64,000 nt of DNA from Fodinibius sediminis (GTDB lineage: Bacteria; Bacteroidota; Rhodothermia; Balneolales; Balneolaceae). The position numbers were made by a program, and so were the translations under genes. Positions 1 to 64,000 of the stretch are shown one piece after another. Location: assembly GCF_900182555.1 (NCBI RefSeq), contig NZ_FXTH01000001.1, positions 310,001 through 374,000 on the forward strand, given 5' to 3'. Every line of letters starts with the position of its first letter. Position 1 is the first letter of the stretch. The notes below the pieces were generated by a model. That model worked only from the letters and a program-made list of their open reading frames with translations. It did not search any database and was not told the DNA's origin.

Positions 1-1002
1 ACTAAACTGGAAACCCTCCTCAAGGAAAAATGCGAAAAGGCCATCCGTAAATATGTGGCTGAAGACGCCGTTCTCGATATTACCACGGCCGTCAATATTT
101 CAAAATTCCGCAACAAGGAAAACAGCGGCGACTTTCCCGGTCAGGGACATCGCAGCCAAAAGAAGCAGCAAGATGAAGAGGAGCTGCTCAGCGGCGTTAA
201 GAATGTGATTGCCGTTGCTTCGGGCAAGGGGGGCGTCGGCAAATCAACTGTTGCTGTAAATCTCGCCTGTGGACTGGCCCGAACCGGGGCAAAGGTGGGG
301 CTACTGGATACGGATATTTATGGTCCCAGCATTCCCACCATGATGGATACCCATAAACGTCCCAATATAACCACTCAAAAAAAGCTGGTACCCCTGAAAA
401 AATACGGGGTGCGCTTCCTCTCCATGGGCCTGCTTGTTGATCCCGACCAGGCGATGATCTGGCGCGGACCGATGGTGACCAGTGCCGTCAAACAGTTTAT
501 GGAGGAAGTGGAATGGGGAGAACTGGACTACCTGGTGCTTGACCTGCCGCCGGGAACCGGTGATATTCAGCTGACGCTGGTTCAGACCGTGCCACTGACG
601 GGTGCTGTTATTGTATCCACCCCCCAAACCGTTGCCCTTGATGATGCGCGTAAAGGGGTAGCCATGTTCAAGAAAGTGAACGTACCCGTCCTGGGTATGG
701 TTGAAAACATGGCCTATTTTATACCGGAGGATATGCCCGACAAGAAATACCATATCTTTGGCAAACACGGCGCACGCAAGCTTGCTGAACGCATGGGCAC
801 GAACTTTCTGGGTGAAATTCCACTGGAACAGGCGGTGCGTGAAAGCGGGGATGCCGGCAAGCCTATCGTGCTGCAGGAAGACCTGAAGTCAAAGTCGGCA
901 CAGGCTTTTGTGGAGCTCTCCAACAATGTAATGCAGCAGCTGTCCATCCGTAATCAGGAGCAGGCTCCCACCGAGAAAATTGACATCAAGATTAAACCGT
1001 AG
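1..1002 (+). CDS. Mrp/ApbC-family P-loop ATPase, 5' end cut by the window
   Basis: The frame is open from base 1, so the gene starts outside the window; the GTG at 55 is internal, not a start. The first ~30 codons look like the end of a MIP18/DUF59 domain, which precedes the ATPase domain in long Mrp proteins. The deviant Walker A (SGKGGVGKST) lies at about bases 220-252, followed by the DTDIYGPSIP and LPPGTGD motifs. Mrp/NBP35 proteins bind and transfer Fe-S clusters in the cytoplasm. The CxxC of E. coli Mrp is missing; the segment reads ENMAYFIPEDMPDKKY, as is usual in Bacteroidota homologues. The protein ends in a charged tail. Family assignment is secure; the exact client proteins cannot be told. 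Confidence 0.93.
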   Translation, partial: TKLETLLKEKCEKAIRKYVAEDAVLDITTAVNISKFRNKENSGDFPGQGHRSQKKQQDEEELLSGVKNVIAVASGKGGVGKSTVAVNLACGLARTGAKVGLLDTDIYGPSIPTMMDTHKRPNITTQKKLVPLKKYGVRFLSMGLLVDPDQAMIWRGPMVTSAVKQFMEEVEWGELDYLVLDLPPGTGDIQLTLVQTVPLTGAVIVSTPQTVALDDARKGVAMFKKVNVPVLGMVENMAYFIPEDMPDKKYHIFGKHGARKLAERMGTNFLGEIPLEQAVRESGDAGKPIVLQEDLKSKSAQAFVELSNNVMQQLSIRNQEQAPTEKIDIKIKP

Positions 1003-1073
1003 AACTGCTGACCCGGGAAATGAGGAGCCCGGCGGCCTCGAGCCGTAAATGTGGCTGCTCTGCATGATGCTTT

Positions 1074-2009
1074 TTATGAGCGCTGACTCAACCCCAGCAT
1101 AAACTGCCAGATAGTGAGCGCCGCCAGTCGGGCCGTCTGGCCATCCCGGTCGTACTCCGGATTTAGTTCAGATATGTCAAAAGAGGTAACCTGCTTGTTA
1201 CGGCCAGCCAGATAAGCCGCCGTCAGCCACAGATCCGGAAGTAATCCGTTGGTACAGGGTGCACTTACGCCAGGAGCACAGGACTGATCTACCGCGTCCA
1301 TGTCGAAGGTGGCCATCAGGCGATCACTTTCGTGACTGTGGAACAAACCAGATATGGAGGTAATATTGGTCTCATCCCTGAAAAGATAATGCCCCCTGTG
1401 GCGATCGATAAATGCCAGGTGAGATGCCGCAACTGCGTGGGGTTGAAGGCCGGCCACCAGGTACGTTTCAGCGCATTGGCTGCCATGCTCCAGGGCCTGG
1501 CGAAAGGTAGATCCGGAATGCGACCGGCCCTCCTTAAGCGGCCGCACATCCGTGTGGGCATCGACATTCAATATTGAGGTTGCAAATCCATTTTCCGCAT
1601 AACCGAGAAAATGGCCATAGGCTGTTTCGTGCCCGCCCCCCATGATGATGGGAATTATGCCCTGCTCCAGGTAACGCGCAATGACAGTCCCCAATGTTAG
1701 CTGGTCGGCCTGCAAATCACCGGAGACGGGAACGTCTCCGACATCATTTGTATGCTCAAGCAATTTAATAAACCGGTCGCTGTCCTCGGCATCGGGGGTC
1801 ATGGCATAGAGCTGCCGCCGAATCTGCCCGGGGGCCGCCGAGGCACCGGCTCTTCCATCATTGCGTTTTACGCCTTCGTCGGAGGGAAAGCCTACAAGCA
1901 CTACGCCGGGCTTACCCTCATCCGGCTCACTTCGCAGCCACCTTGCCAGCCGCGGATCATCGGGAGCCGTTTCGGGAATATCTGTAGATGGTTGCATCAG
2001 GTCAGTCAC
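1074..2009 (-). CDS. hutG: Formimidoylglutamase (arginase/ureohydrolase family)
   Basis: This 311-residue protein has the ureohydrolase metal motifs: GGGHE at 124-128, DAHTD at 150-154 and DMDAVD at 236-241, which bind two Mn ions. HutG hydrolyses N-formimidoyl-L-glutamate to glutamate and formamide, the last step of one histidine degradation route. The name rests on the fold plus the presence in this window of hutI, hutH and hutU; arginase or agmatinase would share the motifs, so the exact substrate is an inference. It stands alone on the minus strand, separated from the hutHI operon by the creatininase and sulfone genes. Confidence 0.82.
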   Translation of the reverse strand: MTDLMQPSTDIPETAPDDPRLARWLRSEPDEGKPGVVLVGFPSDEGVKRNDGRAGASAAPGQIRRQLYAMTPDAEDSDRFIKLLEHTNDVGDVPVSGDLQADQLTLGTVIARYLEQGIIPIIMGGGHETAYGHFLGYAENGFATSILNVDAHTDVRPLKEGRSHSGSTFRQALEHGSQCAETYLVAGLQPHAVAASHLAFIDRHRGHYLFRDETNITSISGLFHSHESDRLMATFDMDAVDQSCAPGVSAPCTNGLLPDLWLTAAYLAGRNKQVTSFDISELNPEYDRDGQTARLAALTIWQFMLGLSQRS

Positions 2010-2049
2010 TTCTTTCTCATTTTTTATTTAAGGATGTAATGACAGCACC

Positions 2050-2943
2050 TTAGTGTCCCTGGGGAGACGGCTCTTCGACCTTGTTGAAATACTCCTGCTG
2101 TATTATCCGGGTAGTATGATCATTTTTAACATCTCCGAGGGCTTTAACCAGCGACTTGACCCGATAGTCAAACATAAGCTTTCCGAGTTCGGCCGTTGCG
2201 ACCTCTGCCTTTCCGGCATAGTGCAGGGGGAAACGGGCGTACCACCAGATGCCGGTATAAAGGGATTCAGGCAAATCCAGACGGTCCTGGTCCGCACCGG
2301 ATTCACGGGTGGCTTCATCCAGTTTTACCAGGTCGGGTCTCAAATGCAGCAGCAGGGACGTCTCCCCTTCGCCCGCATGCATATCCCGGGAAGGATCGGA
2401 TTTCCTCAGGGCATTAACCTTTTCAGTTTGTTCGGGACTTCTCTCAGTGCTGTAAAGATAGGTCACATAGTTTTTGTCCTCCTCCAGCTGCGACTGTACA
2501 AAATATGGCAGCAAGTAGTTGTTGCCCCCATGCCCGTTGACCAAAACAATTTTATTGAAGCCGTTTCGAGCGATCTCATCCACCGTTTCTTTCAACAACT
2601 CCCAAAGAAGATCAGATGACAACGAGAAGGTCCCCCCGAGATGTTTGGCTTCATGAACCTGCCCAAAATAAAAAGGCGGAAAAACCACCGCATACTCCCG
2701 GCCCGCCGCCTCCAGGGCCAGGCGGCGGGCTACAATCAGATCCGACCCCATGGGTGCGTGGGGGCCGTGCTTCTCAAGTATGCCAAGTGGCAGGATACAG
2801 GTTGAATCAGAGGCCGAAAGCGCCCGTTCCCAGTCCGAGGCGGTTAATTCCTCCCACTGGGGCGTTAATTGCTGGGCTGATACTCCTGCCGGCAGCAGGA
2901 TAAACAAAAGTACGATACCACTATTCCAGAAACTGCTTTTCAT
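2050..2943 (-). CDS. Secreted creatininase-family amidohydrolase
   Basis: The motifs LPLGILEKHGPHAPMGSD, VNGHGGNNYLL and MHAGEGETS are those of the creatininase family, which binds two metal ions and hydrolyses cyclic amides or related C-N bonds (creatinine, or formamide intermediates in flavin-type cofactor pathways). The chosen ATG at 2943 begins a typical signal peptide (MKSSFWNSGIVLLFILLPAG, then VSAQ), so the enzyme should be exported; the frame is open a further 24 codons upstream, but that would bury the signal peptide. It lies just downstream of hutG in position but is transcribed toward it, 41 bases from its start. The substrate is unknown; creatinine itself is only one possibility. 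Confidence 0.8.
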   Translation of the reverse strand: MKSSFWNSGIVLLFILLPAGVSAQQLTPQWEELTASDWERALSASDSTCILPLGILEKHGPHAPMGSDLIVARRLALEAAGREYAVVFPPFYFGQVHEAKHLGGTFSLSSDLLWELLKETVDEIARNGFNKIVLVNGHGGNNYLLPYFVQSQLEEDKNYVTYLYSTERSPEQTEKVNALRKSDPSRDMHAGEGETSLLLHLRPDLVKLDEATRESGADQDRLDLPESLYTGIWWYARFPLHYAGKAEVATAELGKLMFDYRVKSLVKALGDVKNDHTTRIIQQEYFNKVEEPSPQGH

Positions 2944-3127
2944 TGATTTTTTATCATAAATAAGATTAACTGTAAAGTGATCAGATAGCATAACACTATT
3001 TACATGTGGTTGCAAATAGCACCATTCCCTGCATTTCCCGAAAAAATTTTTGCATTTTACAAAATGCCCCTTAACTTTTGATCGAACGAAGGCAAAATAT
3101 CAATTACTGATCGAAATGCAGTTCTTC

Positions 3128-3283
3128 TGCTCTCTTTACATGTGTTGTATGATGGATATGGCTTGTATGCCTACATACCCGAATACTGCCTGTAAGAGAG
3201 CAAGAGTCCCATGATTTTTTAAAGACTTTTTCCCGCAAGGAAATGAAAAGCCCGCTCATCTTTACAGGTGAGCGGGCTTTTTT
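3128..3283 (+). promoter_or_regulatory. Candidate attenuator RNA in the sfnG leader
   Basis: Bases 3128-3140 and 3191-3202 form a 12-bp stem with one bulged U, closing a loop with an internal GGC/GCC hairpin. The 3' arm of this stem, CCTGTAA at 3189-3195, is also perfectly complementary to TTACAGG at 3262-3268 in the loop of the following terminator. The two pairings exclude each other, as in riboswitches and other attenuators. The ligand or protein is unknown; the downstream sulfur genes would suggest a sulfur-status signal. The structure is read from sequence only. Confidence 0.4.
3247..3283 (+). terminator. Intrinsic terminator inside the sfnG leader
   Basis: A perfect 12-bp stem (3247-3258 with 3269-3280, GC-rich core GCCCGCTCA) with a 10-base loop runs into six T residues. 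No gene on the plus strand ends before it, so it either ends a small RNA or attenuates transcription into sfnG. Confidence 0.85.
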
Positions 3284-3363
3284 ATTTCATAACATTTCGC
3301 ACAGCATCCACCAAAAAACAGGATTTTAATCACTCAACAATAAAACACAGACAACAACTAACA

Positions 3364-4443
3364 ATGGATACAAAATTTGCATACTGGGTACCCAATGTAA
3401 GCGGCGGGCTGGTTATTACCGACTGGCCCATGAAAACAGATTGGACCTATGAATACAACAAGGAACTGGCACAGACAGCTGAACAGGTCGGTTTTGATTA
3501 CGCCCTGGCCCAGGCACGATTTTTTGGCAGCTATGGGGCAGAAAAACAGCTTGAGGCACTCAGCGTAGCCAATGCTCTTGCAGCCAACACTGAAAAGCTA
3601 CGGCTAATCGGGGCGGTGCATCCCGGCCAGTGGAAACCGGGCCCCATTGCCAATTTTGTGGCAACAGCCGACCGTATCAGCAACGGACGCTTTCACCTCA
3701 ATGTCGTAAGCGGATGGTTCAAGGATGAATTTACCCGTTTTGGAGAACCCTGGCTCGCCCACGACGAACGCTATGATCGAAGCGAGGAATTTATCAAGGT
3801 CCTGAAAGGCCTGTGGAACGAAAAACGTTTTTCCTTCGACGGACGGTTTTATCAGATTAATGAAGCTCCCTGCGAACCCAAACCCATCACACCCCCCGAC
3901 ATCTTTCAGGGGGGAAATTCTCCACGCGCACTCAAAATGGCAGCCCGGGTATCAGACTGGCTCTTCCTGAACGGGGGAAGTCTGGAAAAAATAAAGAGCC
4001 AGATTGATCAAGTGCGTCAGTATGCCGAAGAATTTGGCACCGAACCCCCGAAAATTGGTGTCAACTCTTTTGTGATTGCCCGCGATACCGAGGCCGAAGC
4101 CAAACGCGAGCTGGAAAACATAATCGAACACGCAACCCAGGAAGCGGTGGAAGGATTCAAGGAACAAGTAAAACAGGCCGGCCAATCCGCGCCTGAAGGC
4201 GAAGGCATGTGGGCCGATTCGGATTTCAATGATCTTGTCCAGTATAATGACGGGTTCAAAACAGGCCTCATTGGCACCAAGGAGCAGATTGTCGAACGCA
4301 TTCGTCAACTCGACGCCATTGGTGTAGACCTGATCCTGTCAGGTTTTCTCCACTTCACGGATGAACTCCCCCAGTTTGGAAAGGAGATCATTCCGGCCGT
4401 CAGGAAGGCAGAACCCCTCTCATCGGAAGTGGTTACCGCTTAA
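3364..4443 (+). CDS. sfnG: FMNH2-dependent dimethylsulfone monooxygenase (luciferase-like)
   Basis: This 359-residue luciferase-like TIM-barrel protein matches the SfnG type (start FAYWVPNVSGGLV, then VVSGWFKDEF, IFQGGNSPRA). SfnG oxidises dimethylsulfone to methanesulfinate with FMNH2 and O2, so sulfur can be taken from sulfones. The ATG at 3364 was chosen since an upstream GTG at 3268 falls inside the terminator hairpin. Two flavin-reducing proteins follow on the same strand (starts at 4563 and 5186), which is the usual two-component arrangement. Related SsuD-type alkanesulfonate monooxygenases are the main alternative. Confidence 0.83.
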   Translation: MDTKFAYWVPNVSGGLVITDWPMKTDWTYEYNKELAQTAEQVGFDYALAQARFFGSYGAEKQLEALSVANALAANTEKLRLIGAVHPGQWKPGPIANFVATADRISNGRFHLNVVSGWFKDEFTRFGEPWLAHDERYDRSEEFIKVLKGLWNEKRFSFDGRFYQINEAPCEPKPITPPDIFQGGNSPRALKMAARVSDWLFLNGGSLEKIKSQIDQVRQYAEEFGTEPPKIGVNSFVIARDTEAEAKRELENIIEHATQEAVEGFKEQVKQAGQSAPEGEGMWADSDFNDLVQYNDGFKTGLIGTKEQIVERIRQLDAIGVDLILSGFLHFTDELPQFGKEIIPAVRKAEPLSSEVVTA

Positions 4444-4562
4444 CTACCACTAGCCCTGGTATCTGGAATACCTCATTCTTATTCGGCCTCTAGCTGCCGG
4501 ATAAGATGGGGCATTCCGATTCCTGAACTCAATATAATGATCACTTAAATTTTTCCACTATC

Positions 4563-5153
4563 ATGAGCAGCCTTCTTGGAATTGCAGGCAGTCTTTCAAA
4601 TCCATCCAAAACGCGCACAGCCGTAGAAACAGCCTTGCAGGCTGCAGCTGACGCCTTTGACGTGGAGACGAACCTCCTTCACCTGGCAGACTATGATCTT
4701 GCCACCGCAGACGGACGGAAGCTGGATCAGTATACCGGTGATACAGCCCGGGCACTCGACCTGATTATCAACAGCGATGCCTTCATCATTGGCACACCGG
4801 TTTACAGGGGAAGTTATTCGGGCATCCTAAAAAATCTATTCGACTTGATTCCCCGGGGCCAATGGCAATCGAAACACGCCCCCCTCGAAAACCGGCCGGT
4901 AGGACTGATTGCTACCGGGGCCACCGATCATCACTATCTCTCGATCAGCCAGGAGCTGGGTCCCATCGCTTCTTTTTTCGGTTCCTACCAGGTGGGCGAC
5001 GGCGTGTATGTAAACGCTTCCCAGTTTAAAGATCATGAGCTGAAAGACGAGGAAATTATCGGCCGACTGGAAGTGTTGGGCAAAGCAACAATTGAACTTT
5101 CACGATCCATTGACCAAAGTACCTTTTTATCCTCGCTCGGACCCCAATTTTAA
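4563..5153 (+). CDS. NAD(P)H-dependent FMN reductase (MsuE/SsuE type)
   Basis: The 196-residue protein has a flavodoxin-like fold: phosphate-binding loop GIAGSLSNPSKTRT at the N-terminus and GTPVYRGSYSGILKNLFDLI around 80-99, both FMN contacts in the SsuE/MsuE family. It would supply FMNH2 to the upstream SfnG. It starts 119 bases after sfnG and ends 32 bases before the second reductase-like gene, so the three probably form one transcription unit. The NADPH or NADH preference cannot be seen. Confidence 0.85.
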   Translation: MSSLLGIAGSLSNPSKTRTAVETALQAAADAFDVETNLLHLADYDLATADGRKLDQYTGDTARALDLIINSDAFIIGTPVYRGSYSGILKNLFDLIPRGQWQSKHAPLENRPVGLIATGATDHHYLSISQELGPIASFFGSYQVGDGVYVNASQFKDHELKDEEIIGRLEVLGKATIELSRSIDQSTFLSSLGPQF

Positions 5154-5185
5154 CGTATTCACCTATAGCAACATCCCAGATCACT

Positions 5186-5722
5186 ATGAATGTTTCCAAG
5201 CAAGACAACGCTGAATCACTCAAAGAAGCAATGCGGCAGCTGCCGTTCCCGGTGGCCATTGCGACCGCTGCCATCGGCAAGGAAAAAAGAGGAATTACCA
5301 TTGGCTCCTTTACCAGCCTCTCCCTCTCCCCGCCGCTTATCTCTTTTAATATTGACCACGAAGCTCAAATTCACCCCCTCATAAGCCGGGCCACCCACTA
5401 CGCCGTTCACCTTCCGCAGCCGGAGCAGTCGTCCCTGTGCGATCACTTTGCCATTTCCGGTCAAACCAGCGAAGAGCAGTTTGAGGACGTCGACTATTTC
5501 CGGAGTTCCTACGGCAGCCCTATTCTAAGGGCCATCCCCACGATCATCCAGTGCCGTTCCTACGAAAAAGTCAAAGCCGGGGATCACACCATCATGATCG
5601 GTGAAGTTGTCGAAGTGGAGCAGCGGAACAGCAGACCCAGCGTGCTGTATTACGACCGCTCCTACCGGTCCATCGGCCCATCGGTGCCCGATAAAAAACC
5701 CAAAGTCAAGCGGGCCGGATGA
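5186..5722 (+). CDS. Flavin reductase-like, FMN-binding split-barrel protein
   Basis: This 178-residue protein has the split-barrel flavin reductase pattern: an N-terminal LPFPVAIATA, then GITIGSFTSLSLSPPLISFNI for flavin binding, and a C-terminal GDHTIMIGEVVEVE. Such proteins are the small reductase components of two-component monooxygenases. It is the third gene of the sfnG unit. Two unrelated flavin reductases behind one oxygenase is slightly redundant; this one might serve another oxygenase or a different flavin. Confidence 0.82.
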   Translation: MNVSKQDNAESLKEAMRQLPFPVAIATAAIGKEKRGITIGSFTSLSLSPPLISFNIDHEAQIHPLISRATHYAVHLPQPEQSSLCDHFAISGQTSEEQFEDVDYFRSSYGSPILRAIPTIIQCRSYEKVKAGDHTIMIGEVVEVEQRNSRPSVLYYDRSYRSIGPSVPDKKPKVKRAG

Positions 5723-5792
5723 AACGATCTGACCTGCAGGCCGCTGACCGGCCCACAGCGACGGCGGTAAATCCGCCCCCGGTGAAGAAAAA

Positions 5793-6191
5793 TCAATGCT
5801 CGGAATGCAGGGCCACCCGGTTGCCCTCGGAATCTTTTATGATGGCCATATACCCGTAGTCATCCGTAATTTGCGTTTTAGTCTGAATAACTGATCCTCC
5901 ATTCGGCTCCACTTTGTCCAGAACCGTCTGCAGGTCCGGATTGGCATTCATATACAGAAGGCAACCGTCCGTACTGGGTGTATAAGCTTCCTCCTGCTCA
6001 CAAAGTGCTCCGCTGATTCCTCCCTCTTCTACCGGAAACATGCTCATTTTCAAATCACTGCCCGTATCCATGTCAACCATTTCAATATCAAGGATCGACT
6101 CATAAAACTTCCTGGCCCGGCTTAAATCGCGGGCAGGTATCTCAAACCAGGTAATGGCGGCTTTCATCTTTTTGATCGTTTTGGATGTCAT
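5793..6191 (-). CDS. VOC-superfamily (glyoxalase-like) protein
   Basis: The 132-residue protein has the paired beta-alpha-beta-beta-beta pattern of the vicinal-oxygen-chelate fold, with TWFEIPARDLSRARKFYESIL near the start and GYMAIIKDSEGNRVALHS at the end. This subgroup is often annotated as glyoxalase/bleomycin-resistance-like, without a defined reaction. The ATG at 6191 is preceded by GGGAGGGATT, one of the few clear ribosome-binding sites in the window; an ATG at 6167 is the alternative start. It is a single gene between the sulfone unit and hutI. Confidence 0.82.
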   Translation of the reverse strand: MTSKTIKKMKAAITWFEIPARDLSRARKFYESILDIEMVDMDTGSDLKMSMFPVEEGGISGALCEQEEAYTPSTDGCLLYMNANPDLQTVLDKVEPNGGSVIQTKTQITDDYGYMAIIKDSEGNRVALHSEH

Positions 6192-6414
6192 GACAATCCC
6201 TCCCTTTTTTACTTTTTTTATTTGGTCCGTTTGAAGAATGAAGAGCTATTCCCTTTCATCCATGCTCACAAGGTATCAATCTCGACAGTCGGCAATACCT
6301 TTTAGGATCAAGCTAATAAAAAACAGTCAGATAGGCTATAAAAAATCCACTCATTTGCGTGGCAGCCATGCCTGGTTTTTGCAGGCGGTCACCAAGCATT
6401 TTTTGAAAGCACAT

Positions 6415-7629
6415 TTAATGCAGGATCTCACCACTGCATATGGTCATATCGCACTGGTCAGGCCGGAAATGATAGATCCAGAAGTCGGGGTCCGGGGCAT
6501 CGACGACTGCAAAATCAGCAATCTTGCCCTTTTCAATGGATCCCAGGCTGTCATCCCGCCGAAGCGCTTTGGCAGCACAGATCGTTGCCCCCTTTAATGC
6601 TTCCGCAGGCGTCAGCTGTCCCCGGTTGCAGGCCAGCATCATCGCCAGCGGGAGATCATAGCTGGGGGCCGAACCGGGATTAAAATCTGTCGCTACAGCA
6701 ACATCTATACCGCGATCTGCCAGTTTACGACCGTTCAGGGGCCGCACCTGTGTATACAGGGAAGCCAGGGGCAGCATCACGGCCACGACACCGGCCCGCG
6801 CCATAGCCTCAACGCCCGCGCCGGATATTTTTTCCAGGTGATCGGCACTGGCAGCCCCAAGCTCGGCGGCCAGTTCAGCCCCGCGCCCCGGGCTAAGCTG
6901 ATCGGCATGCAGCTTGGGGACAAGTCCGGCGCCTTTTGCTGCTGTAAGGATCTGCCGAGACTCCCCGATCGTGAATGCAGATTCCTCGGTAAACACGTCG
7001 CAGAAATCTGCAAGATCCGCATTCGCCACAGCAGGTATCATCTCTCGAATGACGAGATCAACATACTGCCCCCTTTTCCCCTCATACTCCGGAGGAATGG
7101 TGTGTGCCCCCAGAAAGGTGGACACTATGTGCAGCGGCTGCTCCTCAGCCAGGCGCCTGTAGACACGCAATATCTTCAACTCCTCCTCCAGTGACAGCCC
7201 GTATCCGCTTTTGCACTCCACCGTGGTTATGCCCAGCGCAGCCATGGCCTCCAGAAAACGGGATGCTTTCTCAAACAGTTCCTGCTCGGTTGCCTTGCGT
7301 GTGGCTCGCACGGTTGATAAAATACCGCCGCCGGACTGCGCTATTTCAAGGTACTTTTTCCCCTGCAAGCGCAGAACAAACTCATCCGGCCGCCATCCCC
7401 CGAAGACCAAGTGCGTATGACAATCCACCAGGCCGGGAATCACCATCCTGCCACCGGCATCCAGCGTTTCAGTCCCGGTGTATCGGGACGGCAGCTCAGC
7501 TTCGGGCCCGACCCATTCGATAGTATCCTTCTGCCATACGATAGCGGCTTCCCTGACGGGATGAATATCCTGCTGTTTCCCTTCATCCCTGCAGGTTGCC
7601 AGATAACCGATATTTTTAAGGACGGGCAT
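6415..7629 (-). CDS. hutI: Imidazolonepropionase
   Basis: The 404-residue amidohydrolase has the metal motif DCHTHLVFGG at 69-78, GGGILSTVRATRKA and ECKSGYGL of HutI. It opens the imidazolone ring of 4-imidazolone-5-propionate to give N-formimidoylglutamate, the third step of histidine degradation. Length fits the family (about 400). It begins two bases after hutH ends on the same strand, so the two are certainly cotranscribed, with HutH first. The 223 bases downstream hold an AAGGTAT/ATACCTT dyad (about 6269-6301) that may be a weak terminator. Confidence 0.95.
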   Translation of the reverse strand: MPVLKNIGYLATCRDEGKQQDIHPVREAAIVWQKDTIEWVGPEAELPSRYTGTETLDAGGRMVIPGLVDCHTHLVFGGWRPDEFVLRLQGKKYLEIAQSGGGILSTVRATRKATEQELFEKASRFLEAMAALGITTVECKSGYGLSLEEELKILRVYRRLAEEQPLHIVSTFLGAHTIPPEYEGKRGQYVDLVIREMIPAVANADLADFCDVFTEESAFTIGESRQILTAAKGAGLVPKLHADQLSPGRGAELAAELGAASADHLEKISGAGVEAMARAGVVAVMLPLASLYTQVRPLNGRKLADRGIDVAVATDFNPGSAPSYDLPLAMMLACNRGQLTPAEALKGATICAAKALRRDDSLGSIEKGKIADFAVVDAPDPDFWIYHFRPDQCDMTICSGEILH

Positions 7630-7631
7630 CG

Positions 7632-9134
7632 TTACACCAGCCGGGCTAATTCCTGTTCCACCTTTGCCACCACGCTTCTCTCCTGCAGCAACTCCACCGC
7701 CCTGTTGATATCATCTTTGAAGTAGTGGTCGGTTGTGGCATAGGGGATGGCATCACGAATAAATCGATGGGCAATCTCCACGCCCCTGCCCGGACGAAGC
7801 GGTTTGCGAAAATCGAGTGCCTGAGCTGCTGTAAAAAGTTCAATGGCAAGCACCTGCTCCACATTTTCATAGACTTCCAGGAGCTTCAAAGCACCAATGC
7901 TTCCCATGCTTACATGGTCTTCCTGGCCAAGGCTGGTGGGAATAGAATCCACCGACGAGGGATGGCACAAGACCTTGTTTTCTGAAACCAGGGCCGCCGC
8001 CGTATACTGCGGAATCATAAAACCGGAATTTATACCTGTTTCTTCCATCAGCAGTTCAGGCAGGCCATCATGACCTTCAAGCAGCAGATAGGTTCTTCGC
8101 TCGGAGATGCTGGCAAACTCGGCCAGGGCTATTTTGGCATGGTCCAAAGCCAGGGCCAGCGGCTGCCCGTGAAAATTACCTCCGCTGATGATATCCCCGT
8201 TTTCAAAGACCAGGGGATTATCCGTCACAGCGTTGAGTTCGGTTTCAACCACCTTGCAGCAATACCGCAGGCCATCACGACTCGCCCCGTGCACCTGGGG
8301 CACACAGCGCAGACAATAGGGATCCTGAACTTTACCGCAGTGGCGATGCGACTCCAGGATCTCACTCTCCACCAGCAGCTGACGGATATTCCGGGCAACC
8401 TGCTGTGAGCCAGCGTGGGGGCGAATCCGGTAAAGACGCTCATCAAATGGTTTTATGCTGCCCTGCAGGGCCTCCAGGCTCATAGCGGCAACAAGGTCCG
8501 CAGCCTTCATCAAATTCAGCGACTTTTCAAGCACGTAGGCTCCATACGCACTCATGAGCTGCGTGCCGTTAATAAGCGATAACCCATCCTTGGGCTGCAG
8601 GTCGAGGGCTTCAATACCATGCTCACTCAACACCTTTTCAGCGGGCATAACCTCCGTTCCCTCTTCATTCCAGAAACTTCCGTAACCAATCAGTGGAAGA
8701 GCCATATGCGCCAGCGGAGCCAAATCGCCCGATGCTCCTACACTTCCCTTTTCAGGGACGGCCGGGATCAGATCATGCTTCCAGAAATAAACCAACCGCT
8801 TAAACGTCTTTTGAGAAATACCGGAATACCCCAGCCCCAGGGCGTGAATTTTGAGCGCCAGCATTAGCCTGGAAAGTTCCCTGGGCACAAGATCACCCAC
8901 CCCCACGGAATGGGACAAAATCAAATTCCGCTGCAGCTGCTTGAGCTGTTCTTTGCCCACCCGCTTGTTGGCCAGGGCTCCAAAGCCGGTATTTATCCCA
9001 TAGAGAGGCTCATCCGACTGCAGGGCTTCGTCAACAACGGAGCGGGATTTTACAATCGAAGCCTGGTCATGCTCAAGCTTTGCAATACTCTTCTCAAGAT
9101 CGTCATACAAATGCGGAATCCGGATATGTACCAT
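7632..9134 (-). CDS. hutH: Histidine ammonia-lyase
   Basis: The 500-residue protein has the GSVGASGDLAPLAHM motif; Ala134-Ser135-Gly136 cyclise to the MIO cofactor. HutH eliminates ammonia from L-histidine to give urocanate, the first step of the pathway. Other family signatures are YGINTGFG near 45-52 and SRDGLRYCCK. Length is normal (about 500-510). It is the first gene of the hutH-hutI operon, divergent from the TPR-LuxR gene at 9311, with a 176-base shared upstream region. Phenylalanine ammonia-lyase shares the fold, but the neighbouring hutI decides the call. Confidence 0.96.
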   Translation of the reverse strand: MVHIRIPHLYDDLEKSIAKLEHDQASIVKSRSVVDEALQSDEPLYGINTGFGALANKRVGKEQLKQLQRNLILSHSVGVGDLVPRELSRLMLALKIHALGLGYSGISQKTFKRLVYFWKHDLIPAVPEKGSVGASGDLAPLAHMALPLIGYGSFWNEEGTEVMPAEKVLSEHGIEALDLQPKDGLSLINGTQLMSAYGAYVLEKSLNLMKAADLVAAMSLEALQGSIKPFDERLYRIRPHAGSQQVARNIRQLLVESEILESHRHCGKVQDPYCLRCVPQVHGASRDGLRYCCKVVETELNAVTDNPLVFENGDIISGGNFHGQPLALALDHAKIALAEFASISERRTYLLLEGHDGLPELLMEETGINSGFMIPQYTAAALVSENKVLCHPSSVDSIPTSLGQEDHVSMGSIGALKLLEVYENVEQVLAIELFTAAQALDFRKPLRPGRGVEIAHRFIRDAIPYATTDHYFKDDINRAVELLQERSVVAKVEQELARLV

Positions 9135-9310
9135 ATTAAAATCTATTGTGGTTTAGCAGCCCGGACCGCATCCCCTTTGCAGGATGCGGTCCCCCCGCCC
9201 ACCGGCAAGGACGCAGCCCGCCGTTTTTGGGTCCTCTTCCTTTGCCGTTCACATAAATCATAGTAAATTTAATTACCCGGATTATCAATATTAGTGCAGG
9301 AGTATATGCT

Positions 9311-10948
9311 ATGAATACAGCCAATATACTTGAACAGGGACGACAGGCATTCCGGCATCAGTCATGGGGTGAGGCTTATACACGACTTTCATCTGCAAAG
9401 CGTGAAATACAACTTGAAGCCAAAGATCTCGAACTGCTTGCCAGGGCAGCATATTTAACCGGGAGGATTCCGGAATGCATTGACATCTGGACAGGAGCCC
9501 ATCACCGGTTTATCAAACAGGGCGATACGAGACGAGCCGCCGCTTGCGCTTTCTGGGTGGGCATGGTGCTGTTTAACCAGGGCGAGCGCGCCCAGGGAGG
9601 CGGCTGGATGGCCCGGGCCCGGCGATTGATTGCAGAGAAGTATGAGCAGGATTGTGCAGAGGCCGGATTCCTGATGATTCCCGAAGCACTGCACCATCTC
9701 CGCAAGGGGCAGGCAGAAAGCGCCCACAAGCTCTTCTCCCGGGCTGCTGATATCGGCAAAAACTGTGACAACCGGGATCTCCTGATACTCGGCAGGCTTG
9801 GCCGGGGACAAGCGCTGATCCAGCAGAATGAAATTGCCAGGGGGACAACCCTTTTCGATGAGATCATGGTGGGGGTCGTCTCTGATGAAGTCTCCCCAAT
9901 GGTGGCGGGCATTGTATACTGCGCCGTAATTGAAAGCTGTCAAAAGATCTACGATTTGCCGCGTGCCCATGAATGGACCAAAGCCCTGGGCCGATGGTGT
10001 GATTCCCAGCCAGACTTAATACCTTATCGCGGGGAATGCCTGGTACGGCGTGCCGAAATCATGCAGCTGCATGGCGAATGGAGGGAGGCGATGAGGGAAA
10101 CAGAACAAGCCTGTGACCTGTTTCAGACATACGGCTCCCCTGCCTCCGGGGAGGCCTTCTACCGGCAGGCCGAGCTTTTCCGTCTGCAGGGAAATTTTAA
10201 TAAAGCCGAGGACAAGTATCGAGAGGCCAGTAAATGGGGACGAAAACCCCAGCCCGGACTGGCACTCCTGCGGCTGGGCCAGGGAGAGATTGGCAGAGCC
10301 CAAAAGGCCATCCGCCGGGTGGAAGAGGAAAAACAGGACTGGATTGATCGTTCAGCCATACTTCCTGCCTATGTCCGTATCATGATTGCGGCCGATGAGA
10401 TTAGGATGGCACAAACCGCTGCACGGGAACTTTCAGAAATTGCCTCCAAACTGCACGCTCCATTTCTGGAGGCTGTCGCCGACCGCGCCCTTGGAAGCGT
10501 TCTCCTTGCTGATAACAAGCCGTCCGACGCGCTCCACAAACTGCATCATGCCGGGTCTGTACTGAAAGAAATGGAGGCTCTTTACGAATCGGCACAGACC
10601 CGCCTGCTCATCGGACTGGCCTGTCGCAAACTGGGCGATATGGATACTGCAGAGATAGAACTTGACGCCGCACGATGGATGTTTCAGCAGCTCGGTGCAA
10701 CACCCGATGCAAGCAGGATAGACGCCCTCCTGGCGGAATCCTCCCCCGGCAAAAGACACGGACTGACCCCGCGCGAGCTGGAGGTGCTGCGGTATGTTGC
10801 CACCGGCAAGACAAATAAGACGATCGCCGGTGATCTGTTTATCAGTGAGCGGACGGTTGACAGGCACGTAAGCAATATTCTGGCAAAGCTGAATCTACCC
10901 TCACGTGCTGCCGCAACGGCCTATGCCTATGAACACGATCTAATCTGA
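9311..10948 (+). CDS. TPR-repeat transcriptional regulator with LuxR-type HTH
   Basis: The 545-residue protein is a long helical array of TPR-like repeats (roughly 1-475) followed by a C-terminal LuxR/GerE helix-turn-helix at 484-545 (GLTPRELEVLRYVATGKTNK and ISERTVDRHVSNIL). No receiver or AAA domain is present. Such proteins sense an unknown ligand or partner through the repeats. The hydrolase and methyltransferase genes follow after 241 bases, and that gap contains a perfect palindrome, so a local regulatory role is likely. It is also divergent from hutH, so control of hut genes is possible but unsupported. Confidence 0.85.
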   Translation: MNTANILEQGRQAFRHQSWGEAYTRLSSAKREIQLEAKDLELLARAAYLTGRIPECIDIWTGAHHRFIKQGDTRRAAACAFWVGMVLFNQGERAQGGGWMARARRLIAEKYEQDCAEAGFLMIPEALHHLRKGQAESAHKLFSRAADIGKNCDNRDLLILGRLGRGQALIQQNEIARGTTLFDEIMVGVVSDEVSPMVAGIVYCAVIESCQKIYDLPRAHEWTKALGRWCDSQPDLIPYRGECLVRRAEIMQLHGEWREAMRETEQACDLFQTYGSPASGEAFYRQAELFRLQGNFNKAEDKYREASKWGRKPQPGLALLRLGQGEIGRAQKAIRRVEEEKQDWIDRSAILPAYVRIMIAADEIRMAQTAARELSEIASKLHAPFLEAVADRALGSVLLADNKPSDALHKLHHAGSVLKEMEALYESAQTRLLIGLACRKLGDMDTAEIELDAARWMFQQLGATPDASRIDALLAESSPGKRHGLTPRELEVLRYVATGKTNKTIAGDLFISERTVDRHVSNILAKLNLPSRAAATAYAYEHDLI

Positions 10949-11062
10949 CCGATCTGTCATCCATAGCTCAGGCGGATATCCCTGTCCCCACTTCGTTCAA
11001 TACTCTCTTCCACGGAAGCGCCCCCCTGACAGCCTTTCCGCCCGGTCACAAAAAATGACCCA

Positions 11063-11080
11063 ATGGGTAATTTTACCCAT
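11063..11080 (+). promoter_or_regulatory. Perfect palindrome, candidate operator
   Basis: ATGGGTAA-TT-TTACCCAT is an 18-base perfect palindrome, 110 bases upstream of the ATG at 11190. A half-like TTGGGTATT follows at about 11099. Its size fits a dimeric HTH regulator such as the LuxR-type protein encoded just upstream; the pairing of the two is inferred. Confidence 0.55.
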
Positions 11081-11189
11081 ATCCGCCGCAGGCTCAAATT
11101 GGGTATTCTCTCCGATTCGCAAATGCTGACGCCGGTTTATATTACTGCTGGATATCAAATCACCTGCCAAAAATTATAAAGGGACACCC

Positions 11190-12083
11190 ATGAAAGCATA
11201 CACTGTATCAGATCACCGCGAGGACCGGGAAAAACAGGATGACAACCGCTTGCACCTTATCGACGGCATTCCTGCCACAGAGCGCCGGATTAACCTTGCC
11301 GGCATAGACACGGCAGTACTCGAAGGAGGGGATGGTCCGCCGGTGATCCTGCTTCATGGGCCGGGAGAGACCTCCTTGTGGTGGATGCGTGTCATTACCA
11401 GGCTGGTGAAAACGCACCGGCTTATCGTCCCGGATCTTCCGGGTCATGGGGCATCCATGGTATCCGCAGACAGACTGAGACCGGAAGTTATCAATGCCTG
11501 GCTCAGTGAACTCATAACACGGACCAGCTCATCCCGGCCCGTGCTTGCAGGACATCTGCTCGGTGGTGCGATGGCGGCCCGTTTTGCCATAAAACAGGGA
11601 AACTGCCTTGACAGGCTGGTACTTGTGAATTCCTTTGGCCTGGGAACCTTCCGGCCCGCACCGGGTTTTGTGCTCAGGCTGATTCACTTCCTTATTCGCC
11701 CAACCCGGAAGACCTATCGTCGTTTTCTTCCACAGTGTGTATATGATGTGGATGAGTTGCGCAAGCAGATGGGGTCATACTGGAAGCCCTTTTTGGCGTA
11801 CAACCTGGAATGTGCACAAAATCCTAACCAGAAAGCGGCCTTGCGAACCTTGATGCGTCAGCTGGGTATTCCCCGAATACCCCCTGAAGCTCTTGAGAAA
11901 ATTGAGCCTCCCGTTGCACTGATTTGGGGACGACACGACCGGGCCAATAGACTGGAGATTGCCAAAACAGCAAGTGAGCGCTACGGGTGGCCGCTTCATA
12001 TCATTGAGAACGCCCGGGATGATCCCAAATTAGAGCAGCCCGAGGTATTTGTACAAACGCTTCACACTATTATGAATGCTTAA
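11190..12083 (+). CDS. Alpha/beta-hydrolase-fold protein without catalytic Ser and His
   Basis: The 297-residue protein follows the alpha/beta hydrolase pattern closely: oxyanion segment VILLHGPGETSLWW (52-65), PDLPGHGAS, nucleophile elbow at 121-126 and acid segment WGRHDR with Asp250. But the elbow reads GHLLGG, with Leu123 (codon CTG at 11556) where Ser belongs, and the C-terminal AGHxPxxEqP motif reads ARDDPKLEQPE, with Asp277 in place of His. The frame is intact and conserved outside these sites. It is probably a binding protein or pseudo-enzyme rather than a hydrolase. It ends nine bases before the methyltransferase start, so the two are coupled. Confidence 0.8.
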   Translation: MKAYTVSDHREDREKQDDNRLHLIDGIPATERRINLAGIDTAVLEGGDGPPVILLHGPGETSLWWMRVITRLVKTHRLIVPDLPGHGASMVSADRLRPEVINAWLSELITRTSSSRPVLAGHLLGGAMAARFAIKQGNCLDRLVLVNSFGLGTFRPAPGFVLRLIHFLIRPTRKTYRRFLPQCVYDVDELRKQMGSYWKPFLAYNLECAQNPNQKAALRTLMRQLGIPRIPPEALEKIEPPVALIWGRHDRANRLEIAKTASERYGWPLHIIENARDDPKLEQPEVFVQTLHTIMNA

Positions 12084-12092
12084 GAGAAAAAA

Positions 12093-12944
12093 ATGACAAG
12101 CCTGGATAAGAGTAACCCGAATATAAATGAACAGTATTACAATGAACCCCTGGGCCGGAGCGCACCGGAAAACTACGAGCGCTATTTTGTTCCCGTCATT
12201 GCCCAACCCCTGGCAGAAGATCTTGTTCGCATGGCGATGATTCAACCCCGTGAACATGTGCTGGATGTTGCCTGTGGCACCGGTATCGTGGCTCGACTCG
12301 CATCGCAGGAGGTTAATAAAAGAGGAGCTGTCTGTGCCCTTGACATTAACCCCGGCATGCTGGCAGTTGCCAGAACGATTCCCCTGCCGGGTCAGCCGAT
12401 TGCATGGAGCGAAGCAAGTGCTGAGGATATCCCGTTTCCGGATGAGACCTTTGACGTCGCATTCTGCCAACTGAGCCTTCAGTTCATGGAGAACAAGTCC
12501 GCGGCACTTAACGAGATTAGACGGACCCTGGTGCCCGGCGGACGTTTTTACCTGAATGTCCCAGGACCAGCCGGCGGTTTATTCAACATATTCATCGAAG
12601 AACTGGCACAGCACGTCAGTCCTGAGGCGGCGGGATTTGCCAGCCGGGTGTTTTCCCTGCACAGTACCAGCGACCTCCAGCAGCTTATGGAAGGGACAGG
12701 CTATCACAGAATAGATATCCGGGCCGATACCAACGTATTTTCGTTACCTTCACCGAAGGAATTTCTCTGGCAGTATATTCAAAGCACTCCGCTGGTAGGG
12801 ATGGTTACCGGGACCGGCAATAAAACACAGCAAGCGCTGGAACGGTCGATCACCGCCAGGTGGCAAAGGTTTGAACAAGATGGGGAAGGGATGGCCTACA
12901 AACAGCGGATCATAACCCTGAGTGCCCGAAAAAAGAAGGATTGA
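12093..12944 (+). CDS. Class I SAM-dependent methyltransferase
   Basis: The 283-residue protein has the SAM-binding motif I HVLDVACGTGIVARLA at about 53-68, the acidic loop end CALDINPGML, and motif ASAEDIPFPDETFDVAFCQ, as in UbiE-like methyltransferases. The substrate is unknown. It begins nine bases after the hydrolase-fold gene and probably shares its transcript; the pair sits behind the palindrome at 11063 and the TPR-LuxR regulator, which suggests a small regulated pathway. Confidence 0.87.
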   Translation: MTSLDKSNPNINEQYYNEPLGRSAPENYERYFVPVIAQPLAEDLVRMAMIQPREHVLDVACGTGIVARLASQEVNKRGAVCALDINPGMLAVARTIPLPGQPIAWSEASAEDIPFPDETFDVAFCQLSLQFMENKSAALNEIRRTLVPGGRFYLNVPGPAGGLFNIFIEELAQHVSPEAAGFASRVFSLHSTSDLQQLMEGTGYHRIDIRADTNVFSLPSPKEFLWQYIQSTPLVGMVTGTGNKTQQALERSITARWQRFEQDGEGMAYKQRIITLSARKKKD

Positions 12945-12996
12945 CCATGAAACCGGCATCTGTGCTGTAATTCACCCTGGCGGGTTAGGGCGATGC

Positions 12997-13467
12997 TCAG
13001 TCCTCTATTTTAATATATAAATCATGAGGGCTTTCCGGACGATCTCTCGTATAGCCGTAGTCTATTTTGAAATCCCCGGCATCAACCTCCTGCTGCTCGG
13101 CCCAGTCATACATCGCACCAAAAGTTTGTGCAATGTCCGTTATGTCTCCTTCATGATGTTCATAAATATAAGTCTGGGAAGGGATGGTCACCTTTTCCAT
13201 GTCATCCGGCAGGTGCGGATCCCCTTCGACTTCAACCCCGATGAATTGCCGGTACCTGCCATCAGCCACATCCAGTGACAAATCCATCATTACATCATTT
13301 TTCCTTCCTGCTATCTCCGTCAGCCGTTCTTTGAATAGCTTCCAGGCCGTCGGCATTTTTTCATGCAGTTGCTGCCAGGTGGCCGTTACCGGTAGCCCGA
13401 CGACGGTGAATGATTTTTTCTCAACAATGGTCATAAGTGGTATATTGGAATTACTGGATGTAGACAC
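12997..13467 (-). CDS. GyrI-like/AraC effector-binding domain protein
   Basis: This 156-residue protein consists of one GyrI-like small-molecule-binding domain (segments FTVVGLPVTATWQQLHEKMP, FIGVEVEG, YIYEHHEGDITDIAQTFGAM, DYGYTRDRP). Stand-alone members bind hydrophobic compounds or hydrolyse cyclopropanoid toxins; no DNA-binding domain is present. An internal ATG at 13434 is an equally plausible start. It converges with the methyltransferase gene at 12944 and is divergent from the zinc-ribbon methyltransferase at 13551. Confidence 0.75.
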   Translation of the reverse strand: MSTSSNSNIPLMTIVEKKSFTVVGLPVTATWQQLHEKMPTAWKLFKERLTEIAGRKNDVMMDLSLDVADGRYRQFIGVEVEGDPHLPDDMEKVTIPSQTYIYEHHEGDITDIAQTFGAMYDWAEQQEVDAGDFKIDYGYTRDRPESPHDLYIKIED

Positions 13468-13550
13468 ATTTCAATATTACACAAGAAATCAAAAAAAGTG
13501 GATATTTCATATTTTCACTTCCGGTAATCGCAAACCAGCGAATCATTGCC

Positions 13551-14210
13551 ATGCCCCCGAATTCTTGCATTCTTTGCAGCAGTACTGCCATTCAGCTTTT
13601 TTACAGCGACCTCTCCGAACACTATGCTTCAGACTATTACCAATGTCAGCGATGCAGGCTGATTTTTGCCCCTCCCAGGGACCGTCCCGCCCAAGAGGAA
13701 GAAAAAGCCCGCTACGATACTCATGAAAATGACCCTGAAGACGAAGGGTACCGTACTTTCTTAAGCCAGCTGTTTAATCCGCTCAATGATCTCCTTGAAC
13801 CTGCAAGTAAGGGCCTTGATTTCGGTTCGGGCCCCGGGCCCACCCTCCACCTCATGTTTGAGGAAGCGGGACACCGCATGCGCATTTACGATTCTTTCTA
13901 TGAGGATGACCCTTCGGTCTTCGGGGAAAGGTACGACTTTATCACGGCTACCGAAGTCGTCGAGCATCTCTTTCATCCCCGCCGGGAATTCGACCGTCTG
14001 TGGAAGTGCCTGCGTCCCGGTGGTCATTTGGGCATTATGACAAAAATAGCCCGCGATGATACCGGGCATTTTGCCAACTGGCATTATCGGCTGGACATAA
14101 CGCATGTCACCTTCTACACGAAGAACACCTTCCGCTGGATGGCGGATCATTGGAAGGCCTCCGTCCGGTTTCCCGACGACCGGATTATCATCTTTCAAAA
14201 GCCGGAATAA
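13551..14210 (+). CDS. Methyltransferase with N-terminal zinc ribbon
   Basis: The 219-residue protein opens with a zinc-ribbon-like element (CILC near residue 6, CQRC near residue 33) and continues with a class I methyltransferase domain (LDFGSGPGPTLHLMFEE, then ITATEVVEHLFHP). SAM-dependent methylation of an unknown, possibly nucleic acid or protein, target is expected. Two downstream in-frame features typical of this subgroup are the LRPGGHLGIMTK and HYRLDITHVTFYT segments. It converges on the DUF456 gene with 17 bases between the stops. Confidence 0.82.
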   Translation: MPPNSCILCSSTAIQLFYSDLSEHYASDYYQCQRCRLIFAPPRDRPAQEEEKARYDTHENDPEDEGYRTFLSQLFNPLNDLLEPASKGLDFGSGPGPTLHLMFEEAGHRMRIYDSFYEDDPSVFGERYDFITATEVVEHLFHPRREFDRLWKCLRPGGHLGIMTKIARDDTGHFANWHYRLDITHVTFYTKNTFRWMADHWKASVRFPDDRIIIFQKPE

Positions 14211-14227
14211 CGAGAGAGCCAGATTTA

Positions 14228-14701
14228 TTAAAAGACATTCACTGCAAAATAATACCCCATTATTCCGCTGGCTATTATTTTCATCAGGGTGTTGACCAAC
14301 AGCCCCGCAAACGATCCAATCGCAGACTTCAGCGCCCGGCCCGTTGTTTTTCCCGCAATAAGCTCCCCCGCGAATGCCCCGGCAAGTGGTCCCACGACCA
14401 TACCTGCCGGCGGAAAGAAAATGACGCCCGCCAGCATCCCAAGAAGACTTCCCCAGACGCCATAGGCCGATCCGCCAAACTTTTTCGTGCCATAGGCGGG
14501 GATCACATTGTCCAAAACCATGATGAGGATCACGATCAGCGCCCATACTACCAAAAACGTGGTTGAAAAGGACTGCACGGCAACCTGCAGGGCCAGCAGC
14601 CCGCAGTAGGCTATGGGCGTTCCGGGGATGACGGGCAAGAACGATCCCAGAAAACCTGCTATAATACAAGCACCACCAGTGATAATCAGTATTGTTTCCA
14701 T
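14228..14701 (-). CDS. DUF456 membrane protein
   Basis: This is a small integral membrane protein with the DUF456 pattern: LGSFLPVIPGTPIAY near the start, a central VLDNVIPAYGTKKFGGSAYG and a glycine-rich AGVIFFPPAGMVVGPLAGAFAGELI. About four transmembrane segments are expected; the function of the family is unknown. I chose the METILII start at 14701 since family members begin there; the frame extends eight codons further to 14725. It shares its strand with hutU but ends 97 bases after it starts upstream, so cotranscription is uncertain. Confidence 0.82.
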   Translation of the reverse strand: METILIITGGACIIAGFLGSFLPVIPGTPIAYCGLLALQVAVQSFSTTFLVVWALIVILIMVLDNVIPAYGTKKFGGSAYGVWGSLLGMLAGVIFFPPAGMVVGPLAGAFAGELIAGKTTGRALKSAIGSFAGLLVNTLMKIIASGIMGYYFAVNVF

Positions 14702-14797
14702 ACCCAATAGTAAGCATTCATACATTCAAAAATGTGAAAAGGTCATGCGGAAATCAGTACCGCCAGAATCTACCGGCCGGACCTGCTTATGGTATCA

Positions 14798-16474
14798 TCA
14801 TTGTATCATCGGCAAATCAATTCCCCGTTCTTTGGCTGTTTGGACGGCTTCCTCGTATCCGGCGTCGGCATGACGCATGACCCCACTTCCCGGATCATTG
14901 GTTAACACCCGCTCCAGGCGCCGGTCGGCCCGGACCGTACCGTCGGCCACACACACCATGCCTGCATGTATGGAATAGCCGATGCCAACACCCCCGCCAT
15001 GGTGCAGCGACACCCAGCTGGCTCCGCTGGCGGTATTGAGCATCGCGTTCAGCAGGGGCCAGTCGGCAATAGCATCCGAGCCGTCCTTCATCCCTTCGGT
15101 CTCGCGGTTTGGGGAGGCCACCGATCCCGCATCCAGGTGATCCCGACCGATAACCAGGGGGGCCTCTACCTTCCCCTTCTTAACGAGCCAGTTGAATTTG
15201 GCCCCCATCTCGGCACGCTCCCCGTATTCAAGCCAGCAGATACGCGCCGGCAGCCCCTGGAAGGATACCTGGTTTTGAGCCTTCCGGATCCATCGTCCCA
15301 GCGCTTCCTTCCCGGGAAACGTCTCAAGTACCGCTTGGTCCGTCGCATGGATATCCTGCGGATTGCCAGACAGGGCAGCCCACCGGAAGGGCCCCGACCC
15401 CCGGCAAAAGAGCGGCCGGATAAAGGCAGGCACAAAACCGGGAAAGTTAAATGCCCGGCTCATGCCCCGGTGATCGGCCACCTGACCTCGGATATTATTG
15501 CCGTAATCGAAGGTCACGGCGCCTTTCTCCTGCATCTTCAGCATGGTATCGACATGAACGACCATGGAGTCAAGGACCGCATCCTGGTACATCCGGGGAT
15601 TCAGCTCCCGCTCCTCCGCGGCTTCCTCCAGCGACATCCCGGCCGGGATATAGCCCAGCTGCAGATCATGGGCTGACGTCTGGTCGGTCAGAACATCCGG
15701 GATCACCTCCTTTTCCAGCATCTCCGGCAGCACCTCAGCTATGTTTCCCAGCAGGCCGATAGAGCGGGCTTCGCCCTTTTCCCTGGCATCCAGGGCCTTC
15801 TCAAGCGCCTCGTCGAGGTCTGTACACTTTTCATCGCAGTAGCCGGTTTCAACGCGCCGGTCGATGCGATATTCATCTACTTCCACCCCGATAAAGGATG
15901 CGCCGTTCATCGTAGCCGCCAGCGGCTGGGCGCCTCCCATCCCTCCAAGGCCGGCGGTTACCACCAGCCGCCCCTCGAGCGTACCCCCGAATTTTTGGCG
16001 GGCACACTCCGCAAACGTCTCATAGGTCCCTTGCAGGATCCCCTGCGTGCCGATATAGATCCATGAGCCGGCGGTCATCTGGCCATACATGGTAAGTCCC
16101 ATCTTGTCCAGGCGCCGAAACTCCTCCCAGCTGGCCCACTTCGGCACCAGGTGGGCATTGGCAATAAGGACCCGTGGGGCTTCTTCGTGCGTCTGGAAGA
16201 CGCCCACCGGTTTCCCACTCTGAACAAGCAGGGTCTCGTCATTCTCCAACCGACGGAGCGTTTCCACAATTTTATGGTAACATTGCCAGTTGCGTGCGGC
16301 TTTCCCTCCCCCGCCATACACAATAAGCTCCTCCGGCTTCTCGGCCACCGCGGAATCGAGATTATTCATCAGCATCCGCAGGGCCGCCTCCTGGTGCCAG
16401 CCTTTGCACTGCAATGTGGTTCCCGTGGGGGCTTTTATATTTTTGCTGCTCTCTCCGTCCATATCATTTCCCAT
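14798..16474 (-). CDS. hutU: Urocanate hydratase
   Basis: The 558-residue protein carries the NAD-binding [18 protein letters not shown] segment and the [20 protein letters not shown] motif with the conserved Cys. HutU adds water to urocanate to give 4-imidazolone-5-propionate, the second step of histidine degradation; NAD+ acts as electrophile. Length is typical (about 555). It is 5.6 kb away from hutH-hutI and transcribed in the same direction as a separate unit. Divergent from the POT transporter gene. Confidence 0.97.
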
Positions 16475-16624
16475 TGGTTTCAGGCGACATTACAAGGTAA
16501 TAAAAATTTTGTATCTCCCGCCTCACACACCTCTTTTGGCGGGCAACAGACCACAATCGCTTTAAAATTTTTAAAAAAAATGCTCTCCCGTTCCCGGTGA
16601 TTATCATACCCGGGCATAATTCCC

Positions 16625-16632
16625 TATATTTG
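16625..16632 (+). promoter_or_regulatory. Bacteroidota-type -7 promoter element (TATATTTG)
   Basis: TATATTTG matches the TAnnTTTG -7 consensus of Bacteroidota sigma factors exactly. Transcription would start near 16639, giving a leader of ~28 bases for the ATG at 16667, but only ~10 for the ATG at 16649. Confidence 0.5.
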
Positions 16633-16666
16633 CTGCCTTGTATTTTTAATGAAAAGAAGAAGACGT

Positions 16667-18529
16667 ATGGCAAAAGAACACTCAGGAGCAGGGGCTGACT
16701 CTCAGAAACGTGACTTTTTCGGGCACCCCAGGGGTTTGTCCACCTTATTTTTTACAGAATTTTGGGAGCGCTTCAGCTATTACGGCATGCGTGCACTGCT
16801 GGTCCTGTTTATGGCAACCGCCGTTACGGAAGCCAATCCCGGCCTGGGCTTCAGCGACGGCAAAGCGACAGCCATCTATGGACTCTACACCTTCTTTGTG
16901 TATGTACTGGCCCTGCCCGGCGGCTGGATTGCGGATAACCTCTGGGGACAGCGCCGCAGTGTTTTTGTGGGCGGGTGTATTATCGCCCTGGGACACTTTA
17001 CCATGGGCGGGCCACTGCTTGGATTCCCGGATGAACTTTCCTTCTTCCTGGGACTCTTTTTTATCGTGGTGGGAACCGGACTGTTAAAACCCAATGTCAG
17101 CTCCATGGTTGGCGATCTGTACCCCGAAGGCGGCGCCAGTCGTGATGCCGGCTTCTCCATTTTTTACATGGGCATTAACTTCGGAGCGATCCTGGGCCCC
17201 ACGCTTTGCGGGATTCTCGGGGAAGGTTACAACTGGCACTGGGGATTTTCACTGGCCGGTTTCGGAATGTTACTGGGACTCATTTCTTATAAAGTCGGGG
17301 AGAAAAACCTCGGTGATGCCGGTAAGCTTAAAACTGATATGACGCCCGAGAAAAGGGCTTCCCTGAACCGCAATTTCTGGATAACCACCGGCATTTCCAC
17401 ATTGCTGATTGCCGCTTTCGGCTACTTAATGGGAACCGGTACCATAGGGCTTACGCTCGAACAAATTGCCCAGGTTCTCGGAACCAGCGTAGCGCTCATT
17501 GCAGTTGTATATTTTGCCTACCTCATCAACGGCACCGCCTCTATCGGGGCTGTCATTCTGCTTGCCGCAGCGGGCTATTGGGGAGCTTCCTTCTACTACG
17601 ACTTTACGCTTTTTTCTTATCAGATCGGCATTGGCGTTACGGTCATCGCTTTCCTTCTCTTTAATACAACTCGCATGTTCGCTCCCAACAACAGCGTATC
17701 ACTGACCAAGAAAAGGCTTTTCGTTATCTTCTGGCTCTTTATCCTGGCCGCCCTGTTCTGGAGCGGCTTTGAACAAGCCGGATCATCACTGAATCTTTTC
17801 GCTGAACGCGAGACAGATCGCATCTTTGGTCCCTATGGCTGGATTCAACAGGTCGGCGCCTTCCTTCCGGCCCTGCTTATCGCCCTGCCGCTGGGATACA
17901 TCAGCTTCAGAATCTTTCGCCGCGATAACCTCTGGTGGGTTGGCAAGGCTGGGGTAGCCGGACTTTCACTCCTGGTTGTTGGCTTTGCCTATTATGTTTC
18001 CATACAGGTAACCAGCTCCTGGGAAATGCCGGCCAGCATGCTCCAGAATATTAATCCTCTTTTTATTGTCATCCTGGCTCCCGTTTTTGGGTGGCTATGG
18101 ACCTGGCTTGCGGCCCGCAACGCCAATCCCTCTATTCCCGCCAAATTTGCGCTCGGACTCTTTGGATTATCAGCGGGGTTCTTTGTTATCTCCTGGGGAG
18201 CCGCCAATGCCACGGGACCGAACTCCGTATCCCCGGCCTGGCTGGTGGTCACCTATTTCCTGCATACCTGTGGTGAACTCTGCCTGTCCCCTGTTGGACT
18301 TTCCTCCATGACCAAGCTGGCGCCCGAAAACCGTGTAAGCCAAATGATGGGTATCTGGTTTGTGGCGGCGGCACTGGGGAATCTCTTTGCAGGCCTCATG
18401 GCCGGACAGCTGGAGACACTGGCCCCATCCAGCCTGTTCTGGACGGTAGCAACGCTTATCGGCGGAGGCGGAATTATTGCGATCCTCGCCGCACCTCCTG
18501 TCAAGAAACTTATGGGAGATGTGGAATAA
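16667..18529 (+). CDS. POT-family proton-coupled di/tripeptide transporter
   Basis: This ~620-residue inner-membrane protein has the POT/PTR2 signatures: FFTEFWERFSYYGMRALLVL (the ExxER proton motif), GGWIADNLWGQRRSVFVGG and FSIFYMGINFGAILGP (PTR2 signature). It should import di- and tripeptides with protons. About 14 transmembrane segments are expected. I chose the ATG at 16667, preceded by AAGAAGA; an ATG at 16649 adds six basic residues. A promoter element lies at 16625. Peptide import next to hutU fits amino-acid catabolism. Confidence 0.93.
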   Translation: MAKEHSGAGADSQKRDFFGHPRGLSTLFFTEFWERFSYYGMRALLVLFMATAVTEANPGLGFSDGKATAIYGLYTFFVYVLALPGGWIADNLWGQRRSVFVGGCIIALGHFTMGGPLLGFPDELSFFLGLFFIVVGTGLLKPNVSSMVGDLYPEGGASRDAGFSIFYMGINFGAILGPTLCGILGEGYNWHWGFSLAGFGMLLGLISYKVGEKNLGDAGKLKTDMTPEKRASLNRNFWITTGISTLLIAAFGYLMGTGTIGLTLEQIAQVLGTSVALIAVVYFAYLINGTASIGAVILLAAAGYWGASFYYDFTLFSYQIGIGVTVIAFLLFNTTRMFAPNNSVSLTKKRLFVIFWLFILAALFWSGFEQAGSSLNLFAERETDRIFGPYGWIQQVGAFLPALLIALPLGYISFRIFRRDNLWWVGKAGVAGLSLLVVGFAYYVSIQVTSSWEMPASMLQNINPLFIVILAPVFGWLWTWLAARNANPSIPAKFALGLFGLSAGFFVISWGAANATGPNSVSPAWLVVTYFLHTCGELCLSPVGLSSMTKLAPENRVSQMMGIWFVAAALGNLFAGLMAGQLETLAPSSLFWTVATLIGGGGIIAILAAPPVKKLMGDVE

Positions 18530-18548
18530 CATTGACTTCTTATGCATA

Positions 18549-18585
18549 GCATGATGGCCCACCTTCCAGCTGTGGACCATCATGC
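18549..18585. terminator. Strong hairpin between convergent genes
   Basis: Bases 18549-18562 pair with 18572-18585 (GCATGATGG core, one mismatch in 14) around a nine-base loop. No T-run follows on either strand, so it is a stable hairpin that may protect or end both the transporter and the peptide-gene transcripts. Confidence 0.55.
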
Positions 18586-18601
18586 CTCGGAAAAGATTCA
18601 A

Positions 18602-18814
18602 TTACATATACTTGGTCCCGTTAGGGCCATGGATATTTGAATTTACATAGTTTGTAGGAGGGGGATCGGTGGCACTTGCCAGCAATTCACCGAGAAAGCA
18701 CCCTGCCGCCGCGGCCCATTCACTTAGTCTGTTACCTCCTTCAATGCTCTTTTTCTCTTTTTCAGATAAAAGCTCCAACGATTCGCCTTGAAATAAGCTG
18801 TTGAGATTCTCCAT
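18602..18814 (-). CDS. Double-glycine-leader peptide precursor (putative bacteriocin-like)
   Basis: The 70-residue product has a 27-residue leader ending ELLSEKEKKSIEGG, the L-x(7)-GG pattern recognised by C39-peptidase ABC exporters. The 43-residue core has a hydrophobic helix-like part with one Cys and a GxxxG (GCFLG) followed by a proline- and asparagine-rich tail. AAAGGAAAACTCTT before the ATG is a good ribosome-binding site. It lies 38 bases downstream of a second GG-leader gene on the same strand. Class II bacteriocins, microcin-like peptides or signalling peptides are all possible; no exporter or immunity gene was seen beside it. Confidence 0.65.
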   Translation of the reverse strand: MENLNSLFQGESLELLSEKEKKSIEGGNRLSEWAAAAGCFLGELLASATDPPPTNYVNSNIHGPNGTKYM

Positions 18815-18852
18815 AAGAGTTTTCCTTTCGGTTAGTTTTTAGTATGTCAGGA

Positions 18853-19032
18853 TTATTCTGCAGCAGCTTCCTTGATCTCCTCCTGTGCCCAGCAACCAAC
18901 GAATCCACTAACAAATGCCACTCCTATTTCTATCACTTTTGTACTAACAAGCACGACTCCCCCATTTACCTTCCTCAGGCTTTCACTGCTCAACTCGTCA
19001 ACCTCATCATTCACAAACGGATAATTGTTCAT
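18853..19032 (-). CDS. Second double-glycine-leader peptide precursor, 59 residues
   Basis: This short gene reads MNNYPFVNDEVDELSSESLR then KVNGG, a 25-residue leader with the double-glycine motif, and a 34-residue core rich in Val, Ile, Ala and Gly with a single Cys (GFVGCWAQEE) and an acidic end. TGAAAGG six bases upstream of the ATG serves as ribosome-binding site. The two adjacent genes have related leaders and different cores, each with one Cys, like two-peptide (class IIb) bacteriocins. Its stop is 38 bases before the next start, so one transcript carries both. Function is inferred from the leader only. Confidence 0.62.
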   Translation of the reverse strand: MNNYPFVNDEVDELSSESLRKVNGGVVLVSTKVIEIGVAFVSGFVGCWAQEEIKEAAAE

Positions 19033-19219
19033 GGCCTTTCAGCTTTTGATTCGTGTTTATGTTTCGATCCGGAATGATTCAATGTTGGACTTTTCACTGA
19101 ACAAATAAATACAGTGGATTTTTTGGTGATTTTATTTTCACCACTCCCAAGGTGCGGGACCGGAATAACGCGAGGCAGGTACTCTATTCCAGGCCCTCCT
19201 TTTAAAAACAGGCAAAGGT

Positions 19220-19246
19220 GTCACTCCGAGCCCAGCGAGGAGTCTC
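19220..19246 (+). repeat. REP-like palindromic sequence
   Basis: GTCACTCCGAGCCCAGCGAG followed by GAGTCTC resembles the intergenic GTCATTCCGAGC..GCGAGGAATCTC palindromes found in many copies in Bacteroidota genomes, some linked to REP-associated transposases. ACTCC and GGAGT form the stem. Only one copy lies in this window. Confidence 0.45.
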
Positions 19247-19281
19247 AAATGGTACCATGGGGTATATTGTAAACTAATTTC

Positions 19282-19342
19282 ATTCATCGGATGAGTGGAG
19301 GGGGCACCCACAAGACAAGATCCTGCTACTCATCCGATGAAT
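19282..19342. repeat. Perfect 15-bp inverted repeat, 31-bp spacer
   Basis: ATTCATCGGATGAGT (19282-19296) is repeated as its exact reverse complement at 19328-19342. Each arm also contains its own smaller dyad (ATTCATC/GATGA). It could be the pair of ends of a very short element or a binding site. Confidence 0.7.
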
Positions 19343-19512
19343 ATATAACTCCACGCAAGAGGAAGAGACCGCTTCGCAGCACCAAAAGGGAGCCACAGCT
19401 CTCAAGGCCGTACATTTAAACCTGACTGCCTGACTACGTTACCCCAAGTTAAGACTATGCATAAACCGTGTCCCATCCTCAAATGAAGTATGGCGTAGCC
19501 TACGACGGGATC

Positions 19513-19552
19513 ATGTCTAAGGTGCGACGCGGGCATGTCGTACCCTAGACAT
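19513..19552. repeat. Imperfect 16-bp hairpin
   Basis: Bases 19513-19528 (ATGTCTAAGGTGCGAC) pair with 19537-19552 at 14 of 16 positions, one of the two others being a G-U wobble, around an eight-base loop. No T-run follows. Confidence 0.6.
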
Positions 19553-19622
19553 AGTATAGCTCTACCTTACGACCATATATTGTCGTAGCCTTAACACAGG
19601 ATATGCCCTCCCATTAAACCCA

Positions 19623-20324
19623 TTACTGTACAATCAGCCGGGGCGTAAAAATAGTTGATCGCAATTGGTTGCCGTTCCGAGGCGTATTCCGCACCTCCAA
19701 CCGGTAGGTGCCGGGTGACAGCTCTTCAGGGATGCGCAAAGCCAGCGTCGTTGGCTCATTGGTGTGGATTTGGGGCGCCTCCGTCTTGTCGTCGCCGGAC
19801 TGGGGAACAAAGAAAACGCCTTCGTCTTCGATATTATCATAGATCTTCAGGTTACTGCCGGTAATCTCCAGCACATCGCCAGGGGTAAGGACCTCATCGA
19901 TGGTGCCGCTGGCCCAGTCGTTGACCTCATCGATTTCCGGGGTCACACCTCCCCCGGTCAACTTACGCACGGGAATATCCCCGGCGATCTCGGTAACGGT
20001 GCTCTTGGGCACCAATTTGATCAATATCTCGTGGCGACCCGGCTCAAACTGGTCGTCTTCGCTTGTAAATATCCCGCTGATGCCGAAACGTGTGCGGATA
20101 TACTCGTCGGTATATCCTTCTCCCTCCCGAAGGTAGAGGATAATACGCTTCCAATAGTTGTCGATGACGGCGTTGGTCTCGGTAGGCTTCAGGATCGAGC
20201 CCGGAGCAGTGATATCCTCAATCAGATCTTTCCGGGTGTTCATGGTAACATCCACCGGGCGTGCCAGGCGGTCATCCGGGTCATCAGTGGTAAAGGGGTT
20301 ATTATATAGACGATAGTACAGCAT
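19623..20324 (-). CDS. Bvu_2165-like protein: HU/IHF-like domain plus Ig-like domain
   Basis: The 233-residue protein matches the Bacteroidota family with an IHF-HU-like N-terminal domain (start MLYYRLYNNPFTTDDPDD, then RKDLIEDITAPGSILKPTET and GISGIFTSEDDQFEPGRHEI, ~1-115) and a C-terminal Ig-like DUF4469 domain (VLTPGDVLEITGSNLKIYDN to the end, ending in GTYRLEVRNT). HU-like folds bind DNA, but the role of this family is not known. It is a single gene in the accessory region between the palindrome-rich stretch and the first DUF559 cassette. The fold recognition is from remembered family patterns. Confidence 0.7.
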   Translation of the reverse strand: MLYYRLYNNPFTTDDPDDRLARPVDVTMNTRKDLIEDITAPGSILKPTETNAVIDNYWKRIILYLREGEGYTDEYIRTRFGISGIFTSEDDQFEPGRHEILIKLVPKSTVTEIAGDIPVRKLTGGGVTPEIDEVNDWASGTIDEVLTPGDVLEITGSNLKIYDNIEDEGVFFVPQSGDDKTEAPQIHTNEPTTLALRIPEELSPGTYRLEVRNTPRNGNQLRSTIFTPRLIVQ

Positions 20325-20852
20325 AATCCGTAGTATTCTATTAAGGGTTTTGGCTCTTTTGATGGTGCTGCCATATCAGGCCGGCAAGGCGCATCGTTCC
20401 TGATGCATTTAGCCTGATTTCAACGTAGTTATCATAACTAAAATGCCTATTTGCCTTGAAAAGGCAAGAAAAAATGTGGCTGTCTAAAAGGTTTTATATT
20501 GGTTTAACTGCCTAATAATTTAAGGTTGTAACATCCTTTCAAAGGGCTACCATCCCCTTGTCCTCCTTCTCCAGAGCTTGTCCCGAAAACTATCGGGAGA
20601 GAAGAGGGATTCAGGGAGATTGATTCTCCCACACCATCCACGGCCTCTCAACACCTGAAGAGGTTCTTAAAACCCGGCTGCAGCTCAGCCAGCAGGAACA
20701 AACCGCCATATTCATATCCCTGCCTCACCTCAATCCTCCTGTCCTCCTTCTCCAAGGAGGAACGCACCAACCAACCTGGATAACTTATTTATTCATTTAA
20801 AAGGTATAATTATATTTTGATATTGGTGGCCATAATTCAAGATCAAGGGATC
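20325..20852. other. Non-coding region before DUF559 copy 1
   Basis: The first part (20325-20558) has only small dyads (GCATC/GATGC near 20390-20405 and TTGCCTT/AAGGCAA near 20452-20468). From 20559 it consists of the 67-bp repeat, a 105-base spacer, and from 20731 the start of the duplicated cassette with a CCTCCTT/AAGGAGG hairpin (20744-20761) and an A/T-rich promoter-like stretch. Confidence 0.55.
20559..20625 (+). repeat. 67-bp direct repeat, left copy
   Basis: This sequence recurs at 21228-21294 with one difference in 67 (G at 20574 for A). It contains the hairpin TCCCGA-aaacta-TCGGGA. The two copies enclose the first DUF559 gene like the boundaries of a mobile unit. Confidence 0.85.
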
Positions 20853-21267
20853 ATGAATAAATCACATTACCATAAAGAAAATAAGGAGTTAGCTCGAAAG
20901 CTTCGTAAAGACGGCACCAAAGGTGAAGCAACCCTCTGGGAGAAGGTATTAAGAGCAAAGCAATTTCACGGATATCAATTTAACCGCCAGTATTGCATTG
21001 ATGAGTATATTGTAGATTTCATCTCACGTAAACTAAAGCTGATTATCGAAGTGGACGGTTACTCCCATACCTTCAAACAGGAAGAAGATAAATGTAGAGA
21101 TAAAAAGTTAATCGAACTGGGATACACCACGGTACGGTTTTCAGAACAGGAAGTCTGCACTGACCTGGACAATGTTATACGGGTTTTAGAAAGCTATCTT
21201 CCAGACAACAATTGAATTCAATCCTCCTGTCCTCCTTCTCCAAAGCTTGTCCCGAAAACTATCGGGA
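20731..21267 (+). repeat. 537-bp cassette with DUF559 gene, copy 1
   Basis: The segment is repeated in the same orientation at 23982-24518. By reading, the two copies differ by a single base within the DUF559 gene (CTT versus CTG for one Leu codon near its end). The unit starts with CAATCCTCCTGTCC, includes its own upstream region and ends in the TCGGGA hairpin arm. Confidence 0.9.
20853..21215 (+). CDS. DUF559 (Vsr-like) endonuclease-domain protein, copy 1
   Basis: The 120-residue protein has the DUF559 pattern: RKDGTKGEATLWEKVLRAKQ, then YIVDFISRKLKLIIEVDG with the Asp and Glu-x-Asp of a PD-(D/E)xK/Vsr-like nuclease core, then SHTFKQEEDKCRDKKL and TTVRFSEQEV. The ATG at 20853 follows AAGGGA; an open stretch upstream is not needed. 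DUF559 proteins are small single-domain nucleases of unclear role, sometimes scattered in many copies. Here the gene lies in a duplicated cassette between 67-bp direct repeats, so mobility is suggested. Cleavage activity has not been shown by anything here. Confidence 0.85.
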   Translation: MNKSHYHKENKELARKLRKDGTKGEATLWEKVLRAKQFHGYQFNRQYCIDEYIVDFISRKLKLIIEVDGYSHTFKQEEDKCRDKKLIELGYTTVRFSEQEVCTDLDNVIRVLESYLPDNN

Positions 21268-21294
21268 GAGAAGAGGGATTCAGGGAGATTGATT
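21228..21294 (+). repeat. 67-bp direct repeat, right copy
   Basis: It matches 20559-20625 at 66 of 67 positions and starts 12 bases after the DUF559 stop. A third version, opened by 46 other bases (24519-24564), follows DUF559 copy 2. Confidence 0.85.
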
Positions 21295-21422
21295 AACCTT
21301 AATTGAATTTTTAGACTGCCTCAACAACTAGTTAAACACATATCTATGTAGATTTTTACAGCCATAGAAGATCAATCCTACTGCCTCTCTTCTGTGGAAA
21401 ACCTCGCATCAGGAAGCTTAAA

Positions 21423-21449
21423 ATGGGACGGGCTGGAAGCCCTTCCCAT
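21423..21449 (-). terminator. Intrinsic terminator after purU
   Basis: ATGGGA-c-GGGCT pairs with AGCC-c-t-TCCCAT around a GGA loop (21423-21449, one mismatch). Read on the minus strand it lies six bases past the purU stop and runs into ATTTTAAG; on the plus strand it is followed by ATTTTTC, so it may work both ways. Confidence 0.65.
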
Positions 21450-21454
21450 ATTTT

Positions 21455-22291
21455 TCACTCAAAGACGATCGTCCGGTTGTCATGTATGAAAATCCGCTCC
21501 TCCAGCAACAGCTTTACGGCCTTTGCCAACACGGTCTTCTCCACATCCCGGCCGGCATTGGCCATCTGCTCGGCAGTATGCGTATGGTTGACCGGCAATA
21601 CATCCTGGGCAATGATGGGGCCCTCGTCAAGATCATCCGTAACAAAATGTGCAGTAGCCCCGATGATCTTAACCCCGCGCTCAAAGGCCTGCCGGTAAGG
21701 ATTGGCCCCGATGAAGGCCGGCAAAAAGGAATGATGAATGTTTAAAATGCGATCCTGGTACCGATCGACAAAGTCGGAGGTAAAAATACGCATATACTTC
21801 GCCAGTACGATGTAATCGGGAGCATACTGATCCACGACCTCCTGCAGCTGTTTCTCATGGGCCCTGCGCTCCAGCCCCTCATGGCTCAGGTGGTGAAACG
21901 GGATATCAAAAGCACGGGTTAAACTGCCAAGAGTATCATGGTTGCTGATCACAGCATCAATCCTGGCGGGGATCTCCCCGTAGCTGTGCCTCAGCAGCAG
22001 ATCTCCCAGGCAGTGCGCCTCCCTGGTCGCCATAATCACAATAGAGCGGTTTCCAATTTCAGCCTGCCGGATATTTGCCGCCGGCGGAAGAGCCTCCTCA
22101 AGATCCGCCACAACATCGTTTGGGGATTCCGTTCCCTCAAAAGCTGTTCGCATGACAAAATGATCGGTTGTTGCATCCACAAATTCCTGGTTGCTGACAA
22201 TATTCAGCCCGTGCTGGTACAATACCTCCGTGATTTTGTATACCAATCCCTTCTCGTCCGGACAGTCAATATGCAGTACTTGTTCCCCCAT
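21455..22291 (-). CDS. purU: Formyltetrahydrofolate deformylase
   Basis: The 278-residue protein has an N-terminal ACT domain (HIDCPDEKGLVYKITEVLYQ, 1-85) and a C-terminal formyltransferase-like hydrolase domain (VISNHDTLG, HHSFLPAFIGANPYRQAFERG, GATAHFVTDDLDEGPIIAQD). PurU hydrolyses 10-formyl-THF to formate and THF, balancing one-carbon pools and feeding PurT. Length is typical (about 280). It is a single gene, divergent from mnmE, and lies between the two DUF559 cassettes. Confidence 0.96.
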   Translation of the reverse strand: MGEQVLHIDCPDEKGLVYKITEVLYQHGLNIVSNQEFVDATTDHFVMRTAFEGTESPNDVVADLEEALPPAANIRQAEIGNRSIVIMATREAHCLGDLLLRHSYGEIPARIDAVISNHDTLGSLTRAFDIPFHHLSHEGLERRAHEKQLQEVVDQYAPDYIVLAKYMRIFTSDFVDRYQDRILNIHHSFLPAFIGANPYRQAFERGVKIIGATAHFVTDDLDEGPIIAQDVLPVNHTHTAEQMANAGRDVEKTVLAKAVKLLLEERIFIHDNRTIVFE

Positions 22292-22459
22292 TGATCCGTT
22301 GTTTCATTCGTTAATTGATACTATGTCTTCTAAAAACAGCCTGAACAGTAAAAATAAAATCCACGCCGATCAATAAAATTTCGGCAACAGGCAGACCAAG
22401 CACCAGTGCTGCCAACATGGATGCTGATTATACCTGCCAGAGTCGTTATATTCAACACT

Positions 22460-23872
22460 ATGAAAAAAAGCACCGAGCAAACAGCTACCGAAACCAGCGC
22501 CACAATCACCGAACGCCCACCCATCGCGGCCATTGCCACACCGGTTGGCGAGGGCGGCATTGCCGTCATTCGCGTATCCGGGAAAGAGGCCATCGCCAAT
22601 GTCAATCGGGCTTTCCGGGGGGCGGACCTGACCGAACAGCAGAGTCATACCGTTCATTTTGGCAAAATTGTGGATGAGCGGGACGAGGTCGTTGATGAAG
22701 TGCTGGCTACGCTCTTCCACTCGCCAAAATCATACACCGGCGAAGAAACTGTGGAAATATCCTGCCACGGCGGGGTACTGGTTACCCAGGCCGTGCTGGA
22801 AACAATACTGGGGCTCGGCATACAGCCGGCGGAGGCCGGAGAATTTACCCAGCGGGCCTTTTTAAACGGCAAGATGGAGCTCAGCCAGGCCGAAGCAGTG
22901 GCTGATCTCATTCATGCCAAAAGCGCCAAGGCGCTCGACTCCGCCCACCAGCAGCTGGAGGGTCGACTGGGGGAACATATCAAACAGTTCCGGCAGCAGA
23001 TTATAGATGCCACGGCCATGGTCGAGCTGGAGCTCGACTTTGTAGAGGAGGATGTTGAGTTTGCCAACAAGGAGCAGCTCAAACAGCTGCTTGAAGAACT
23101 CGACCAGGAAATTGACAGCCTGCTGGCCACTTACGAAACCGGGCGGCTGGTCAAGCACGGGGTGCAAACCGTTTTTATGGGGCTGCCCAATGCCGGCAAA
23201 TCCACCCTGCTTAATACCCTGGTAGGCAAGGACCGGGCTATTGTTACCGATATTGCCGGCACCACGCGCGATACCATTGATGTGGACTGGAGTTATGACG
23301 GTCTTCGATTCATCCTGACGGATACGGCGGGCCTCCGTGAAACCGAGGACATTGTGGAAGCGGAAGGCGTCAAGCGTTCCCAGAAGGCCTTCCGGGAGGC
23401 CGACCTGGTTGTCTACCTGAAAGACTTGTCGCATCAGCTGACTGGGGAGGAGCAGCAGGACATCTCCTCCCTGCAGCAGGATGCCGGTGAGACCCCCTTT
23501 GTACTGATCGGCACCAAAAAAGACATCGCCCGGCCCGTGGACGATGAACGCATCGCCTATGATCTCAAAATTTCAGCCCTGGAAGGGGCAAAAATTGAGG
23601 ATCTGAAACAGCTGATGAAGCAGCGGGCGCTGGAAAACAAACACTATGATGCCTCCAGCCTGCTGGTGACCTCCAGCCGCCACCGGGATGCCCTGCAGAA
23701 GGCCCGCGAACATATTCGCAGCGCCCTGCAGGCCCTGGAACAGGGCCTGACCGGGGATTTCCTCTCCATCGATTTGCGGTCGGCCCTTAAAGACCTGGGG
23801 ACAATCACCGGCGAAATAACAACCGAAGACATCCTGGATTCCATCTTCTCGCGCTTCTGCATCGGTAAGTGA
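22460..23872 (+). CDS. mnmE: tRNA uridine-5-carboxymethylaminomethyl modification GTPase
   Basis: The 470-residue protein has the N-terminal formyl-THF-binding domain (AAIATPVGEGGIAVIRVSG), a central helical domain and a Ras-like G domain inserted in it (GLPNAGKSTLLN, TTRDTIDVDW, DTAGLRETED), ending in the FCIGK C-terminus with the conserved Cys. MnmE works with MnmG to modify U34 of certain tRNAs. The ATG at 22460 gives the usual length and the usual N-terminus after a short Thr/Glu-rich extension. It is bounded downstream by the second DUF559 cassette. Confidence 0.97.
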   Translation: MKKSTEQTATETSATITERPPIAAIATPVGEGGIAVIRVSGKEAIANVNRAFRGADLTEQQSHTVHFGKIVDERDEVVDEVLATLFHSPKSYTGEETVEISCHGGVLVTQAVLETILGLGIQPAEAGEFTQRAFLNGKMELSQAEAVADLIHAKSAKALDSAHQQLEGRLGEHIKQFRQQIIDATAMVELELDFVEEDVEFANKEQLKQLLEELDQEIDSLLATYETGRLVKHGVQTVFMGLPNAGKSTLLNTLVGKDRAIVTDIAGTTRDTIDVDWSYDGLRFILTDTAGLRETEDIVEAEGVKRSQKAFREADLVVYLKDLSHQLTGEEQQDISSLQQDAGETPFVLIGTKKDIARPVDDERIAYDLKISALEGAKIEDLKQLMKQRALENKHYDASSLLVTSSRHRDALQKAREHIRSALQALEQGLTGDFLSIDLRSALKDLGTITGEITTEDILDSIFSRFCIGK

Positions 23873-23981
23873 TATACATAGAACGCAGATCATACGGGCT
23901 GTGCGGGTTGTTGCAGCTTATAATACCCACGCTTATCGATTAAAAACTCATTTTGAACTATTGAAACCATAGTAACACCGG

Positions 23982-24518
23982 CAATCCTCCTGTCCTCCTT
24001 CTCCAAGGAGGAACGCACCAACCAACCTGGATAACTTATTTATTCATTTAAAAGGTATAATTATATTTTGATATTGGTGGCCATAATTCAAGATCAAGGG
24101 ATCATGAATAAATCACATTACCATAAAGAAAATAAGGAGTTAGCTCGAAAGCTTCGTAAAGACGGCACCAAAGGTGAAGCAACCCTCTGGGAGAAGGTAT
24201 TAAGAGCAAAGCAATTTCACGGATATCAATTTAACCGCCAGTATTGCATTGATGAGTATATTGTAGATTTCATCTCACGTAAACTAAAGCTGATTATCGA
24301 AGTGGACGGTTACTCCCATACCTTCAAACAGGAAGAAGATAAATGTAGAGATAAAAAGTTAATCGAACTGGGATACACCACGGTACGGTTTTCAGAACAG
24401 GAAGTCTGCACTGACCTGGACAATGTTATACGGGTTTTAGAAAGCTATCTGCCAGACAACAATTGAATTCAATCCTCCTGTCCTCCTTCTCCAAAGCTTG
24501 TCCCGAAAACTATCGGGA
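23982..24518 (+). repeat. 537-bp cassette with DUF559 gene, copy 2
   Basis: This copy has the same orientation as 20731-21267, 3251 bp away, and is almost identical. The left 67-bp repeat found before copy 1 is missing here, and the right one is split by 46 bases (24519-24564) that themselves contain an AGGGAC/GTCCCT dyad before resuming with AAGAGGGATTC up to 24586. Confidence 0.9.
24104..24466 (+). CDS. DUF559 (Vsr-like) endonuclease-domain protein, copy 2
   Basis: The 120-residue product is identical to that of the gene at 20853; the only base change (CTG for CTT) is silent. Upstream and ribosome-binding sequences are the same, so both are probably expressed. Two perfect copies 3.25 kb apart point to very recent duplication or ongoing gene conversion. 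The function is as uncertain as for copy 1. Confidence 0.85.
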   Translation: MNKSHYHKENKELARKLRKDGTKGEATLWEKVLRAKQFHGYQFNRQYCIDEYIVDFISRKLKLIIEVDGYSHTFKQEEDKCRDKKLIELGYTTVRFSEQEVCTDLDNVIRVLESYLPDNN

Positions 24519-24717
24519 TAGGGACGCACCAATTACGTCTGCCGCCCCCAATGTCCCTCCTGGGAAGAGGGATTCAGGGAGATTGACCCGCTATTCAATA
24601 AAATCAATTTAACCTTTTAGCCGACAAATAGGTTATAATACGCGTTAAAAGACCTCTGCTCCTGAGCTAAAAAGCGCGGGCAGGGCTTGGAACCGCAGAG
24701 TTATACTCCCGGCGTAC

Positions 24718-25785
24718 TTAACGCTGTTCGCCTACAATACCTTCTATCTTTTTGACTACGTCTGTACTGTAGAGCTGTTCATTCTCCTTCACCTCTCCCT
24801 TTTTGACGGCCCGGTGGCCGTACATCATCAGCCAAACCTCCCCGGCCCCCTCGATATTAGAGCCGTGGCTGCGCCACGTATCGAGCGGCTGCGTTCCGCG
24901 CCCGTGGTCGGTTGTAATAATGAAGGTCGTCTTTCCCCTGTAATAGGGATCGCGCCGGGTGTATTCCCACAGCTCCTTCAAAAAGGCATCCGTGCTGTGG
25001 GCCGAGTTCAGGTAGGCCTGGTAATTGCCCTGGTGGGCAAAATCATCGGTTTCCCCATAGGCGATATAGATTATATCCGGGTGCCGGGCTTTCATATACT
25101 CGAGCGCATAATTATGGGTGAACATATCCAGCCGAACGGAGCTCCAGGGGCTGGGCGTATGGGGCTGCACCCTGTTCAGGAACTGTTCGATTTCGGTGAG
25201 ATTTGCTCCTTTTGCCTTCTCAAAGCCGGCATTCACCGGCACCCCGCTTCGCTGCTCGTTAATGATATACGGAAAGACATCCCAGCTGCCGAAAGCGGCT
25301 ACCTTCCCACGGTAAACGTCCCCCTGGTTGAGTTCTTCCAGGATGGTAACATTGGGATTATTGATCTTGTCATTGCTGTCTATGTGCTCATCATCCGCTT
25401 CTCCGGTCAGGATTTCATTATATCCGGGATAGGAAAACAGCATGCTGTTCGTCAGATTGACCTTGCTCCCGTATATCCGGTTTCCGTGGATAGTTCCTAT
25501 CCCGGCAACCGTATTCCAGATAAACGGCAAGAGGGCTGCGCGGCGCTCTTCGGGGTGGTTCCGCCAGAATTTTTCTTTCAGGGAAGTGGCATCCGATACA
25601 TAATCCTCATGGCCAATAAGCAGTGAATCGGCACCGGTGAAAAGCTCCTGCCAGCGAAAGCCGTCCAGAGTTATAAGCACCACTTTTTCTGCTGAAGAGT
25701 TATCCTGAGCACAGGCGTCTTGCACCCAGCCTCCAAATAAACAGCAAAATAACATCCATACTACGAGAACATCTGTTTTATCCAT
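24718..25785 (-). CDS. Secreted alkaline-phosphatase-superfamily hydrolase
   Basis: The 355-residue protein starts with a signal peptide (LVVWMLFCCLFGGWVQDACA, then QD) and continues with VVLITLDGFRWQELFTGADS, where Asp and a nearby Thr/Ser would bind metal and act as nucleophile, then YIAYGETDDFAHQG and TFIITTDHGRG, the metal-binding end. This is the type I phosphodiesterase/AP superfamily; sulfatase, phosphodiesterase or phosphatase activities are possible. It is the last gene of the SusC-SusD-metallophosphoesterase series on the minus strand, 102 bases after its neighbour. Periplasmic phosphoester cleavage fits the context. Confidence 0.8.
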   Translation of the reverse strand: MDKTDVLVVWMLFCCLFGGWVQDACAQDNSSAEKVVLITLDGFRWQELFTGADSLLIGHEDYVSDATSLKEKFWRNHPEERRAALLPFIWNTVAGIGTIHGNRIYGSKVNLTNSMLFSYPGYNEILTGEADDEHIDSNDKINNPNVTILEELNQGDVYRGKVAAFGSWDVFPYIINEQRSGVPVNAGFEKAKGANLTEIEQFLNRVQPHTPSPWSSVRLDMFTHNYALEYMKARHPDIIYIAYGETDDFAHQGNYQAYLNSAHSTDAFLKELWEYTRRDPYYRGKTTFIITTDHGRGTQPLDTWRSHGSNIEGAGEVWLMMYGHRAVKKGEVKENEQLYSTDVVKKIEGIVGEQR

Positions 25786-25887
25786 GTCAAATTTATCAAT
25801 AATTATGAGTTGCCCGGTTAGAAATTAAGATATAGTCCTTATGATTGACCAACTTCTCTTTATGCAAGGAAGGCCATGGATGGTTGG

Positions 25888-26835
25888 CTACATGTAACCA
25901 TCGAGCATATTATAGGTTATATATTCCCGATCAAAGGAGCCATCTTCGTATAAGTTAACCATAGCGTAGCCCGGCGGGGTTTGGTGATAATTGCCATTCC
26001 ACCAGTTGCCGCTGACCGCACCATTACAGTAATAGGTTACATCATTATAATCAACCCGATCCAGCAGGTGAATGTGACCGCTTAAACACAGCTGCACATT
26101 GAGATGCCGGCAAAACAGCTCCACAATTCGGCGGGCATCGATGTGCATCCAGGCGCCGGGGACTTCCCAGTCGCCTGACTCTTCATTATTACCGTCAAAA
26201 TAGGCCGCTGCACACACAATGGGGATATGCGACAGCACCATGACGGGCGTGTCTTCAGGAGTTGCCGAAAGTTCTTTCTTAAGCCACGCAAATTGCTCTT
26301 CATCGAGGCGGGCGGTGTACCAGTCGCCATTGATAGAATGGGTGCTGTCGAGCACGATGAAGTGCCAGCCCGCCCGGTCGAAGCTGTAATAACGCTGATC
26401 TAATTCCATGGCCTCCATTGCCCATTTCTTGCCATAAAGCGGGTCGTCCATCGCCCCTTCTCCCCAGACATCATGATTACCGATACAGTCAATCACCGGC
26501 AACCCATTTTCTTGCTGAAGGATGCGGTGCCAAAGATCCCACTGTGCTTTTACTTTTGAACGGGAAGTGCCCAGGGCATCGTTAATCGCATCGCCACCAT
26601 TAAAAATGATATCGGGTGGATCCTGCTGCCCCTGCAAATGATGCAGGCACTGCTCCAGTCCCTTGGCAGAGCGATATTTGTCATCCGTATTATTGCTTAG
26701 GTGTACATCCGTGATATGGGCAATACGCAAGACCCGTCTCTTATTTTCTGTCGTCTGCTGGTACGTTTTCCCCGCCGTCAAAAGGCTGCCCAGGGAAGCG
26801 CTGCCGGTATATTTCAGAAAATCTTTTCGATCCAT
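25888..26835 (-). CDS. Metallophosphoesterase (calcineurin-like), probably exported
   Basis: The 315-residue protein has the five metallophosphoesterase motifs in order: DVH, GGDAIND, GNHD, HIPIV (His) and SGHIHL. The N-terminus MDRKDFLKYTGSASLGSLL looks like a Tat signal of the RRxFLK type, but the second Arg is Lys, so export by Tat is likely but not certain. It lies 19 bases downstream of susD and would be in the same operon. Substrates could be phosphodiesters, cyclic nucleotides or phosphomonoesters. Confidence 0.85.
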   Translation of the reverse strand: MDRKDFLKYTGSASLGSLLTAGKTYQQTTENKRRVLRIAHITDVHLSNNTDDKYRSAKGLEQCLHHLQGQQDPPDIIFNGGDAINDALGTSRSKVKAQWDLWHRILQQENGLPVIDCIGNHDVWGEGAMDDPLYGKKWAMEAMELDQRYYSFDRAGWHFIVLDSTHSINGDWYTARLDEEQFAWLKKELSATPEDTPVMVLSHIPIVCAAAYFDGNNEESGDWEVPGAWMHIDARRIVELFCRHLNVQLCLSGHIHLLDRVDYNDVTYYCNGAVSGNWWNGNYHQTPPGYAMVNLYEDGSFDREYITYNMLDGYM

Positions 26836-26853
26836 TATAAAATATCTGTTATG

Positions 26854-28335
26854 TTATTTAAGCCACCAGGGCGTCTCGCGAATTCCGTCATTGCCTGCGC
26901 CAAACTGACGCTCAATGGCGGCCGAGACATTGGCGTTATTATTCTGATATTCACTCTGCGGGTAGATCCACCGCGCGGGAGGAGGGCCGGTCTGCGGCTG
27001 CAGGAATTCCGGGTAGCCCGTTCTCAGCTGCTCAAAGTAGAGCGTCCATCCACCCTGCAAGAACGATCGCAGGTATTTCTGCAGGGCGATACGCCTTAAC
27101 TTTTCCTCCGCTGTTGCAGCGGCGGATAAATTGACCGCTTCTCCCTGCAAGTACTCCTCAGCTGCTTGTTCGTCAACATAGGAGGCATAATCCTCTGCAT
27201 AGATATTGTAGAAAGCGAAGCTGGCCTTAACCCCTTCGTTATAATAGGTTTCTGCCGTTGAGCCGTTGAACCAGCCGCGCAGTCGGGCCTCTGCCAGTAT
27301 AAATTGAAGCTCGGAATAGCCCAGCAGTACGTGCGGCTCATTGGTGGGATCTCCGAAGTAGCGAAGATCGACGAGCGAGATGTTGCCTGCTGCCGCTTTA
27401 TCACTGTTATTGCCATACTGTCCGATAGGGTTGCCGCCTTCGTACGCATTAAAATTGTCCGTACTCAACCCTTGTTCACTGGCACTTTTCGTTTGATTGG
27501 CATAGATAAACAAGCGGGGATCCTGCCGGTCCTGAAGCCGCTTGATGAACGTAGAATCGACATAAATATCAGATCCGTAGGTGCTGGAATTATACTCGCC
27601 ATACCGGCTGCCCAGTTGATCATAGAACTCCATCTGGCCGTTGTCGGCAATTGATTCTATGAGCGGCTCGTTCTGGGCGATAGATGAAAATTGACCGGGA
27701 ATATCCAGATCTGCCTCCCCTACTTTATTGGATAACGTCATCAGCACCTTGAGCCGGAAAGAGTTTACCAGCCGACGCCATTGGGAGGCATCCGAAGCAT
27801 AAATGATGTCTCCCTCAATGACATCGTCATTTTCTCGCAGCAAGGTATTGGCCTCTTCCAGCTCGGTTAAAATACCCTTGAAAACGGCTTCCTGGGTATC
27901 ATAGGCCGGGGCATAGATATTTTCCGTTTCGCCTTGCAGGGCTTCCGAATAGGGAATATCCCCGAATCTCAGCGTCAGATTATAGAAGTAATAGGCCCGG
28001 AAGAATTTGCCCAGCGCCTCGTATACCGGTTTATTAACCCGTTTTGCTTCTTCAATCATCTTGGTGACATTCCGCAGGCGATTGTAGTCATCAAAACTTC
28101 CGCGATTCCATTTATAGTACTGGAGTGCGCTCTCACCCGAGGTACTCACAATCATTCGGCTTGCCAGCAGAGGATTCAGTCCCTCTACCTGGAAGGCATT
28201 CGATTGGATTTGGGTCAGCAGTAACTGCGGCGGGGTTTGGGCTACGCTGTTGGGATTATCGTCAAGTTCTTGCAAATCATTACACGAGGTAATGACGAAT
28301 ACGGCCATCAAAAGGATGTATAGTGACTTCTTCAT
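26854..28335 (-). CDS. susD: SusD/RagB-family outer-membrane nutrient-binding lipoprotein
   Basis: The ~493-residue protein begins with a lipoprotein signal (MKKSLYILLMAVFVITSC; the lipidated Cys follows VITS) and shows the SusD-like pattern: NPNSVAQTPPQLLL, a helical TPR core (LGKFFRAYYFYNLTLRFGDI) and YSELQFILAEARLRG. SusD proteins form the lid of a TonB-dependent SusC channel and bind its substrate. The ATG at 28335 is chosen since an upstream one at 28368 would precede the signal peptide. It lies 35 bases after susC. The downstream phosphatases suggest a phosphorylated substrate. Confidence 0.92.
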   Translation of the reverse strand: MKKSLYILLMAVFVITSCNDLQELDDNPNSVAQTPPQLLLTQIQSNAFQVEGLNPLLASRMIVSTSGESALQYYKWNRGSFDDYNRLRNVTKMIEEAKRVNKPVYEALGKFFRAYYFYNLTLRFGDIPYSEALQGETENIYAPAYDTQEAVFKGILTELEEANTLLRENDDVIEGDIIYASDASQWRRLVNSFRLKVLMTLSNKVGEADLDIPGQFSSIAQNEPLIESIADNGQMEFYDQLGSRYGEYNSSTYGSDIYVDSTFIKRLQDRQDPRLFIYANQTKSASEQGLSTDNFNAYEGGNPIGQYGNNSDKAAAGNISLVDLRYFGDPTNEPHVLLGYSELQFILAEARLRGWFNGSTAETYYNEGVKASFAFYNIYAEDYASYVDEQAAEEYLQGEAVNLSAAATAEEKLRRIALQKYLRSFLQGGWTLYFEQLRTGYPEFLQPQTGPPPARWIYPQSEYQNNNANVSAAIERQFGAGNDGIRETPWWLK

Positions 28336-28370
28336 TGTTGGAATCTTTATAATTTTGAATGGATGCATAA

Positions 28371-31300
28371 CTAGAGCGACAGGTCGATCTTAAGACCGAC
28401 ATACCGGCTTGAAGGATCCTGAAGGTTATTGTCATTACCGAAATCGGGATCGATTATTTTAGCTTTTTTCAGGATGGCAAGGTTGTATCCAAAAGCGGTA
28501 AGCTTCAGCTTTTTGACGCCCAGACGGGGAAACAGGTAAGCCATATTATACGTCAATGAAACATCCCGAAGCTTTACAAAACTGCGATCGAATACATTGG
28601 CAAACAGCTCGCTTTCATCCTGGGTAACCTTGGCTCGGTAGGGATAGTTCTGGGCCCACTGCTGCCAACCTATGGCTGTTGTATTTTCTTTAAACTCTCG
28701 GGTATCACTGACAACATTCCCGTCCGTATCGGTCTGCAGTTCACCGCTTACCACGTTCACACCTTCCGGTACATACACCGGTTCGCCGGCGGCATATTCT
28801 TCATCTCTCCATCGGGTTGATTGCGGATGCTTGCCGCCCCACCACATTTTCTCTACGGTCAGGGAGTTCATCACTCCCCCTACAGCCCCGTCGATACTAA
28901 TGTTCAGAGCAAATTTTTTGTACTTAAACTGGTTTTGAAGACCAAACCGCCAGTCGGGCAGCAGGTGTCCTTTCAACTGAGGATAGGGATCCCGGGTAGG
29001 CAGGCCGGTTTCTTCATCCAAGATCAATTGTCCATCCGGCGTTTTCATCCACCCGGTAGCGTAGTAGTTATCAGCACGTTCTCCCTCCGCCAGGTTATGG
29101 TATTCATCCTGGTCGCCGTAAATGCTGGACAGCCGTTCCACGCGCCGCGACCAGTTGGCCGTAAGGTTCCAATCAAAACTCTGGCTCTGTACCGCGGCCG
29201 ATTTGACGGTCACCTCCACCCCGTTGGTGGTATACTCGTTGCCGTTGATCTTGCGGCTGTCAAATCCGGAAGCCAGCGATATGGGCAAGTCAATAATCTG
29301 GTTCTTATCTACAATGTTGTAGTAGGTTACATCAAAATTGAATCTGTTGCTGAACAATCCTGCCGAGAGGCCTACTTCCCTGGTAATGGACTGCTGCGGA
29401 TTAATGAAAGGATTGACGATTCCCGAAGGATACGTTAGCTGTGGATTGCCATTGAAGTTCCCCGTCTTGTCATAGTAAGCGACGGTTTGGTAAGGATTTT
29501 CGAAATCCGGATCGAGATCGCTGGATACTTTCGCCCATGAACCATACAACCGCAGATTTGAGATAGACTGCGGCAGATCAACAAGATTGGATACCACCGT
29601 ACTCAATGAAGCCGAGGGATAAAAATAAGAATTGTTTGATTCCGGCATGACCGACGACCAATCATTACGCCCTGACACATTCAGGAAGAAAGCATCCAGA
29701 AATTCCAGGTCCACCGACCCATACAAACTCCGGATTGCCTTTTTACGCTGCTCCGTTGATCCCTGCACACTTCGCTTGGTATTGGACAGGCTGTATACCC
29801 CGGGGACTACCAGGCCATCGGTTGAGTTATAGTACTCTTCGTAGCTCTTGTAGTTGGCATTCCCGCCGGCTATTGCATTGAAGTTAAAAAAGGAAGCAAG
29901 CCGGTTTTCGTATCGGAACCGCAAATCGTTGTCAAAGGTAAGCGCATCCATATTCCAGGTTTTGTAAAAGCCGTCCCGGGGATCCCCATACCGAAGGTAC
30001 GACTTGGGCCGCTCCTGATCTTCGAAGCGATCTTTTTTATTGACCGACGACCGGGCCTGTACATACAGGGTATTCGTGACATCCCATCGTAACTTGAGCT
30101 GTCCGCGGTATATATCAGAATCATACTCCTGGTTGCGCTTGTAGGCTCCGAAGTAGGGATTGTTGTACCACGCATAGTTCCAGTTGGCCTGCTTGTACCC
30201 TTCTTGTCCGGGAACCCAGAGATTCTTTTTCTGAGCCTGCGGATCCACATCGGTGCCTTGCCAAATCAGGAGCGTATAAATATGATTGTTGGGACCATAG
30301 CCGTAGGCGGGGTAGTTGGGCGATTTTACTTTATTATAGGATACTTTATTATCGAGGGTTATTGAAGGACTGATATTAAAGGTGGATGCAAATGACACAC
30401 CGCCGCGATCCACCGAGGTATTCGGGACTCGCCCCTGCTGCACACCATAATTCCCCGAGAAACGATACCGTGCATCATCCTTTTTATAAGCCAGAGAAAA
30501 GTCGGTGGTATTAAAAATTCCCGGCCGCATAAATTCCTGCAGGTTATCATGCGATTCCCACGGAACAGGCACACGCTCATAGCGCGATTTGTCGTCATAT
30601 TTGGTGCCTTCGACCGTGCCATACCATTCTATAGTCTCGCCGGTCTCCGTGTCGCGGATGGGACTGTTCCACTGCGGAATCAATTTATCGCCCTCAAATT
30701 TGGGACCCCAAATCATATCGCCGTCCGAAACTCCGCCCCCTTTGCCATCCCAGAATTCATATTCACCATTGGAGCCGTTACCATACTGTTTTTGGACGTC
30801 CGGGAAGACCGCATATCCGGCAGTACGCATCGTACTGTTTGAGATATTGACTTGTAATCCCTCTGTTCGGGCATCTTTGGTAGTGATCAGTATTGCGCCG
30901 TCCTTTCCCCGCGATCCGTACAGTGCGGAAGCTGTTGTACCTTTCAATACATTAATTTCAGCGATATCATTTTTGGAGATATCAAAAAAGTCGGTTTCGA
31001 CCGGCACGTCATCGATCACGATAAGCGGCTCCTTGCCCCTCAACAGAATTTCCGGGCTCTGAAACAGACCGGTTGGATTATTTACCGTAAGCCCCGATAC
31101 CTTGCCGCTAAAAAGATTCGCGACATTAGGAGCCGTGGTATTTTCCAGAGATTCGGTCTCAATTTCCTGTGTCGAATAACCGATCTTTTCTTTTTGCTGA
31201 ACAACGCCCATGGCTGTAACCACAACCTGACCAATTTCACCGATGGCCATCTGTAAAGTTACATCAATAACTTCCCGGCCGAATACGGGAACGGTTCTTT

Positions 31301-31532
31301 TTTCATATCCAACGAATGAAAAGGTGAGCGTATCTTCCCTACCAGCTTCTAAACTATACTTTCCGTCGATGTCTGTGGAGGTGCCCCGAGCTGTTCCTTT
31401 GATCATCACATTCACCCCGGGCAAAGCTTCCCCATCGGAGTCGGTTACCCTTCCCCCAATATTATAATCCTGAGCCTGACCGATTACCTGTATACATAAA
31501 AGGCCAATGACCAACAGCCAATACTTTTTCAT
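28371..31532 (-). CDS. susC: SusC/RagA-family TonB-linked outer-membrane transporter
   Basis: The 1053-residue protein has a signal peptide ending near GQAQ, a carboxypeptidase-like regulatory domain (VTDSDGEALPGVNVMIKGTA, ~28-105), a plug domain (NLFSGKVSGLTV, LYGSRGKDGAILITTK) and a large beta-barrel. SusC proteins import large nutrients with TonB energy. It heads a four-gene locus with susD, a metallophosphoesterase and an AP-superfamily hydrolase. No TonB-dependent sigma or anti-sigma pair is adjacent. An inverted repeat lies 39 bases upstream of its start. Confidence 0.95.
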   Translation of the reverse strand: MKKYWLLVIGLLCIQVIGQAQDYNIGGRVTDSDGEALPGVNVMIKGTARGTSTDIDGKYSLEAGREDTLTFSFVGYEKRTVPVFGREVIDVTLQMAIGEIGQVVVTAMGVVQQKEKIGYSTQEIETESLENTTAPNVANLFSGKVSGLTVNNPTGLFQSPEILLRGKEPLIVIDDVPVETDFFDISKNDIAEINVLKGTTASALYGSRGKDGAILITTKDARTEGLQVNISNSTMRTAGYAVFPDVQKQYGNGSNGEYEFWDGKGGGVSDGDMIWGPKFEGDKLIPQWNSPIRDTETGETIEWYGTVEGTKYDDKSRYERVPVPWESHDNLQEFMRPGIFNTTDFSLAYKKDDARYRFSGNYGVQQGRVPNTSVDRGGVSFASTFNISPSITLDNKVSYNKVKSPNYPAYGYGPNNHIYTLLIWQGTDVDPQAQKKNLWVPGQEGYKQANWNYAWYNNPYFGAYKRNQEYDSDIYRGQLKLRWDVTNTLYVQARSSVNKKDRFEDQERPKSYLRYGDPRDGFYKTWNMDALTFDNDLRFRYENRLASFFNFNAIAGGNANYKSYEEYYNSTDGLVVPGVYSLSNTKRSVQGSTEQRKKAIRSLYGSVDLEFLDAFFLNVSGRNDWSSVMPESNNSYFYPSASLSTVVSNLVDLPQSISNLRLYGSWAKVSSDLDPDFENPYQTVAYYDKTGNFNGNPQLTYPSGIVNPFINPQQSITREVGLSAGLFSNRFNFDVTYYNIVDKNQIIDLPISLASGFDSRKINGNEYTTNGVEVTVKSAAVQSQSFDWNLTANWSRRVERLSSIYGDQDEYHNLAEGERADNYYATGWMKTPDGQLILDEETGLPTRDPYPQLKGHLLPDWRFGLQNQFKYKKFALNISIDGAVGGVMNSLTVEKMWWGGKHPQSTRWRDEEYAAGEPVYVPEGVNVVSGELQTDTDGNVVSDTREFKENTTAIGWQQWAQNYPYRAKVTQDESELFANVFDRSFVKLRDVSLTYNMAYLFPRLGVKKLKLTAFGYNLAILKKAKIIDPDFGNDNNLQDPSSRYVGLKIDLSL

Positions 31533-31570
31533 TGTACTATTTGCGATTTAAGTGTTCGACTTTGTGATTT

Positions 31571-31592
31571 AATATGAGTCCTTCCTCATATT
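31571..31592. promoter_or_regulatory. Inverted repeat upstream of susC, candidate operator
   Basis: AATATGAG-tccttc-CTCATATT has perfect 8-bp arms and sits 39-60 bases before the susC ATG. No regulator gene is nearby; it could also be the 5' hairpin of the susC mRNA. Confidence 0.45.
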
Positions 31593-31799
31593 TTGTTTTG
31601 AGTCTAACATACAGGCAGGCCTTAACCCGGGTGTTACAGAAGTATTATGCTTGCGTTAAGAGCGGTCCGGAAAGAGGCAGGCAACGATCTTTTAAGAAGG
31701 GCGGGGATGACTCTATTGGGCAAAGGACATACCAAACGCGGGGCGCCGCATATTTGTTACCACTCCTCAAACTACTTTCTTAACGCACCATATGATATC

Positions 31800-32789
31800 A
31801 TGAACGTTACCTACTCCGTGCTCGACCTTGCCGTCGTTACCGAAGGGCAAACCCATGCGGATGCTATTCGCTGCAGCCGCCAGCTTGCCAAAGAAGTGGA
31901 ACAGATGGGATATACACGCTTCTGGATGGCCGAGCACCACAACATGGAAAACATTGCAAGCTCCGCCACCTCCCTCCTGCTCGGCCATATTGCAGTAGCA
32001 ACCGATACCATCCGCGTGGGGTCCGGCGGCGTCATGCTGCCCAACCATTCTCCGCTGATCATTGCAGAACAGTTTGGCACCCTGGCCACCATCTATCCCG
32101 ACCGCATTGACCTTGGCCTGGGCCGTGCCCCAGGTACCGACCAGGCCACGGCACAGGCTATACGCCCCGATCGCATGCAGCAGGTGCGGCAGTTCCCCCG
32201 GAATGTCAAACAGCTGCAGCAGTATTTCTCCACTGATAACAGCACTTCTGCTGTCCGGGCCATCCCCGGTGAGGGAACCGAGGTGCCAATCTGGATTCTG
32301 GGTTCCAGCACCGACAGTGCCCACCTGGCCGCAGCCATGGGACTGCCCTATGCTTTTGCCAGTCATTTCGCCCCCCAGCAGCTTCATGCTGCCCTCGAGG
32401 TCTACCGCGACAACTTTCAGCCCTCGGAACAGCTGGAGGCTCCGTACGTTATGCCCTGCGTTAATGTTGTTGCAGCAGATACTGACGAACAGGCCGAATG
32501 GTTATCCACTTCGCTCAAGCAGATGTTCATGGGCGTAGTTACCGGTGACCGACGGCCCATGCCAGCTCCGGTTGATGACATGAGCGATGTCTGGACCCCG
32601 CGCGAAAAGATGGCGGTGGAACAGATGCTCACCTACTCCTTTATCGGAGGACCGAATACCATCTCCGAACAGCTGAGCGACTTTCTGGATCAGACCGGGG
32701 CTGATGAGATCATGATCGCATCCTATATCTATGATCAAACGCAGCGCATGAGATCACACCGGCTCGTTGCAGATATCATGAGCTCCTGA
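31800..32789 (+). CDS. Luciferase-like (MsnO8-type) flavin-dependent oxidoreductase
   Basis: The 329-residue TIM-barrel protein reads YSVLDLAVVTEGQTHADAI, RFWMAEHHNM and RIDLGLGRAPGTDQAT, typical of luciferase family oxidoreductase group 1. Most members have no proven substrate. The ATG at 31800 gives the normal N-terminus; the 51 codons that are open upstream have unusual composition and are unlikely to be translated. It is a single gene, followed by the secreted hydrolase gene after 139 bases. Unlike sfnG it has no reductase partner beside it. Confidence 0.85.
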   Translation: MNVTYSVLDLAVVTEGQTHADAIRCSRQLAKEVEQMGYTRFWMAEHHNMENIASSATSLLLGHIAVATDTIRVGSGGVMLPNHSPLIIAEQFGTLATIYPDRIDLGLGRAPGTDQATAQAIRPDRMQQVRQFPRNVKQLQQYFSTDNSTSAVRAIPGEGTEVPIWILGSSTDSAHLAAAMGLPYAFASHFAPQQLHAALEVYRDNFQPSEQLEAPYVMPCVNVVAADTDEQAEWLSTSLKQMFMGVVTGDRRPMPAPVDDMSDVWTPREKMAVEQMLTYSFIGGPNTISEQLSDFLDQTGADEIMIASYIYDQTQRMRSHRLVADIMSS

Positions 32790-32928
32790 CGCTGTCCGTA
32801 ATGTCGCACTGGCTGTAATCGACTTTTTAGAATTTTCCTGCTACTTTAGAAATAAGAACCTCGCCCGTGACGGCATATTGCCGGTCCGGGCACATCCACA
32901 TTCCAGGTTAACACAAAATCATTGTCCC

Positions 32929-33930
32929 ATGACTCGTGTGACTATCGTACTGTCCATTATGCTAATTAGCCTGACGACTTCCTCCCTCTTCGCACAGGAC
33001 GGGCACCCCCCGCTCGATATCAACCTTGAAGGGTACGACTACCCCTATCCGGCCGAATATTTTGCCTTCCGATCTCAGCAGCAGGCGCTGAAAATGGCTT
33101 TCATGTACGAGCAAGCCGACCAGCCGATCGGCAGGACCGTACTGCTGTTTCACGGGAAAAACTTCAACGGAGCGTACTTCGGAGAAACCATGCGGGCATT
33201 ACTGGCGGAAGGCTTCGACGTATTGGCCCCCGACCAGATCGGCTTCGGGAAGTCGACAAAACCCGGGAACTATCAGTATACCTTTCAGCAGCTTGCCAAA
33301 AACACCAGGGCCCTGATGGATTCACTGGGCATCCAGCGGGCAGTGGTGCTTGGCCATTCGATGGGTGGGATGCTGGCCACACGATTTTCACTGATGTATC
33401 CGGAAGCGGTGGAAACCCTCGTACTGGAAAACCCCATCGGTCTGGAAGACTGGAAGCGCAAAGTCCCCTACCAGGGCATTGATCACTGGTATCAGCAGGA
33501 ACTCGACAAAACCTATGAAGGTGTCAAGCAATATATGGCCCAAAGCTATTATGATGGTGACTGGGAAACCGCCTATAATGAGTGGCTCCGCCTTCGGACC
33601 GGCTTCATCGGCCAGCCCGATTACGATCGGTATGCCTGGAACCAGGCCCTGACTACCGACATGGTTTTTACACAGCCGGTACTCTACGAATTTTCGGAGC
33701 TGGAAGTTCCGACCGTGCTCATTATCGGCCAGCGCGATCGAACAGCCCTTGGTACGGGCCTGGTCCCCGATTCCGTAGCTGCAACCATGGGACAGTATCC
33801 CAAGCTGGGCCGTCAAACGGCTAAACAAATTCCTGATGCTACGCTTGTTGAGCTCGATGATATCGGCCACCTGCCGCACATCGAGGCTTTTGACCGTTTC
33901 ATCAAGGTCCTTCTTGCGAATATCAAATAA
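32929..33930 (+). CDS. Secreted alpha/beta hydrolase
   Basis: The 333-residue protein has a signal peptide (VTIVLSIMLISLTTSSLFAQ) and a complete catalytic set: oxyanion HGKNFNG, nucleophile elbow GHSMGG, an acid residue in IIGQRDRT and His in DDIGHLPHIE. Epoxide hydrolase, haloalkane dehalogenase-like or ester hydrolase roles are possible. The ATG at 32929 starts the signal peptide; 17 upstream codons are open but unlikely. It ends in a terminator shared with secG. It shows what an intact member of this fold looks like beside the defective one at 11190. Confidence 0.87.
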   Translation: MTRVTIVLSIMLISLTTSSLFAQDGHPPLDINLEGYDYPYPAEYFAFRSQQQALKMAFMYEQADQPIGRTVLLFHGKNFNGAYFGETMRALLAEGFDVLAPDQIGFGKSTKPGNYQYTFQQLAKNTRALMDSLGIQRAVVLGHSMGGMLATRFSLMYPEAVETLVLENPIGLEDWKRKVPYQGIDHWYQQELDKTYEGVKQYMAQSYYDGDWETAYNEWLRLRTGFIGQPDYDRYAWNQALTTDMVFTQPVLYEFSELEVPTVLIIGQRDRTALGTGLVPDSVAATMGQYPKLGRQTAKQIPDATLVELDDIGHLPHIEAFDRFIKVLLANIK

Positions 33931-33941
33931 TATAAAGCAAA

Positions 33942-33970
33942 AAAGCCCGGGCATTTACGCACCGGGCTTT
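33942..33970. terminator. Terminator between the hydrolase gene and secG
   Basis: AAAGCCCGG (33942-33950) pairs with CCGGGCTTT (33962-33970). The flanks are A-rich on the left and T-rich on the right, so it can end transcripts from both converging genes. Confidence 0.75.
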
Positions 33971-34001
33971 AAATTCCGTATCTATTACACCTTAACAGGT
34001 G

Positions 34002-34394
34002 TTAGTTGCCGCCGTCTGTCGAGCCCCCATCATTTCCACCCTGATTTTGCGGAAGTTCAGGTACCGCTGACGGTGTTTGTGATGGATTATTGCCCGACCC
34101 ATTTTGCTGTGCCGGCAATTCAACGCCGCTTTCCTGTACCGCACTCTCTGATGTTGTTCCCTGGTCAATAGCAAAATTGGCGAGCAGGCAAAGCACCAGC
34201 AAGGCGCCTCCCAATACACTGGTTGATTTTGAAAGCAGGTCGGCCGTACGTCGGGCTCCAAGACCGGCTCCCCCCTGCATACCTCCGGCCAATCCGCCCG
34301 AAAGTCCTTGCCCCTGACCGGGTTGCAGCAGAATGACAATCGTTAAAAGAACACAAACAAGAACAATAACAAATAAGATAATATTGTAAAGCAT
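34002..34394 (-). CDS. secG: Protein translocase subunit SecG
   Basis: The 130-residue protein has the SecG layout: first transmembrane helix (IILFVIVLVCVLLTIVILL), the cytoplasmic QPGQGQGLSGGLAGG loop, a second helix (SVLGGALLVLCLLANFAI) and an extended Gln/Asn/Gly-rich tail, as in Bacteroidota. SecG supports SecYEG-SecA protein export. A single gene, divergent from the MscS gene. Confidence 0.94.
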   Translation of the reverse strand: MLYNIILFVIVLVCVLLTIVILLQPGQGQGLSGGLAGGMQGGAGLGARRTADLLSKSTSVLGGALLVLCLLANFAIDQGTTSESAVQESGVELPAQQNGSGNNPSQTPSAVPELPQNQGGNDGGSTDGGN

Positions 34395-34495
34395 GGTAAA
34401 TAAAGATAACAGTAAACTTTAGACCCGTTAATGTATCCAAAATTCGCTTTTTTTACAATGATATACTTACAAATAACTTCCCTTTCTTGTATTAT

Positions 34496-34503
34496 TACAT
34501 TTG
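34496..34503 (+). promoter_or_regulatory. Bacteroidota-type -7 element (TACATTTG)
   Basis: TACATTTG matches TAnnTTTG. It would start transcription near 34510, downstream of the TTG at 34487, which argues for the GTG at 34538 as start of the MscS gene. Confidence 0.4.
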
Positions 34504-34537
34504 TGTTGACGAATTTAACCCCTTAACCCTCGATCCT

Positions 34538-35434
34538 GTGCAGGATATCACTACTCAAATACAGGAAGTTTTTGAAAGCTCGCCATCTCTGACCTATAAG
34601 ATCGTTCTTACGGTCGGCGTAATTTTTGTCATATGGCTGATTCGCTACCTGGCCGTACGCATGGTCAACAAACAGCTGCCCGAAGCCAAAGAACAGTACA
34701 AATGGCGTAAGAACCTCACCTATGTCTCTGCATTTATAGGCTTTCTCATTGTCGGACGCATCTGGTTTGAGGGCATTCATTCCCTGGCCACTTTTCTGGG
34801 ATTGCTCTCCGCCGGACTGGCTATCGCGCTCAAGGATCCCATCACAGATTTTGCCGGCTGGCTTTTCATCCTCTGGCGCAAGCCCTTCAACGTGGGTGAC
34901 CGCATCCAGCTGGGCGACACCAAAGGAGATGTCATCGACCTTCGGATTTTTAAATTTACCGTCCTTGAAATAGGAAACTGGGTGCGCAGCGATCAAAGTA
35001 CCGGTCGCGTCGTTCATATTCCAAACCACCAGATTTTTTCGGATCCGTTGGCCAACTACACCAGTAGCTTTGACTTCATCTGGAATGAACTGGAAGTGCT
35101 TGTAACCTTCGAAAGTGACTGGGAAAAGGCTAAAAACATCCTACAGGATATTGCCGACAAGCATATTGAACAATTCTCGGAGCAGGCAAACCGCCAGGTC
35201 CAGCGGGCCCAGAAGGCCTATCTCATTTATTACCGTCACCTCACCCCCATTGTATATACCGACGTCCAGGACAGCGGTATTTGCCTGACCATTCGCCACC
35301 TCTCCAATCCCCGTAACCGTCGGGGAGTCTCGCAAGATATCTGGGAAGACATCCTGCGGACGTTCAGCCAGCATGATGACATTGAGCTGGCCTACCCAAC
35401 AATGCGCATTTACAAGGACCATAAGAACGACTGA
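34538..35434 (+). CDS. MscS-family mechanosensitive channel
   Basis: This is a small-conductance channel homologue of about 298 residues: a first membrane helix (IVLTVGVIFVIWLIRYLAV), a second (FIGFLIVGRIWF), the pore helix ATFLGLLSAGLAIALKDPI and the beta domain FILWRKPFNVGDRIQLGDTK. It releases solutes on hypo-osmotic shock. There is no ATG at the start; GTG at 34538 or TTG at 34487 are the options, and the promoter element at 34496 favours the GTG. Confidence 0.88.
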   Translation: MQDITTQIQEVFESSPSLTYKIVLTVGVIFVIWLIRYLAVRMVNKQLPEAKEQYKWRKNLTYVSAFIGFLIVGRIWFEGIHSLATFLGLLSAGLAIALKDPITDFAGWLFILWRKPFNVGDRIQLGDTKGDVIDLRIFKFTVLEIGNWVRSDQSTGRVVHIPNHQIFSDPLANYTSSFDFIWNELEVLVTFESDWEKAKNILQDIADKHIEQFSEQANRQVQRAQKAYLIYYRHLTPIVYTDVQDSGICLTIRHLSNPRNRRGVSQDIWEDILRTFSQHDDIELAYPTMRIYKDHKND

Positions 35435-35468
35435 ATTCACGCCACAGCCGCCCCCTTTAAGATGTCAT

Positions 35469-36305
35469 TTATTGTCTTTGTGATCTCTCCGACTTTATTC
35501 CCTTGGCAATCACAAACTCACCGGGGACATTGTACTCATTGCCGTTGCGGTACTTCCGAATTGACTCGAGGTATTCCTGATTAACTTCTTCCCTGGTCCG
35601 TTCATCAAACTTCTGATATGCCAGGGCCACCGCTCCACCCTGAAAGGCGGCCACACAGGCCTGCTTGTCATCCCGAAAGTGTAACTCAGAGGAAAACCGG
35701 TGTATCGCAATATCGTCATAACCTGCCGTTTCTAACGTCTGCGAGAGGGCGTCGCCGGTGCCGAGCTGAAAGAACAGGGGGCACACCTCTGACTGCACGC
35801 GCCGGTCCACAATGGGGAATATCTCAGCCCATCCACACTTATTGCGCGCTCCCCAGACCAGTACCGCGGCCCGTCCACCGGGTTTCAACACCCGGAGCAT
35901 CTCCCCTACCGCTTCCGCAGGATTGGGATAATACATCAATCCCAGTGAACATATAACGGCATCAAAAGAATCGTCCGGCAAGGTGAGCACAGCAGCATCC
36001 ATGTGTTTGAAATGAACATTCTGGATGCCCTTGCCCTCTGCCCGTGACTGGGCTTCGCCAAGCATTCCCTCGGATATATCGATACCGGTGACCTCTCCGC
36101 CGGGATGAACGATTTTTGCAAGTGGAATGGTCACCAGTCCCGTTCCACAGGATACATCGAGGATTGTTTCACCGGGTACAGGGTCAATTTCCGCCAACAG
36201 GCTTTCCTGGGCCGGCCAGAGCTGCTCCTGCCAGCCCGTCTCGTAGTGCGGGGCCGCTCTATCCCAGCCGTAACGTTGTATTCGCAGTTGTAAATCGGCT
36301 TTCAT
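35469..36305 (-). CDS. Class I SAM-dependent methyltransferase (UbiE-like)
   Basis: The 278-residue protein carries motif I ETILDVSCGTGLVTIPLA, TGIDISEGMLGEAQ and the later DDSFDAVICSLGLMYYPNPA and RVLKPGGRAAVLVWG segments. It resembles ubiquinone/menaquinone-type methyltransferases, but many such small-molecule enzymes have other substrates. It is a single gene converging with the MscS gene and is 151 bases downstream of the OsmC gene on the same strand. Confidence 0.85.
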   Translation of the reverse strand: MKADLQLRIQRYGWDRAAPHYETGWQEQLWPAQESLLAEIDPVPGETILDVSCGTGLVTIPLAKIVHPGGEVTGIDISEGMLGEAQSRAEGKGIQNVHFKHMDAAVLTLPDDSFDAVICSLGLMYYPNPAEAVGEMLRVLKPGGRAAVLVWGARNKCGWAEIFPIVDRRVQSEVCPLFFQLGTGDALSQTLETAGYDDIAIHRFSSELHFRDDKQACVAAFQGGAVALAYQKFDERTREEVNQEYLESIRKYRNGNEYNVPGEFVIAKGIKSERSQRQ

Positions 36306-36455
36306 AAAGCTAAATGTTATGGATTAACGGTTGCGTGCAAAATCAGAACCTTTTGCGCATGCTTTCTGCCTGAACATCTGGCAATTTCTTTCACCAGCGG
36401 CAATAGTGCCAACACGGGTTCCGGCAGCACCTTCCGCGGTGGCCGGCCCTCTCGC

Positions 36456-36983
36456 TTACGACGGTTCAGCCCTGGTTGATTCAATATTCACTTTTCGCTC
36501 TATCGGAATAGGTCGTTTAAAATCATCCAGCACCGGACTGCGGGCATCCGCCCGGTTAATCATTTTAATAATTTGGACTTCCGGAGCCGGACTTTCAATC
36601 CTTACCTCATATCGCAGTGCTTTAAAACCCGGCGGATCGTCGGTCAGGCCGAACTGGCCGCGAGCATCAAAATCCGATTCCACGAAGACCTCAATATGGT
36701 CGACAGGAATTTCCATCACCGCCGCCTGCTGGGCATATCCCATGGCCAGGCAACTGCCCAGCGCAGCCCGTTCAAAGATACCCGGTCCAGGACCAGCATC
36801 ATTGCCGCCTTCCGCCTCTCCTATGTCACAGACCAACGTTTTGGAGCCGCTTTCAATTTCGCAGGTTGTTCCGTCTCGAATTTTTACTTTGGTCAAAGCC
36901 GTACTCTGTCCCACGGACGGCCGCATTTCAATGGCCTTCCTGTTCCTTTCATATGCCTTCTTTATGGTTTTGGAATCTGACAT
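36456..36983 (-). CDS. OsmC-family protein
   Basis: The ~175-residue protein shows the OsmC/Ohr fold with GPGPGIFERAALGSCLAMGY, in which the Cys is the first redox Cys of the family, and EVQIIKMINRADARSPVLDD at the end, where the second Cys position is Ser. Members with SPV instead of CPV are common and may not reduce hydroperoxides by the usual Cys pair. The ATG at 36983 is taken since the 12 codons upstream look unrelated. Function in peroxide or thiol metabolism is inferred from fold. Confidence 0.78.
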   Translation of the reverse strand: MSDSKTIKKAYERNRKAIEMRPSVGQSTALTKVKIRDGTTCEIESGSKTLVCDIGEAEGGNDAGPGPGIFERAALGSCLAMGYAQQAAVMEIPVDHIEVFVESDFDARGQFGLTDDPPGFKALRYEVRIESPAPEVQIIKMINRADARSPVLDDFKRPIPIERKVNIESTRAEPS

Positions 36984-37050
36984 ACCATTCTTTGCCTGTT
37001 TACAGTTACAATAAAACACTGTGCCACAAAAACCGGATACGAGGTAGTGG

Positions 37051-37581
37051 CTAGTGAAGGTTAAATTTTGCCTTCAGTTTTTCCGGAGAAATAACTTTCA
37101 CTCCAAAGGAATCGCGCCCAACAAACGGTTTATGCAACCGTGGAAGCCCTGAACCAGCCGGCACTTCAACCAACGCCGCACCGTTTCCGGAGGCACTGCC
37201 TTCTGATGCCTCGCCGGCACTGTTCTGGAGCGTCACCCAGCACATTGTCTCTCCCACCTCAAGCCCCGTTGCCAGTCCCGTATTATCAAAGATGGTTATC
37301 TGGGGATTTGTAACCGACCATTCCCACGTCCATATGCTGCGATCGAGTTCATGAAAGGGGACTTTATCTCCCCGGGCAAGCACGGCCAAGGCCGTAAATT
37401 GCTTTTCCTCCCCTTTTACAATGCTGTGGTCTTCCGGTGTTATCTCTATACCAACAACCTCAATATCCTGCTCATTGCCACTGGTAGTGCTGTCGCATCC
37501 AACCGCTGCCAGCAATGCCAGCAACAACATACTGAATCCATTAACAAATAGCCTTTTACAACAAATTCCTGCATACTTCAT
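37051..37581 (-). CDS. Lipoprotein with Ig-like domain
   Basis: The 176-residue protein has a signal peptide with a lipobox (LLLALLAAVGC) and a segment VVGIEITPEDHSIVKGEEKQ followed by FTALAVLARG, typical of bacterial Ig-like (BIG2-type) domains. It ends in a basic, non-repetitive tail. No partner is evident. Its upstream region contains a 26-bp tandem duplication that doubles the AAAGGAAA ribosome-binding sequence. Confidence 0.7.
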   Translation of the reverse strand: MKYAGICCKRLFVNGFSMLLLALLAAVGCDSTTSGNEQDIEVVGIEITPEDHSIVKGEEKQFTALAVLARGDKVPFHELDRSIWTWEWSVTNPQITIFDNTGLATGLEVGETMCWVTLQNSAGEASEGSASGNGAALVEVPAGSGLPRLHKPFVGRDSFGVKVISPEKLKAKFNLH

Positions 37582-37631
37582 AATAAATCTATTTCCTTTA
37601 CTATGATAATAAATCTATTTCCTTTACTATG
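37582..37631 (-). repeat. Tandem 26-bp duplication carrying the ribosome-binding site
   Basis: AATAAATCTATTTCCTTTAC-TATG occurs at 37582-37605 and again at 37608-37631, with AT between. On the minus strand each copy gives a purine-rich AAAGGAAA about 14 bases apart from the repeat end; the copy next to the start serves the lipoprotein gene. Confidence 0.85.
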
Positions 37632-38105
37632 CTTATTCAATGAACTGCACTTCTGTAATGGTCGTGTACAGGCGTTCTGGAGTTTTCCTTTTGTCAATCT
37701 ATTCCGTACTTCTCTCAAGACCAAGTTTCCGAAGGTCAACAACAGGTAAACAAAGGTGGGAGATTGGTAAACATGAGGTTAGTACCCCCGGCTGCGAACG
37801 GTTTTTCAGTGCACGATGCCGGTTGTCATCTCGATGAGCAGCTCTACGGGGATTGACTGCTGCAGGAGGAGACAGCATGGAACACGGGGTCCCCGCTGAG
37901 ATTTCGGGAATGCAGCATATTCTGCTGTCGGCCGCCCGAGCATCCATGCATCTCGAGCAGGCACAGCCTGGACTCACCAGTGAAACAGCTCAGAACAGTT
38001 GCATTGGCCAATCCAGGGATGATGCCATGCAGCAGGTCATCGGATTGCAGGGGACGCCCGGAACAAGCATCAGTAAGAAAAGCATGGGCCGGGTAGACCC
38101 CGGTA
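37632..38105. other. 474 bases without a recognisable gene
   Basis: Short overlapping open frames exist on both strands (longest about 100 codons), but none shows a known domain, a credible ribosome-binding site or codon usage like the neighbours. One minus-strand frame around 37880-38100 looks protein-like, then is broken by a stop, so a decayed gene is possible. Confidence 0.45.
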
Positions 38106-38780
38106 CTATTTCGGTATGGGCTGTATTAACTGGGGATCGTCATTTTCCTTGTCATTGACCTCTTCAGAGACGCGGTTTACCGCCATTTGACTCATCGGGT
38201 ACGACTGGATGAGCCGGTCCAGGGTGCGCTCGTCCAGGGCGTCCTCACCGAGCCATGTACTGTGATATTCCCTGTCAATAATCACCGGCATCCGTTCTCC
38301 CACCGGCTGTACGAGAGCATTCGCTTCCGTGGTAAGCATCGAACAGGAATACACATCGCGCCCGGAGGAGGATTTCCAGACCGTGTAGATGCCTGCCAAT
38401 GCCATCAGCTGGTTGGAGAGTAAACGAATATAAAAAGGCGTGTTTTTCTTTTTGGTTGTCTTCCACTTGTAAAAACCGGATGCCGGTATCAGGCAACGCC
38501 TTTTTTCCAGGCATTCGATTTTCCACTCCTCCTCTTGAATCTCGCCGAGGGTAACTTCGTAATTCTCAGCTCCGGATCGCTCATTTTCGGCATCCGGCGG
38601 AATCAGTCCCCAAATAAAATTATTGATCTTTCGCTGCCCTTCCTCCCGGTATACGGCCGAAATCAATGATCCCGGGGTGATGTTGAAATGCGACTCAAAA
38701 TAATCCTCGCGCTCAGAATGAACCTTGAACTGGTGTTCCACTTCCTCTTTGGTGGCTTGGAAAACAAATCGATCGCTCAT
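38106..38780 (-). CDS. SRAP (YedK/HMCES-like) protein lacking catalytic residues
   Basis: The 224-residue protein keeps the SRAP fold pattern (FNITPGSLISAVYREE, FIWGLIPPDAEN, EKRRCLIPASGFYKWK, ERMPVIIDREYHSTWL). The active site is changed: it starts MSDRF where the family has MCGRF, so Ser2 replaces the Cys that crosslinks abasic DNA; GFYEW is GFYKW; and the His of the IHxRMP motif is Gly. The frame is intact and of normal length. It may bind DNA without crosslinking, or have another job. The call to the family is firm, the function is not. Confidence 0.85.
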   Translation of the reverse strand: MSDRFVFQATKEEVEHQFKVHSEREDYFESHFNITPGSLISAVYREEGQRKINNFIWGLIPPDAENERSGAENYEVTLGEIQEEEWKIECLEKRRCLIPASGFYKWKTTKKKNTPFYIRLLSNQLMALAGIYTVWKSSSGRDVYSCSMLTTEANALVQPVGERMPVIIDREYHSTWLGEDALDERTLDRLIQSYPMSQMAVNRVSEEVNDKENDDPQLIQPIPK

Positions 38781-38878
38781 AGCTTTGGTTTTATTTTAGT
38801 CTTTTCAACTTTTAGCATAGATTGCAGGCTCCGTTATATTACAGTAACTGCAGCTGAACTCCCAATGTTTCCTTCTTT

Positions 38879-39808
38879 ATGAATTTATTTTTCAACCCCC
38901 AGGAACAGCGCCTGAGGGCCGGCTGGCGAGTCCTCATTCAGTTTATTCTAATGTTCTTTCTGGCCGGCTTTGCCACGCTCGGAATCAACAATCTCTGGCA
39001 AAGCTCCCTCAGTGTTGCCTCTACCCTCGGTCAGTTTATCGGGGTTTCAGCAAGTATCCTGATAGCGGCCCACCTGCTGGACAAACGTCCTGTTAAAGGC
39101 TACGGCCTCTCCTTTGACTCCCGCTGGTGGATCGAATTTTTTGCAGGCGCGGTCATTGCCGGTGGAGCTATCAGTGTCATTTTTGTATTCGAATGGCAGA
39201 TGGGCTGGCTCTCCATAACCGGCTACGGATGGGAGTCCATGGGCAATACCTCTTTTGGGGCAGCAATATTGAGCTCATTAACAGCCATGCTGCTGGTCGG
39301 CTTTTACGAAGAATGGTTTTCACGCGGTTATCAGCTGCTGAATCTGGCCGAAGGTCTGCGCTACCCCTGGCTGGGCACGGGGGGAGCTGTAGCCATAGCC
39401 ACCCTGGCAACCTCCCTCCTGTTCGGAGCTCTTCATTACTACAATCCCAATGCATCAACGGTTTCCACCTTTAACATTGTGCTGGCAGGCATAGTCCTGG
39501 CCCTTCCCTATATTCTAACCGGCAGTCTGGGGCTGTCGGTGGGACTGCATTTCAGCTGGAATTTCATGCAGGGTTCCATTTTTGGATTTCCCGTGAGTGG
39601 TACCCATCTTGATGGCTCCCTGATTCAGATAGCCCAGAAGGGAACCCCTTTCTGGACGGGAGGAGCCTTTGGTCCCGAGGCAGGCATGATCGGCATTTTC
39701 GGCATGGCAATAATGGCGGGTGGTACCTACGTTTATATTATGATGGCGGGTTACGAATGCTCCATTGCAGAACTTTTTGAAAAAGAGCGCTCATCGCCTG
39801 CAAATTGA
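38879..39808 (+). CDS. CPBP-family intramembrane metalloprotease-like protein
   Basis: The 309-residue membrane protein has all three CPBP (Rce1-like) motifs: EEWFSR, FGALHYY with His, and HFSWN. CPBP proteins are intramembrane glutamic proteases; some act in bacteriocin maturation or immunity, most have no known substrate. Multiple transmembrane helices are visible (LIQFILMFFLAGFATLGI and others). It begins 98 bases after and divergent from the SRAP gene. Confidence 0.87.
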   Translation: MNLFFNPQEQRLRAGWRVLIQFILMFFLAGFATLGINNLWQSSLSVASTLGQFIGVSASILIAAHLLDKRPVKGYGLSFDSRWWIEFFAGAVIAGGAISVIFVFEWQMGWLSITGYGWESMGNTSFGAAILSSLTAMLLVGFYEEWFSRGYQLLNLAEGLRYPWLGTGGAVAIATLATSLLFGALHYYNPNASTVSTFNIVLAGIVLALPYILTGSLGLSVGLHFSWNFMQGSIFGFPVSGTHLDGSLIQIAQKGTPFWTGGAFGPEAGMIGIFGMAIMAGGTYVYIMMAGYECSIAELFEKERSSPAN

Positions 39809-39916
39809 GATGAGCAAGCCCTATAAGTTTTGTATATTCTGCTACCTGATGAATATCGTTTGCACTTGAAACGATAGATATTGAAAGATAATGTTAATTA
39901 AAAAAAGGCTGGAACG

Positions 39917-41290
39917 TTGAAGTTTGAAGAAATGAACTTAAGCCCCAATATCATGAGCGGGCTGCAAGATCTAAACTACACTGAACTTACTGAACTGCAG
40001 GAAAAGGCCCTTCCCACGATACTGGAAGGAAAGGATGCGCTGATCAAGGCTGAACCGGGTAAAAGCAAAAATGCTACCTTTGTCATCCCGGCGCTTGCCA
40101 AAATTGATGCCAAGGAGAACGTTGTGGACACAACCACCCTTGTTATTACCCCCAACGCCTCAGAATCTCAGCAGATTGATGAGTTGATTTGGGCCATGGG
40201 GTACCATGCTCAAATAGAATGTGCTTCCATTGACTTGGACGGGGATGAAGAGGAACAGAAACAACTTCTGAAAGATGCTCCCCAGGTTATTGTCGGAAAT
40301 CCGGGTCCCCTGCTTAATCTTCTGCAGGATCTGCGCTACGTTTTCCGTAATGTGGATTATCTTGTCATTGATGAGCTGGACAAACTGATTTCCCTGGATT
40401 TGATGGACAGGGTTCAAAACATCCTCAAGCGGGTCCTCTCAAAACACCAAACCCTTATTTTCACAAGTGATCTGACTAAAGAGGTGGAAGACTTTGCTGA
40501 AAAGAACCTGGAGGAAGGGGAAGCCATTGGATTTGATCCTGCCGAAACGCAGGTGCTCAACAAGCCGCCGGAAGTACCCGATAATTTATCACAGGGTTAT
40601 ATCTATGTGCCCAATCGCATGAAGATAAGCACTTTCATGGCTCATATCGAGGAATCTTCCGACGATCGATGTGTCATTTTTACGGCCTCCAAAAGGGGCA
40701 CGGACCGGCTTTACAAGATACTGCGGAAGAACAACTTCAAAGCTACGAGCCTTCACGGCAAATTATCTGACAAGAAACGGGCACAGCGCCTTGCCAATTT
40801 TACCAACGGAGACGTTCAGTTTTTGCTGGTTGCAGACATCTCTGCCGCCGCACTGAATATCAGCGATGTCAAACAGATCATTAACTATGATGTGCCCGGC
40901 GATCCCGATGAATATCGCTACCGCACCGGACTGGTGAGCAGCGGCAAAGCCGCGCGTATTGTATCGCTGGTCTCCAAACAGGATCGCAGCGATATTAACA
41001 AGCTTGAAAAAGAACTGGGACAGGTTCCCAAAGAGATGGACCTTCCGGACAAGGTTAAGCAGAAATTAAAAGAACGCCGTCAAAAGAAAAAGAAGTCCAA
41101 GTCCAAGTCCAAGTCCAAGAAAAGGCGCGGCGGCAATGGCAAAAAACAGCAGCAAAAGAAAAAGAAAAGCAACGGCATGGAGTTACCGCGGCCCAGCTAT
41201 GATAAGCTCAGCGGCGGGAAAAGCGGAAAAAGCACCAAGAAGGATAAAAAGACCGGTGTAATAGAAATGCTCAAGAACCTGTTTTCCTGA
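39917..41290 (+). CDS. DEAD-box-like protein with degenerate helicase motifs
   Basis: The 457-residue protein has the two-domain DEAD-box layout: a Q-motif-like start (MKFEEMNLSPNIMSGLQDLN) and domain 2 (CVIFTASKRGTDRLYKILRK). But motif I is AEPGKSKN (45-52) rather than AxxGxGKT, DEAD is DELD (152-155), SAT is SDL (184-186), motif V reads DISAAALNI, and motif VI is YRYRTGLVSSGKA. ATP hydrolysis seems unlikely. A Lys/Ser/Gln-rich tail (from ~380), which should bind RNA, contains four AAGTCC units. The start is TTG at 39917; an ATG at 39932 is the alternative. Confidence 0.82.
   Translation: MKFEEMNLSPNIMSGLQDLNYTELTELQEKALPTILEGKDALIKAEPGKSKNATFVIPALAKIDAKENVVDTTTLVITPNASESQQIDELIWAMGYHAQIECASIDLDGDEEEQKQLLKDAPQVIVGNPGPLLNLLQDLRYVFRNVDYLVIDELDKLISLDLMDRVQNILKRVLSKHQTLIFTSDLTKEVEDFAEKNLEEGEAIGFDPAETQVLNKPPEVPDNLSQGYIYVPNRMKISTFMAHIEESSDDRCVIFTASKRGTDRLYKILRKNNFKATSLHGKLSDKKRAQRLANFTNGDVQFLLVADISAAALNISDVKQIINYDVPGDPDEYRYRTGLVSSGKAARIVSLVSKQDRSDINKLEKELGQVPKEMDLPDKVKQKLKERRQKKKKSKSKSKSKKRRGGNGKKQQQKKKKSNGMELPRPSYDKLSGGKSGKSTKKDKKTGVIEMLKNLFS
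41093..41116 (+). repeat. (AAGTCC)4 hexanucleotide repeat in the coding tail
   Basis: Four perfect AAGTCC units (41093-41116), continuing with AAG, encode Lys-Ser repeats in the basic tail of the DEAD-box-like protein. Changes in copy number would keep the frame. Confidence 0.85.
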
Positions 41291-41312
41291 TGCTGTAAAA
41301 AGAAAACCATAC

Positions 41313-41354
41313 ACTCATCGGAAGCCTCCTGTTAAAGAAAGGCTTCCGGTGAGT
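41313..41354. terminator. Hairpin terminator after the DEAD-box-like gene
   Basis: Bases 41313-41327 pair with 41340-41354 (15 bp, one G-U) around a 12-base loop. The T-rich side is on the minus strand, so it may mainly end the Spt-type gene transcript, which arrives from the right. Confidence 0.6.
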
Positions 41355-41446
41355 TAAAGAATCGCGCTCCTGCCTTTCTGCTATCCGATGGGCACCTCAC
41401 TGGATTGAAAATCCGGAACCTAATGCCGCGCAGGAAATGCTCTTTC

Positions 41447-42688
41447 CTAAGCCGTCATTTTCTTTTGGAGCTCGGCGCCAACATCTCTGAGAGCCACATC
41501 CTTGATAGCTTCGAAGCCATCAAGCGTCTGCCGGATATGTTCCTCGGTATGGGCCGCGGTAGGAATCAAGCGGATAAGCACCGTCCCCTTCGGAACAACC
41601 GGGTAGGTCACCCCACTTACAAATACGCCATGCTCCTCGCGCAACTTGCGCATAATCAGCTGGCATAAATCCGTACTGCCCTTGGTCAATACTGGTGTTA
41701 CCGGGCATTCAGCCGGAAGCACATTATAGCCAATCTCACGAAGACCACTGCGCAGCATATTGGTGTTTTTCCACAATTGCTCTCTCCATTCAGGATGTTT
41801 GCGGATCAGCTCCAGTCGCTTGCGGGCAGACTTGACAATCGGCATGGGTACCGACTTGGCAAAAATCTGACTCCGGGCATTGGCTTTCAGAAACTCCACT
41901 ACCCGCTTTTCGGTTGCTACGAAAGCACCGATCAGCGCAAAGGCCTTGGCAAAGGTACCGAAATAGATGTCAATCCCGTCATGGCAGCCCAGGTGTGTAC
42001 CGGTACCCGATCCGTCTTTTCCCATGGTTCCGACCCCATGCGCATCATCTACCAGCAGCCGGAAGGGATATTTTTCTTTAAGCGCAATCATTTCTTCCAG
42101 TATGCCCAGATCACCGGTCATCCCGAAAGCCCCCTCGGTAACCACCAGCACGGAGGAATTGGGTTTGGCATTGCGGTGAGCACGTTTCAGCTGTTTTTCA
42201 AAACTTTTAATGTCATTGTGCTTGAAAACAAACTTTTCAGCCATTGCCAGCTGCTTGCCGTCCACGATACAGGCATGGCTCAATTCATCATAAATAAGAA
42301 TATCATTGCGATCTACCAGCGCATGGATAACACTCATGATACCCTGGTAGCCGTAGTTTAACAGCAGCGCATCCGGCTTATGAACAAAATCGGCAAGTTC
42401 TTCTTCCAGCTTCTCGTGCTCTGTGGAATTTCCCGTCATCAGCCGGGCTCCCATGGGACTGCTCAAACTGTAGTCCTGAGCAATTTTGGCATCATATTTC
42501 CTTACCTCTTCATTGCTTCCTACACCGAGATAATCATTGATACTCCATACAATTACTTCTTTGTCATTGAATTGCATGGTAGGGCCCAGGGGTCCCTCCA
42601 GTTTAGGAAACGTATAATATCCATATCCCTCAGAAGTAAACTCCCCCAAGGGACTGGGTCTGCACTGAAGCTTATCAAATAAATCCAT
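41447..42688 (-). CDS. Serine palmitoyltransferase-like PLP enzyme (alpha-oxoamine synthase)
   Basis: The 413-residue protein belongs to the alpha-oxoamine synthases; GTFAKAF contains the PLP Lys and LLVDDAHGVGTMGK the pyridine-binding Asp. The start (MDLFDKLQCRPSPLGEF, then GYGYYTFPKLEGPLGP) and MGARLMTGNSTEHEKLE match the Bacteroidota Spt type, which condenses serine with palmitoyl-CoA in sphingolipid synthesis. KBL or BioF activity is the alternative, since these share all catalytic residues. No other sphingolipid gene lies in the window. It is a single gene. Confidence 0.75.
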   Translation of the reverse strand: MDLFDKLQCRPSPLGEFTSEGYGYYTFPKLEGPLGPTMQFNDKEVIVWSINDYLGVGSNEEVRKYDAKIAQDYSLSSPMGARLMTGNSTEHEKLEEELADFVHKPDALLLNYGYQGIMSVIHALVDRNDILIYDELSHACIVDGKQLAMAEKFVFKHNDIKSFEKQLKRAHRNAKPNSSVLVVTEGAFGMTGDLGILEEMIALKEKYPFRLLVDDAHGVGTMGKDGSGTGTHLGCHDGIDIYFGTFAKAFALIGAFVATEKRVVEFLKANARSQIFAKSVPMPIVKSARKRLELIRKHPEWREQLWKNTNMLRSGLREIGYNVLPAECPVTPVLTKGSTDLCQLIMRKLREEHGVFVSGVTYPVVPKGTVLIRLIPTAAHTEEHIRQTLDGFEAIKDVALRDVGAELQKKMTA

Positions 42689-43103
42689 AGAACAACTAGA
42701 ATACTTGCTTTGGTTATAAAGTGTATTGCCAACAAAAATAAGTGGGCCCTAAAAACATTTAAAAAAGGTAACGAAAATTACCCTCTTCTCAAAAATGGAA
42801 TACATTCCTGAATAATATGATAAATGCCTATTATTCCTGATGTTATCAAAAGGGTTCTTTATTTTTTTGATATGTGGGACATAGATCGACCGCCAACTGC
42901 CTCCACTCTTCCAACTGAAAATCTATTCTGCATCCCCGCTTCAGCCTCATCTGCCAGCGCTTGCCCATATCTCCAAAGTACAATTGATATGATAAAAAAA
43001 GTAAATATTCTTTAAGGTAATATTAATTACATCTCCATTAGTTGCATATATCAACTAAGGTGCGTTTCTTAGGTCCCTTTATAAATTGTAAACACACGAA
43101 ACC
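42689..43103. other. 415-base divergent intergenic region
   Basis: It separates the Spt-like gene (minus) from marR (plus). It holds a GGTAA/TTACC dyad near 42768 and the MarR-type palindrome at 43038. The rest is A/T-rich and has no gene I can support. Confidence 0.5.
43038..43058 (+). promoter_or_regulatory. MarR-type operator palindrome
   Basis: TTAGTTG-catatat-CAACTAA has perfect 7-bp arms and resembles typical MarR-family operators (TAGTTG...CAACTA). It ends 45 bases before the marR ATG, so autoregulation of the efflux operon is likely. Confidence 0.65.
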
Positions 43104-43559
43104 ATGTCCCTGAAACAGAAGCTATGCTGCCAGACCCTCAGTTGCAAAATGGGATTTACCGTAAAAAGCATTCTACGCATCCTGGAAAAAAAGTTCAGCC
43201 TTGAAAATATTGACCTGACTCTTGAACAATACTTTTTGCTCAACATATTAAACAACGAGGAAGGATTAATACTCCAGGACCTGTCTGAACTCCTCGATCG
43301 TGATAAGTCGGCTATAGCCAGACACTTAAACGGCCTGGAAAAAAAACACTTTGTAGCACGCACCACCGATCCTGATGATAAGCGACGCAAAATATTACTG
43401 ATCACCAAGGCCGGAGTACAGGTGCTGAAAGAAGCCCAAAAACTGGCGAAAGAAGTAAACCGGGAAATCACCCGTCATATTTCCGAAGAGGACCTTCAAC
43501 AGTTTGAGGCCACACTTGCCAGCATCTACGAATGCACAAATGCCGAAACGGCTTGTTGA
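43104..43559 (+). CDS. MarR-family transcriptional regulator
   Basis: The 151-residue winged-helix protein has YFLLNILNNEEGLILQDLSE, the recognition region LLDRDKSAIARHLNGLEKKH and the wing (RTTDPDDKRRKILLITKAG) of MarR. It should repress the following adaptor-RND-TolC genes until an inhibitor or drug binds. It is 54 bases upstream of the adaptor gene on the same strand, and the palindrome at 43038 lies in its promoter region. Confidence 0.92.
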   Translation: MSLKQKLCCQTLSCKMGFTVKSILRILEKKFSLENIDLTLEQYFLLNILNNEEGLILQDLSELLDRDKSAIARHLNGLEKKHFVARTTDPDDKRRKILLITKAGVQVLKEAQKLAKEVNREITRHISEEDLQQFEATLASIYECTNAETAC

Positions 43560-43613
43560 CCTCTTCAATTATCAGAAGAATTTAGCTCAACCAATTTATA
43601 AAACCATCATCCC

Positions 43614-44819
43614 ATGACGTTTAAGCACCAAATCATTACAGGACTACTTGTTATCGCAGCAGCCCCATTCCTTGTTGTATCTTGCGGCGGCCCGGGGCAG
43701 CCGGGCATGCAGGACGGCCCGCAGCAGGCACAGCCATATCCCGTACTGGAATTGCAGCCGCGATCCATCGAACTGACCAACAGCTATCCTGCCACCCTCG
43801 AAGGAATACAAACCGTTGAAATTCGTCCCAGGGTCCCCGGATACATTGTAGACATGCCGGTTGACGAAGGGGATGTGGTGCAGAAAGGCGAAACCCTTTT
43901 CAGGCTGAACAGCGAAGAGTACGAACAACAGGTGCGTTCGGCCGAGGCCGACATCAAGGCCGCCAAAGCAGCCATAAGCACGGCCGAGGATGAAGTTCAG
44001 CGACTGCGCAAGCTTGCCGACAAGGAGATCATCAGCAAATACCGGCTGCAGTCGGCCCGAAACAACCTCGAGTCGCAGCAGGCGGCACTGGCCCAGGCTC
44101 AGGCGGTACTCGAAAATGCGCAGGTCAACCTGGGGTATACCAATGTTAAAAGTCCCACTGATGGCGTCATGGGTAACATCCCCTACCGAATAGGAAGCCT
44201 GGTAAACAGCGGCATCGCCAAACCTATGACCGTCATTTCCAACATCTCCCAAATATATGCCTACTTTTCCATGAGCGAGCGGGAGCTGCTGGAAATGTCG
44301 CAGCAGGTAGCCAGCGAGGAAGTCAACCAGACGCTTCAGCAACGTATTGCCAATATGCCCAGCGTCAACCTTATTCTTCCCGACAACTCCGTCTACGACC
44401 ATGAAGGGCGCCTGCGCCTTGCGAGCGGCCTGATTGACAAGACCACCGGTGCGGCCTCATTTCGCGCGGTGTTCCCCAATCCGCAGAACATTCTTAGAAG
44501 CGGGGGGTCAGGCAATGTGCAGATTCCCCTGCACCGCGACTCAGCCATTGTCATTCCCAAATCGGCTACCTACGAGATACAGAACAAGCAATTTGTATAT
44601 ACCGTAACCGACAGTAGCACTGTACAAAGCACCGAAATTTCAACTTTACCACTTTCCACCAAACAGCTGTACGTCGTGGAGGAGGGCCTTGCTGCGGGTA
44701 ATCAAATTGTCACCGCAGGCTTCGGCAATCTTCAGGACGGGACCGCCATCAAGCCCCGGCCCGTCAACGCTGACAGTTTGTACCAGGCAATGACGGTACA
44801 GGAACAGCCTGCCGATTAA
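43614..44819 (+). CDS. RND efflux periplasmic adaptor (membrane fusion protein)
   Basis: The 401-residue lipoprotein (signal LLVIAAAPFLVVSC, lipidated Cys) has the adaptor layout: lipoyl halves (VEIRPRVPGYIVDMPVDEGD), a coiled-coil hairpin (AEADIKAAKAAISTAEDEVQ), then ENAQVNLGYTNVKSPTDGVM and the beta-barrel. It links the inner-membrane pump to the TolC-type channel. First structural gene of the MarR-controlled operon. Confidence 0.94.
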   Translation: MTFKHQIITGLLVIAAAPFLVVSCGGPGQPGMQDGPQQAQPYPVLELQPRSIELTNSYPATLEGIQTVEIRPRVPGYIVDMPVDEGDVVQKGETLFRLNSEEYEQQVRSAEADIKAAKAAISTAEDEVQRLRKLADKEIISKYRLQSARNNLESQQAALAQAQAVLENAQVNLGYTNVKSPTDGVMGNIPYRIGSLVNSGIAKPMTVISNISQIYAYFSMSERELLEMSQQVASEEVNQTLQQRIANMPSVNLILPDNSVYDHEGRLRLASGLIDKTTGAASFRAVFPNPQNILRSGGSGNVQIPLHRDSAIVIPKSATYEIQNKQFVYTVTDSSTVQSTEISTLPLSTKQLYVVEEGLAAGNQIVTAGFGNLQDGTAIKPRPVNADSLYQAMTVQEQPAD

Positions 44820-44878
44820 GGTTGCACCCCCATTGTAGAAGGCCAAGCTTCAATTTTTAAGAATTTAATTTCATCATA

Positions 44879-47800
44879 ATGATAAAACGATTTATTGAAC
44901 GACCGGTATTATCAACGGTCATATCCATTATTATCGTTATACTGGGAATCCTGGGTTATTTTGCCCTGCCCGTGTCGCTCTATCCCGAAATTGCCCCCCC
45001 CACGATACAGGTGCAAACCTCCTATCCGGGAGCCAATGCAGAAACGGTGCTCAACAGCGTTATTGCCCCGCTTGAAGAACAAATCAATGGCGTGGAAGGC
45101 ATGACGTATATGACTTCCACGGCCAGTAATAGCGGCCGGGCACAAATACAGGTTTACTTTGAGCTGGGAACGGACCCCGATATAGCCGCAGTTAACGTAC
45201 AGAACCGGGTGGCGCAGGCATCCAGCCTGCTTCCCCGGGAAGTCACCCAGACCGGGGTTACGACGCAGAAACAACAAACCAGCCGGCTGCTTATTTTCAC
45301 CCTTTACAGTCCCGACCAGAGATACGATGGCACCTTCATCGAAAACTATGCCCGCATTAACCTAATCCCCCGCCTTCAGCGGGTCGACGGCGTAGGTACG
45401 GCCGATGCCTTCGGAGCCCAAACCTATTCCATGCGCATATGGATGAAACCGGATGTGATGGCCTCCTACGACCTGGTGCCCGCCGATGTGATCAGGGCGC
45501 TCAACGAGCAAAGTTTTGAAGCTGCCCCCGGGGCCATTGGCCAAAACAGCGGCCAGGCATTCGAATACACCTTGAAATATAAAGGACGCCTTTCTACGGT
45601 CCCGGAATATGAGGATATCATCATCAGGGAGGGATCTGAAAACTCAGAGATGCTCAGGCTCAAGGATGTGGCCGATGTTGAACTCGGGGCACAGACCTAC
45701 CGCGTGCACAGTACCGCCAACGGGGGACCAAGTGTGGGTATGTTCGTATCACAAACAGCCGGCGCCAATGCCCAGGAGGTGGTGGAAAAGGTGAAAGCAG
45801 AAATTGAACAGGCCTCAAACTCCTTCCCCAAGGGACTGGAATATACCACGGTATTTGATGCCAACAGTTTCCTTACGGCCTCGATAAACAAGGTTTTTAC
45901 AACCTTCCTGGAGGCCTTTCTGCTGGTCTTTATTGTGGTATTTGTATTCCTGCAGGATTGGCGGTCCACCCTGATTCCCGCTATTGCGGTTCCCGTCTCC
46001 ATCATTGGCACCTTCTTTTTCCTCAACCTTTTTGGCTACAGCGTGAACCTGCTCACGCTTTTTGCCCTTGTTCTGGCCATCGGCATTGTGGTGGATGACG
46101 CCATTATTGTGGTAGAAATTATTCACGCCAAGCTGGAGGAAGGGGCAGAGTCGGGCATGGAAGCCGCCGTTTCGGGGATGAACGAGATAGCGGGCGCCAT
46201 CGTATCCATTACCCTTGTCATGTCGGCCATCTTCGTGCCCGTAACCTTCATGACAGGCTCAAGCGGAGTGTTTTTCCAGCAGTTCGGGATCACCCTTGCT
46301 ACCGCCATCATCATATCGGCGGTCAATGCCCTGACCCTGAGCCCGGCCCTGTGTGCCATCGTTTTGAAACCGGAACATAAACATATCGGCGAGAAAAAAA
46401 GCTTTACGGACCGCTTTGCCCTCGCCTTTAATTCGTCCTTTGATGTAGCCAAATACCGCTACAAGAAAGTACTCAGTTTTTTCACCCGCAACTCCTGGGC
46501 AGCGGTGGCAACGGTAGCCGGATCCATTCTGCTGTTTGCCTTTCTCTTTCAAACCACCCCTTCCGGTTTTGTACCCGATGAAGACCAGGGCACCTTTTTC
46601 GCCAATATCAGTCTTCCCCCTTCCTCCTCCCTGGATCGCACCAAGGAGGTGATGGCAGAAGTTGACGGCATCCTTGCGGAGATGGACATCATCGACTCCC
46701 GGCTGGCTATCTCCGGCTTTGGCCTTCTCAGTGGATCGGGTAGTCAGTATGGATTTGTCGTGGGAAAACTCAACCACTGGGATGAGCGAGAGCGAAGTGT
46801 TAATGACGTTATCGCGGAACTCCAGCAAAAGACAGCATCCATCAAGGAAGCGGACATTGCGTTCTTTTCTCCCCCCGTTATTTCCGGTTTTGGCAATACG
46901 AGTGGATTTTCGGTTGACATACAGGATCTGAGCAGCGGTGAGCTTAATGAACTTGAGCAGGTCAGCAAAAAGGTTCAGCAGGCCCTCTTTGCACGGCCCG
47001 AGATACAGTATGCCGCCTCCTACTTCAACACCAATTACCCGCAATACATGGTCCGCATTGATGAAGCCAAAGCCCAGCGTGCCGGTTTCTCCATACAATC
47101 CATTATGGATGTCATGCAGGCTTACTATGGGGGGCTCTATGTATCAAACTTCAACCGGTTTGGCAAGCTGTACCGGGTGTATATACAGGCTGATCCGGAA
47201 TACCGGGGGTCTGAAGAAAGCCTGCAAAATATTTCCGTTCGGAATGCCCGGGGAGAGATGGCGCCCATCACCTCGTTTGTAGACCTGGAACGCGTCTACG
47301 GACCCCAGAATGTATCACGCTTTAATATGTTCAATGCCGTATCGCTGACGGGAGCCACCAACCCCGGTTACAGTTCCGGGGATGCCATCGCGGCCATTGA
47401 AGAAGTCTTTGAACAGCAGATTTCCGATAACTACAGCTACGCCTTCTCTGGTTTGACAAGAGAGGAAAGCCAGGCCAGCGGCCAGGAGATTCTAATTTTT
47501 GCCCTCTGTATCCTCTTTGTCTATTTCCTGCTGAGCGCCCAGTACGAAAGCTATATCGTTCCCTGGGCGGTCATCCTTTCGCTGCCCATTGGATTGGCCG
47601 GTTCATTTATTTTTGCCAACATCTTTGGGGTAGCCAATAACATCTACCTCCAGATATCGTCCATCATGCTGATGGGGCTGCTGGCGAAAAATGCCATCCT
47701 GGTTGTAGAGTTTGCCCTGCAGCGCCGCCGCAAAGAGGGCATGACCATCGCCAAAGCCGCCATTGACGGGGCCGAAGCGCGACTGCGCCCGATCCTGATG

Positions 47801-48031
47801 ACCTCTTTTGCCTTTATTGCAGGATTACTGCCATTGGCCCTGGCATCGGGAATCAATGCCAATGCCAACCAGTCCATCGGCATTGGTACCGCAGGCGGCA
47901 TGTTCATCGGTACATTCGTAGGGCTTCTTGTTGTCCCCGTAATGTTCATCCTATTCCAGACACTGCAGGAGAAAATTTCGGGTCCCCCTGCTGTTGTGCG
48001 TGAAAAAAAAGATAAAATCATTCTGCCGTAA
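44879..48031 (+). CDS. RND-family (HAE1) multidrug efflux permease
   Basis: The 1050-residue AcrB-like pump opens with FIERPVLSTVISIIIVILGI, has the proton-relay Asp pair in IGIVVDDAIIVVEI, the DEDQGTFF porter segment and the GLLAKNAILVVEFALQRR motif in the second half. It exports hydrophobic drugs or other compounds with proton energy as a trimer. The order adaptor, pump, channel is classical. Substrate range is unknown. Confidence 0.96.
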   Translation: MIKRFIERPVLSTVISIIIVILGILGYFALPVSLYPEIAPPTIQVQTSYPGANAETVLNSVIAPLEEQINGVEGMTYMTSTASNSGRAQIQVYFELGTDPDIAAVNVQNRVAQASSLLPREVTQTGVTTQKQQTSRLLIFTLYSPDQRYDGTFIENYARINLIPRLQRVDGVGTADAFGAQTYSMRIWMKPDVMASYDLVPADVIRALNEQSFEAAPGAIGQNSGQAFEYTLKYKGRLSTVPEYEDIIIREGSENSEMLRLKDVADVELGAQTYRVHSTANGGPSVGMFVSQTAGANAQEVVEKVKAEIEQASNSFPKGLEYTTVFDANSFLTASINKVFTTFLEAFLLVFIVVFVFLQDWRSTLIPAIAVPVSIIGTFFFLNLFGYSVNLLTLFALVLAIGIVVDDAIIVVEIIHAKLEEGAESGMEAAVSGMNEIAGAIVSITLVMSAIFVPVTFMTGSSGVFFQQFGITLATAIIISAVNALTLSPALCAIVLKPEHKHIGEKKSFTDRFALAFNSSFDVAKYRYKKVLSFFTRNSWAAVATVAGSILLFAFLFQTTPSGFVPDEDQGTFFANISLPPSSSLDRTKEVMAEVDGILAEMDIIDSRLAISGFGLLSGSGSQYGFVVGKLNHWDERERSVNDVIAELQQKTASIKEADIAFFSPPVISGFGNTSGFSVDIQDLSSGELNELEQVSKKVQQALFARPEIQYAASYFNTNYPQYMVRIDEAKAQRAGFSIQSIMDVMQAYYGGLYVSNFNRFGKLYRVYIQADPEYRGSEESLQNISVRNARGEMAPITSFVDLERVYGPQNVSRFNMFNAVSLTGATNPGYSSGDAIAAIEEVFEQQISDNYSYAFSGLTREESQASGQEILIFALCILFVYFLLSAQYESYIVPWAVILSLPIGLAGSFIFANIFGVANNIYLQISSIMLMGLLAKNAILVVEFALQRRRKEGMTIAKAAIDGAEARLRPILMTSFAFIAGLLPLALASGINANANQSIGIGTAGGMFIGTFVGLLVVPVMFILFQTLQEKISGPPAVVREKKDKIILP

Positions 48032-48066
48032 GCCTATTAATTACAATAGATTCATCCTCTACTATT

Positions 48067-49530
48067 ATGTCTTTCACCTCCCGGTTTACCTTTTTTGCAG
48101 CTGTTCTGCTGGGCGTCTCACTGTCGTCCTGTATTGCAACAAAATCCTATCAAAAGCCCGACGTAGCGACCGAGAACCTGTATCCCTTTGAGCAAGTAAC
48201 GTTAGACAGCACCACGCTGGCAGACATGCCGTGGCAAGACGTCTTCAGGGATCCCCGGCTGCGCCAGCTGATAGACGAGGCCCTTGACAACAATCTCGAG
48301 CTTCAGCAGGCAATCCAGCAAATTCGCGTTGCCGAAGCCAATTTCTATGAAGGGCGGATGAGCTTGTTTCCAAGCCTGAGTGCCAACGGGGATGTTTCCT
48401 ACCGGGAACAGTCTGACAACAGCGTGAGTTTCGGCGGCCTCCCGGACGACGCCAGCATCCCTGCCAGTGAATTGTATTCGGTATCATTGAGTTCCAGCTG
48501 GGAACTGGATGTCTGGGGAAAGCTGACCAGCGCCAAAAAAGCGAGCCTTGCCGCCCTTTTGCAGACCGAGGCCACCCGCCGCGCCGTCCAGACCACCCTC
48601 ATTGCAAATGTAGCCAACGCCTATTATCGTCTGCTGGCTCTCGACCAGCAGCTGGCGATTACCCGGCAAACGGTAGAAAACCGCCGGCAGGATGTTGAAA
48701 CCGTCAGGAGCCTCAAAGAGGGAGATATGGTTACCGGGGTTTCCCTTCAGCAGAGTATCGCCAATCGTTACGCTGCCGAAGTGACGATCCCTCGGCTGGA
48801 ACAGCTGATTACCGAGCAGGAGCATACGCTCAGTATCCTGCTGGGCCGCGCGCCGGGCTCCATCAAACGGGGCACCCTGCCCGAACAAGCCCCCATCGAT
48901 TCACTGACAACGGGGATGCCGGCTCAACTGCTCCGCAATCGCCCCGATATCAGGGCTGCAGAATACGCCTTCCGAAGTGCTTTTGAACTCACCAACAATG
49001 CCCGGGCTTACTTTTACCCCTCCTTTACCCTGACTGCTCAGGGGGGCTATCAAAGCCTGGAAACAGAAGATCTGTTTCAGCCGGGTTCCGTCTTTTACAA
49101 CCTGGTGGCCGGACTCACACAACCTATTTTCAACCGGGGACAAAACAGGGCTCGGCTCAAACGGAGGAAAGCCCAGCAGGAACAGGCCCTGCTTCAGCTC
49201 AAAGGCACCATCCTTGACGCCAGCAGCGAGGTATCCAATGCGCTCAGTCAATATCAAAAAACAGATCGGCAGCTGCAGTTGCGTCAGAAACAGCTTGAAG
49301 CGCTTGAAAATGCCGTTGCGTATTCCCGGGAACTGCTTCAATACGGCGAAGCCAATTATACCGAGGTGCTGACGGCCCAGCAGCAGCTCCTTTCTGCCCA
49401 GCTCAGCAATATCAATGATCGCCTGCAGCAGCTGACGGCCGGCGTGGACCTCTACAGGGCCCTGGGCGGAGGCTGGAATAAGACACAGAAGGCAACCGCC
49501 GTCGAACAGCCGGCGGAAACCCAGGATTAG
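48067..49530 (+). CDS. TolC-like outer-membrane efflux lipoprotein (NodT type)
   Basis: The 487-residue protein has a lipoprotein signal (FAAVLLGVSLSSC) and the OEP pattern: PWQDVFRDPRLRQLIDEALD, NRPDIRAAEYAFRSA and QPIFNRGQNRARLKRRKAQQ, with a repeat of the helical channel half. It forms the trimeric exit duct for the pump at 44879, starting 35 bases after it, and is the last gene of the operon. Confidence 0.94.
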   Translation: MSFTSRFTFFAAVLLGVSLSSCIATKSYQKPDVATENLYPFEQVTLDSTTLADMPWQDVFRDPRLRQLIDEALDNNLELQQAIQQIRVAEANFYEGRMSLFPSLSANGDVSYREQSDNSVSFGGLPDDASIPASELYSVSLSSSWELDVWGKLTSAKKASLAALLQTEATRRAVQTTLIANVANAYYRLLALDQQLAITRQTVENRRQDVETVRSLKEGDMVTGVSLQQSIANRYAAEVTIPRLEQLITEQEHTLSILLGRAPGSIKRGTLPEQAPIDSLTTGMPAQLLRNRPDIRAAEYAFRSAFELTNNARAYFYPSFTLTAQGGYQSLETEDLFQPGSVFYNLVAGLTQPIFNRGQNRARLKRRKAQQEQALLQLKGTILDASSEVSNALSQYQKTDRQLQLRQKQLEALENAVAYSRELLQYGEANYTEVLTAQQQLLSAQLSNINDRLQQLTAGVDLYRALGGGWNKTQKATAVEQPAETQD

Positions 49531-49611
49531 CAGTACCCCCCCAGTGGATTGTACCGGCCTGCCGCAGCAAGGAGGGCGTTTCTCCCTGCTTATACAGGCC
49601 TGAGACAATCT

Positions 49612-50253
49612 TCAAAGCGGTTCATAGAAGAACGGCCCAAAACCCAGCGTGAAGACCAGCCAGCCATACAGAACATGCTCAACACTTACCCAGAAGAGCG
49701 ACTGCGTGCGCAAATAGGTTATCCCGAAAAGTATCCCTGCAACAAAGCTCAGTCCCACCGCCCACCAGTTGTCATAGACAATGTGCAGAAAAGAAAACAG
49801 GAGCGCACTGGTAATAACAGCCGCATATTTTCCGCTCATCAAAGGCCTATAGCGATAGAAAAAGTACGTCCTGTAGATAAGTTCCTGCGGCAAGGCCGAA
49901 AATAGCGGATATAACATCATGACAACCATCCACTCCACGGGCTGCTCCACGGGAAAAACAAACAGGTAATTCGGCTTAAACAACCGGATAAGCAGAAACA
50001 GAGCAACAAGGACCACCGGTAACCGATTGAAGATCTTCGAACCCGCATTCCGGGAATTGCGGATCGCAAACAGGCGGGCGTCAAAATTGGGATCCCGCCA
50101 GAGCTGAAATCCACAGTAAACCGCAATCAGCAACAGCGCCGGTATTTTGGGGAGCGGAACAATCTCCCGGTAATACAACAGCGGAATCCCCAGAAAAAGA
50201 AGCATCCCTTCGGCAAGAAGAACAGCATGGGTCCGGCTCATAATCCCTCTCAA
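49612..50253 (-). CDS. CPBP-family intramembrane metalloprotease-like protein
   Basis: The 213-residue membrane protein shows a shorter CPBP pattern: PQELIYRTYFFY, where Gln takes the place of the first Glu of EExxxR, FSFLHIVYD and EHVLYG. Several hydrophobic helices are visible. The QE variant is common in Bacteroidota homologues, so activity is not excluded. It converges with the TolC-like gene and is divergent from uvrA. Confidence 0.78.
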   Translation of the reverse strand: MRGIMSRTHAVLLAEGMLLFLGIPLLYYREIVPLPKIPALLLIAVYCGFQLWRDPNFDARLFAIRNSRNAGSKIFNRLPVVLVALFLLIRLFKPNYLFVFPVEQPVEWMVVMMLYPLFSALPQELIYRTYFFYRYRPLMSGKYAAVITSALLFSFLHIVYDNWWAVGLSFVAGILFGITYLRTQSLFWVSVEHVLYGWLVFTLGFGPFFYEPL

Positions 50254-50391
50254 CAGTTAACCTGGTTTCAGCCCTGAACGAGATTTACATAATGCCTGTT
50301 ATTGTTGATTGTTTCAATGAGATTATCGACTCATTTTTCTGCATCATAATTTGTATCTTTACGTGCTTATACAAACGCAATATTAAACTGA

Positions 50392-53202
50392 ATGTCGCAA
50401 GCCGAAACGATCGCTCCCAACGAAAAACCACAATCCAGCGAAGACCGGCCCATTATAGTAAGAGGGGCCCGCGTACACAATCTCAAAAATATCGATGTTG
50501 AAATACCGCGTAACCGGATGACGGTGGTTACCGGTGTTTCCGGGTCCGGCAAATCGAGCCTTGCCTTCGATACCATCTATGCCGAGGGGCAGCGTCGTTA
50601 CGTAGAAAGCCTGTCCAGCTACGCTCGCCAGTTTCTTGAGCGAATGGATAAGCCCGATGTAGATTTTATGCAGGGCATATCACCTGCAATGGCCATTCAG
50701 CAGAAGACAACCTCCACCAACCCACGTTCAACCGTCGGTACGACCACTGAAATTTATGACTACATGCGGCTGCTCTACGCCCGTATCGGTCATACTATCT
50801 CACCAAAATCGGGTCGCGAAGTTCAAAAAGACAGCACCAAAACTGTCATTGATTCGCTCTTTGAGCACTACGAGGAGGGTACAAAGTTCTATATTCTTTT
50901 CCCGCTGCCGAGGCATGAAAACAACGACCTGTCCGATGAGCTTCAGGTACTGAAAGAAAAAGGATTTACCCGGGTGCTCCAGGTCGACCAGGAGCAGATG
51001 ATTGACATCACCACCGAAGAGTCCGACCTGTCGGAGATCAGTCGCGATAATTACCGTGTGCTTGTAGACCGCCTGGTCATTAAAAAGACCGACGACAACC
51101 GGGGACGTATCGCTGGTTCCCTCGAAACGGCCTTCCGCGAGGGACAGGGACGCTGCTCTGTGAAAATTCGCAACGGGGATGAGCTGCCCTTTTCAGAACG
51201 ATTTGAAATGGACGGCATGGAATTTAATGAACCGACGCCCCAGATGTTCTCTTTCAACAATCCATTTGGTGCCTGCGATACCTGTGAGGGCTTCGGACGG
51301 GTGGCCGGAATTGACGAAAACCTGGTCATTCCCGACCCGGAACTGACCATCCGTGACGGGGCCATTGCAGCGTACAGCGGACAAAAGTACAGTCGCCACC
51401 TGCGCGATCTTATCAAAGTATCTGCCCGTTACGGCTATCCCATCGACACCCCCTACCGCCAGCTTTCCAAGGAATTTAAAAAAGTATTGTGGGAAGGCAA
51501 GGATGAATATGTTGGTATTCGGCCTTTCTTTGATGACATTAAAAGCCAGTCGTATAAAGTCCACAAGCGGGTATTTTACTCGCGCTATCGCGGCTACAGC
51601 CGCTGCCCTGACTGCGAGGGATACCGCATCCGGAAAGATGCCCTGTACGTCAAAATAAACGGCCGGCATATTGGCGAAGTGGCAGAAATGACGATTGACG
51701 CCGCCCGTGCTTTTTTTGAGGACCTGGAACTAACCGATTTTGAAAAGGAGGTGGCGGAACAAGTCCTGTACGAAATACGCAAACGACTCAAGTATCTGGA
51801 TGAAGTTGGCCTGAGTTACCTGACGCTCAACAGGCTGGCCAAAACGCTGAGCGGGGGCGAGTCGCAGCGCATCAGCCTGGCCAATTCGCTGGGCAGCTCC
51901 CTTATCGGCAGTCTCTATGTGCTGGATGAACCGACCATCGGGCTCCATCCCCGCGATAACGACCGGCTGATCAATATCCTGAAGTCGCTCCGCGATATTG
52001 GCAATACGGTGCTTGTTGTTGAACACGACCCGGAAATGATCAAGGCAGCCGACAACATCATTGACATTGGTCCCTTTGCCGGTGTGCACGGGGGGGAGCT
52101 TAACTTTACCGGAAGCTATGACGAACTGCTCGACTCACAAACCCTTACCGGAAAATACCTGAGCGGAAAGAAAAGGATCTCTGTTCCCGATAAACGGCGC
52201 AAGGGCAGTGGCAATACCATTATACTGGAAGGTGCTACTGAACACAACCTCAAAAGCCTGGATGTGGAGTTTCCGCTTGGCAAGCTGATCTGTGTAACCG
52301 GGGTAAGCGGATCCGGGAAATCGACCCTTGTACATGACACCTTATACGCCGGCATCCAAAAGCAGCTTGGTACCTATAAAGACAGCATCGGGCGGCACCG
52401 CTCCATCTCCGGACTGCACCACATTGACTCGGTAGAGATGGTGGACCAGTCACCCATTGGGCGCTCTTCACGGTCCAACCCGGCTACCTATACCAAAGCT
52501 TTTGACGGCATTCGGGATCTGTTCACCAATACGCGTCAGTCCAAGATCATGGGATATGAACCGGGCCATTTCTCTTTCAACGTACCGGGCGGGCGCTGTG
52601 AGACCTGTCAGGGTGAAGGGATCCAGACCATAGAAATGCAGTTTATGGCCGACATTGAACTTACTTGTGAAGAGTGCGGTGGCAAACGGTACCGTAAGGA
52701 AATTCTACAGGTTAAATACCGGGGAAAAAACATCCATGATGTTCTTGAGATGTCGGTTTCAGAAGCACTCGAGTTTTTTGTGGATGAAGAGCGCATTACC
52801 AACAAGCTGCAGACCCTCGAAGATGTGGGCCTCGGCTACCTCAAGCTGGGGCAAAGCGCACCCACCCTCTCGGGCGGAGAAGCACAGCGGGTAAAACTGG
52901 CTAAATTCCTGAGTAAACCCGCCGGCGACCATACCCTTTATTTCTTTGATGAACCGACCACCGGCCTCCACTTTGAGGATATCGCCAAACTACTCGACTC
53001 CTTCAATGAACTCGCCGACAACGGGCATACCGTTATCATTATCGAACACAACCTGGATGTCATCAAATGCGCTGATCACATCATAGATATCGGTCCGGAA
53101 GGCGGTTTTGCGGGTGGCCAAATCGTTGCTACCGGCACCCCGGAGGAGATAACCCAGGTGAAGGAAAGCCATACCGGGCGATATTTGAAAGAGGTGCTGT
53201 AA
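50392..53202 (+). CDS. uvrA: Excinuclease ABC subunit A
   Basis: The 936-residue protein has two ABC ATPase modules ([19 protein letters not shown] and [19 protein letters not shown]; signatures [16 protein letters not shown] and [16 protein letters not shown]) and the CxxC zinc modules ([33 protein letters not shown]). UvrA recognises bulky DNA lesions and loads UvrB in nucleotide excision repair. Length is typical (about 940). It is a single gene. Confidence 0.98.
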
Positions 53203-53246
53203 CGGCCGCTGGCCTGAACCATGTAACAGTATCACCCATTTAAAAC

Positions 53247-53274
53247 GATGCCACCGCAGGTCAACGGTGGCATC
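53247..53274 (+). terminator. Hairpin after uvrA
   Basis: GATGCCACCG (53247-53256) and CGGTGGCATC (53265-53274) form a perfect 10-bp stem with an eight-base loop. The T-run after it is weak (TTGCTC), so termination may be partial. Confidence 0.6.
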
Positions 53275-53453
53275 TTGCTCAAGTGTCGGGCCTCTCCTCT
53301 CATTCCCCCTTACATTTTTACCTTTTTTTACTAATATTTATGACCTGAATTGTTGTTTGGATGCATTGACTTTGTGGATCGCCTTATTCCAACAACCCTT
53401 TCTACTTATATATGCGTAAAAAATAGGGGATGTACGACATAGCCTGACACCTT

Positions 53454-54014
53454 ATGGGGCCAAAAAAAAATATAACACAGTTATTGCTCAGCGCCAGCTC
53501 CGGTGATAAACAGGCCATTGATGCACTATACCCCCGGGTATATGATGAGCTCCGCACCATTGCGAAATGGCATCTCCGCAGAGAACGAGGTGATCATACC
53601 ATCCAAAAAACTGCGCTGGTACATGAAGTCTACCTGAAGCTGATCGATCAGACCCAGATCAGCTGGCAAAACCGTGCCCATTTCTTTGGCATTGCCGCCC
53701 GGGCCATGCGACAAATTCTGGTGGATTACGCCCGTAAAAGAAATGCCCAGAAGCGGGGAGGAGACAAGAAGCATATCCCCTTTGAGGAGGATAAGCTGGA
53801 TTTGGACAACCATATGGAAGCCCTGCTGGAATTCAATGATATCATCGATAAACTGGCCGAATTCGACGAACGCAAGAGCAAAGTGGTTGAAATGCGCTTT
53901 TTTGCCGGGATGACGATTCGTGAAATAGCGGAGCTGCTGGATGTCTCCCCGCGGACCATTAATCGCGACTGGATGAAAGCCAGGGGCTGGATATACCAGG
54001 AACTCAGCAAATGA
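53454..54014 (+). CDS. ECF-type RNA polymerase sigma factor (Sigma70_ECF, PF07638 type)
   Basis: The 186-residue protein has region 2 (DALYPRVYDELRTIAKWHLR, ALVHEVYLKLIDQ), the FFGIAARAMRQILVDYARKR segment typical of the PF07638 group, and region 4 (EFDERKSKVVEMRFFAGMTI, EIAELLDVSPRTINRDWMKA). There is no anti-sigma factor beside it; instead a large serine/threonine kinase follows, as is common for this group in Planctomycetes and Rhodothermota. Phosphorylation control of the sigma factor is the usual hypothesis. Confidence 0.92.
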   Translation: MGPKKNITQLLLSASSGDKQAIDALYPRVYDELRTIAKWHLRRERGDHTIQKTALVHEVYLKLIDQTQISWQNRAHFFGIAARAMRQILVDYARKRNAQKRGGDKKHIPFEEDKLDLDNHMEALLEFNDIIDKLAEFDERKSKVVEMRFFAGMTIREIAELLDVSPRTINRDWMKARGWIYQELSK

Positions 54015-54103
54015 TCCTTGTAGGGAATAGCCTTACAGCTGCTTTTGTTTTTTTGATTTACCATACATTGTTGTCGTGTCATTGGGTCAATACCGATCTT
54101 GCC

Positions 54104-56533
54104 ATGGATAAAAAAAGGTGGAAAAAAATAAGCCATATTTTTGACCTTGCCCTCACCTTGCCCCAGAATCGGCGAACCAGCTATATCCGGAGCCTGTGTA
54201 CCGGCGACGCTGAGCTTCAGCAAGAAGTACTCAGTCTCCTGGCATCGGTCGAAGAATCAGGCCGGATGCTGAACGATCATCTCCACAAGAACCAGGCCCT
54301 TCTTCAAGAATTGATACAACATCTCGAGCAGGAACCTCCCTCCCGTTCGCTGATTGATACCACACTGGGCCAGTGGCACATCACTAATCACCTGGGCTAC
54401 GGGGGAATGGGCGACGTCTATCAGGTGAAGCGCTGTGATTCAGATATCCACCAGCGCGGAGCCCTCAAGATCATCCGCCGCGGGCTGGATACCCCGGAAA
54501 ACCTTCGGCGGTTCCGGGTGGAAAAACAGATTTTAGCCGGCCTTCATCACCCCAACATGGCCAACCTCATAGATAGCGGAATCAGCGGAGACGGCCTGCC
54601 CTATCTGGTCATGGAACTAATAGAGGGGGTTCCCATTGACCAGTTCTGCGACCAGCACAACCTGACCATTTCTGAACGCCTTGACCTTTTTAAGACCGTA
54701 TGCCATGCCGTACAATACGCTCATAAAAACCTGGTTGTCCATCGCGACCTTAAGCCGGAGAATATTCTGGTTACTGATGATGGCCACGTTAAAATACTCG
54801 ATTTCGGCATCGCCAAGCTTCTGGATCCCGACCTGTATGGACTCTCGACCGTGAAAACAAGTGCAAGCATGCGGCTGATGAGTCTTGACTATGCCGCGCC
54901 GGAACAAATATCCGGCCAGCCTGTCACCACTTCTACGGATGTCTATGCGCTGGGGGTATTACTGCATAACCTGGTGACAGGCCTGCATCCCTATGATTTA
55001 AGCGATAAGACCTTCCGCGCAGCTGAACAAGTTGTCCTTTGTAATCTGCCCTCCCTTCCAAGCCACAGATTAAAAAAAGCGGATGATCTTTCACCTATCG
55101 CCTCCAGCAGAAACACCAGGCCGGCAAAGTTGATCCATACCGTCCGGGGCGATCTGGATGCCATTATTCTCAAGGCCCTCAACAAAGAAGCAGATCGTCG
55201 CTATTCCTATGCTATTCAGCTCGTAGAGGACCTGTCACGATTTGAAACCAATAAACCTGTGACGGCTCGACTACAGACCTCGCGCTACCACGTCACCAAA
55301 TTTTTAATCCGTCATAAAAAAAGAATAGCCACTGCCGGCGCTGCGCTTCTTATCATTATCGCTTTAACGAGTTTTTATACGGTACAGCTGGCGCACGAGC
55401 GGAATGAAGCACGGCTGGAGGCACAAAAAGCAGCACAGGTCAAAAACCTCATGGTCGATATCTTTCAAAGCGGTGACCCTTTTCATGAGCCCGACGCCAA
55501 GAATCTATCGATGAGTGAAGTGCTCGACCAGGGAACCAAGCGAATAGCTTCCTCCCTGGAAGATCAGCCTCTGATAAAAGCGGACCTGCAAGAAGCCCTG
55601 GGCGGGGTCTATTCCGGACTGGTGCGGTATGCCAAGGCGGAACCTCTCCTCCGGAATGCTTTGGAAGTGTATCAACAAGAGCTGGGAGCCAACCACCCAC
55701 AAATTGCAGATGTCAGTCATTCCCTCGGATTTCTCCTTATGCGGCGCGGTCACTATTCGGAGGCGGAAACACTTTTTGAGCGAGCCCGCGACATCTACGA
55801 AGATCATTATGGCGACGAAGACCCGCACTATGCCTACGTAGTCAGGACCCTGGCCTTTTTATATTCTGAAACAAATCGAACCGGCCAGGCCCTGGCTAAC
55901 TACAAAAGGGCTATAAAAATATATGTGAAAAATAATGATCCCGATGTTGCCGAAACACTGACCGACATGGGGTACCTTCTCATGGACCTGGGACGACTCG
56001 GGGAGGCCCAGATGAATCTTCAACAAGCCATTGCACTATTTAATAAATATGAAGACGAGTCAAATATTGAGATTGCCAATGCCTATACGGGACTTGGTCA
56101 GGTCCTTCACCTCCGTGGTGCCCTGCTGGAAGCCGAGATATACCACCGGAAAGCCCTCCGCATTCGACTTGAAATTTTTGAGCCCGGTCACACTCATATT
56201 GCCTCATCCCAGCTGCGCCTCGGCTGGCTGCTGATTGACCAGGGACGCTTCAAAGAAGCTGTTCCCCTGGTTCAGAAAGCGTATAAGAGCTTCATCAATC
56301 ACCTGCCTCCCGACCACTGGAAAGTTGCGGCAACGGAAGGCGTCCTGGCCCTGGCATGGATAGGGCAGGGAAAGTTCCAGCAAGCTGAAAGAACACTGCT
56401 CAATACTCATACCGCCTTAAAAGAACAGTTTGGCCCGGATGACTGGCGTACCCGGCGTACGCAACAAGCGCTGGATAAACTTTATACGGTTTGGCCCTCC
56501 CCGCAGCAGGCACAAAATTTTCTGGAAGAATGA
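54104..56533 (+). CDS. Serine/threonine kinase with membrane helix and TPR repeats
   Basis: The 809-residue protein has an N-terminal ~80-residue helical extension, a kinase domain (glycine loop LGYGGMGDVYQVKR, Lys in ALKIIRRG, VVHRDLKPENILV, LDFGIAKL, YAAPEQISG), one transmembrane helix (ATAGAALLIIIALTSFYTVQ) and a C-terminal array of about nine TPR repeats outside it. The ATG at 54104 was chosen since family members begin near MDKKRWKKIS; an ATG at 54011 overlaps the sigma-factor stop but adds an unlikely hydrophobic start. It forms a pair with the ECF sigma factor and probably acts on it. Confidence 0.88.
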   Translation: MDKKRWKKISHIFDLALTLPQNRRTSYIRSLCTGDAELQQEVLSLLASVEESGRMLNDHLHKNQALLQELIQHLEQEPPSRSLIDTTLGQWHITNHLGYGGMGDVYQVKRCDSDIHQRGALKIIRRGLDTPENLRRFRVEKQILAGLHHPNMANLIDSGISGDGLPYLVMELIEGVPIDQFCDQHNLTISERLDLFKTVCHAVQYAHKNLVVHRDLKPENILVTDDGHVKILDFGIAKLLDPDLYGLSTVKTSASMRLMSLDYAAPEQISGQPVTTSTDVYALGVLLHNLVTGLHPYDLSDKTFRAAEQVVLCNLPSLPSHRLKKADDLSPIASSRNTRPAKLIHTVRGDLDAIILKALNKEADRRYSYAIQLVEDLSRFETNKPVTARLQTSRYHVTKFLIRHKKRIATAGAALLIIIALTSFYTVQLAHERNEARLEAQKAAQVKNLMVDIFQSGDPFHEPDAKNLSMSEVLDQGTKRIASSLEDQPLIKADLQEALGGVYSGLVRYAKAEPLLRNALEVYQQELGANHPQIADVSHSLGFLLMRRGHYSEAETLFERARDIYEDHYGDEDPHYAYVVRTLAFLYSETNRTGQALANYKRAIKIYVKNNDPDVAETLTDMGYLLMDLGRLGEAQMNLQQAIALFNKYEDESNIEIANAYTGLGQVLHLRGALLEAEIYHRKALRIRLEIFEPGHTHIASSQLRLGWLLIDQGRFKEAVPLVQKAYKSFINHLPPDHWKVAATEGVLALAWIGQGKFQQAERTLLNTHTALKEQFGPDDWRTRRTQQALDKLYTVWPSPQQAQNFLEE

Positions 56534-56688
56534 CAGCTTTTTCAAACCATTCAGCGAAAATTCCCTCTCCAGCCTACCTACAATATATTTATTATTAAAA
56601 ATTTCATTTCTTTTACATCTTTCAGTGAAACTTAAGATCTGAAAAATAGTATGAATGTGTCGTTGAACCTTAATCAACCTATTATATT

Positions 56689-57288
56689 ATGAAAAAATTA
56701 TTACTGTCTGTCTTTGCACTTACTGGCCTTATGTTTATAAGTATTTCCTCTGTTCAGGCCCAGGGACTGGGCATAAGTGCCGGAGCCAATTTCGCCAATT
56801 TTAATGATACCGACGTCTCAACTGAAAGCCGTACGGGACTCATGGCCGGCCTGACCTACGATTTCGCCATCCCGCTTAGCCCCATAACCATTCAGCCGGG
56901 TGTTTTCTATACCCAAAAGGGAGCTAAAGCTTCAGAAGGCTCCATAGAAAACACCACGAAACTGGACTATATTGAAGTACCCGTGGTAGCCAAATTCGAC
57001 TTTATACTGGACAATCCGGTGTTAACCCCCCATGTCTATTTTGGCCCCTACGTCGGTTTCAATATCAACGCCGAACAGGAAATATCGGGGGGCGAGAATG
57101 CCGGAACCTTTGATATTGATGAGAACGTCAAAGGAACTGATTTCGGTGTAGTGGTCGGTGCCGGAGCCGACATTACCAAGTTTAATGTGGGCATCCGCTA
57201 TTCCGCCGGACTCACCGGAATCGCCGAAGATGATCTTTTTGACGGCAAGAATGGGGTTTTATCAATTGTAGGCGGCATCAATTTCTAA
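56689..57288 (+). CDS. Outer-membrane beta-barrel (porin-like) protein
   Basis: The 199-residue protein has a signal peptide (LLLSVFALTGLMFISISSVQ, then AQ) and alternating aromatic and polar beta strands ending in GVLSIVGGINF, with the Phe C-terminus of outer-membrane proteins. It belongs to the small OmpA-like/PorT-type barrel families. A good terminator follows at 57316. No partner is evident. Confidence 0.8.
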   Translation: MKKLLLSVFALTGLMFISISSVQAQGLGISAGANFANFNDTDVSTESRTGLMAGLTYDFAIPLSPITIQPGVFYTQKGAKASEGSIENTTKLDYIEVPVVAKFDFILDNPVLTPHVYFGPYVGFNINAEQEISGGENAGTFDIDENVKGTDFGVVVGAGADITKFNVGIRYSAGLTGIAEDDLFDGKNGVLSIVGGINF

Positions 57289-57315
57289 CATACCCATAGC
57301 CCTGATACAGATGGG

Positions 57316-57351
57316 AACAGGCTCCACTCGCCGGGTGGGGCCTGTTTTTTT
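57316..57351 (+). terminator. Intrinsic terminator after the porin-like gene
   Basis: ACAGGC-tc-CAC pairs with GTG-gg-GCCTGT (57317-57345) and is followed by seven T residues. Confidence 0.8.
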
Positions 57352-57419
57352 ATAGCTGTTTTGACCAGGAGCCTCTTTTTTGTAGATTATTTTACCATTG
57401 AAACCATTATTATTTCTGT

Positions 57420-58187
57420 ATGTTGAAACAAGCTTATTTTGCACCCCTGCTCAAAATTCACCCCCTGGCTCTGCTGCTGATCTGTGCCCTCTCTTTCCAT
57501 GCCAGCGCACAGCAGGCAAGTCAGGCACCGTCGGTTCTTATCTTTTCGAAGACGGAAGGATTTAGACATTCCTCCATTCCAACAGGCGTCAAGGCTATCA
57601 TGCGCCTGGCGGACGAGAACGATATTAAGAGCTACCACACAGAAAACGCCGGCCTTTTCAATCCTGACAGCCTGAGCACCTTCGATGCCGTAATTTTCCT
57701 GAATACAACCGGTAATGTTCTCGACGACACTCAACAGGCGGCGTTTGAGGAATACCTTCGAAGCGGCGGGGGATTTTTAGGCGTTCATGCCGCGGCCGAT
57801 ACCGAATATGAATGGCCCTGGTACGGAGAGATGGTGGGAGCCTATTTCAAAAACCATCCCCGGATACAGGAAGCCAGCATCAAGGTTGTCAATCAGTCGC
57901 ATGCGGCCACTTCATTCCTGCCCGAAGAGTGGGTTCGAACGGACGAGTGGTACAATTACAAAGACATCAGCAATGATATCAACGTACTGATGAAGCTCGA
58001 CGAAGACTCCTATGAAGGCGGAGAAAACGGCACATTCCACCCTATTGCATGGTATCATGATTTTGAGGGTGGGCGCGTCTTTTACACAGGACTTGGCCAC
58101 ACCAAGGAAGCCTATTCAGAACCCTTGTTCCTGGATCACTTGTCAGGCGCCCTGAAGTATGTGCTGGGCACAGCAACAGCTCAGTAA
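57420..58187 (+). CDS. Secreted ThuA-domain protein
   Basis: The 255-residue protein has a signal peptide ending near ASAQQ and then the ThuA/glutamine-amidotransferase-like pattern: VLIFSKTEGFRHSSIPTGVK, FDAVIFLNTTGNVLDD, GGGFLGVHAAADTEYEWPWY, HPIAWYHDFEGGRVFYTGLG. ThuA proteins act in trehalose or other sugar use, with no clear reaction. It is the only clear sugar-related gene nearby and is transcribed alone. Confidence 0.87.
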   Translation: MLKQAYFAPLLKIHPLALLLICALSFHASAQQASQAPSVLIFSKTEGFRHSSIPTGVKAIMRLADENDIKSYHTENAGLFNPDSLSTFDAVIFLNTTGNVLDDTQQAAFEEYLRSGGGFLGVHAAADTEYEWPWYGEMVGAYFKNHPRIQEASIKVVNQSHAATSFLPEEWVRTDEWYNYKDISNDINVLMKLDEDSYEGGENGTFHPIAWYHDFEGGRVFYTGLGHTKEAYSEPLFLDHLSGALKYVLGTATAQ

Positions 58188-58271
58188 ACAAGGAAAGCTG
58201 CAAGTCTGCCCGCGGTAACGGAATGCCCATTCAAAAGGAACCCTGTAAAAAGCAAAGCAAATAACGCATCT

Positions 58272-58520
58272 CTACTGCTCTTTGGGGACAATCTGACCAT
58301 TGGGAGTGATCTTTTCGCCCGGACCCGGCTCCTCCATGGGAAAGTTGTCAATAGTCACTTCCGGATTTCGATCGTGCGGCACATAGTGCGAATGTGAACC
58401 GTGGGAAACCGCCGTATACGGCTTTTCATTGAAGTAGCCCAACGCATCCGCCAAAGCAATGCCCGCCAATACAGCGACCACTACGATAAAAATATATTTC
58501 AGTTTATTCTTGGAAGTCAT
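58272..58520 (-). CDS. Small single-helix membrane protein of unknown function
   Basis: The 82-residue product has one N-terminal membrane helix (YIFIVVVAVLAGIALADALG) and a His- and Pro-rich tail (VSHGSHSHYVPHDRNP, then EEPGPGEKITPNGQIVPK). I do not recognise a family. The His-rich segment could bind metal; the gene may encode a periplasm-facing anchor. It converges with the ThuA gene and stands alone. Confidence 0.55.
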   Translation of the reverse strand: MTSKNKLKYIFIVVVAVLAGIALADALGYFNEKPYTAVSHGSHSHYVPHDRNPEVTIDNFPMEEPGPGEKITPNGQIVPKEQ

Positions 58521-58638
58521 GTTTCTTCTTTAGCTGGTTAAGAAGCAACCGATAAATCTAAAATAAGAGTATTCGGTTGAGAACTGAAATATTATTTTCT
58601 CCACTACGGCCTCCAACCTGTGGGGTAGAGTGAAATTG

Positions 58639-58676
58639 GAAAAAATAAAGGCCTTTTCCATGGATGGAAAAGGCCT
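58639..58676 (-). terminator. Intrinsic terminator after the 431-residue lipoprotein gene
   Basis: AGGCCTTTTCCA (58649-58660) pairs with TGGAAAAGGCCT (58665-58676), loop TGGA. On the minus strand it is followed by TTTATTTTTT. Confidence 0.85.
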
Positions 58677-58710
58677 CTACCTCCTCTTTTAATCAATAGT
58701 CAGTTTATAT

Positions 58711-60006
58711 CTATTCAAATACCAGGTACTGCAACAAACGCTCCTGGGGTCTCCAGTTCGGCGTGAATTCTGATTCAACTGTGTGGTAAGAACTGTAAAA
58801 CACACTGCCGTTGCCTACGTCAAATGAAACCGTAAGCGGGCGTACGCCCGATCCGCCGCTCCATTCAACACTACCTTCCACCCACTGGGTGACATCAGCA
58901 GTGGCTCCGCTCTGAGGTCCTTCGATGACACCCCATCCGCCCAGAAAATCGGTAATATGAACGGTATCATCGTCATTCAGGCAGTTTTCGCCCTCAAAGC
59001 AGTCCACGTTGGCCAGCCAGGCTTCCAGGTCAGACTCCAGGATGGTACCGTTTGTCTCGATACCGTAGGTGCCAACTTCAGCTGCCCCCCACGACTCCCG
59101 TTCCGCAGCTGGGGTTTCATCCGAACCATAAAAATCGACATAGGACGGAAACGCCTGTTCAATATAATCATAAGACAGGTCCGTGGCGTACAGCACCCCG
59201 CCATCCTGGACAAAAGTCTGCAGTGCCTGCCGGTTTTCAGCGCTCAATATCTGTGCCACTCCCGATGATTTCAGCCGGGCCGCATGTCGATGGGCTTCTT
59301 TCGATTTGTCATACGAAACCAGACTCTCATTGGTACCGCAGTTGATAAACACGATATCGTAGTTAAAGAGGTCCTTTTCACCGTCACCGTCGGCATCCTC
59401 GAAAAGGGGGTTGGGATCATCCAGCAAATCAAACTGCTCAGTTCCTTCTACCAGCTGACCATAGTTGTAATCGCTTTCGTCTGTTTCAACCTCTCCAAAC
59501 CCTACTTTGGCCAGGATATCTTCCATACGGTCCCAGGAGCCCTTGACGACCGCAATTTCTCCCTCAAAGCTCTCGCTCGCGCTAGGCATATTAATTTCGC
59601 CAATATCCCCGCCGGCGCTGCTCACATCCACGGACTGCTCAAAGGAAAAGATCCCCTTGAAAATTTTCAGCAGCACTTCATCGCTTGAAACGGGGACATC
59701 AAAAGTAAAACTCCCGTCCGCCTCTGTGCATGTGAAAGCCGAATAGCTTTCCTCGGGCTCCTCGCATTCCCCTGCACTCGTGGTGGCGCCTCCAATGCCT
59801 TTGGCTTTAGCCATGATCTTATTGGATCCCTCTTTGGGAACAAAAACCGTCGCACCCGCAAGCGGAGTATTTCCATCGGGGGCCGTTAAGGTTCCCTTTA
59901 TCTCTGTCGTTTCGGTTTCTCCCGGTCCCGATGAGCTGTCGCCGCATCCCTGTACCATGAACAACAACGCTGTTAGCAATATTGATAATTGTATTCTTAA
60001 TCGCAT
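58711..60006 (-). CDS. Lipoprotein with carboxypeptidase-regulatory-like domain
   Basis: The 431-residue protein has a lipoprotein signal (LLTALLFMVQGC), a carboxypeptidase regulatory-like domain (GTLTAPDGNTPLAGATVFVP, 38-140), a linker and a ThuA/GATase-like Rossmann part (LQTFVQDGGVLYATDLSYDY, FDVGNGSVFYSSYH). The combination suggests a surface or periplasmic binding protein; a specific ligand cannot be named. It has acidic composition typical of salt-adapted species. Single gene with its own terminator. Confidence 0.72.
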   Translation of the reverse strand: MRLRIQLSILLTALLFMVQGCGDSSSGPGETETTEIKGTLTAPDGNTPLAGATVFVPKEGSNKIMAKAKGIGGATTSAGECEEPEESYSAFTCTEADGSFTFDVPVSSDEVLLKIFKGIFSFEQSVDVSSAGGDIGEINMPSASESFEGEIAVVKGSWDRMEDILAKVGFGEVETDESDYNYGQLVEGTEQFDLLDDPNPLFEDADGDGEKDLFNYDIVFINCGTNESLVSYDKSKEAHRHAARLKSSGVAQILSAENRQALQTFVQDGGVLYATDLSYDYIEQAFPSYVDFYGSDETPAAERESWGAAEVGTYGIETNGTILESDLEAWLANVDCFEGENCLNDDDTVHITDFLGGWGVIEGPQSGATADVTQWVEGSVEWSGGSGVRPLTVSFDVGNGSVFYSSYHTVESEFTPNWRPQERLLQYLVFE

Positions 60007-60133
60007 GATAAAATGATATTTTCTTGATGGTTTGTGATTCTGTTGTTTGTATACGTAAGTCGTTATGCAAAGGGCTCACTTAATACCTCTTCCCTCTCCT
60101 GAAATTCGAAGTCATCATTGCAGGCTGAAATCT

Positions 60134-60676
60134 TCAGCCTGCCAGAAGGCCCCAGCCCCATGACGGCGCCATAACTGCCATAATCACCATTTGGACGACC
60201 ATAATGACCAGTGCTGAAAGCAGCACATAGCCAAGCCGCCTGCTCTCAGGCGTATCCATCATGACCGGTATCCCGATCCAAAAAAGATAGATACTGTATA
60301 GTCCAAAAAGACCGACCCAGCCCAACAGAAAAGAAAGATTTGCCACAATGGAAGCCAGCAGCGAGGGAGTCGCCGCATAGACGACCAGCTTGAAAGCATT
60401 GTTCAGATTTTCAGTGGATTCAAACTTCCCGGCAAGCATGTTAATCACATACGAAGAGACCACCAGGCTTACCAGTGGCATGGCCAGCTGGTACACCACC
60501 AGGTGCAATGACCAGCTGCCGATGAAACTGGTCAGGGCTGCTAACACGATCATTGGCAATGCATAATGGAGCAGGAGATCCATATTGGACTTCTGCTCTT
60601 TCTTTATCCGGGGCCATTCCTTTCCGGGTTCAAGGATAATCCCTTTCGCCCGGCCAGCGATATCGTCAATATTCAT
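60134..60676 (-). CDS. Yip1-family membrane protein
   Basis: The 180-residue protein starts MNIDDIAGRAKGIILEPGKE with WPRI, the usual Yip1-domain entry, and continues with four to five membrane helices (MIVLAALTSFIGSW, LSFLLGWVGLFGLYSIYLFW, LLSALVIMVVQMVIMAVMAP). Bacterial Yip1 proteins are of unknown function. The frame extends 38 codons upstream into the next gene, but that part is unlike the family. It lies 55 bases after the beta-barrel gene on the same strand. Confidence 0.8.
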   Translation of the reverse strand: MNIDDIAGRAKGIILEPGKEWPRIKKEQKSNMDLLLHYALPMIVLAALTSFIGSWSLHLVVYQLAMPLVSLVVSSYVINMLAGKFESTENLNNAFKLVVYAATPSLLASIVANLSFLLGWVGLFGLYSIYLFWIGIPVMMDTPESRRLGYVLLSALVIMVVQMVIMAVMAPSWGWGLLAG

Positions 60677-60731
60677 GGTATTATAATTTTGTTTAGAGCA
60701 ACAGTTTGGCTGATGGGGCGGTAATATTCCC

Positions 60732-61244
60732 TCACAGAGACAGGCGGACGCCCACTCCCAGTACCAGCTGTGAGACATCTTCTCTCCCAATTATATACTT
60801 GGCCTCTCCGTAGGTCCGTCCGAAACCGATGTCCAGCTCTGCTCCGGCCCCGACATTTACACCCAGATTGGTATTTGAATCACTTATGGAGGCAGCGCCG
60901 GCCGGCTCATACTTAAACCGGCTATGCATAATGTTCAGGCCCGTGAGCCCATAAAGGCTCAGCATATCATTATCCACTGCCATAAGATGACTGTTGATAT
61001 TACCCTCAATCTGATCAACACGGCTCTGCGCATTCTTCTCGGGAACGGAATACCCCACATCAGCTCCCACCCGAACCGGCAGTTCGGGCAACCGGTAGTA
61101 CATATTTACATGGAAATTGAGATTTTCGGACTGGCTGCCGTACCCCACCCCGCCGCCAGCGGTAATTTCCTGGGCCCGGGCTGATTTTGTCGCCAGCATT
61201 GCCCCGCAAAACAGCATCACCGTTAAGAAGGTTAGTTTCTTCAT
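60732..61244 (-). CDS. Small outer-membrane beta-barrel protein
   Basis: The 170-residue protein has a signal peptide (FLTVMLFCGAMLATKSARAQ) and a beta-strand pattern of an eight-stranded barrel (GGGVGYGSQSENLNFHVNMY, VGADVGYSV, YGEAKYIIGREDVSQLVLGV ending GVRLSL). It probably sits in the outer membrane. It is upstream of the Yip1 gene and may share its transcript. No function can be given. Confidence 0.72.
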   Translation of the reverse strand: MKKLTFLTVMLFCGAMLATKSARAQEITAGGGVGYGSQSENLNFHVNMYYRLPELPVRVGADVGYSVPEKNAQSRVDQIEGNINSHLMAVDNDMLSLYGLTGLNIMHSRFKYEPAGAASISDSNTNLGVNVGAGAELDIGFGRTYGEAKYIIGREDVSQLVLGVGVRLSL

Positions 61245-61575
61245 AATAGTATCCTCGGTTTACAGTTTAGATTCATACAGGAGAGGGTACCGGGAATATC
61301 AACCAGCTTGGTTTCTAATCCCCGATCATTGCGAATCCCATTTCCCGGATCCTGCGACTATTGATTTGATTGGGAATCCTAATCCACGTACCCTTGCCCG
61401 CACCTTAGAATACGTAAAGAAATAAAGAATGGGCTCAAAATTGTTTCCCGGGCTTCAGGTATTCGACGGGGTTAACTGCTTCTCTGCCCCCCCCAGGAAG
61501 GCGATAAACGGGGGGGGCAACAGGATTAGTATCGATGATGAGTGATCTCCGGCAGCGGGCGATCGTGGGCCATCC
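61245..61575. other. 331-base intergenic region with a G8/C8 hairpin
   Basis: No gene is seen. TGCCCCCCCC (61485-61494) pairs with GGGGGGGGCA (61510-61519) around 15 bases, a very stable stem whose homopolymer arms may vary in length by slippage. It lies past the stop of the fRMsr gene and could serve as its terminator, though no T-run follows. Confidence 0.6.
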
Positions 61576-62064
61576 TTAAAATAGTGCTGAAACTTGTCCA
61601 CAGATACTTTCCAGCAGGCGGCGGTGTTCGCTGGTCATTGAATCCTTCGTATGAGAATCGATATCCAGCTCGGCAATAAATTCCCCATTCTTTTTAACAG
61701 GAACAACAATTTCCGCTTTCACATGGATGCTGCAAGCCAGGTAGTTATCCTCCTTGTTTACATCCTGGACCACAAAAGTTTCATTGGTTTCAGCGGCCTG
61801 TCCACAAATTCCTTTTCCGAAAGGAATGCGTGTATGATCGGTCGGCTCGCCAACATAGGGACCGAGAACCAGCTGCCGGTCAGCTTCCGGATCGACCAGG
61901 TAAAAGCCCACCCAGTCAAACACCGCAATTTCGCTTTCCAGCAGCTGGCAAATCTGATATAATTTTTCATCGCGATCGGATGTATCACTGCTAATAATTT
62001 CTTTGACGCGACCGAGCAGAACTTTTTTATCTTTCACCGTTGATCCATTATTTAACCTTACCAT
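61576..62064 (-). CDS. Free methionine-(R)-sulfoxide reductase-like GAF protein
   Basis: The 162-residue single GAF-domain protein matches fRMsr: FDWVGFYLVDP, GKGICGQAAE and DNYLACSIHVKAEIVVPV followed by LDIDS. The Cys residues in GICGQ and YLACS correspond to the redox pair of E. coli fRMsr. It reduces free Met-R-sulfoxide, repairing oxidised methionine in the cytoplasm. Single gene, divergent from the marC-type gene. Confidence 0.85.
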   Translation of the reverse strand: MVRLNNGSTVKDKKVLLGRVKEIISSDTSDRDEKLYQICQLLESEIAVFDWVGFYLVDPEADRQLVLGPYVGEPTDHTRIPFGKGICGQAAETNETFVVQDVNKEDNYLACSIHVKAEIVVPVKKNGEFIAELDIDSHTKDSMTSEHRRLLESICGQVSALF

Positions 62065-62188
62065 TGTTCAGTACGACAGCATCCCAGTAGAGACTTCCAA
62101 AGCTTGAAATGCGACCCAATTTATCACTAATATCATCCCTGTTCAAAGGAAATTAACAAATCCATTTCTTATCACTATTTTAGCCCCT

Positions 62189-62863
62189 ATGGTTGAAGAT
62201 ATATTAACGCAGAGCAATTTCTTTTCCACCTATATATCGGGTTCCACGACGCTGTTGATAGCTGCGTTCACTTCCATCATATCCGTGGCCAATCCGCTGG
62301 CGGCGATGCCTGTATTCATATCGCTTACGGAACAGAGTACTGATCCCGAGCGCACCGGCATCGCCCAGAAAGCTTCTTTTTATATGTTCATTATCCTGGT
62401 TCTTTTCCTGTTGGCGGGGACCTACATCATGAGCTTTTTTGGCATCAGCCTTCCGGGCATTCGCATTGCCGGTGGACTGATTATTCTGCGTGCCGCCTAT
62501 GCGATGCTGAACCCGGAACAGACTGATCGAAAAATATCAAAAGAGGCCCAGGAAGCAGCCAAAACCAAAGAAGACATCTCCTTCAGCCCCATGGCAATGC
62601 CCATGCTTTCCGGTCCCGGGAGCATTGCTGTAGTCATAGGACTGGCATCCCAGTCGCAAGGTCCGGTGGATCTTATCATTATCACCATAGCGATTGTGCT
62701 CGTTGCTCTTATCTCCTACGGCGTACTGCGGCTGGCCCCCTTTTCAGCAAAATACATAGGGCCAACGGGCATGAATGCCATTACCCGGATGATGGGCTTT
62801 ATCGCCATGGCCATTGGCGTGCAGTTTATATTAAATGGAATATCCAGTTTTTTTGGCGTCTGA
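62189..62863 (+). CDS. MarC-family membrane protein
   Basis: The 224-residue protein has six membrane helices and the MarC signatures ISVANPLAAMPVFISLTEQ, GIRIAGGLIILRAAYAML and SPMAMPMLSGPGSIAVVIGL. The family (formerly thought to act in drug resistance) has no proven function. It is a single gene converging with coaX. Confidence 0.92.
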   Translation: MVEDILTQSNFFSTYISGSTTLLIAAFTSIISVANPLAAMPVFISLTEQSTDPERTGIAQKASFYMFIILVLFLLAGTYIMSFFGISLPGIRIAGGLIILRAAYAMLNPEQTDRKISKEAQEAAKTKEDISFSPMAMPMLSGPGSIAVVIGLASQSQGPVDLIIITIAIVLVALISYGVLRLAPFSAKYIGPTGMNAITRMMGFIAMAIGVQFILNGISSFFGV

Positions 62864-62901
62864 GAAGAACAACTGTCAGCCAAACGACTCAGCCCGGGCC
62901 T

Positions 62902-63672
62902 TTATTGGTTTTGCCGATTGGCAATCAGCCGCAGCCCATCGAGGGTCAGCATGGGATCAATCACATCAAAATAATCGGTATGAGGTCCGATCTTCTCTGA
63001 CAGTCCACCCGTGGCTATAACCTTGATGGATTCGGAGTTCAGCTGCTTTTTCATTCGGTCTATCAGTCCTTCTATCATACAGAGATGCCCCAGAACCAGT
63101 CCCGACTGCATGGACTCGCGAGTATTCCGGCCAATAACCCGGGACGGGGGTTCGAGTGGAATCTGGGAAAGCTGGGCAGCTCTTCCCACCAGGGCATCAA
63201 TGGTCACTTTTAGACCGGCACAGATAGCTCCCCCGATAAGCTCTCCCGGTTTTCGTACGGCCATCACGGTTGTCGCCGTTCCAAAATCTACAACGATGCA
63301 ATCATCCCCGAACATCTTGTAGGCTCCCGCCGCACCCGCGATAAGGTCCGCCCCGACCGTCTGCTGGCTCTTCCGTGCAATGGTAATGCCCGTCTCTGTG
63401 GCCCCGTTTAGCACGAGCGGGGTCAAATGAGGCTGATGGTCAAAAACAACGCTGATCGTCTGCGTCAGCTGGGGCACTACGCTGCAAATAATAACGCTGC
63501 GCAGCTGTTCGTAGGCCAGGCCGGCCTCGGAAAACAGGTTTTGGAAGAGCACCCGGTACTCGTCGGCCGTCTTATCCGCATCCGTCTGTATGCGCCACTG
63601 ATGGGTCCACCCTTCCTGCTGTGAGACGCCAATAACAATATTACTGTTCCCAATATCCAATGCTAACAGCAT
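62902..63672 (-). CDS. coaX: Type III pantothenate kinase
   Basis: The 256-residue protein has the CoaX pattern: phosphate loop MLLALDIGNSNIVIGV, VGADLIAGAAGAY, VVDFGTATTVMAV and GGAICAGLKVTIDALVGRAA. CoaX phosphorylates pantothenate in the first step of CoA synthesis, uses high ATP and a monovalent cation, and is not inhibited by CoA. It stands alone on the minus strand. Confidence 0.95.
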   Translation of the reverse strand: MLLALDIGNSNIVIGVSQQEGWTHQWRIQTDADKTADEYRVLFQNLFSEAGLAYEQLRSVIICSVVPQLTQTISVVFDHQPHLTPLVLNGATETGITIARKSQQTVGADLIAGAAGAYKMFGDDCIVVDFGTATTVMAVRKPGELIGGAICAGLKVTIDALVGRAAQLSQIPLEPPSRVIGRNTRESMQSGLVLGHLCMIEGLIDRMKKQLNSESIKVIATGGLSEKIGPHTDYFDVIDPMLTLDGLRLIANRQNQ

Positions 63673-63877
63673 GGCATTGCTCCATCTATGTTAAGATTGA
63701 CCTGTCGTTCGATGAACCCGTCAACCTGGCTTATCAAGCCCGGGCATCCATTCGCAGTTCATGCAAATCCTAAAATAGCAGGCCTTGACCCTACTTCAAA
63801 ATTTGAATAAAACGTTCGATTCCGATACCATCCTATTGATCGATGCGTGTTAATCAACAACTGTAATCATTCAAGCC

Positions 63878-64000
63878 ATGGAGCCAGTAGATCAACAACT
63901 GTTACGTTTGTATTCCTATGATTTTTGGGCCAACAACCAGATATGGACCTCCCTCCGTACCGATCCCGACTTCCCGGGCTGTGATGAAGCGATAAACTAT
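63878..64000 (+). CDS. DinB-like protein, 3' end cut by the window
   Basis: The frame opens at ATG 63878 with MEPVDQQLLRLYSYDFWANN and QIWTSLRTDP, which fits the first helix of the DinB/YfiT metal-binding four-helix fold (the YxxWANxxI pattern). It runs open to the window end at 41 codons. DinB-like proteins include thiol-dependent transferases such as bacillithiol S-transferases. Only the start is visible, so the family call is tentative. Confidence 0.6.
   Translation, partial: MEPVDQQLLRLYSYDFWANNQIWTSLRTDPDFPGCDEAINY

Follow-up and report, generated by a model that had tools for sequence, protein, structure and literature searches.

Twin DUF559 nuclease cassettes around purU and mnmE, probable gene-bearing members of a REPIN-like repeat family

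Two nearly identical copies of a small nuclease gene lie in the same orientation around purU and mnmE in the window (the whole stretch of 64,000 nucleotides of Fodinibius sediminis DNA that was analysed), which raises the question of what copied them. The first-pass annotation described two direct 537-bp copies with one silent difference, and pairwise comparison confirmed them at 20731-21267 and 23982-24518, with a single mismatch (99.8% identity; 21200 T versus 24451 G, leucine codon CTT/CTG). Chance is out of the question as the source of such a match. The continuous match between the copies breaks exactly at 20731/23982 and 21267/24518. As the annotation held, the copied unit exceeds the gene, and the shared sequence runs even past the 537 bp: a loop of 2 nt in copy 1 or 45 nt in copy 2 is followed by 23 bp common to both (GAAGAGGGATTCAGGGAGATTGA, at 21270-21292 and 24564-24586). 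Because this stretch beyond the loop is common, each copy contains the whole downstream palindromic element rather than the part of a downstream hairpin first described. The neighbours of the cassettes are a TIG-like ORF, purU, mnmE and a phosphatase-like ORF. The features are as follows.

20551..20623, + strand: gene-less palindromic element with a short loop, upstream of copy 1; 96% identity over 74 bp to the element 3' of copy 1
20731..21292, + strand: whole unit, copy 1; matches copy 2 over 20731-21267 except at one base
20731..20770, + strand: left half-element of copy 1, CAATCCTCCTGTCCTCCTTCTCCAAGGAGGAACGCACCAA; its first 33 bp match exactly the 5' ends of gene-less elements on contigs C19 and C25
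20853..21215, + strand: DUF559 Vsr-like nuclease gene, copy 1, 120 aa (Pfam PF04480, fold matches)
21219..21292, + strand: right element of copy 1, 2-nt loop; mosaic, with its left part from the copy 2 element and its right part from the 20551 element
21455..22291, - strand: purU (Pfam Formyl_trans_N and ACT), between the copies and outside the element
22460..23872, + strand: mnmE (Pfam TrmE_N, MnmE_helical), between the copies and outside the element
23982..24586, + strand: whole unit, copy 2; matches copy 1 over 23982-24518 except at one base
23982..24021, + strand: left half-element of copy 2, from comparison of the copies
24104..24466, + strand: DUF559 Vsr-like nuclease gene, copy 2; same protein as copy 1
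24470..24586, + strand: right element of copy 2 with the full 45-nt loop, from repeat comparison

A single cassette placed twice by mistake during assembly is an extremely improbable origin of the pair. The assembly is a draft of 50 contigs, and contigs C21 and C25 start with the same 95 bp running into one such repeat, but the two copies lie 3.25 kb apart within a 471-kb contig, have unique flanks on both sides, and differ by the SNP and in the lengths of their right-hand loops.

The outer ends of the unit are imperfect inverted repeats (CAATCCTCCTG-TCCTCCTTCTCC versus CAATCTCCCTGAATCCCTCTTCTC). The earlier statement that terminal inverted repeats are lacking was therefore incorrect, while its companion, that no transposase adjoins the cassettes, stood; none was present among the ORFs of the unit itself. 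Of the two features expected of an insertion sequence or MITE, a transposase and a target-site duplication, the unit has no internal transposase, and no duplication was seen in the flanks of the two copies, which were compared without a close empty allele. An Rfam search of the window returned no match.

A REPIN-like imperfect palindrome, CAATCCTCCTG...GGGAGATTG, borders the cassettes, and the pair, initially taken to stand alone, belongs to a repeat family in which many members lack the gene. A genome-wide spread of the cassette was seen for only one of its parts: the nuclease gene is limited to the two copies, while the palindrome matches about 17 further places without the gene, mostly elements of about 60-123 bp. 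The dispersed gene-less elements consist of two related C/G-rich hairpins in inverted orientation, with ends that read CAATC...GATTG, and their two-hairpin structure exceeds that of shuffled sequences (z -2.5 to -3.6). The same palindrome is present in 11 of 12 congeners. Matching repeat pieces numbered 30 in congener G007, 11 in G001 and 9 in G005, and none of these three genomes had a DUF559 gene that exceeds about 50% identity with the window protein. With so many repeats lacking a close nuclease, the nuclease would often have been lost, would act in trans, or would not be needed.

Movement of repeats and cassette in trans by another, unrecognised transposase was also considered and is very unlikely. 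REPs that have no transposase of their own exist (the CGTC class; PMC3733652), but the Y1/RAYT/IS200 type, the family searched genome-wide, gave no Y1_Tnp (PF01797) match at E<=0.001 in the F. sediminis genome, and DUF559 is the one gene found repeatedly inside these repeat-bounded units.

The window protein was assigned to DUF559 (Pfam PF04480, E 8e-32) and gave a profile match to the homing endonuclease I-Bth0305I (E 5.5e-7). Fold comparison of the protein model yielded Z scores of 16.1 to 3hrl, 12.6 to I-Bth0305I (3r3p; rmsd 2.2 over 92 residues) and 9.8 to Vsr (1cw0; rmsd 2.1 over 96 residues). The model is that of a nuclease with the Vsr/EDxHD fold, and its nearest matches are a Neisseria DUF559 protein and I-Bth0305I. 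The match to a true homing endonuclease in both sequence and fold supports this part of the homing-like reading suggested at first pass. Residues D55, E66, D68, H72 and D79 are invariant in 54 sequences, and the protein is under purifying selection (pN 0.11-0.18, pS about 0.8). Distribution of DUF559 is patchy, with genes in 19 of 39 relatives and up to 7 copies per genome. Related proteins were found in 28 plasmid and 11 phage records, all weak matches with none above 60% identity. A defence-system reading was rejected (PADLOC best E 0.004, others weaker).

The cassettes share with the EDxHD homing endonuclease I-Bth0305I the catalytic-domain fold, sequence similarity and the conserved acidic and His residues, and with this class in general the pattern of insertion versus empty orthologous sites. 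Residence in an intron or intein is usual for homing endonucleases but not universal, and free-standing ones exist. The cassettes differ in being intergenic and palindrome-bounded, with no intron or intein. The window protein, at only about 120 aa, also lacks the long extra DNA-binding region with which EDxHD enzymes have been described (PMC3943268).

Both cassette sites are empty by synteny in congener G007, in line with the empty sites anticipated in the first-pass annotation. The order TIG gene-purU-mnmE-phosphatase is kept there, and the two gaps, free of the repeat, measure 270 and 543 bp, where F. sediminis has about 1130 and 846 bp; emptiness was judged from gene order and gap size rather than from nucleotide-level alleles. 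Congener G005 is without the insertion of copy 1, and a repeat that lacks the gene lies between its purU and mnmE. At the hemE-hemF junction, four sites are filled, with inverted repeats, and eight congeners are empty. One LeuRS site is filled in three distant bacteria and not filled in 36 relatives. The DUF559-repeat units are real insertions, as seen at the hemE-hemF junction and in LeuRS. In-frame elements of this kind were found in LeuRS, IleRS, ValRS and hemF. The short insertions that genomes G041, G045, G024 and G057 carry at the LeuRS site do not belong to these repeats. To our knowledge, no nuclease gene resides in Rickettsia palindromic elements or intragenic REPs. Those elements resemble the present units in that they insert in frame, for example into tRNA synthetase genes (PMC3733652).

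Pairing of DUF559 with palindromic repeats was observed well beyond this genus. The same C/G-rich hairpin repeat occurred on both sides of 56/75 DUF559 genes from many phyla compared to 3/66 control ORFs, and among relatives two-sided repeats were present at 27/39 DUF559 genes and at 0/79 control genes and ORFs. A hairpin plus G-tail within 380 bp of DUF559 was found on at least one side in 86/99 cases and on both sides in 44/99, compared to 7/50 and 0/50 in one control set and 6/57 and 1/57 in a second. The control thresholds and the hairpin criterion were fixed after the first loci had been seen. Repeat similarity also tracked protein similarity (Mantel rho 0.28, reached in 0 of 1000 permutations). 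The association of DUF559 with palindromic repeats and the insertion of the units are demonstrated. The literature examined, mainly titles and abstracts, contained no link of DUF559 or COG2852 to palindromic repeats.

A host-serving role, in which DUF559 would be a Vsr-like mismatch-repair nuclease and the palindromes ordinary transcription terminators, is quite unlikely. The modelled Vsr fold is consistent with it, as is the DUF559-containing Caulobacter VsrA, which has a link to a solitary cytosine methyltransferase (PMC12907096); DUF559 relatives may serve other roles. The cassettes resemble Vsr and VsrA in fold and in the DUF559 domain but have no methyltransferase partner at their locus, the only place this comparison covers. 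Their repeat-bounded, mobile and patchy distribution in multiple copies, the two-sided repeats and the insertions inside essential genes all argue against a repair gene of the host.

The right repeat of copy 1, a mosaic of the copy 2 element and the neighbouring 20551 repeat, bears on how the copies arose, and simple recombination or gene conversion could account for it as well. A less probable but serious alternative is passive copying, in which ordinary homologous recombination would recombine or convert the repeats, and the nuclease gene, because it lies between them, would be duplicated as a passenger. The mosaic, the ending of identity within repeats and the abundance of repeats without a close nuclease all speak for it. 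A passenger would hardly recur beside such repeats in most of the DUF559 genes sampled across phyla, however, and neither strong purifying selection nor in-frame insertion of the unit in LeuRS, IleRS and ValRS would be expected of one.

The explanation we favour, by a modest measure, is that the twin cassettes are gene-bearing members of a REPIN-like family whose nuclease cuts the repeats, with repair copying the gene-bearing form into gene-less ones. On the best reading the element is selfish and REPtron-like, and a Vsr-like nuclease takes the place of the transposase. In REPIN/RAYT systems (REPtrons), as here, short hairpin repeats form inverted pairs with many gene-less copies, one dedicated gene is flanked by repeats, repeat and protein co-vary, and repeats remain where the gene is lost. 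The systems differ in enzyme (a Y1 HuH transposase there, a DUF559 Vsr-fold nuclease here), in ends (a GTAG foot as opposed to CAATC/GATTG) and in that gene-bearing units are inserted whole here, which does not seem to happen with REPtrons (PMC6006769).

In the gene-bearing form, the nuclease gene sits between inverted C/G-rich hairpin repeats, and the enzyme may recognise the palindrome as duplex, cruciform or single-strand hairpin and break DNA at the repeats. As in homing, a gene-less repeat already in place would then receive a copy of the gene-bearing version during repair. The cassette was probably copied by such break repair into existing repeats, and we infer that the nuclease drove the spread. 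Copying from copy 2 would leave the mosaic right repeat of copy 1, as would other recombination. Protection of purU and mnmE by selection, invoked in the first-pass annotation, is not needed to explain the structure.

A similar arrangement was observed in E. coli, where CCCCTCGCCCCTCTGGGGAGAGGGTTAGGGTGAGGGG lies downstream of the DUF559 gene ycjD, beside fabI, in the same hairpin plus G-tail format. A median of 19 similar places was found per E. coli genome. This repeat, presumably Box C, differs in having a clear copy on the downstream side only. No clean empty ycjD allele was found in E. coli, and two strains without ycjD have other genes at that position. More tentatively, and with less than even confidence, DUF559 nucleases may be dedicated mobilisers of orphan pan-bacterial palindromic repeats, the ycjD repeat included. 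They would recognise the extruded hairpin or cruciform of their own repeat, possibly via the T-G and C-A mispairs conserved in it, in the way that T-G mismatches are recognised by Vsr. Spread would be by break-and-copy into other repeats and, less often, into essential genes with the reading frame kept.

The recurrence of these units in very distant bacteria suggests a little-noticed family of selfish elements, the engine of which may be a nuclease and not a transposase. Repeats of the REP type occur widely among bacteria, and for entire classes of them no mobiliser is known. Should the proposal be correct, an orphan class of G-rich repeats across phyla would gain a candidate driver, DUF559, a family of 'unknown function', would gain a role, and the in-frame inserts of aminoacyl-tRNA synthetases would be explained. 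The idea would be testable in ordinary E. coli K-12, and it would connect homing endonucleases with REPIN-like repeats, which are otherwise distinct selfish strategies.

The twin DUF559 nuclease cassettes were confirmed at 20731-21267 and 23982-24518, where the first-pass annotation had placed them, as 537-bp copies with a single mismatch (21200 T versus 24451 G) within a leucine codon. Identity stops abruptly on both sides, and the two ends fall within repeats: a palindromic repeat (CAATCCTCCTGTCCTCCTTCTCCAAGGAGGAACGC) begins at the left end, and the right end of the 537-bp identity falls at the loop of a second repeat, the loop being 2 nt in copy 1 versus 45 nt in copy 2. The earlier description of a unit larger than the gene was upheld, but the downstream hairpin is not partial as had been claimed: the repeat there is complete, with 23 bp (GAAGAGGGATTCAGGGAGATTGA) common to both copies past the loop. 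The natural units are therefore as follows.

Natural units of the twin cassettes
20731-21292, copy 1, before purU
23982-24586, copy 2, after mnmE

The encoded protein belongs to PF04480/DUF559 (E 8e-32), and D55, E66, D68, H72 and D79 are invariant in a 54-member alignment. Profile searches matched the Neisseria DUF559 structure 3hrl and the I-Bth0305I catalytic domain 3r3p (E 5.5e-7). The AlphaFold model (mean pLDDT 83.7) is predicted to have a fold common to these structures and Vsr, which is no proof of function. With pN of 0.11-0.18 and pS of about 0.8, the reading frame is kept by purifying selection, although among congeners the G003 copy has decayed with an internal stop and the G006 copy with an altered end.

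Structural comparison of the cassette protein model
3hrl (Neisseria DUF559): Z 16.1, rmsd 1.5, 93 residues
3r3p (homing endonuclease I-Bth0305I): Z 12.6, rmsd 2.2, 92 residues
1cw0 (Vsr): Z 9.8, rmsd 2.1, 96 residues

Dispersed copies, raised as a possibility by the first-pass annotation, were found upon searching the whole genome (4.43 Mb, 50 contigs) with the cassette: 17 further places matched, all to its repeat parts, and the nuclease gene itself occurs in two copies only. Most of these places are intergenic elements of about 60-123 bp, composed of CAATCCTCCTGTCCTCCTTCTCCAAGGAGGAACTC, a variable loop and AAGTCCCTCTTGGAGAAGAGGGATTTAGGGAGATTG. Each half of a gene-less element is a hairpin related to the other half in inverted orientation, a layout matching that of a REPIN (an inverted pair of REP hairpins). 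Single-strand folding of the elements was more stable than that of shuffled sequences (z -2.5 to -3.6). The repeat family is genus-specific: 11 of the 12 congeneric genomes have between 1 and 30 matching pieces each, and 27 genomes from other genera have none. No Y1 transposase was matched in the window's genome, so a RAYT, the transposase of REPINs, is not at hand. Contigs C21 and C25 (L009, L011) share an identical first 95 bp running into a palindromic repeat of the focal type, so a longer repeated sequence probably interrupts the assembly at their starts. Palindrome halves, compared between 20731-21292 and the gene-less elements, differ in a conserved manner, and pairing of the arms would yield T-G and C-A mispairs; T-G mismatches are recognised by Vsr enzymes.

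Empty sites, on which the earlier proposal of a homing-like element turned, were identified in relatives. Congener G007 has the gene order of the window (TIG-domain gene, purU, mnmE, phosphatase), with repeat-free gaps of 270 and 543 bp at the cassette sites versus about 1130 and 846 bp in the window. G005 also has no repeat at the copy 1 site, and a gene-less repeat lies instead between purU and mnmE. These gaps make both cassettes look like insertions in the window's lineage, or else losses in the relatives. The closest nuclease relatives (73-84% identity) are located elsewhere in the genomes of congeners G002, G003 and G006. The gene adjoins an M48 peptidase gene in G003 and G006, a place occupied in the window's genome (L003) by a gene-less repeat only. 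A different repeat-like stretch (GTCATTGCGAGAAGTGCCGTGGGTTGGCGGGACGACACGGCAATCTCCC) adjoins the DUF559 gene of G003 (L059:1620-1720).

Copy 1 has a mosaic right-hand repeat. The left 47-49 nt of this repeat match copy 2 exactly and show about three differences from the gene-less repeat at 20551, and its right 27 nt match that gene-less repeat exactly, where copy 2 differs. The mosaic may have arisen when the copy 2 cassette was copied into a repeat already in place, and fits such copying whether or not the nuclease made the break.

Pairing of DUF559 genes with repeats extends across phyla. To score two-sided repeats, the 350-400 bp upstream of each gene were locally aligned with an equal length of downstream sequence, direct or inverted, with a cut-off of 32 (95th percentile of cross-locus pairs). 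With small control sets and thresholds chosen, as for all the repeat tests, during data inspection, 27 of 39 DUF559 loci in relatives reached this score, versus 0/24 purU/purN/mnmE loci and 0/55 window ORFs. In a wider set (Bacteroidota, Cyanobacteria, Planctomycetota, Chloroflexi, Proteobacteria, Patescibacteria and others), two-sided repeats were observed at 56 of 75 DUF559 loci versus 3 of 66 other ORFs of those loci. The common format is a C-rich/G-rich hairpin followed by a G-run tail (e.g. AGTCCCCTCTTGAGAGGGGATTTAGGGGTGTG), present within 380 bp of the gene at 86/99 loci and on both sides at 44/99, compared with 7/50 (both sides 0/50) and 6/57 (both sides 1/57) in controls; both G-tails face the gene in 23 of the 44. 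Repeat similarity increased with protein similarity (Mantel rho 0.28, 0/1000 permutations), part of which common descent alone could produce. Another DUF559 branch is matched by a second repeat family. Pieces of this family are commonest in the three congeners with the branch, at 6, 15 and 14, and are few or lacking elsewhere.

The hairpin and G-tail format was also observed downstream of YcjD, the DUF559 protein of E. coli K-12 (CCCCTCGCCCCTCTGGGGAGAGGGTTAGGGTGAGGGG). This dispersed G-rich palindromic repeat at ycjD-fabI (L265:2030-2840), which we take to be Box C, first described beside fabI, matches similar places in E. coli genomes at a median of 19 each. In about 3333 of 5426 genomes the ycjD region is mostly present, so ycjD is variable among E. 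coli strains.

DUF559 units were additionally found inside genes. At the hemE-hemF junction, a unit with inverted repeats is fused in frame to the hemF start in four congeners (L253, L258, L259, L260; G006, G007, G002, G003), and the junction is empty in eight, with gaps of 81-207 bp. A unit of 480-597 nt occupies one site in LeuRS of three distant bacteria (L046/L213, L149, L169) and is absent from 36 relatives of one carrier; near SYYNLPPTPSNRGGKGKARP, the L169 LeuRS has a second, gene-less insert resembling a repeat translation. Further units lie at a single other site in IleRS of three Bacteroidota (L129, L136, L172) and in ValRS (L171), RecG, acyl-CoA-ligase-like, cobalamin-dependent-methyltransferase-like and restriction-modification ORFs, these being presumed names assigned by sequence recognition. 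The joining peptides (LPPAPSTGGGAG, PTPTLPQGEGE) are translated repeats, and aminoacyl-tRNA synthetases with in-frame units must tolerate about 160-200 extra residues.

We infer that the nuclease acts on its own repeats and would thereby drive spread. The SOS response of Caulobacter cells without one cytosine methyltransferase requires the DUF559 protein VsrA (PMC12907096), which is support for in vivo DNA damage by a family member but indicates a different role. G007, G001 and G005, with 30, 11 and 9 focal-repeat pieces and no close nuclease, speak against a strict repeat-nuclease pairing, a pattern that could reflect nuclease loss, action in trans or a nuclease that is not needed. For REPs without RAYT, loss of the RAYT is suspected (PMC6006769), and the CGTC class is a REP family without a dedicated transposase (PMC3733652).

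A literature search, with subscription papers and preprints outside its scope, found no paper tying DUF559 to palindromic repeats. REPtrons (REPIN and RAYT systems) use Y1 transposases (PMC6006769), and DUF559 has been grouped with EDxHD homing endonucleases (PMC9403480). The cassette system works like a REPtron but lacks the defining transposase and foot, and perhaps works like a homing element but lacks the intron or intein.
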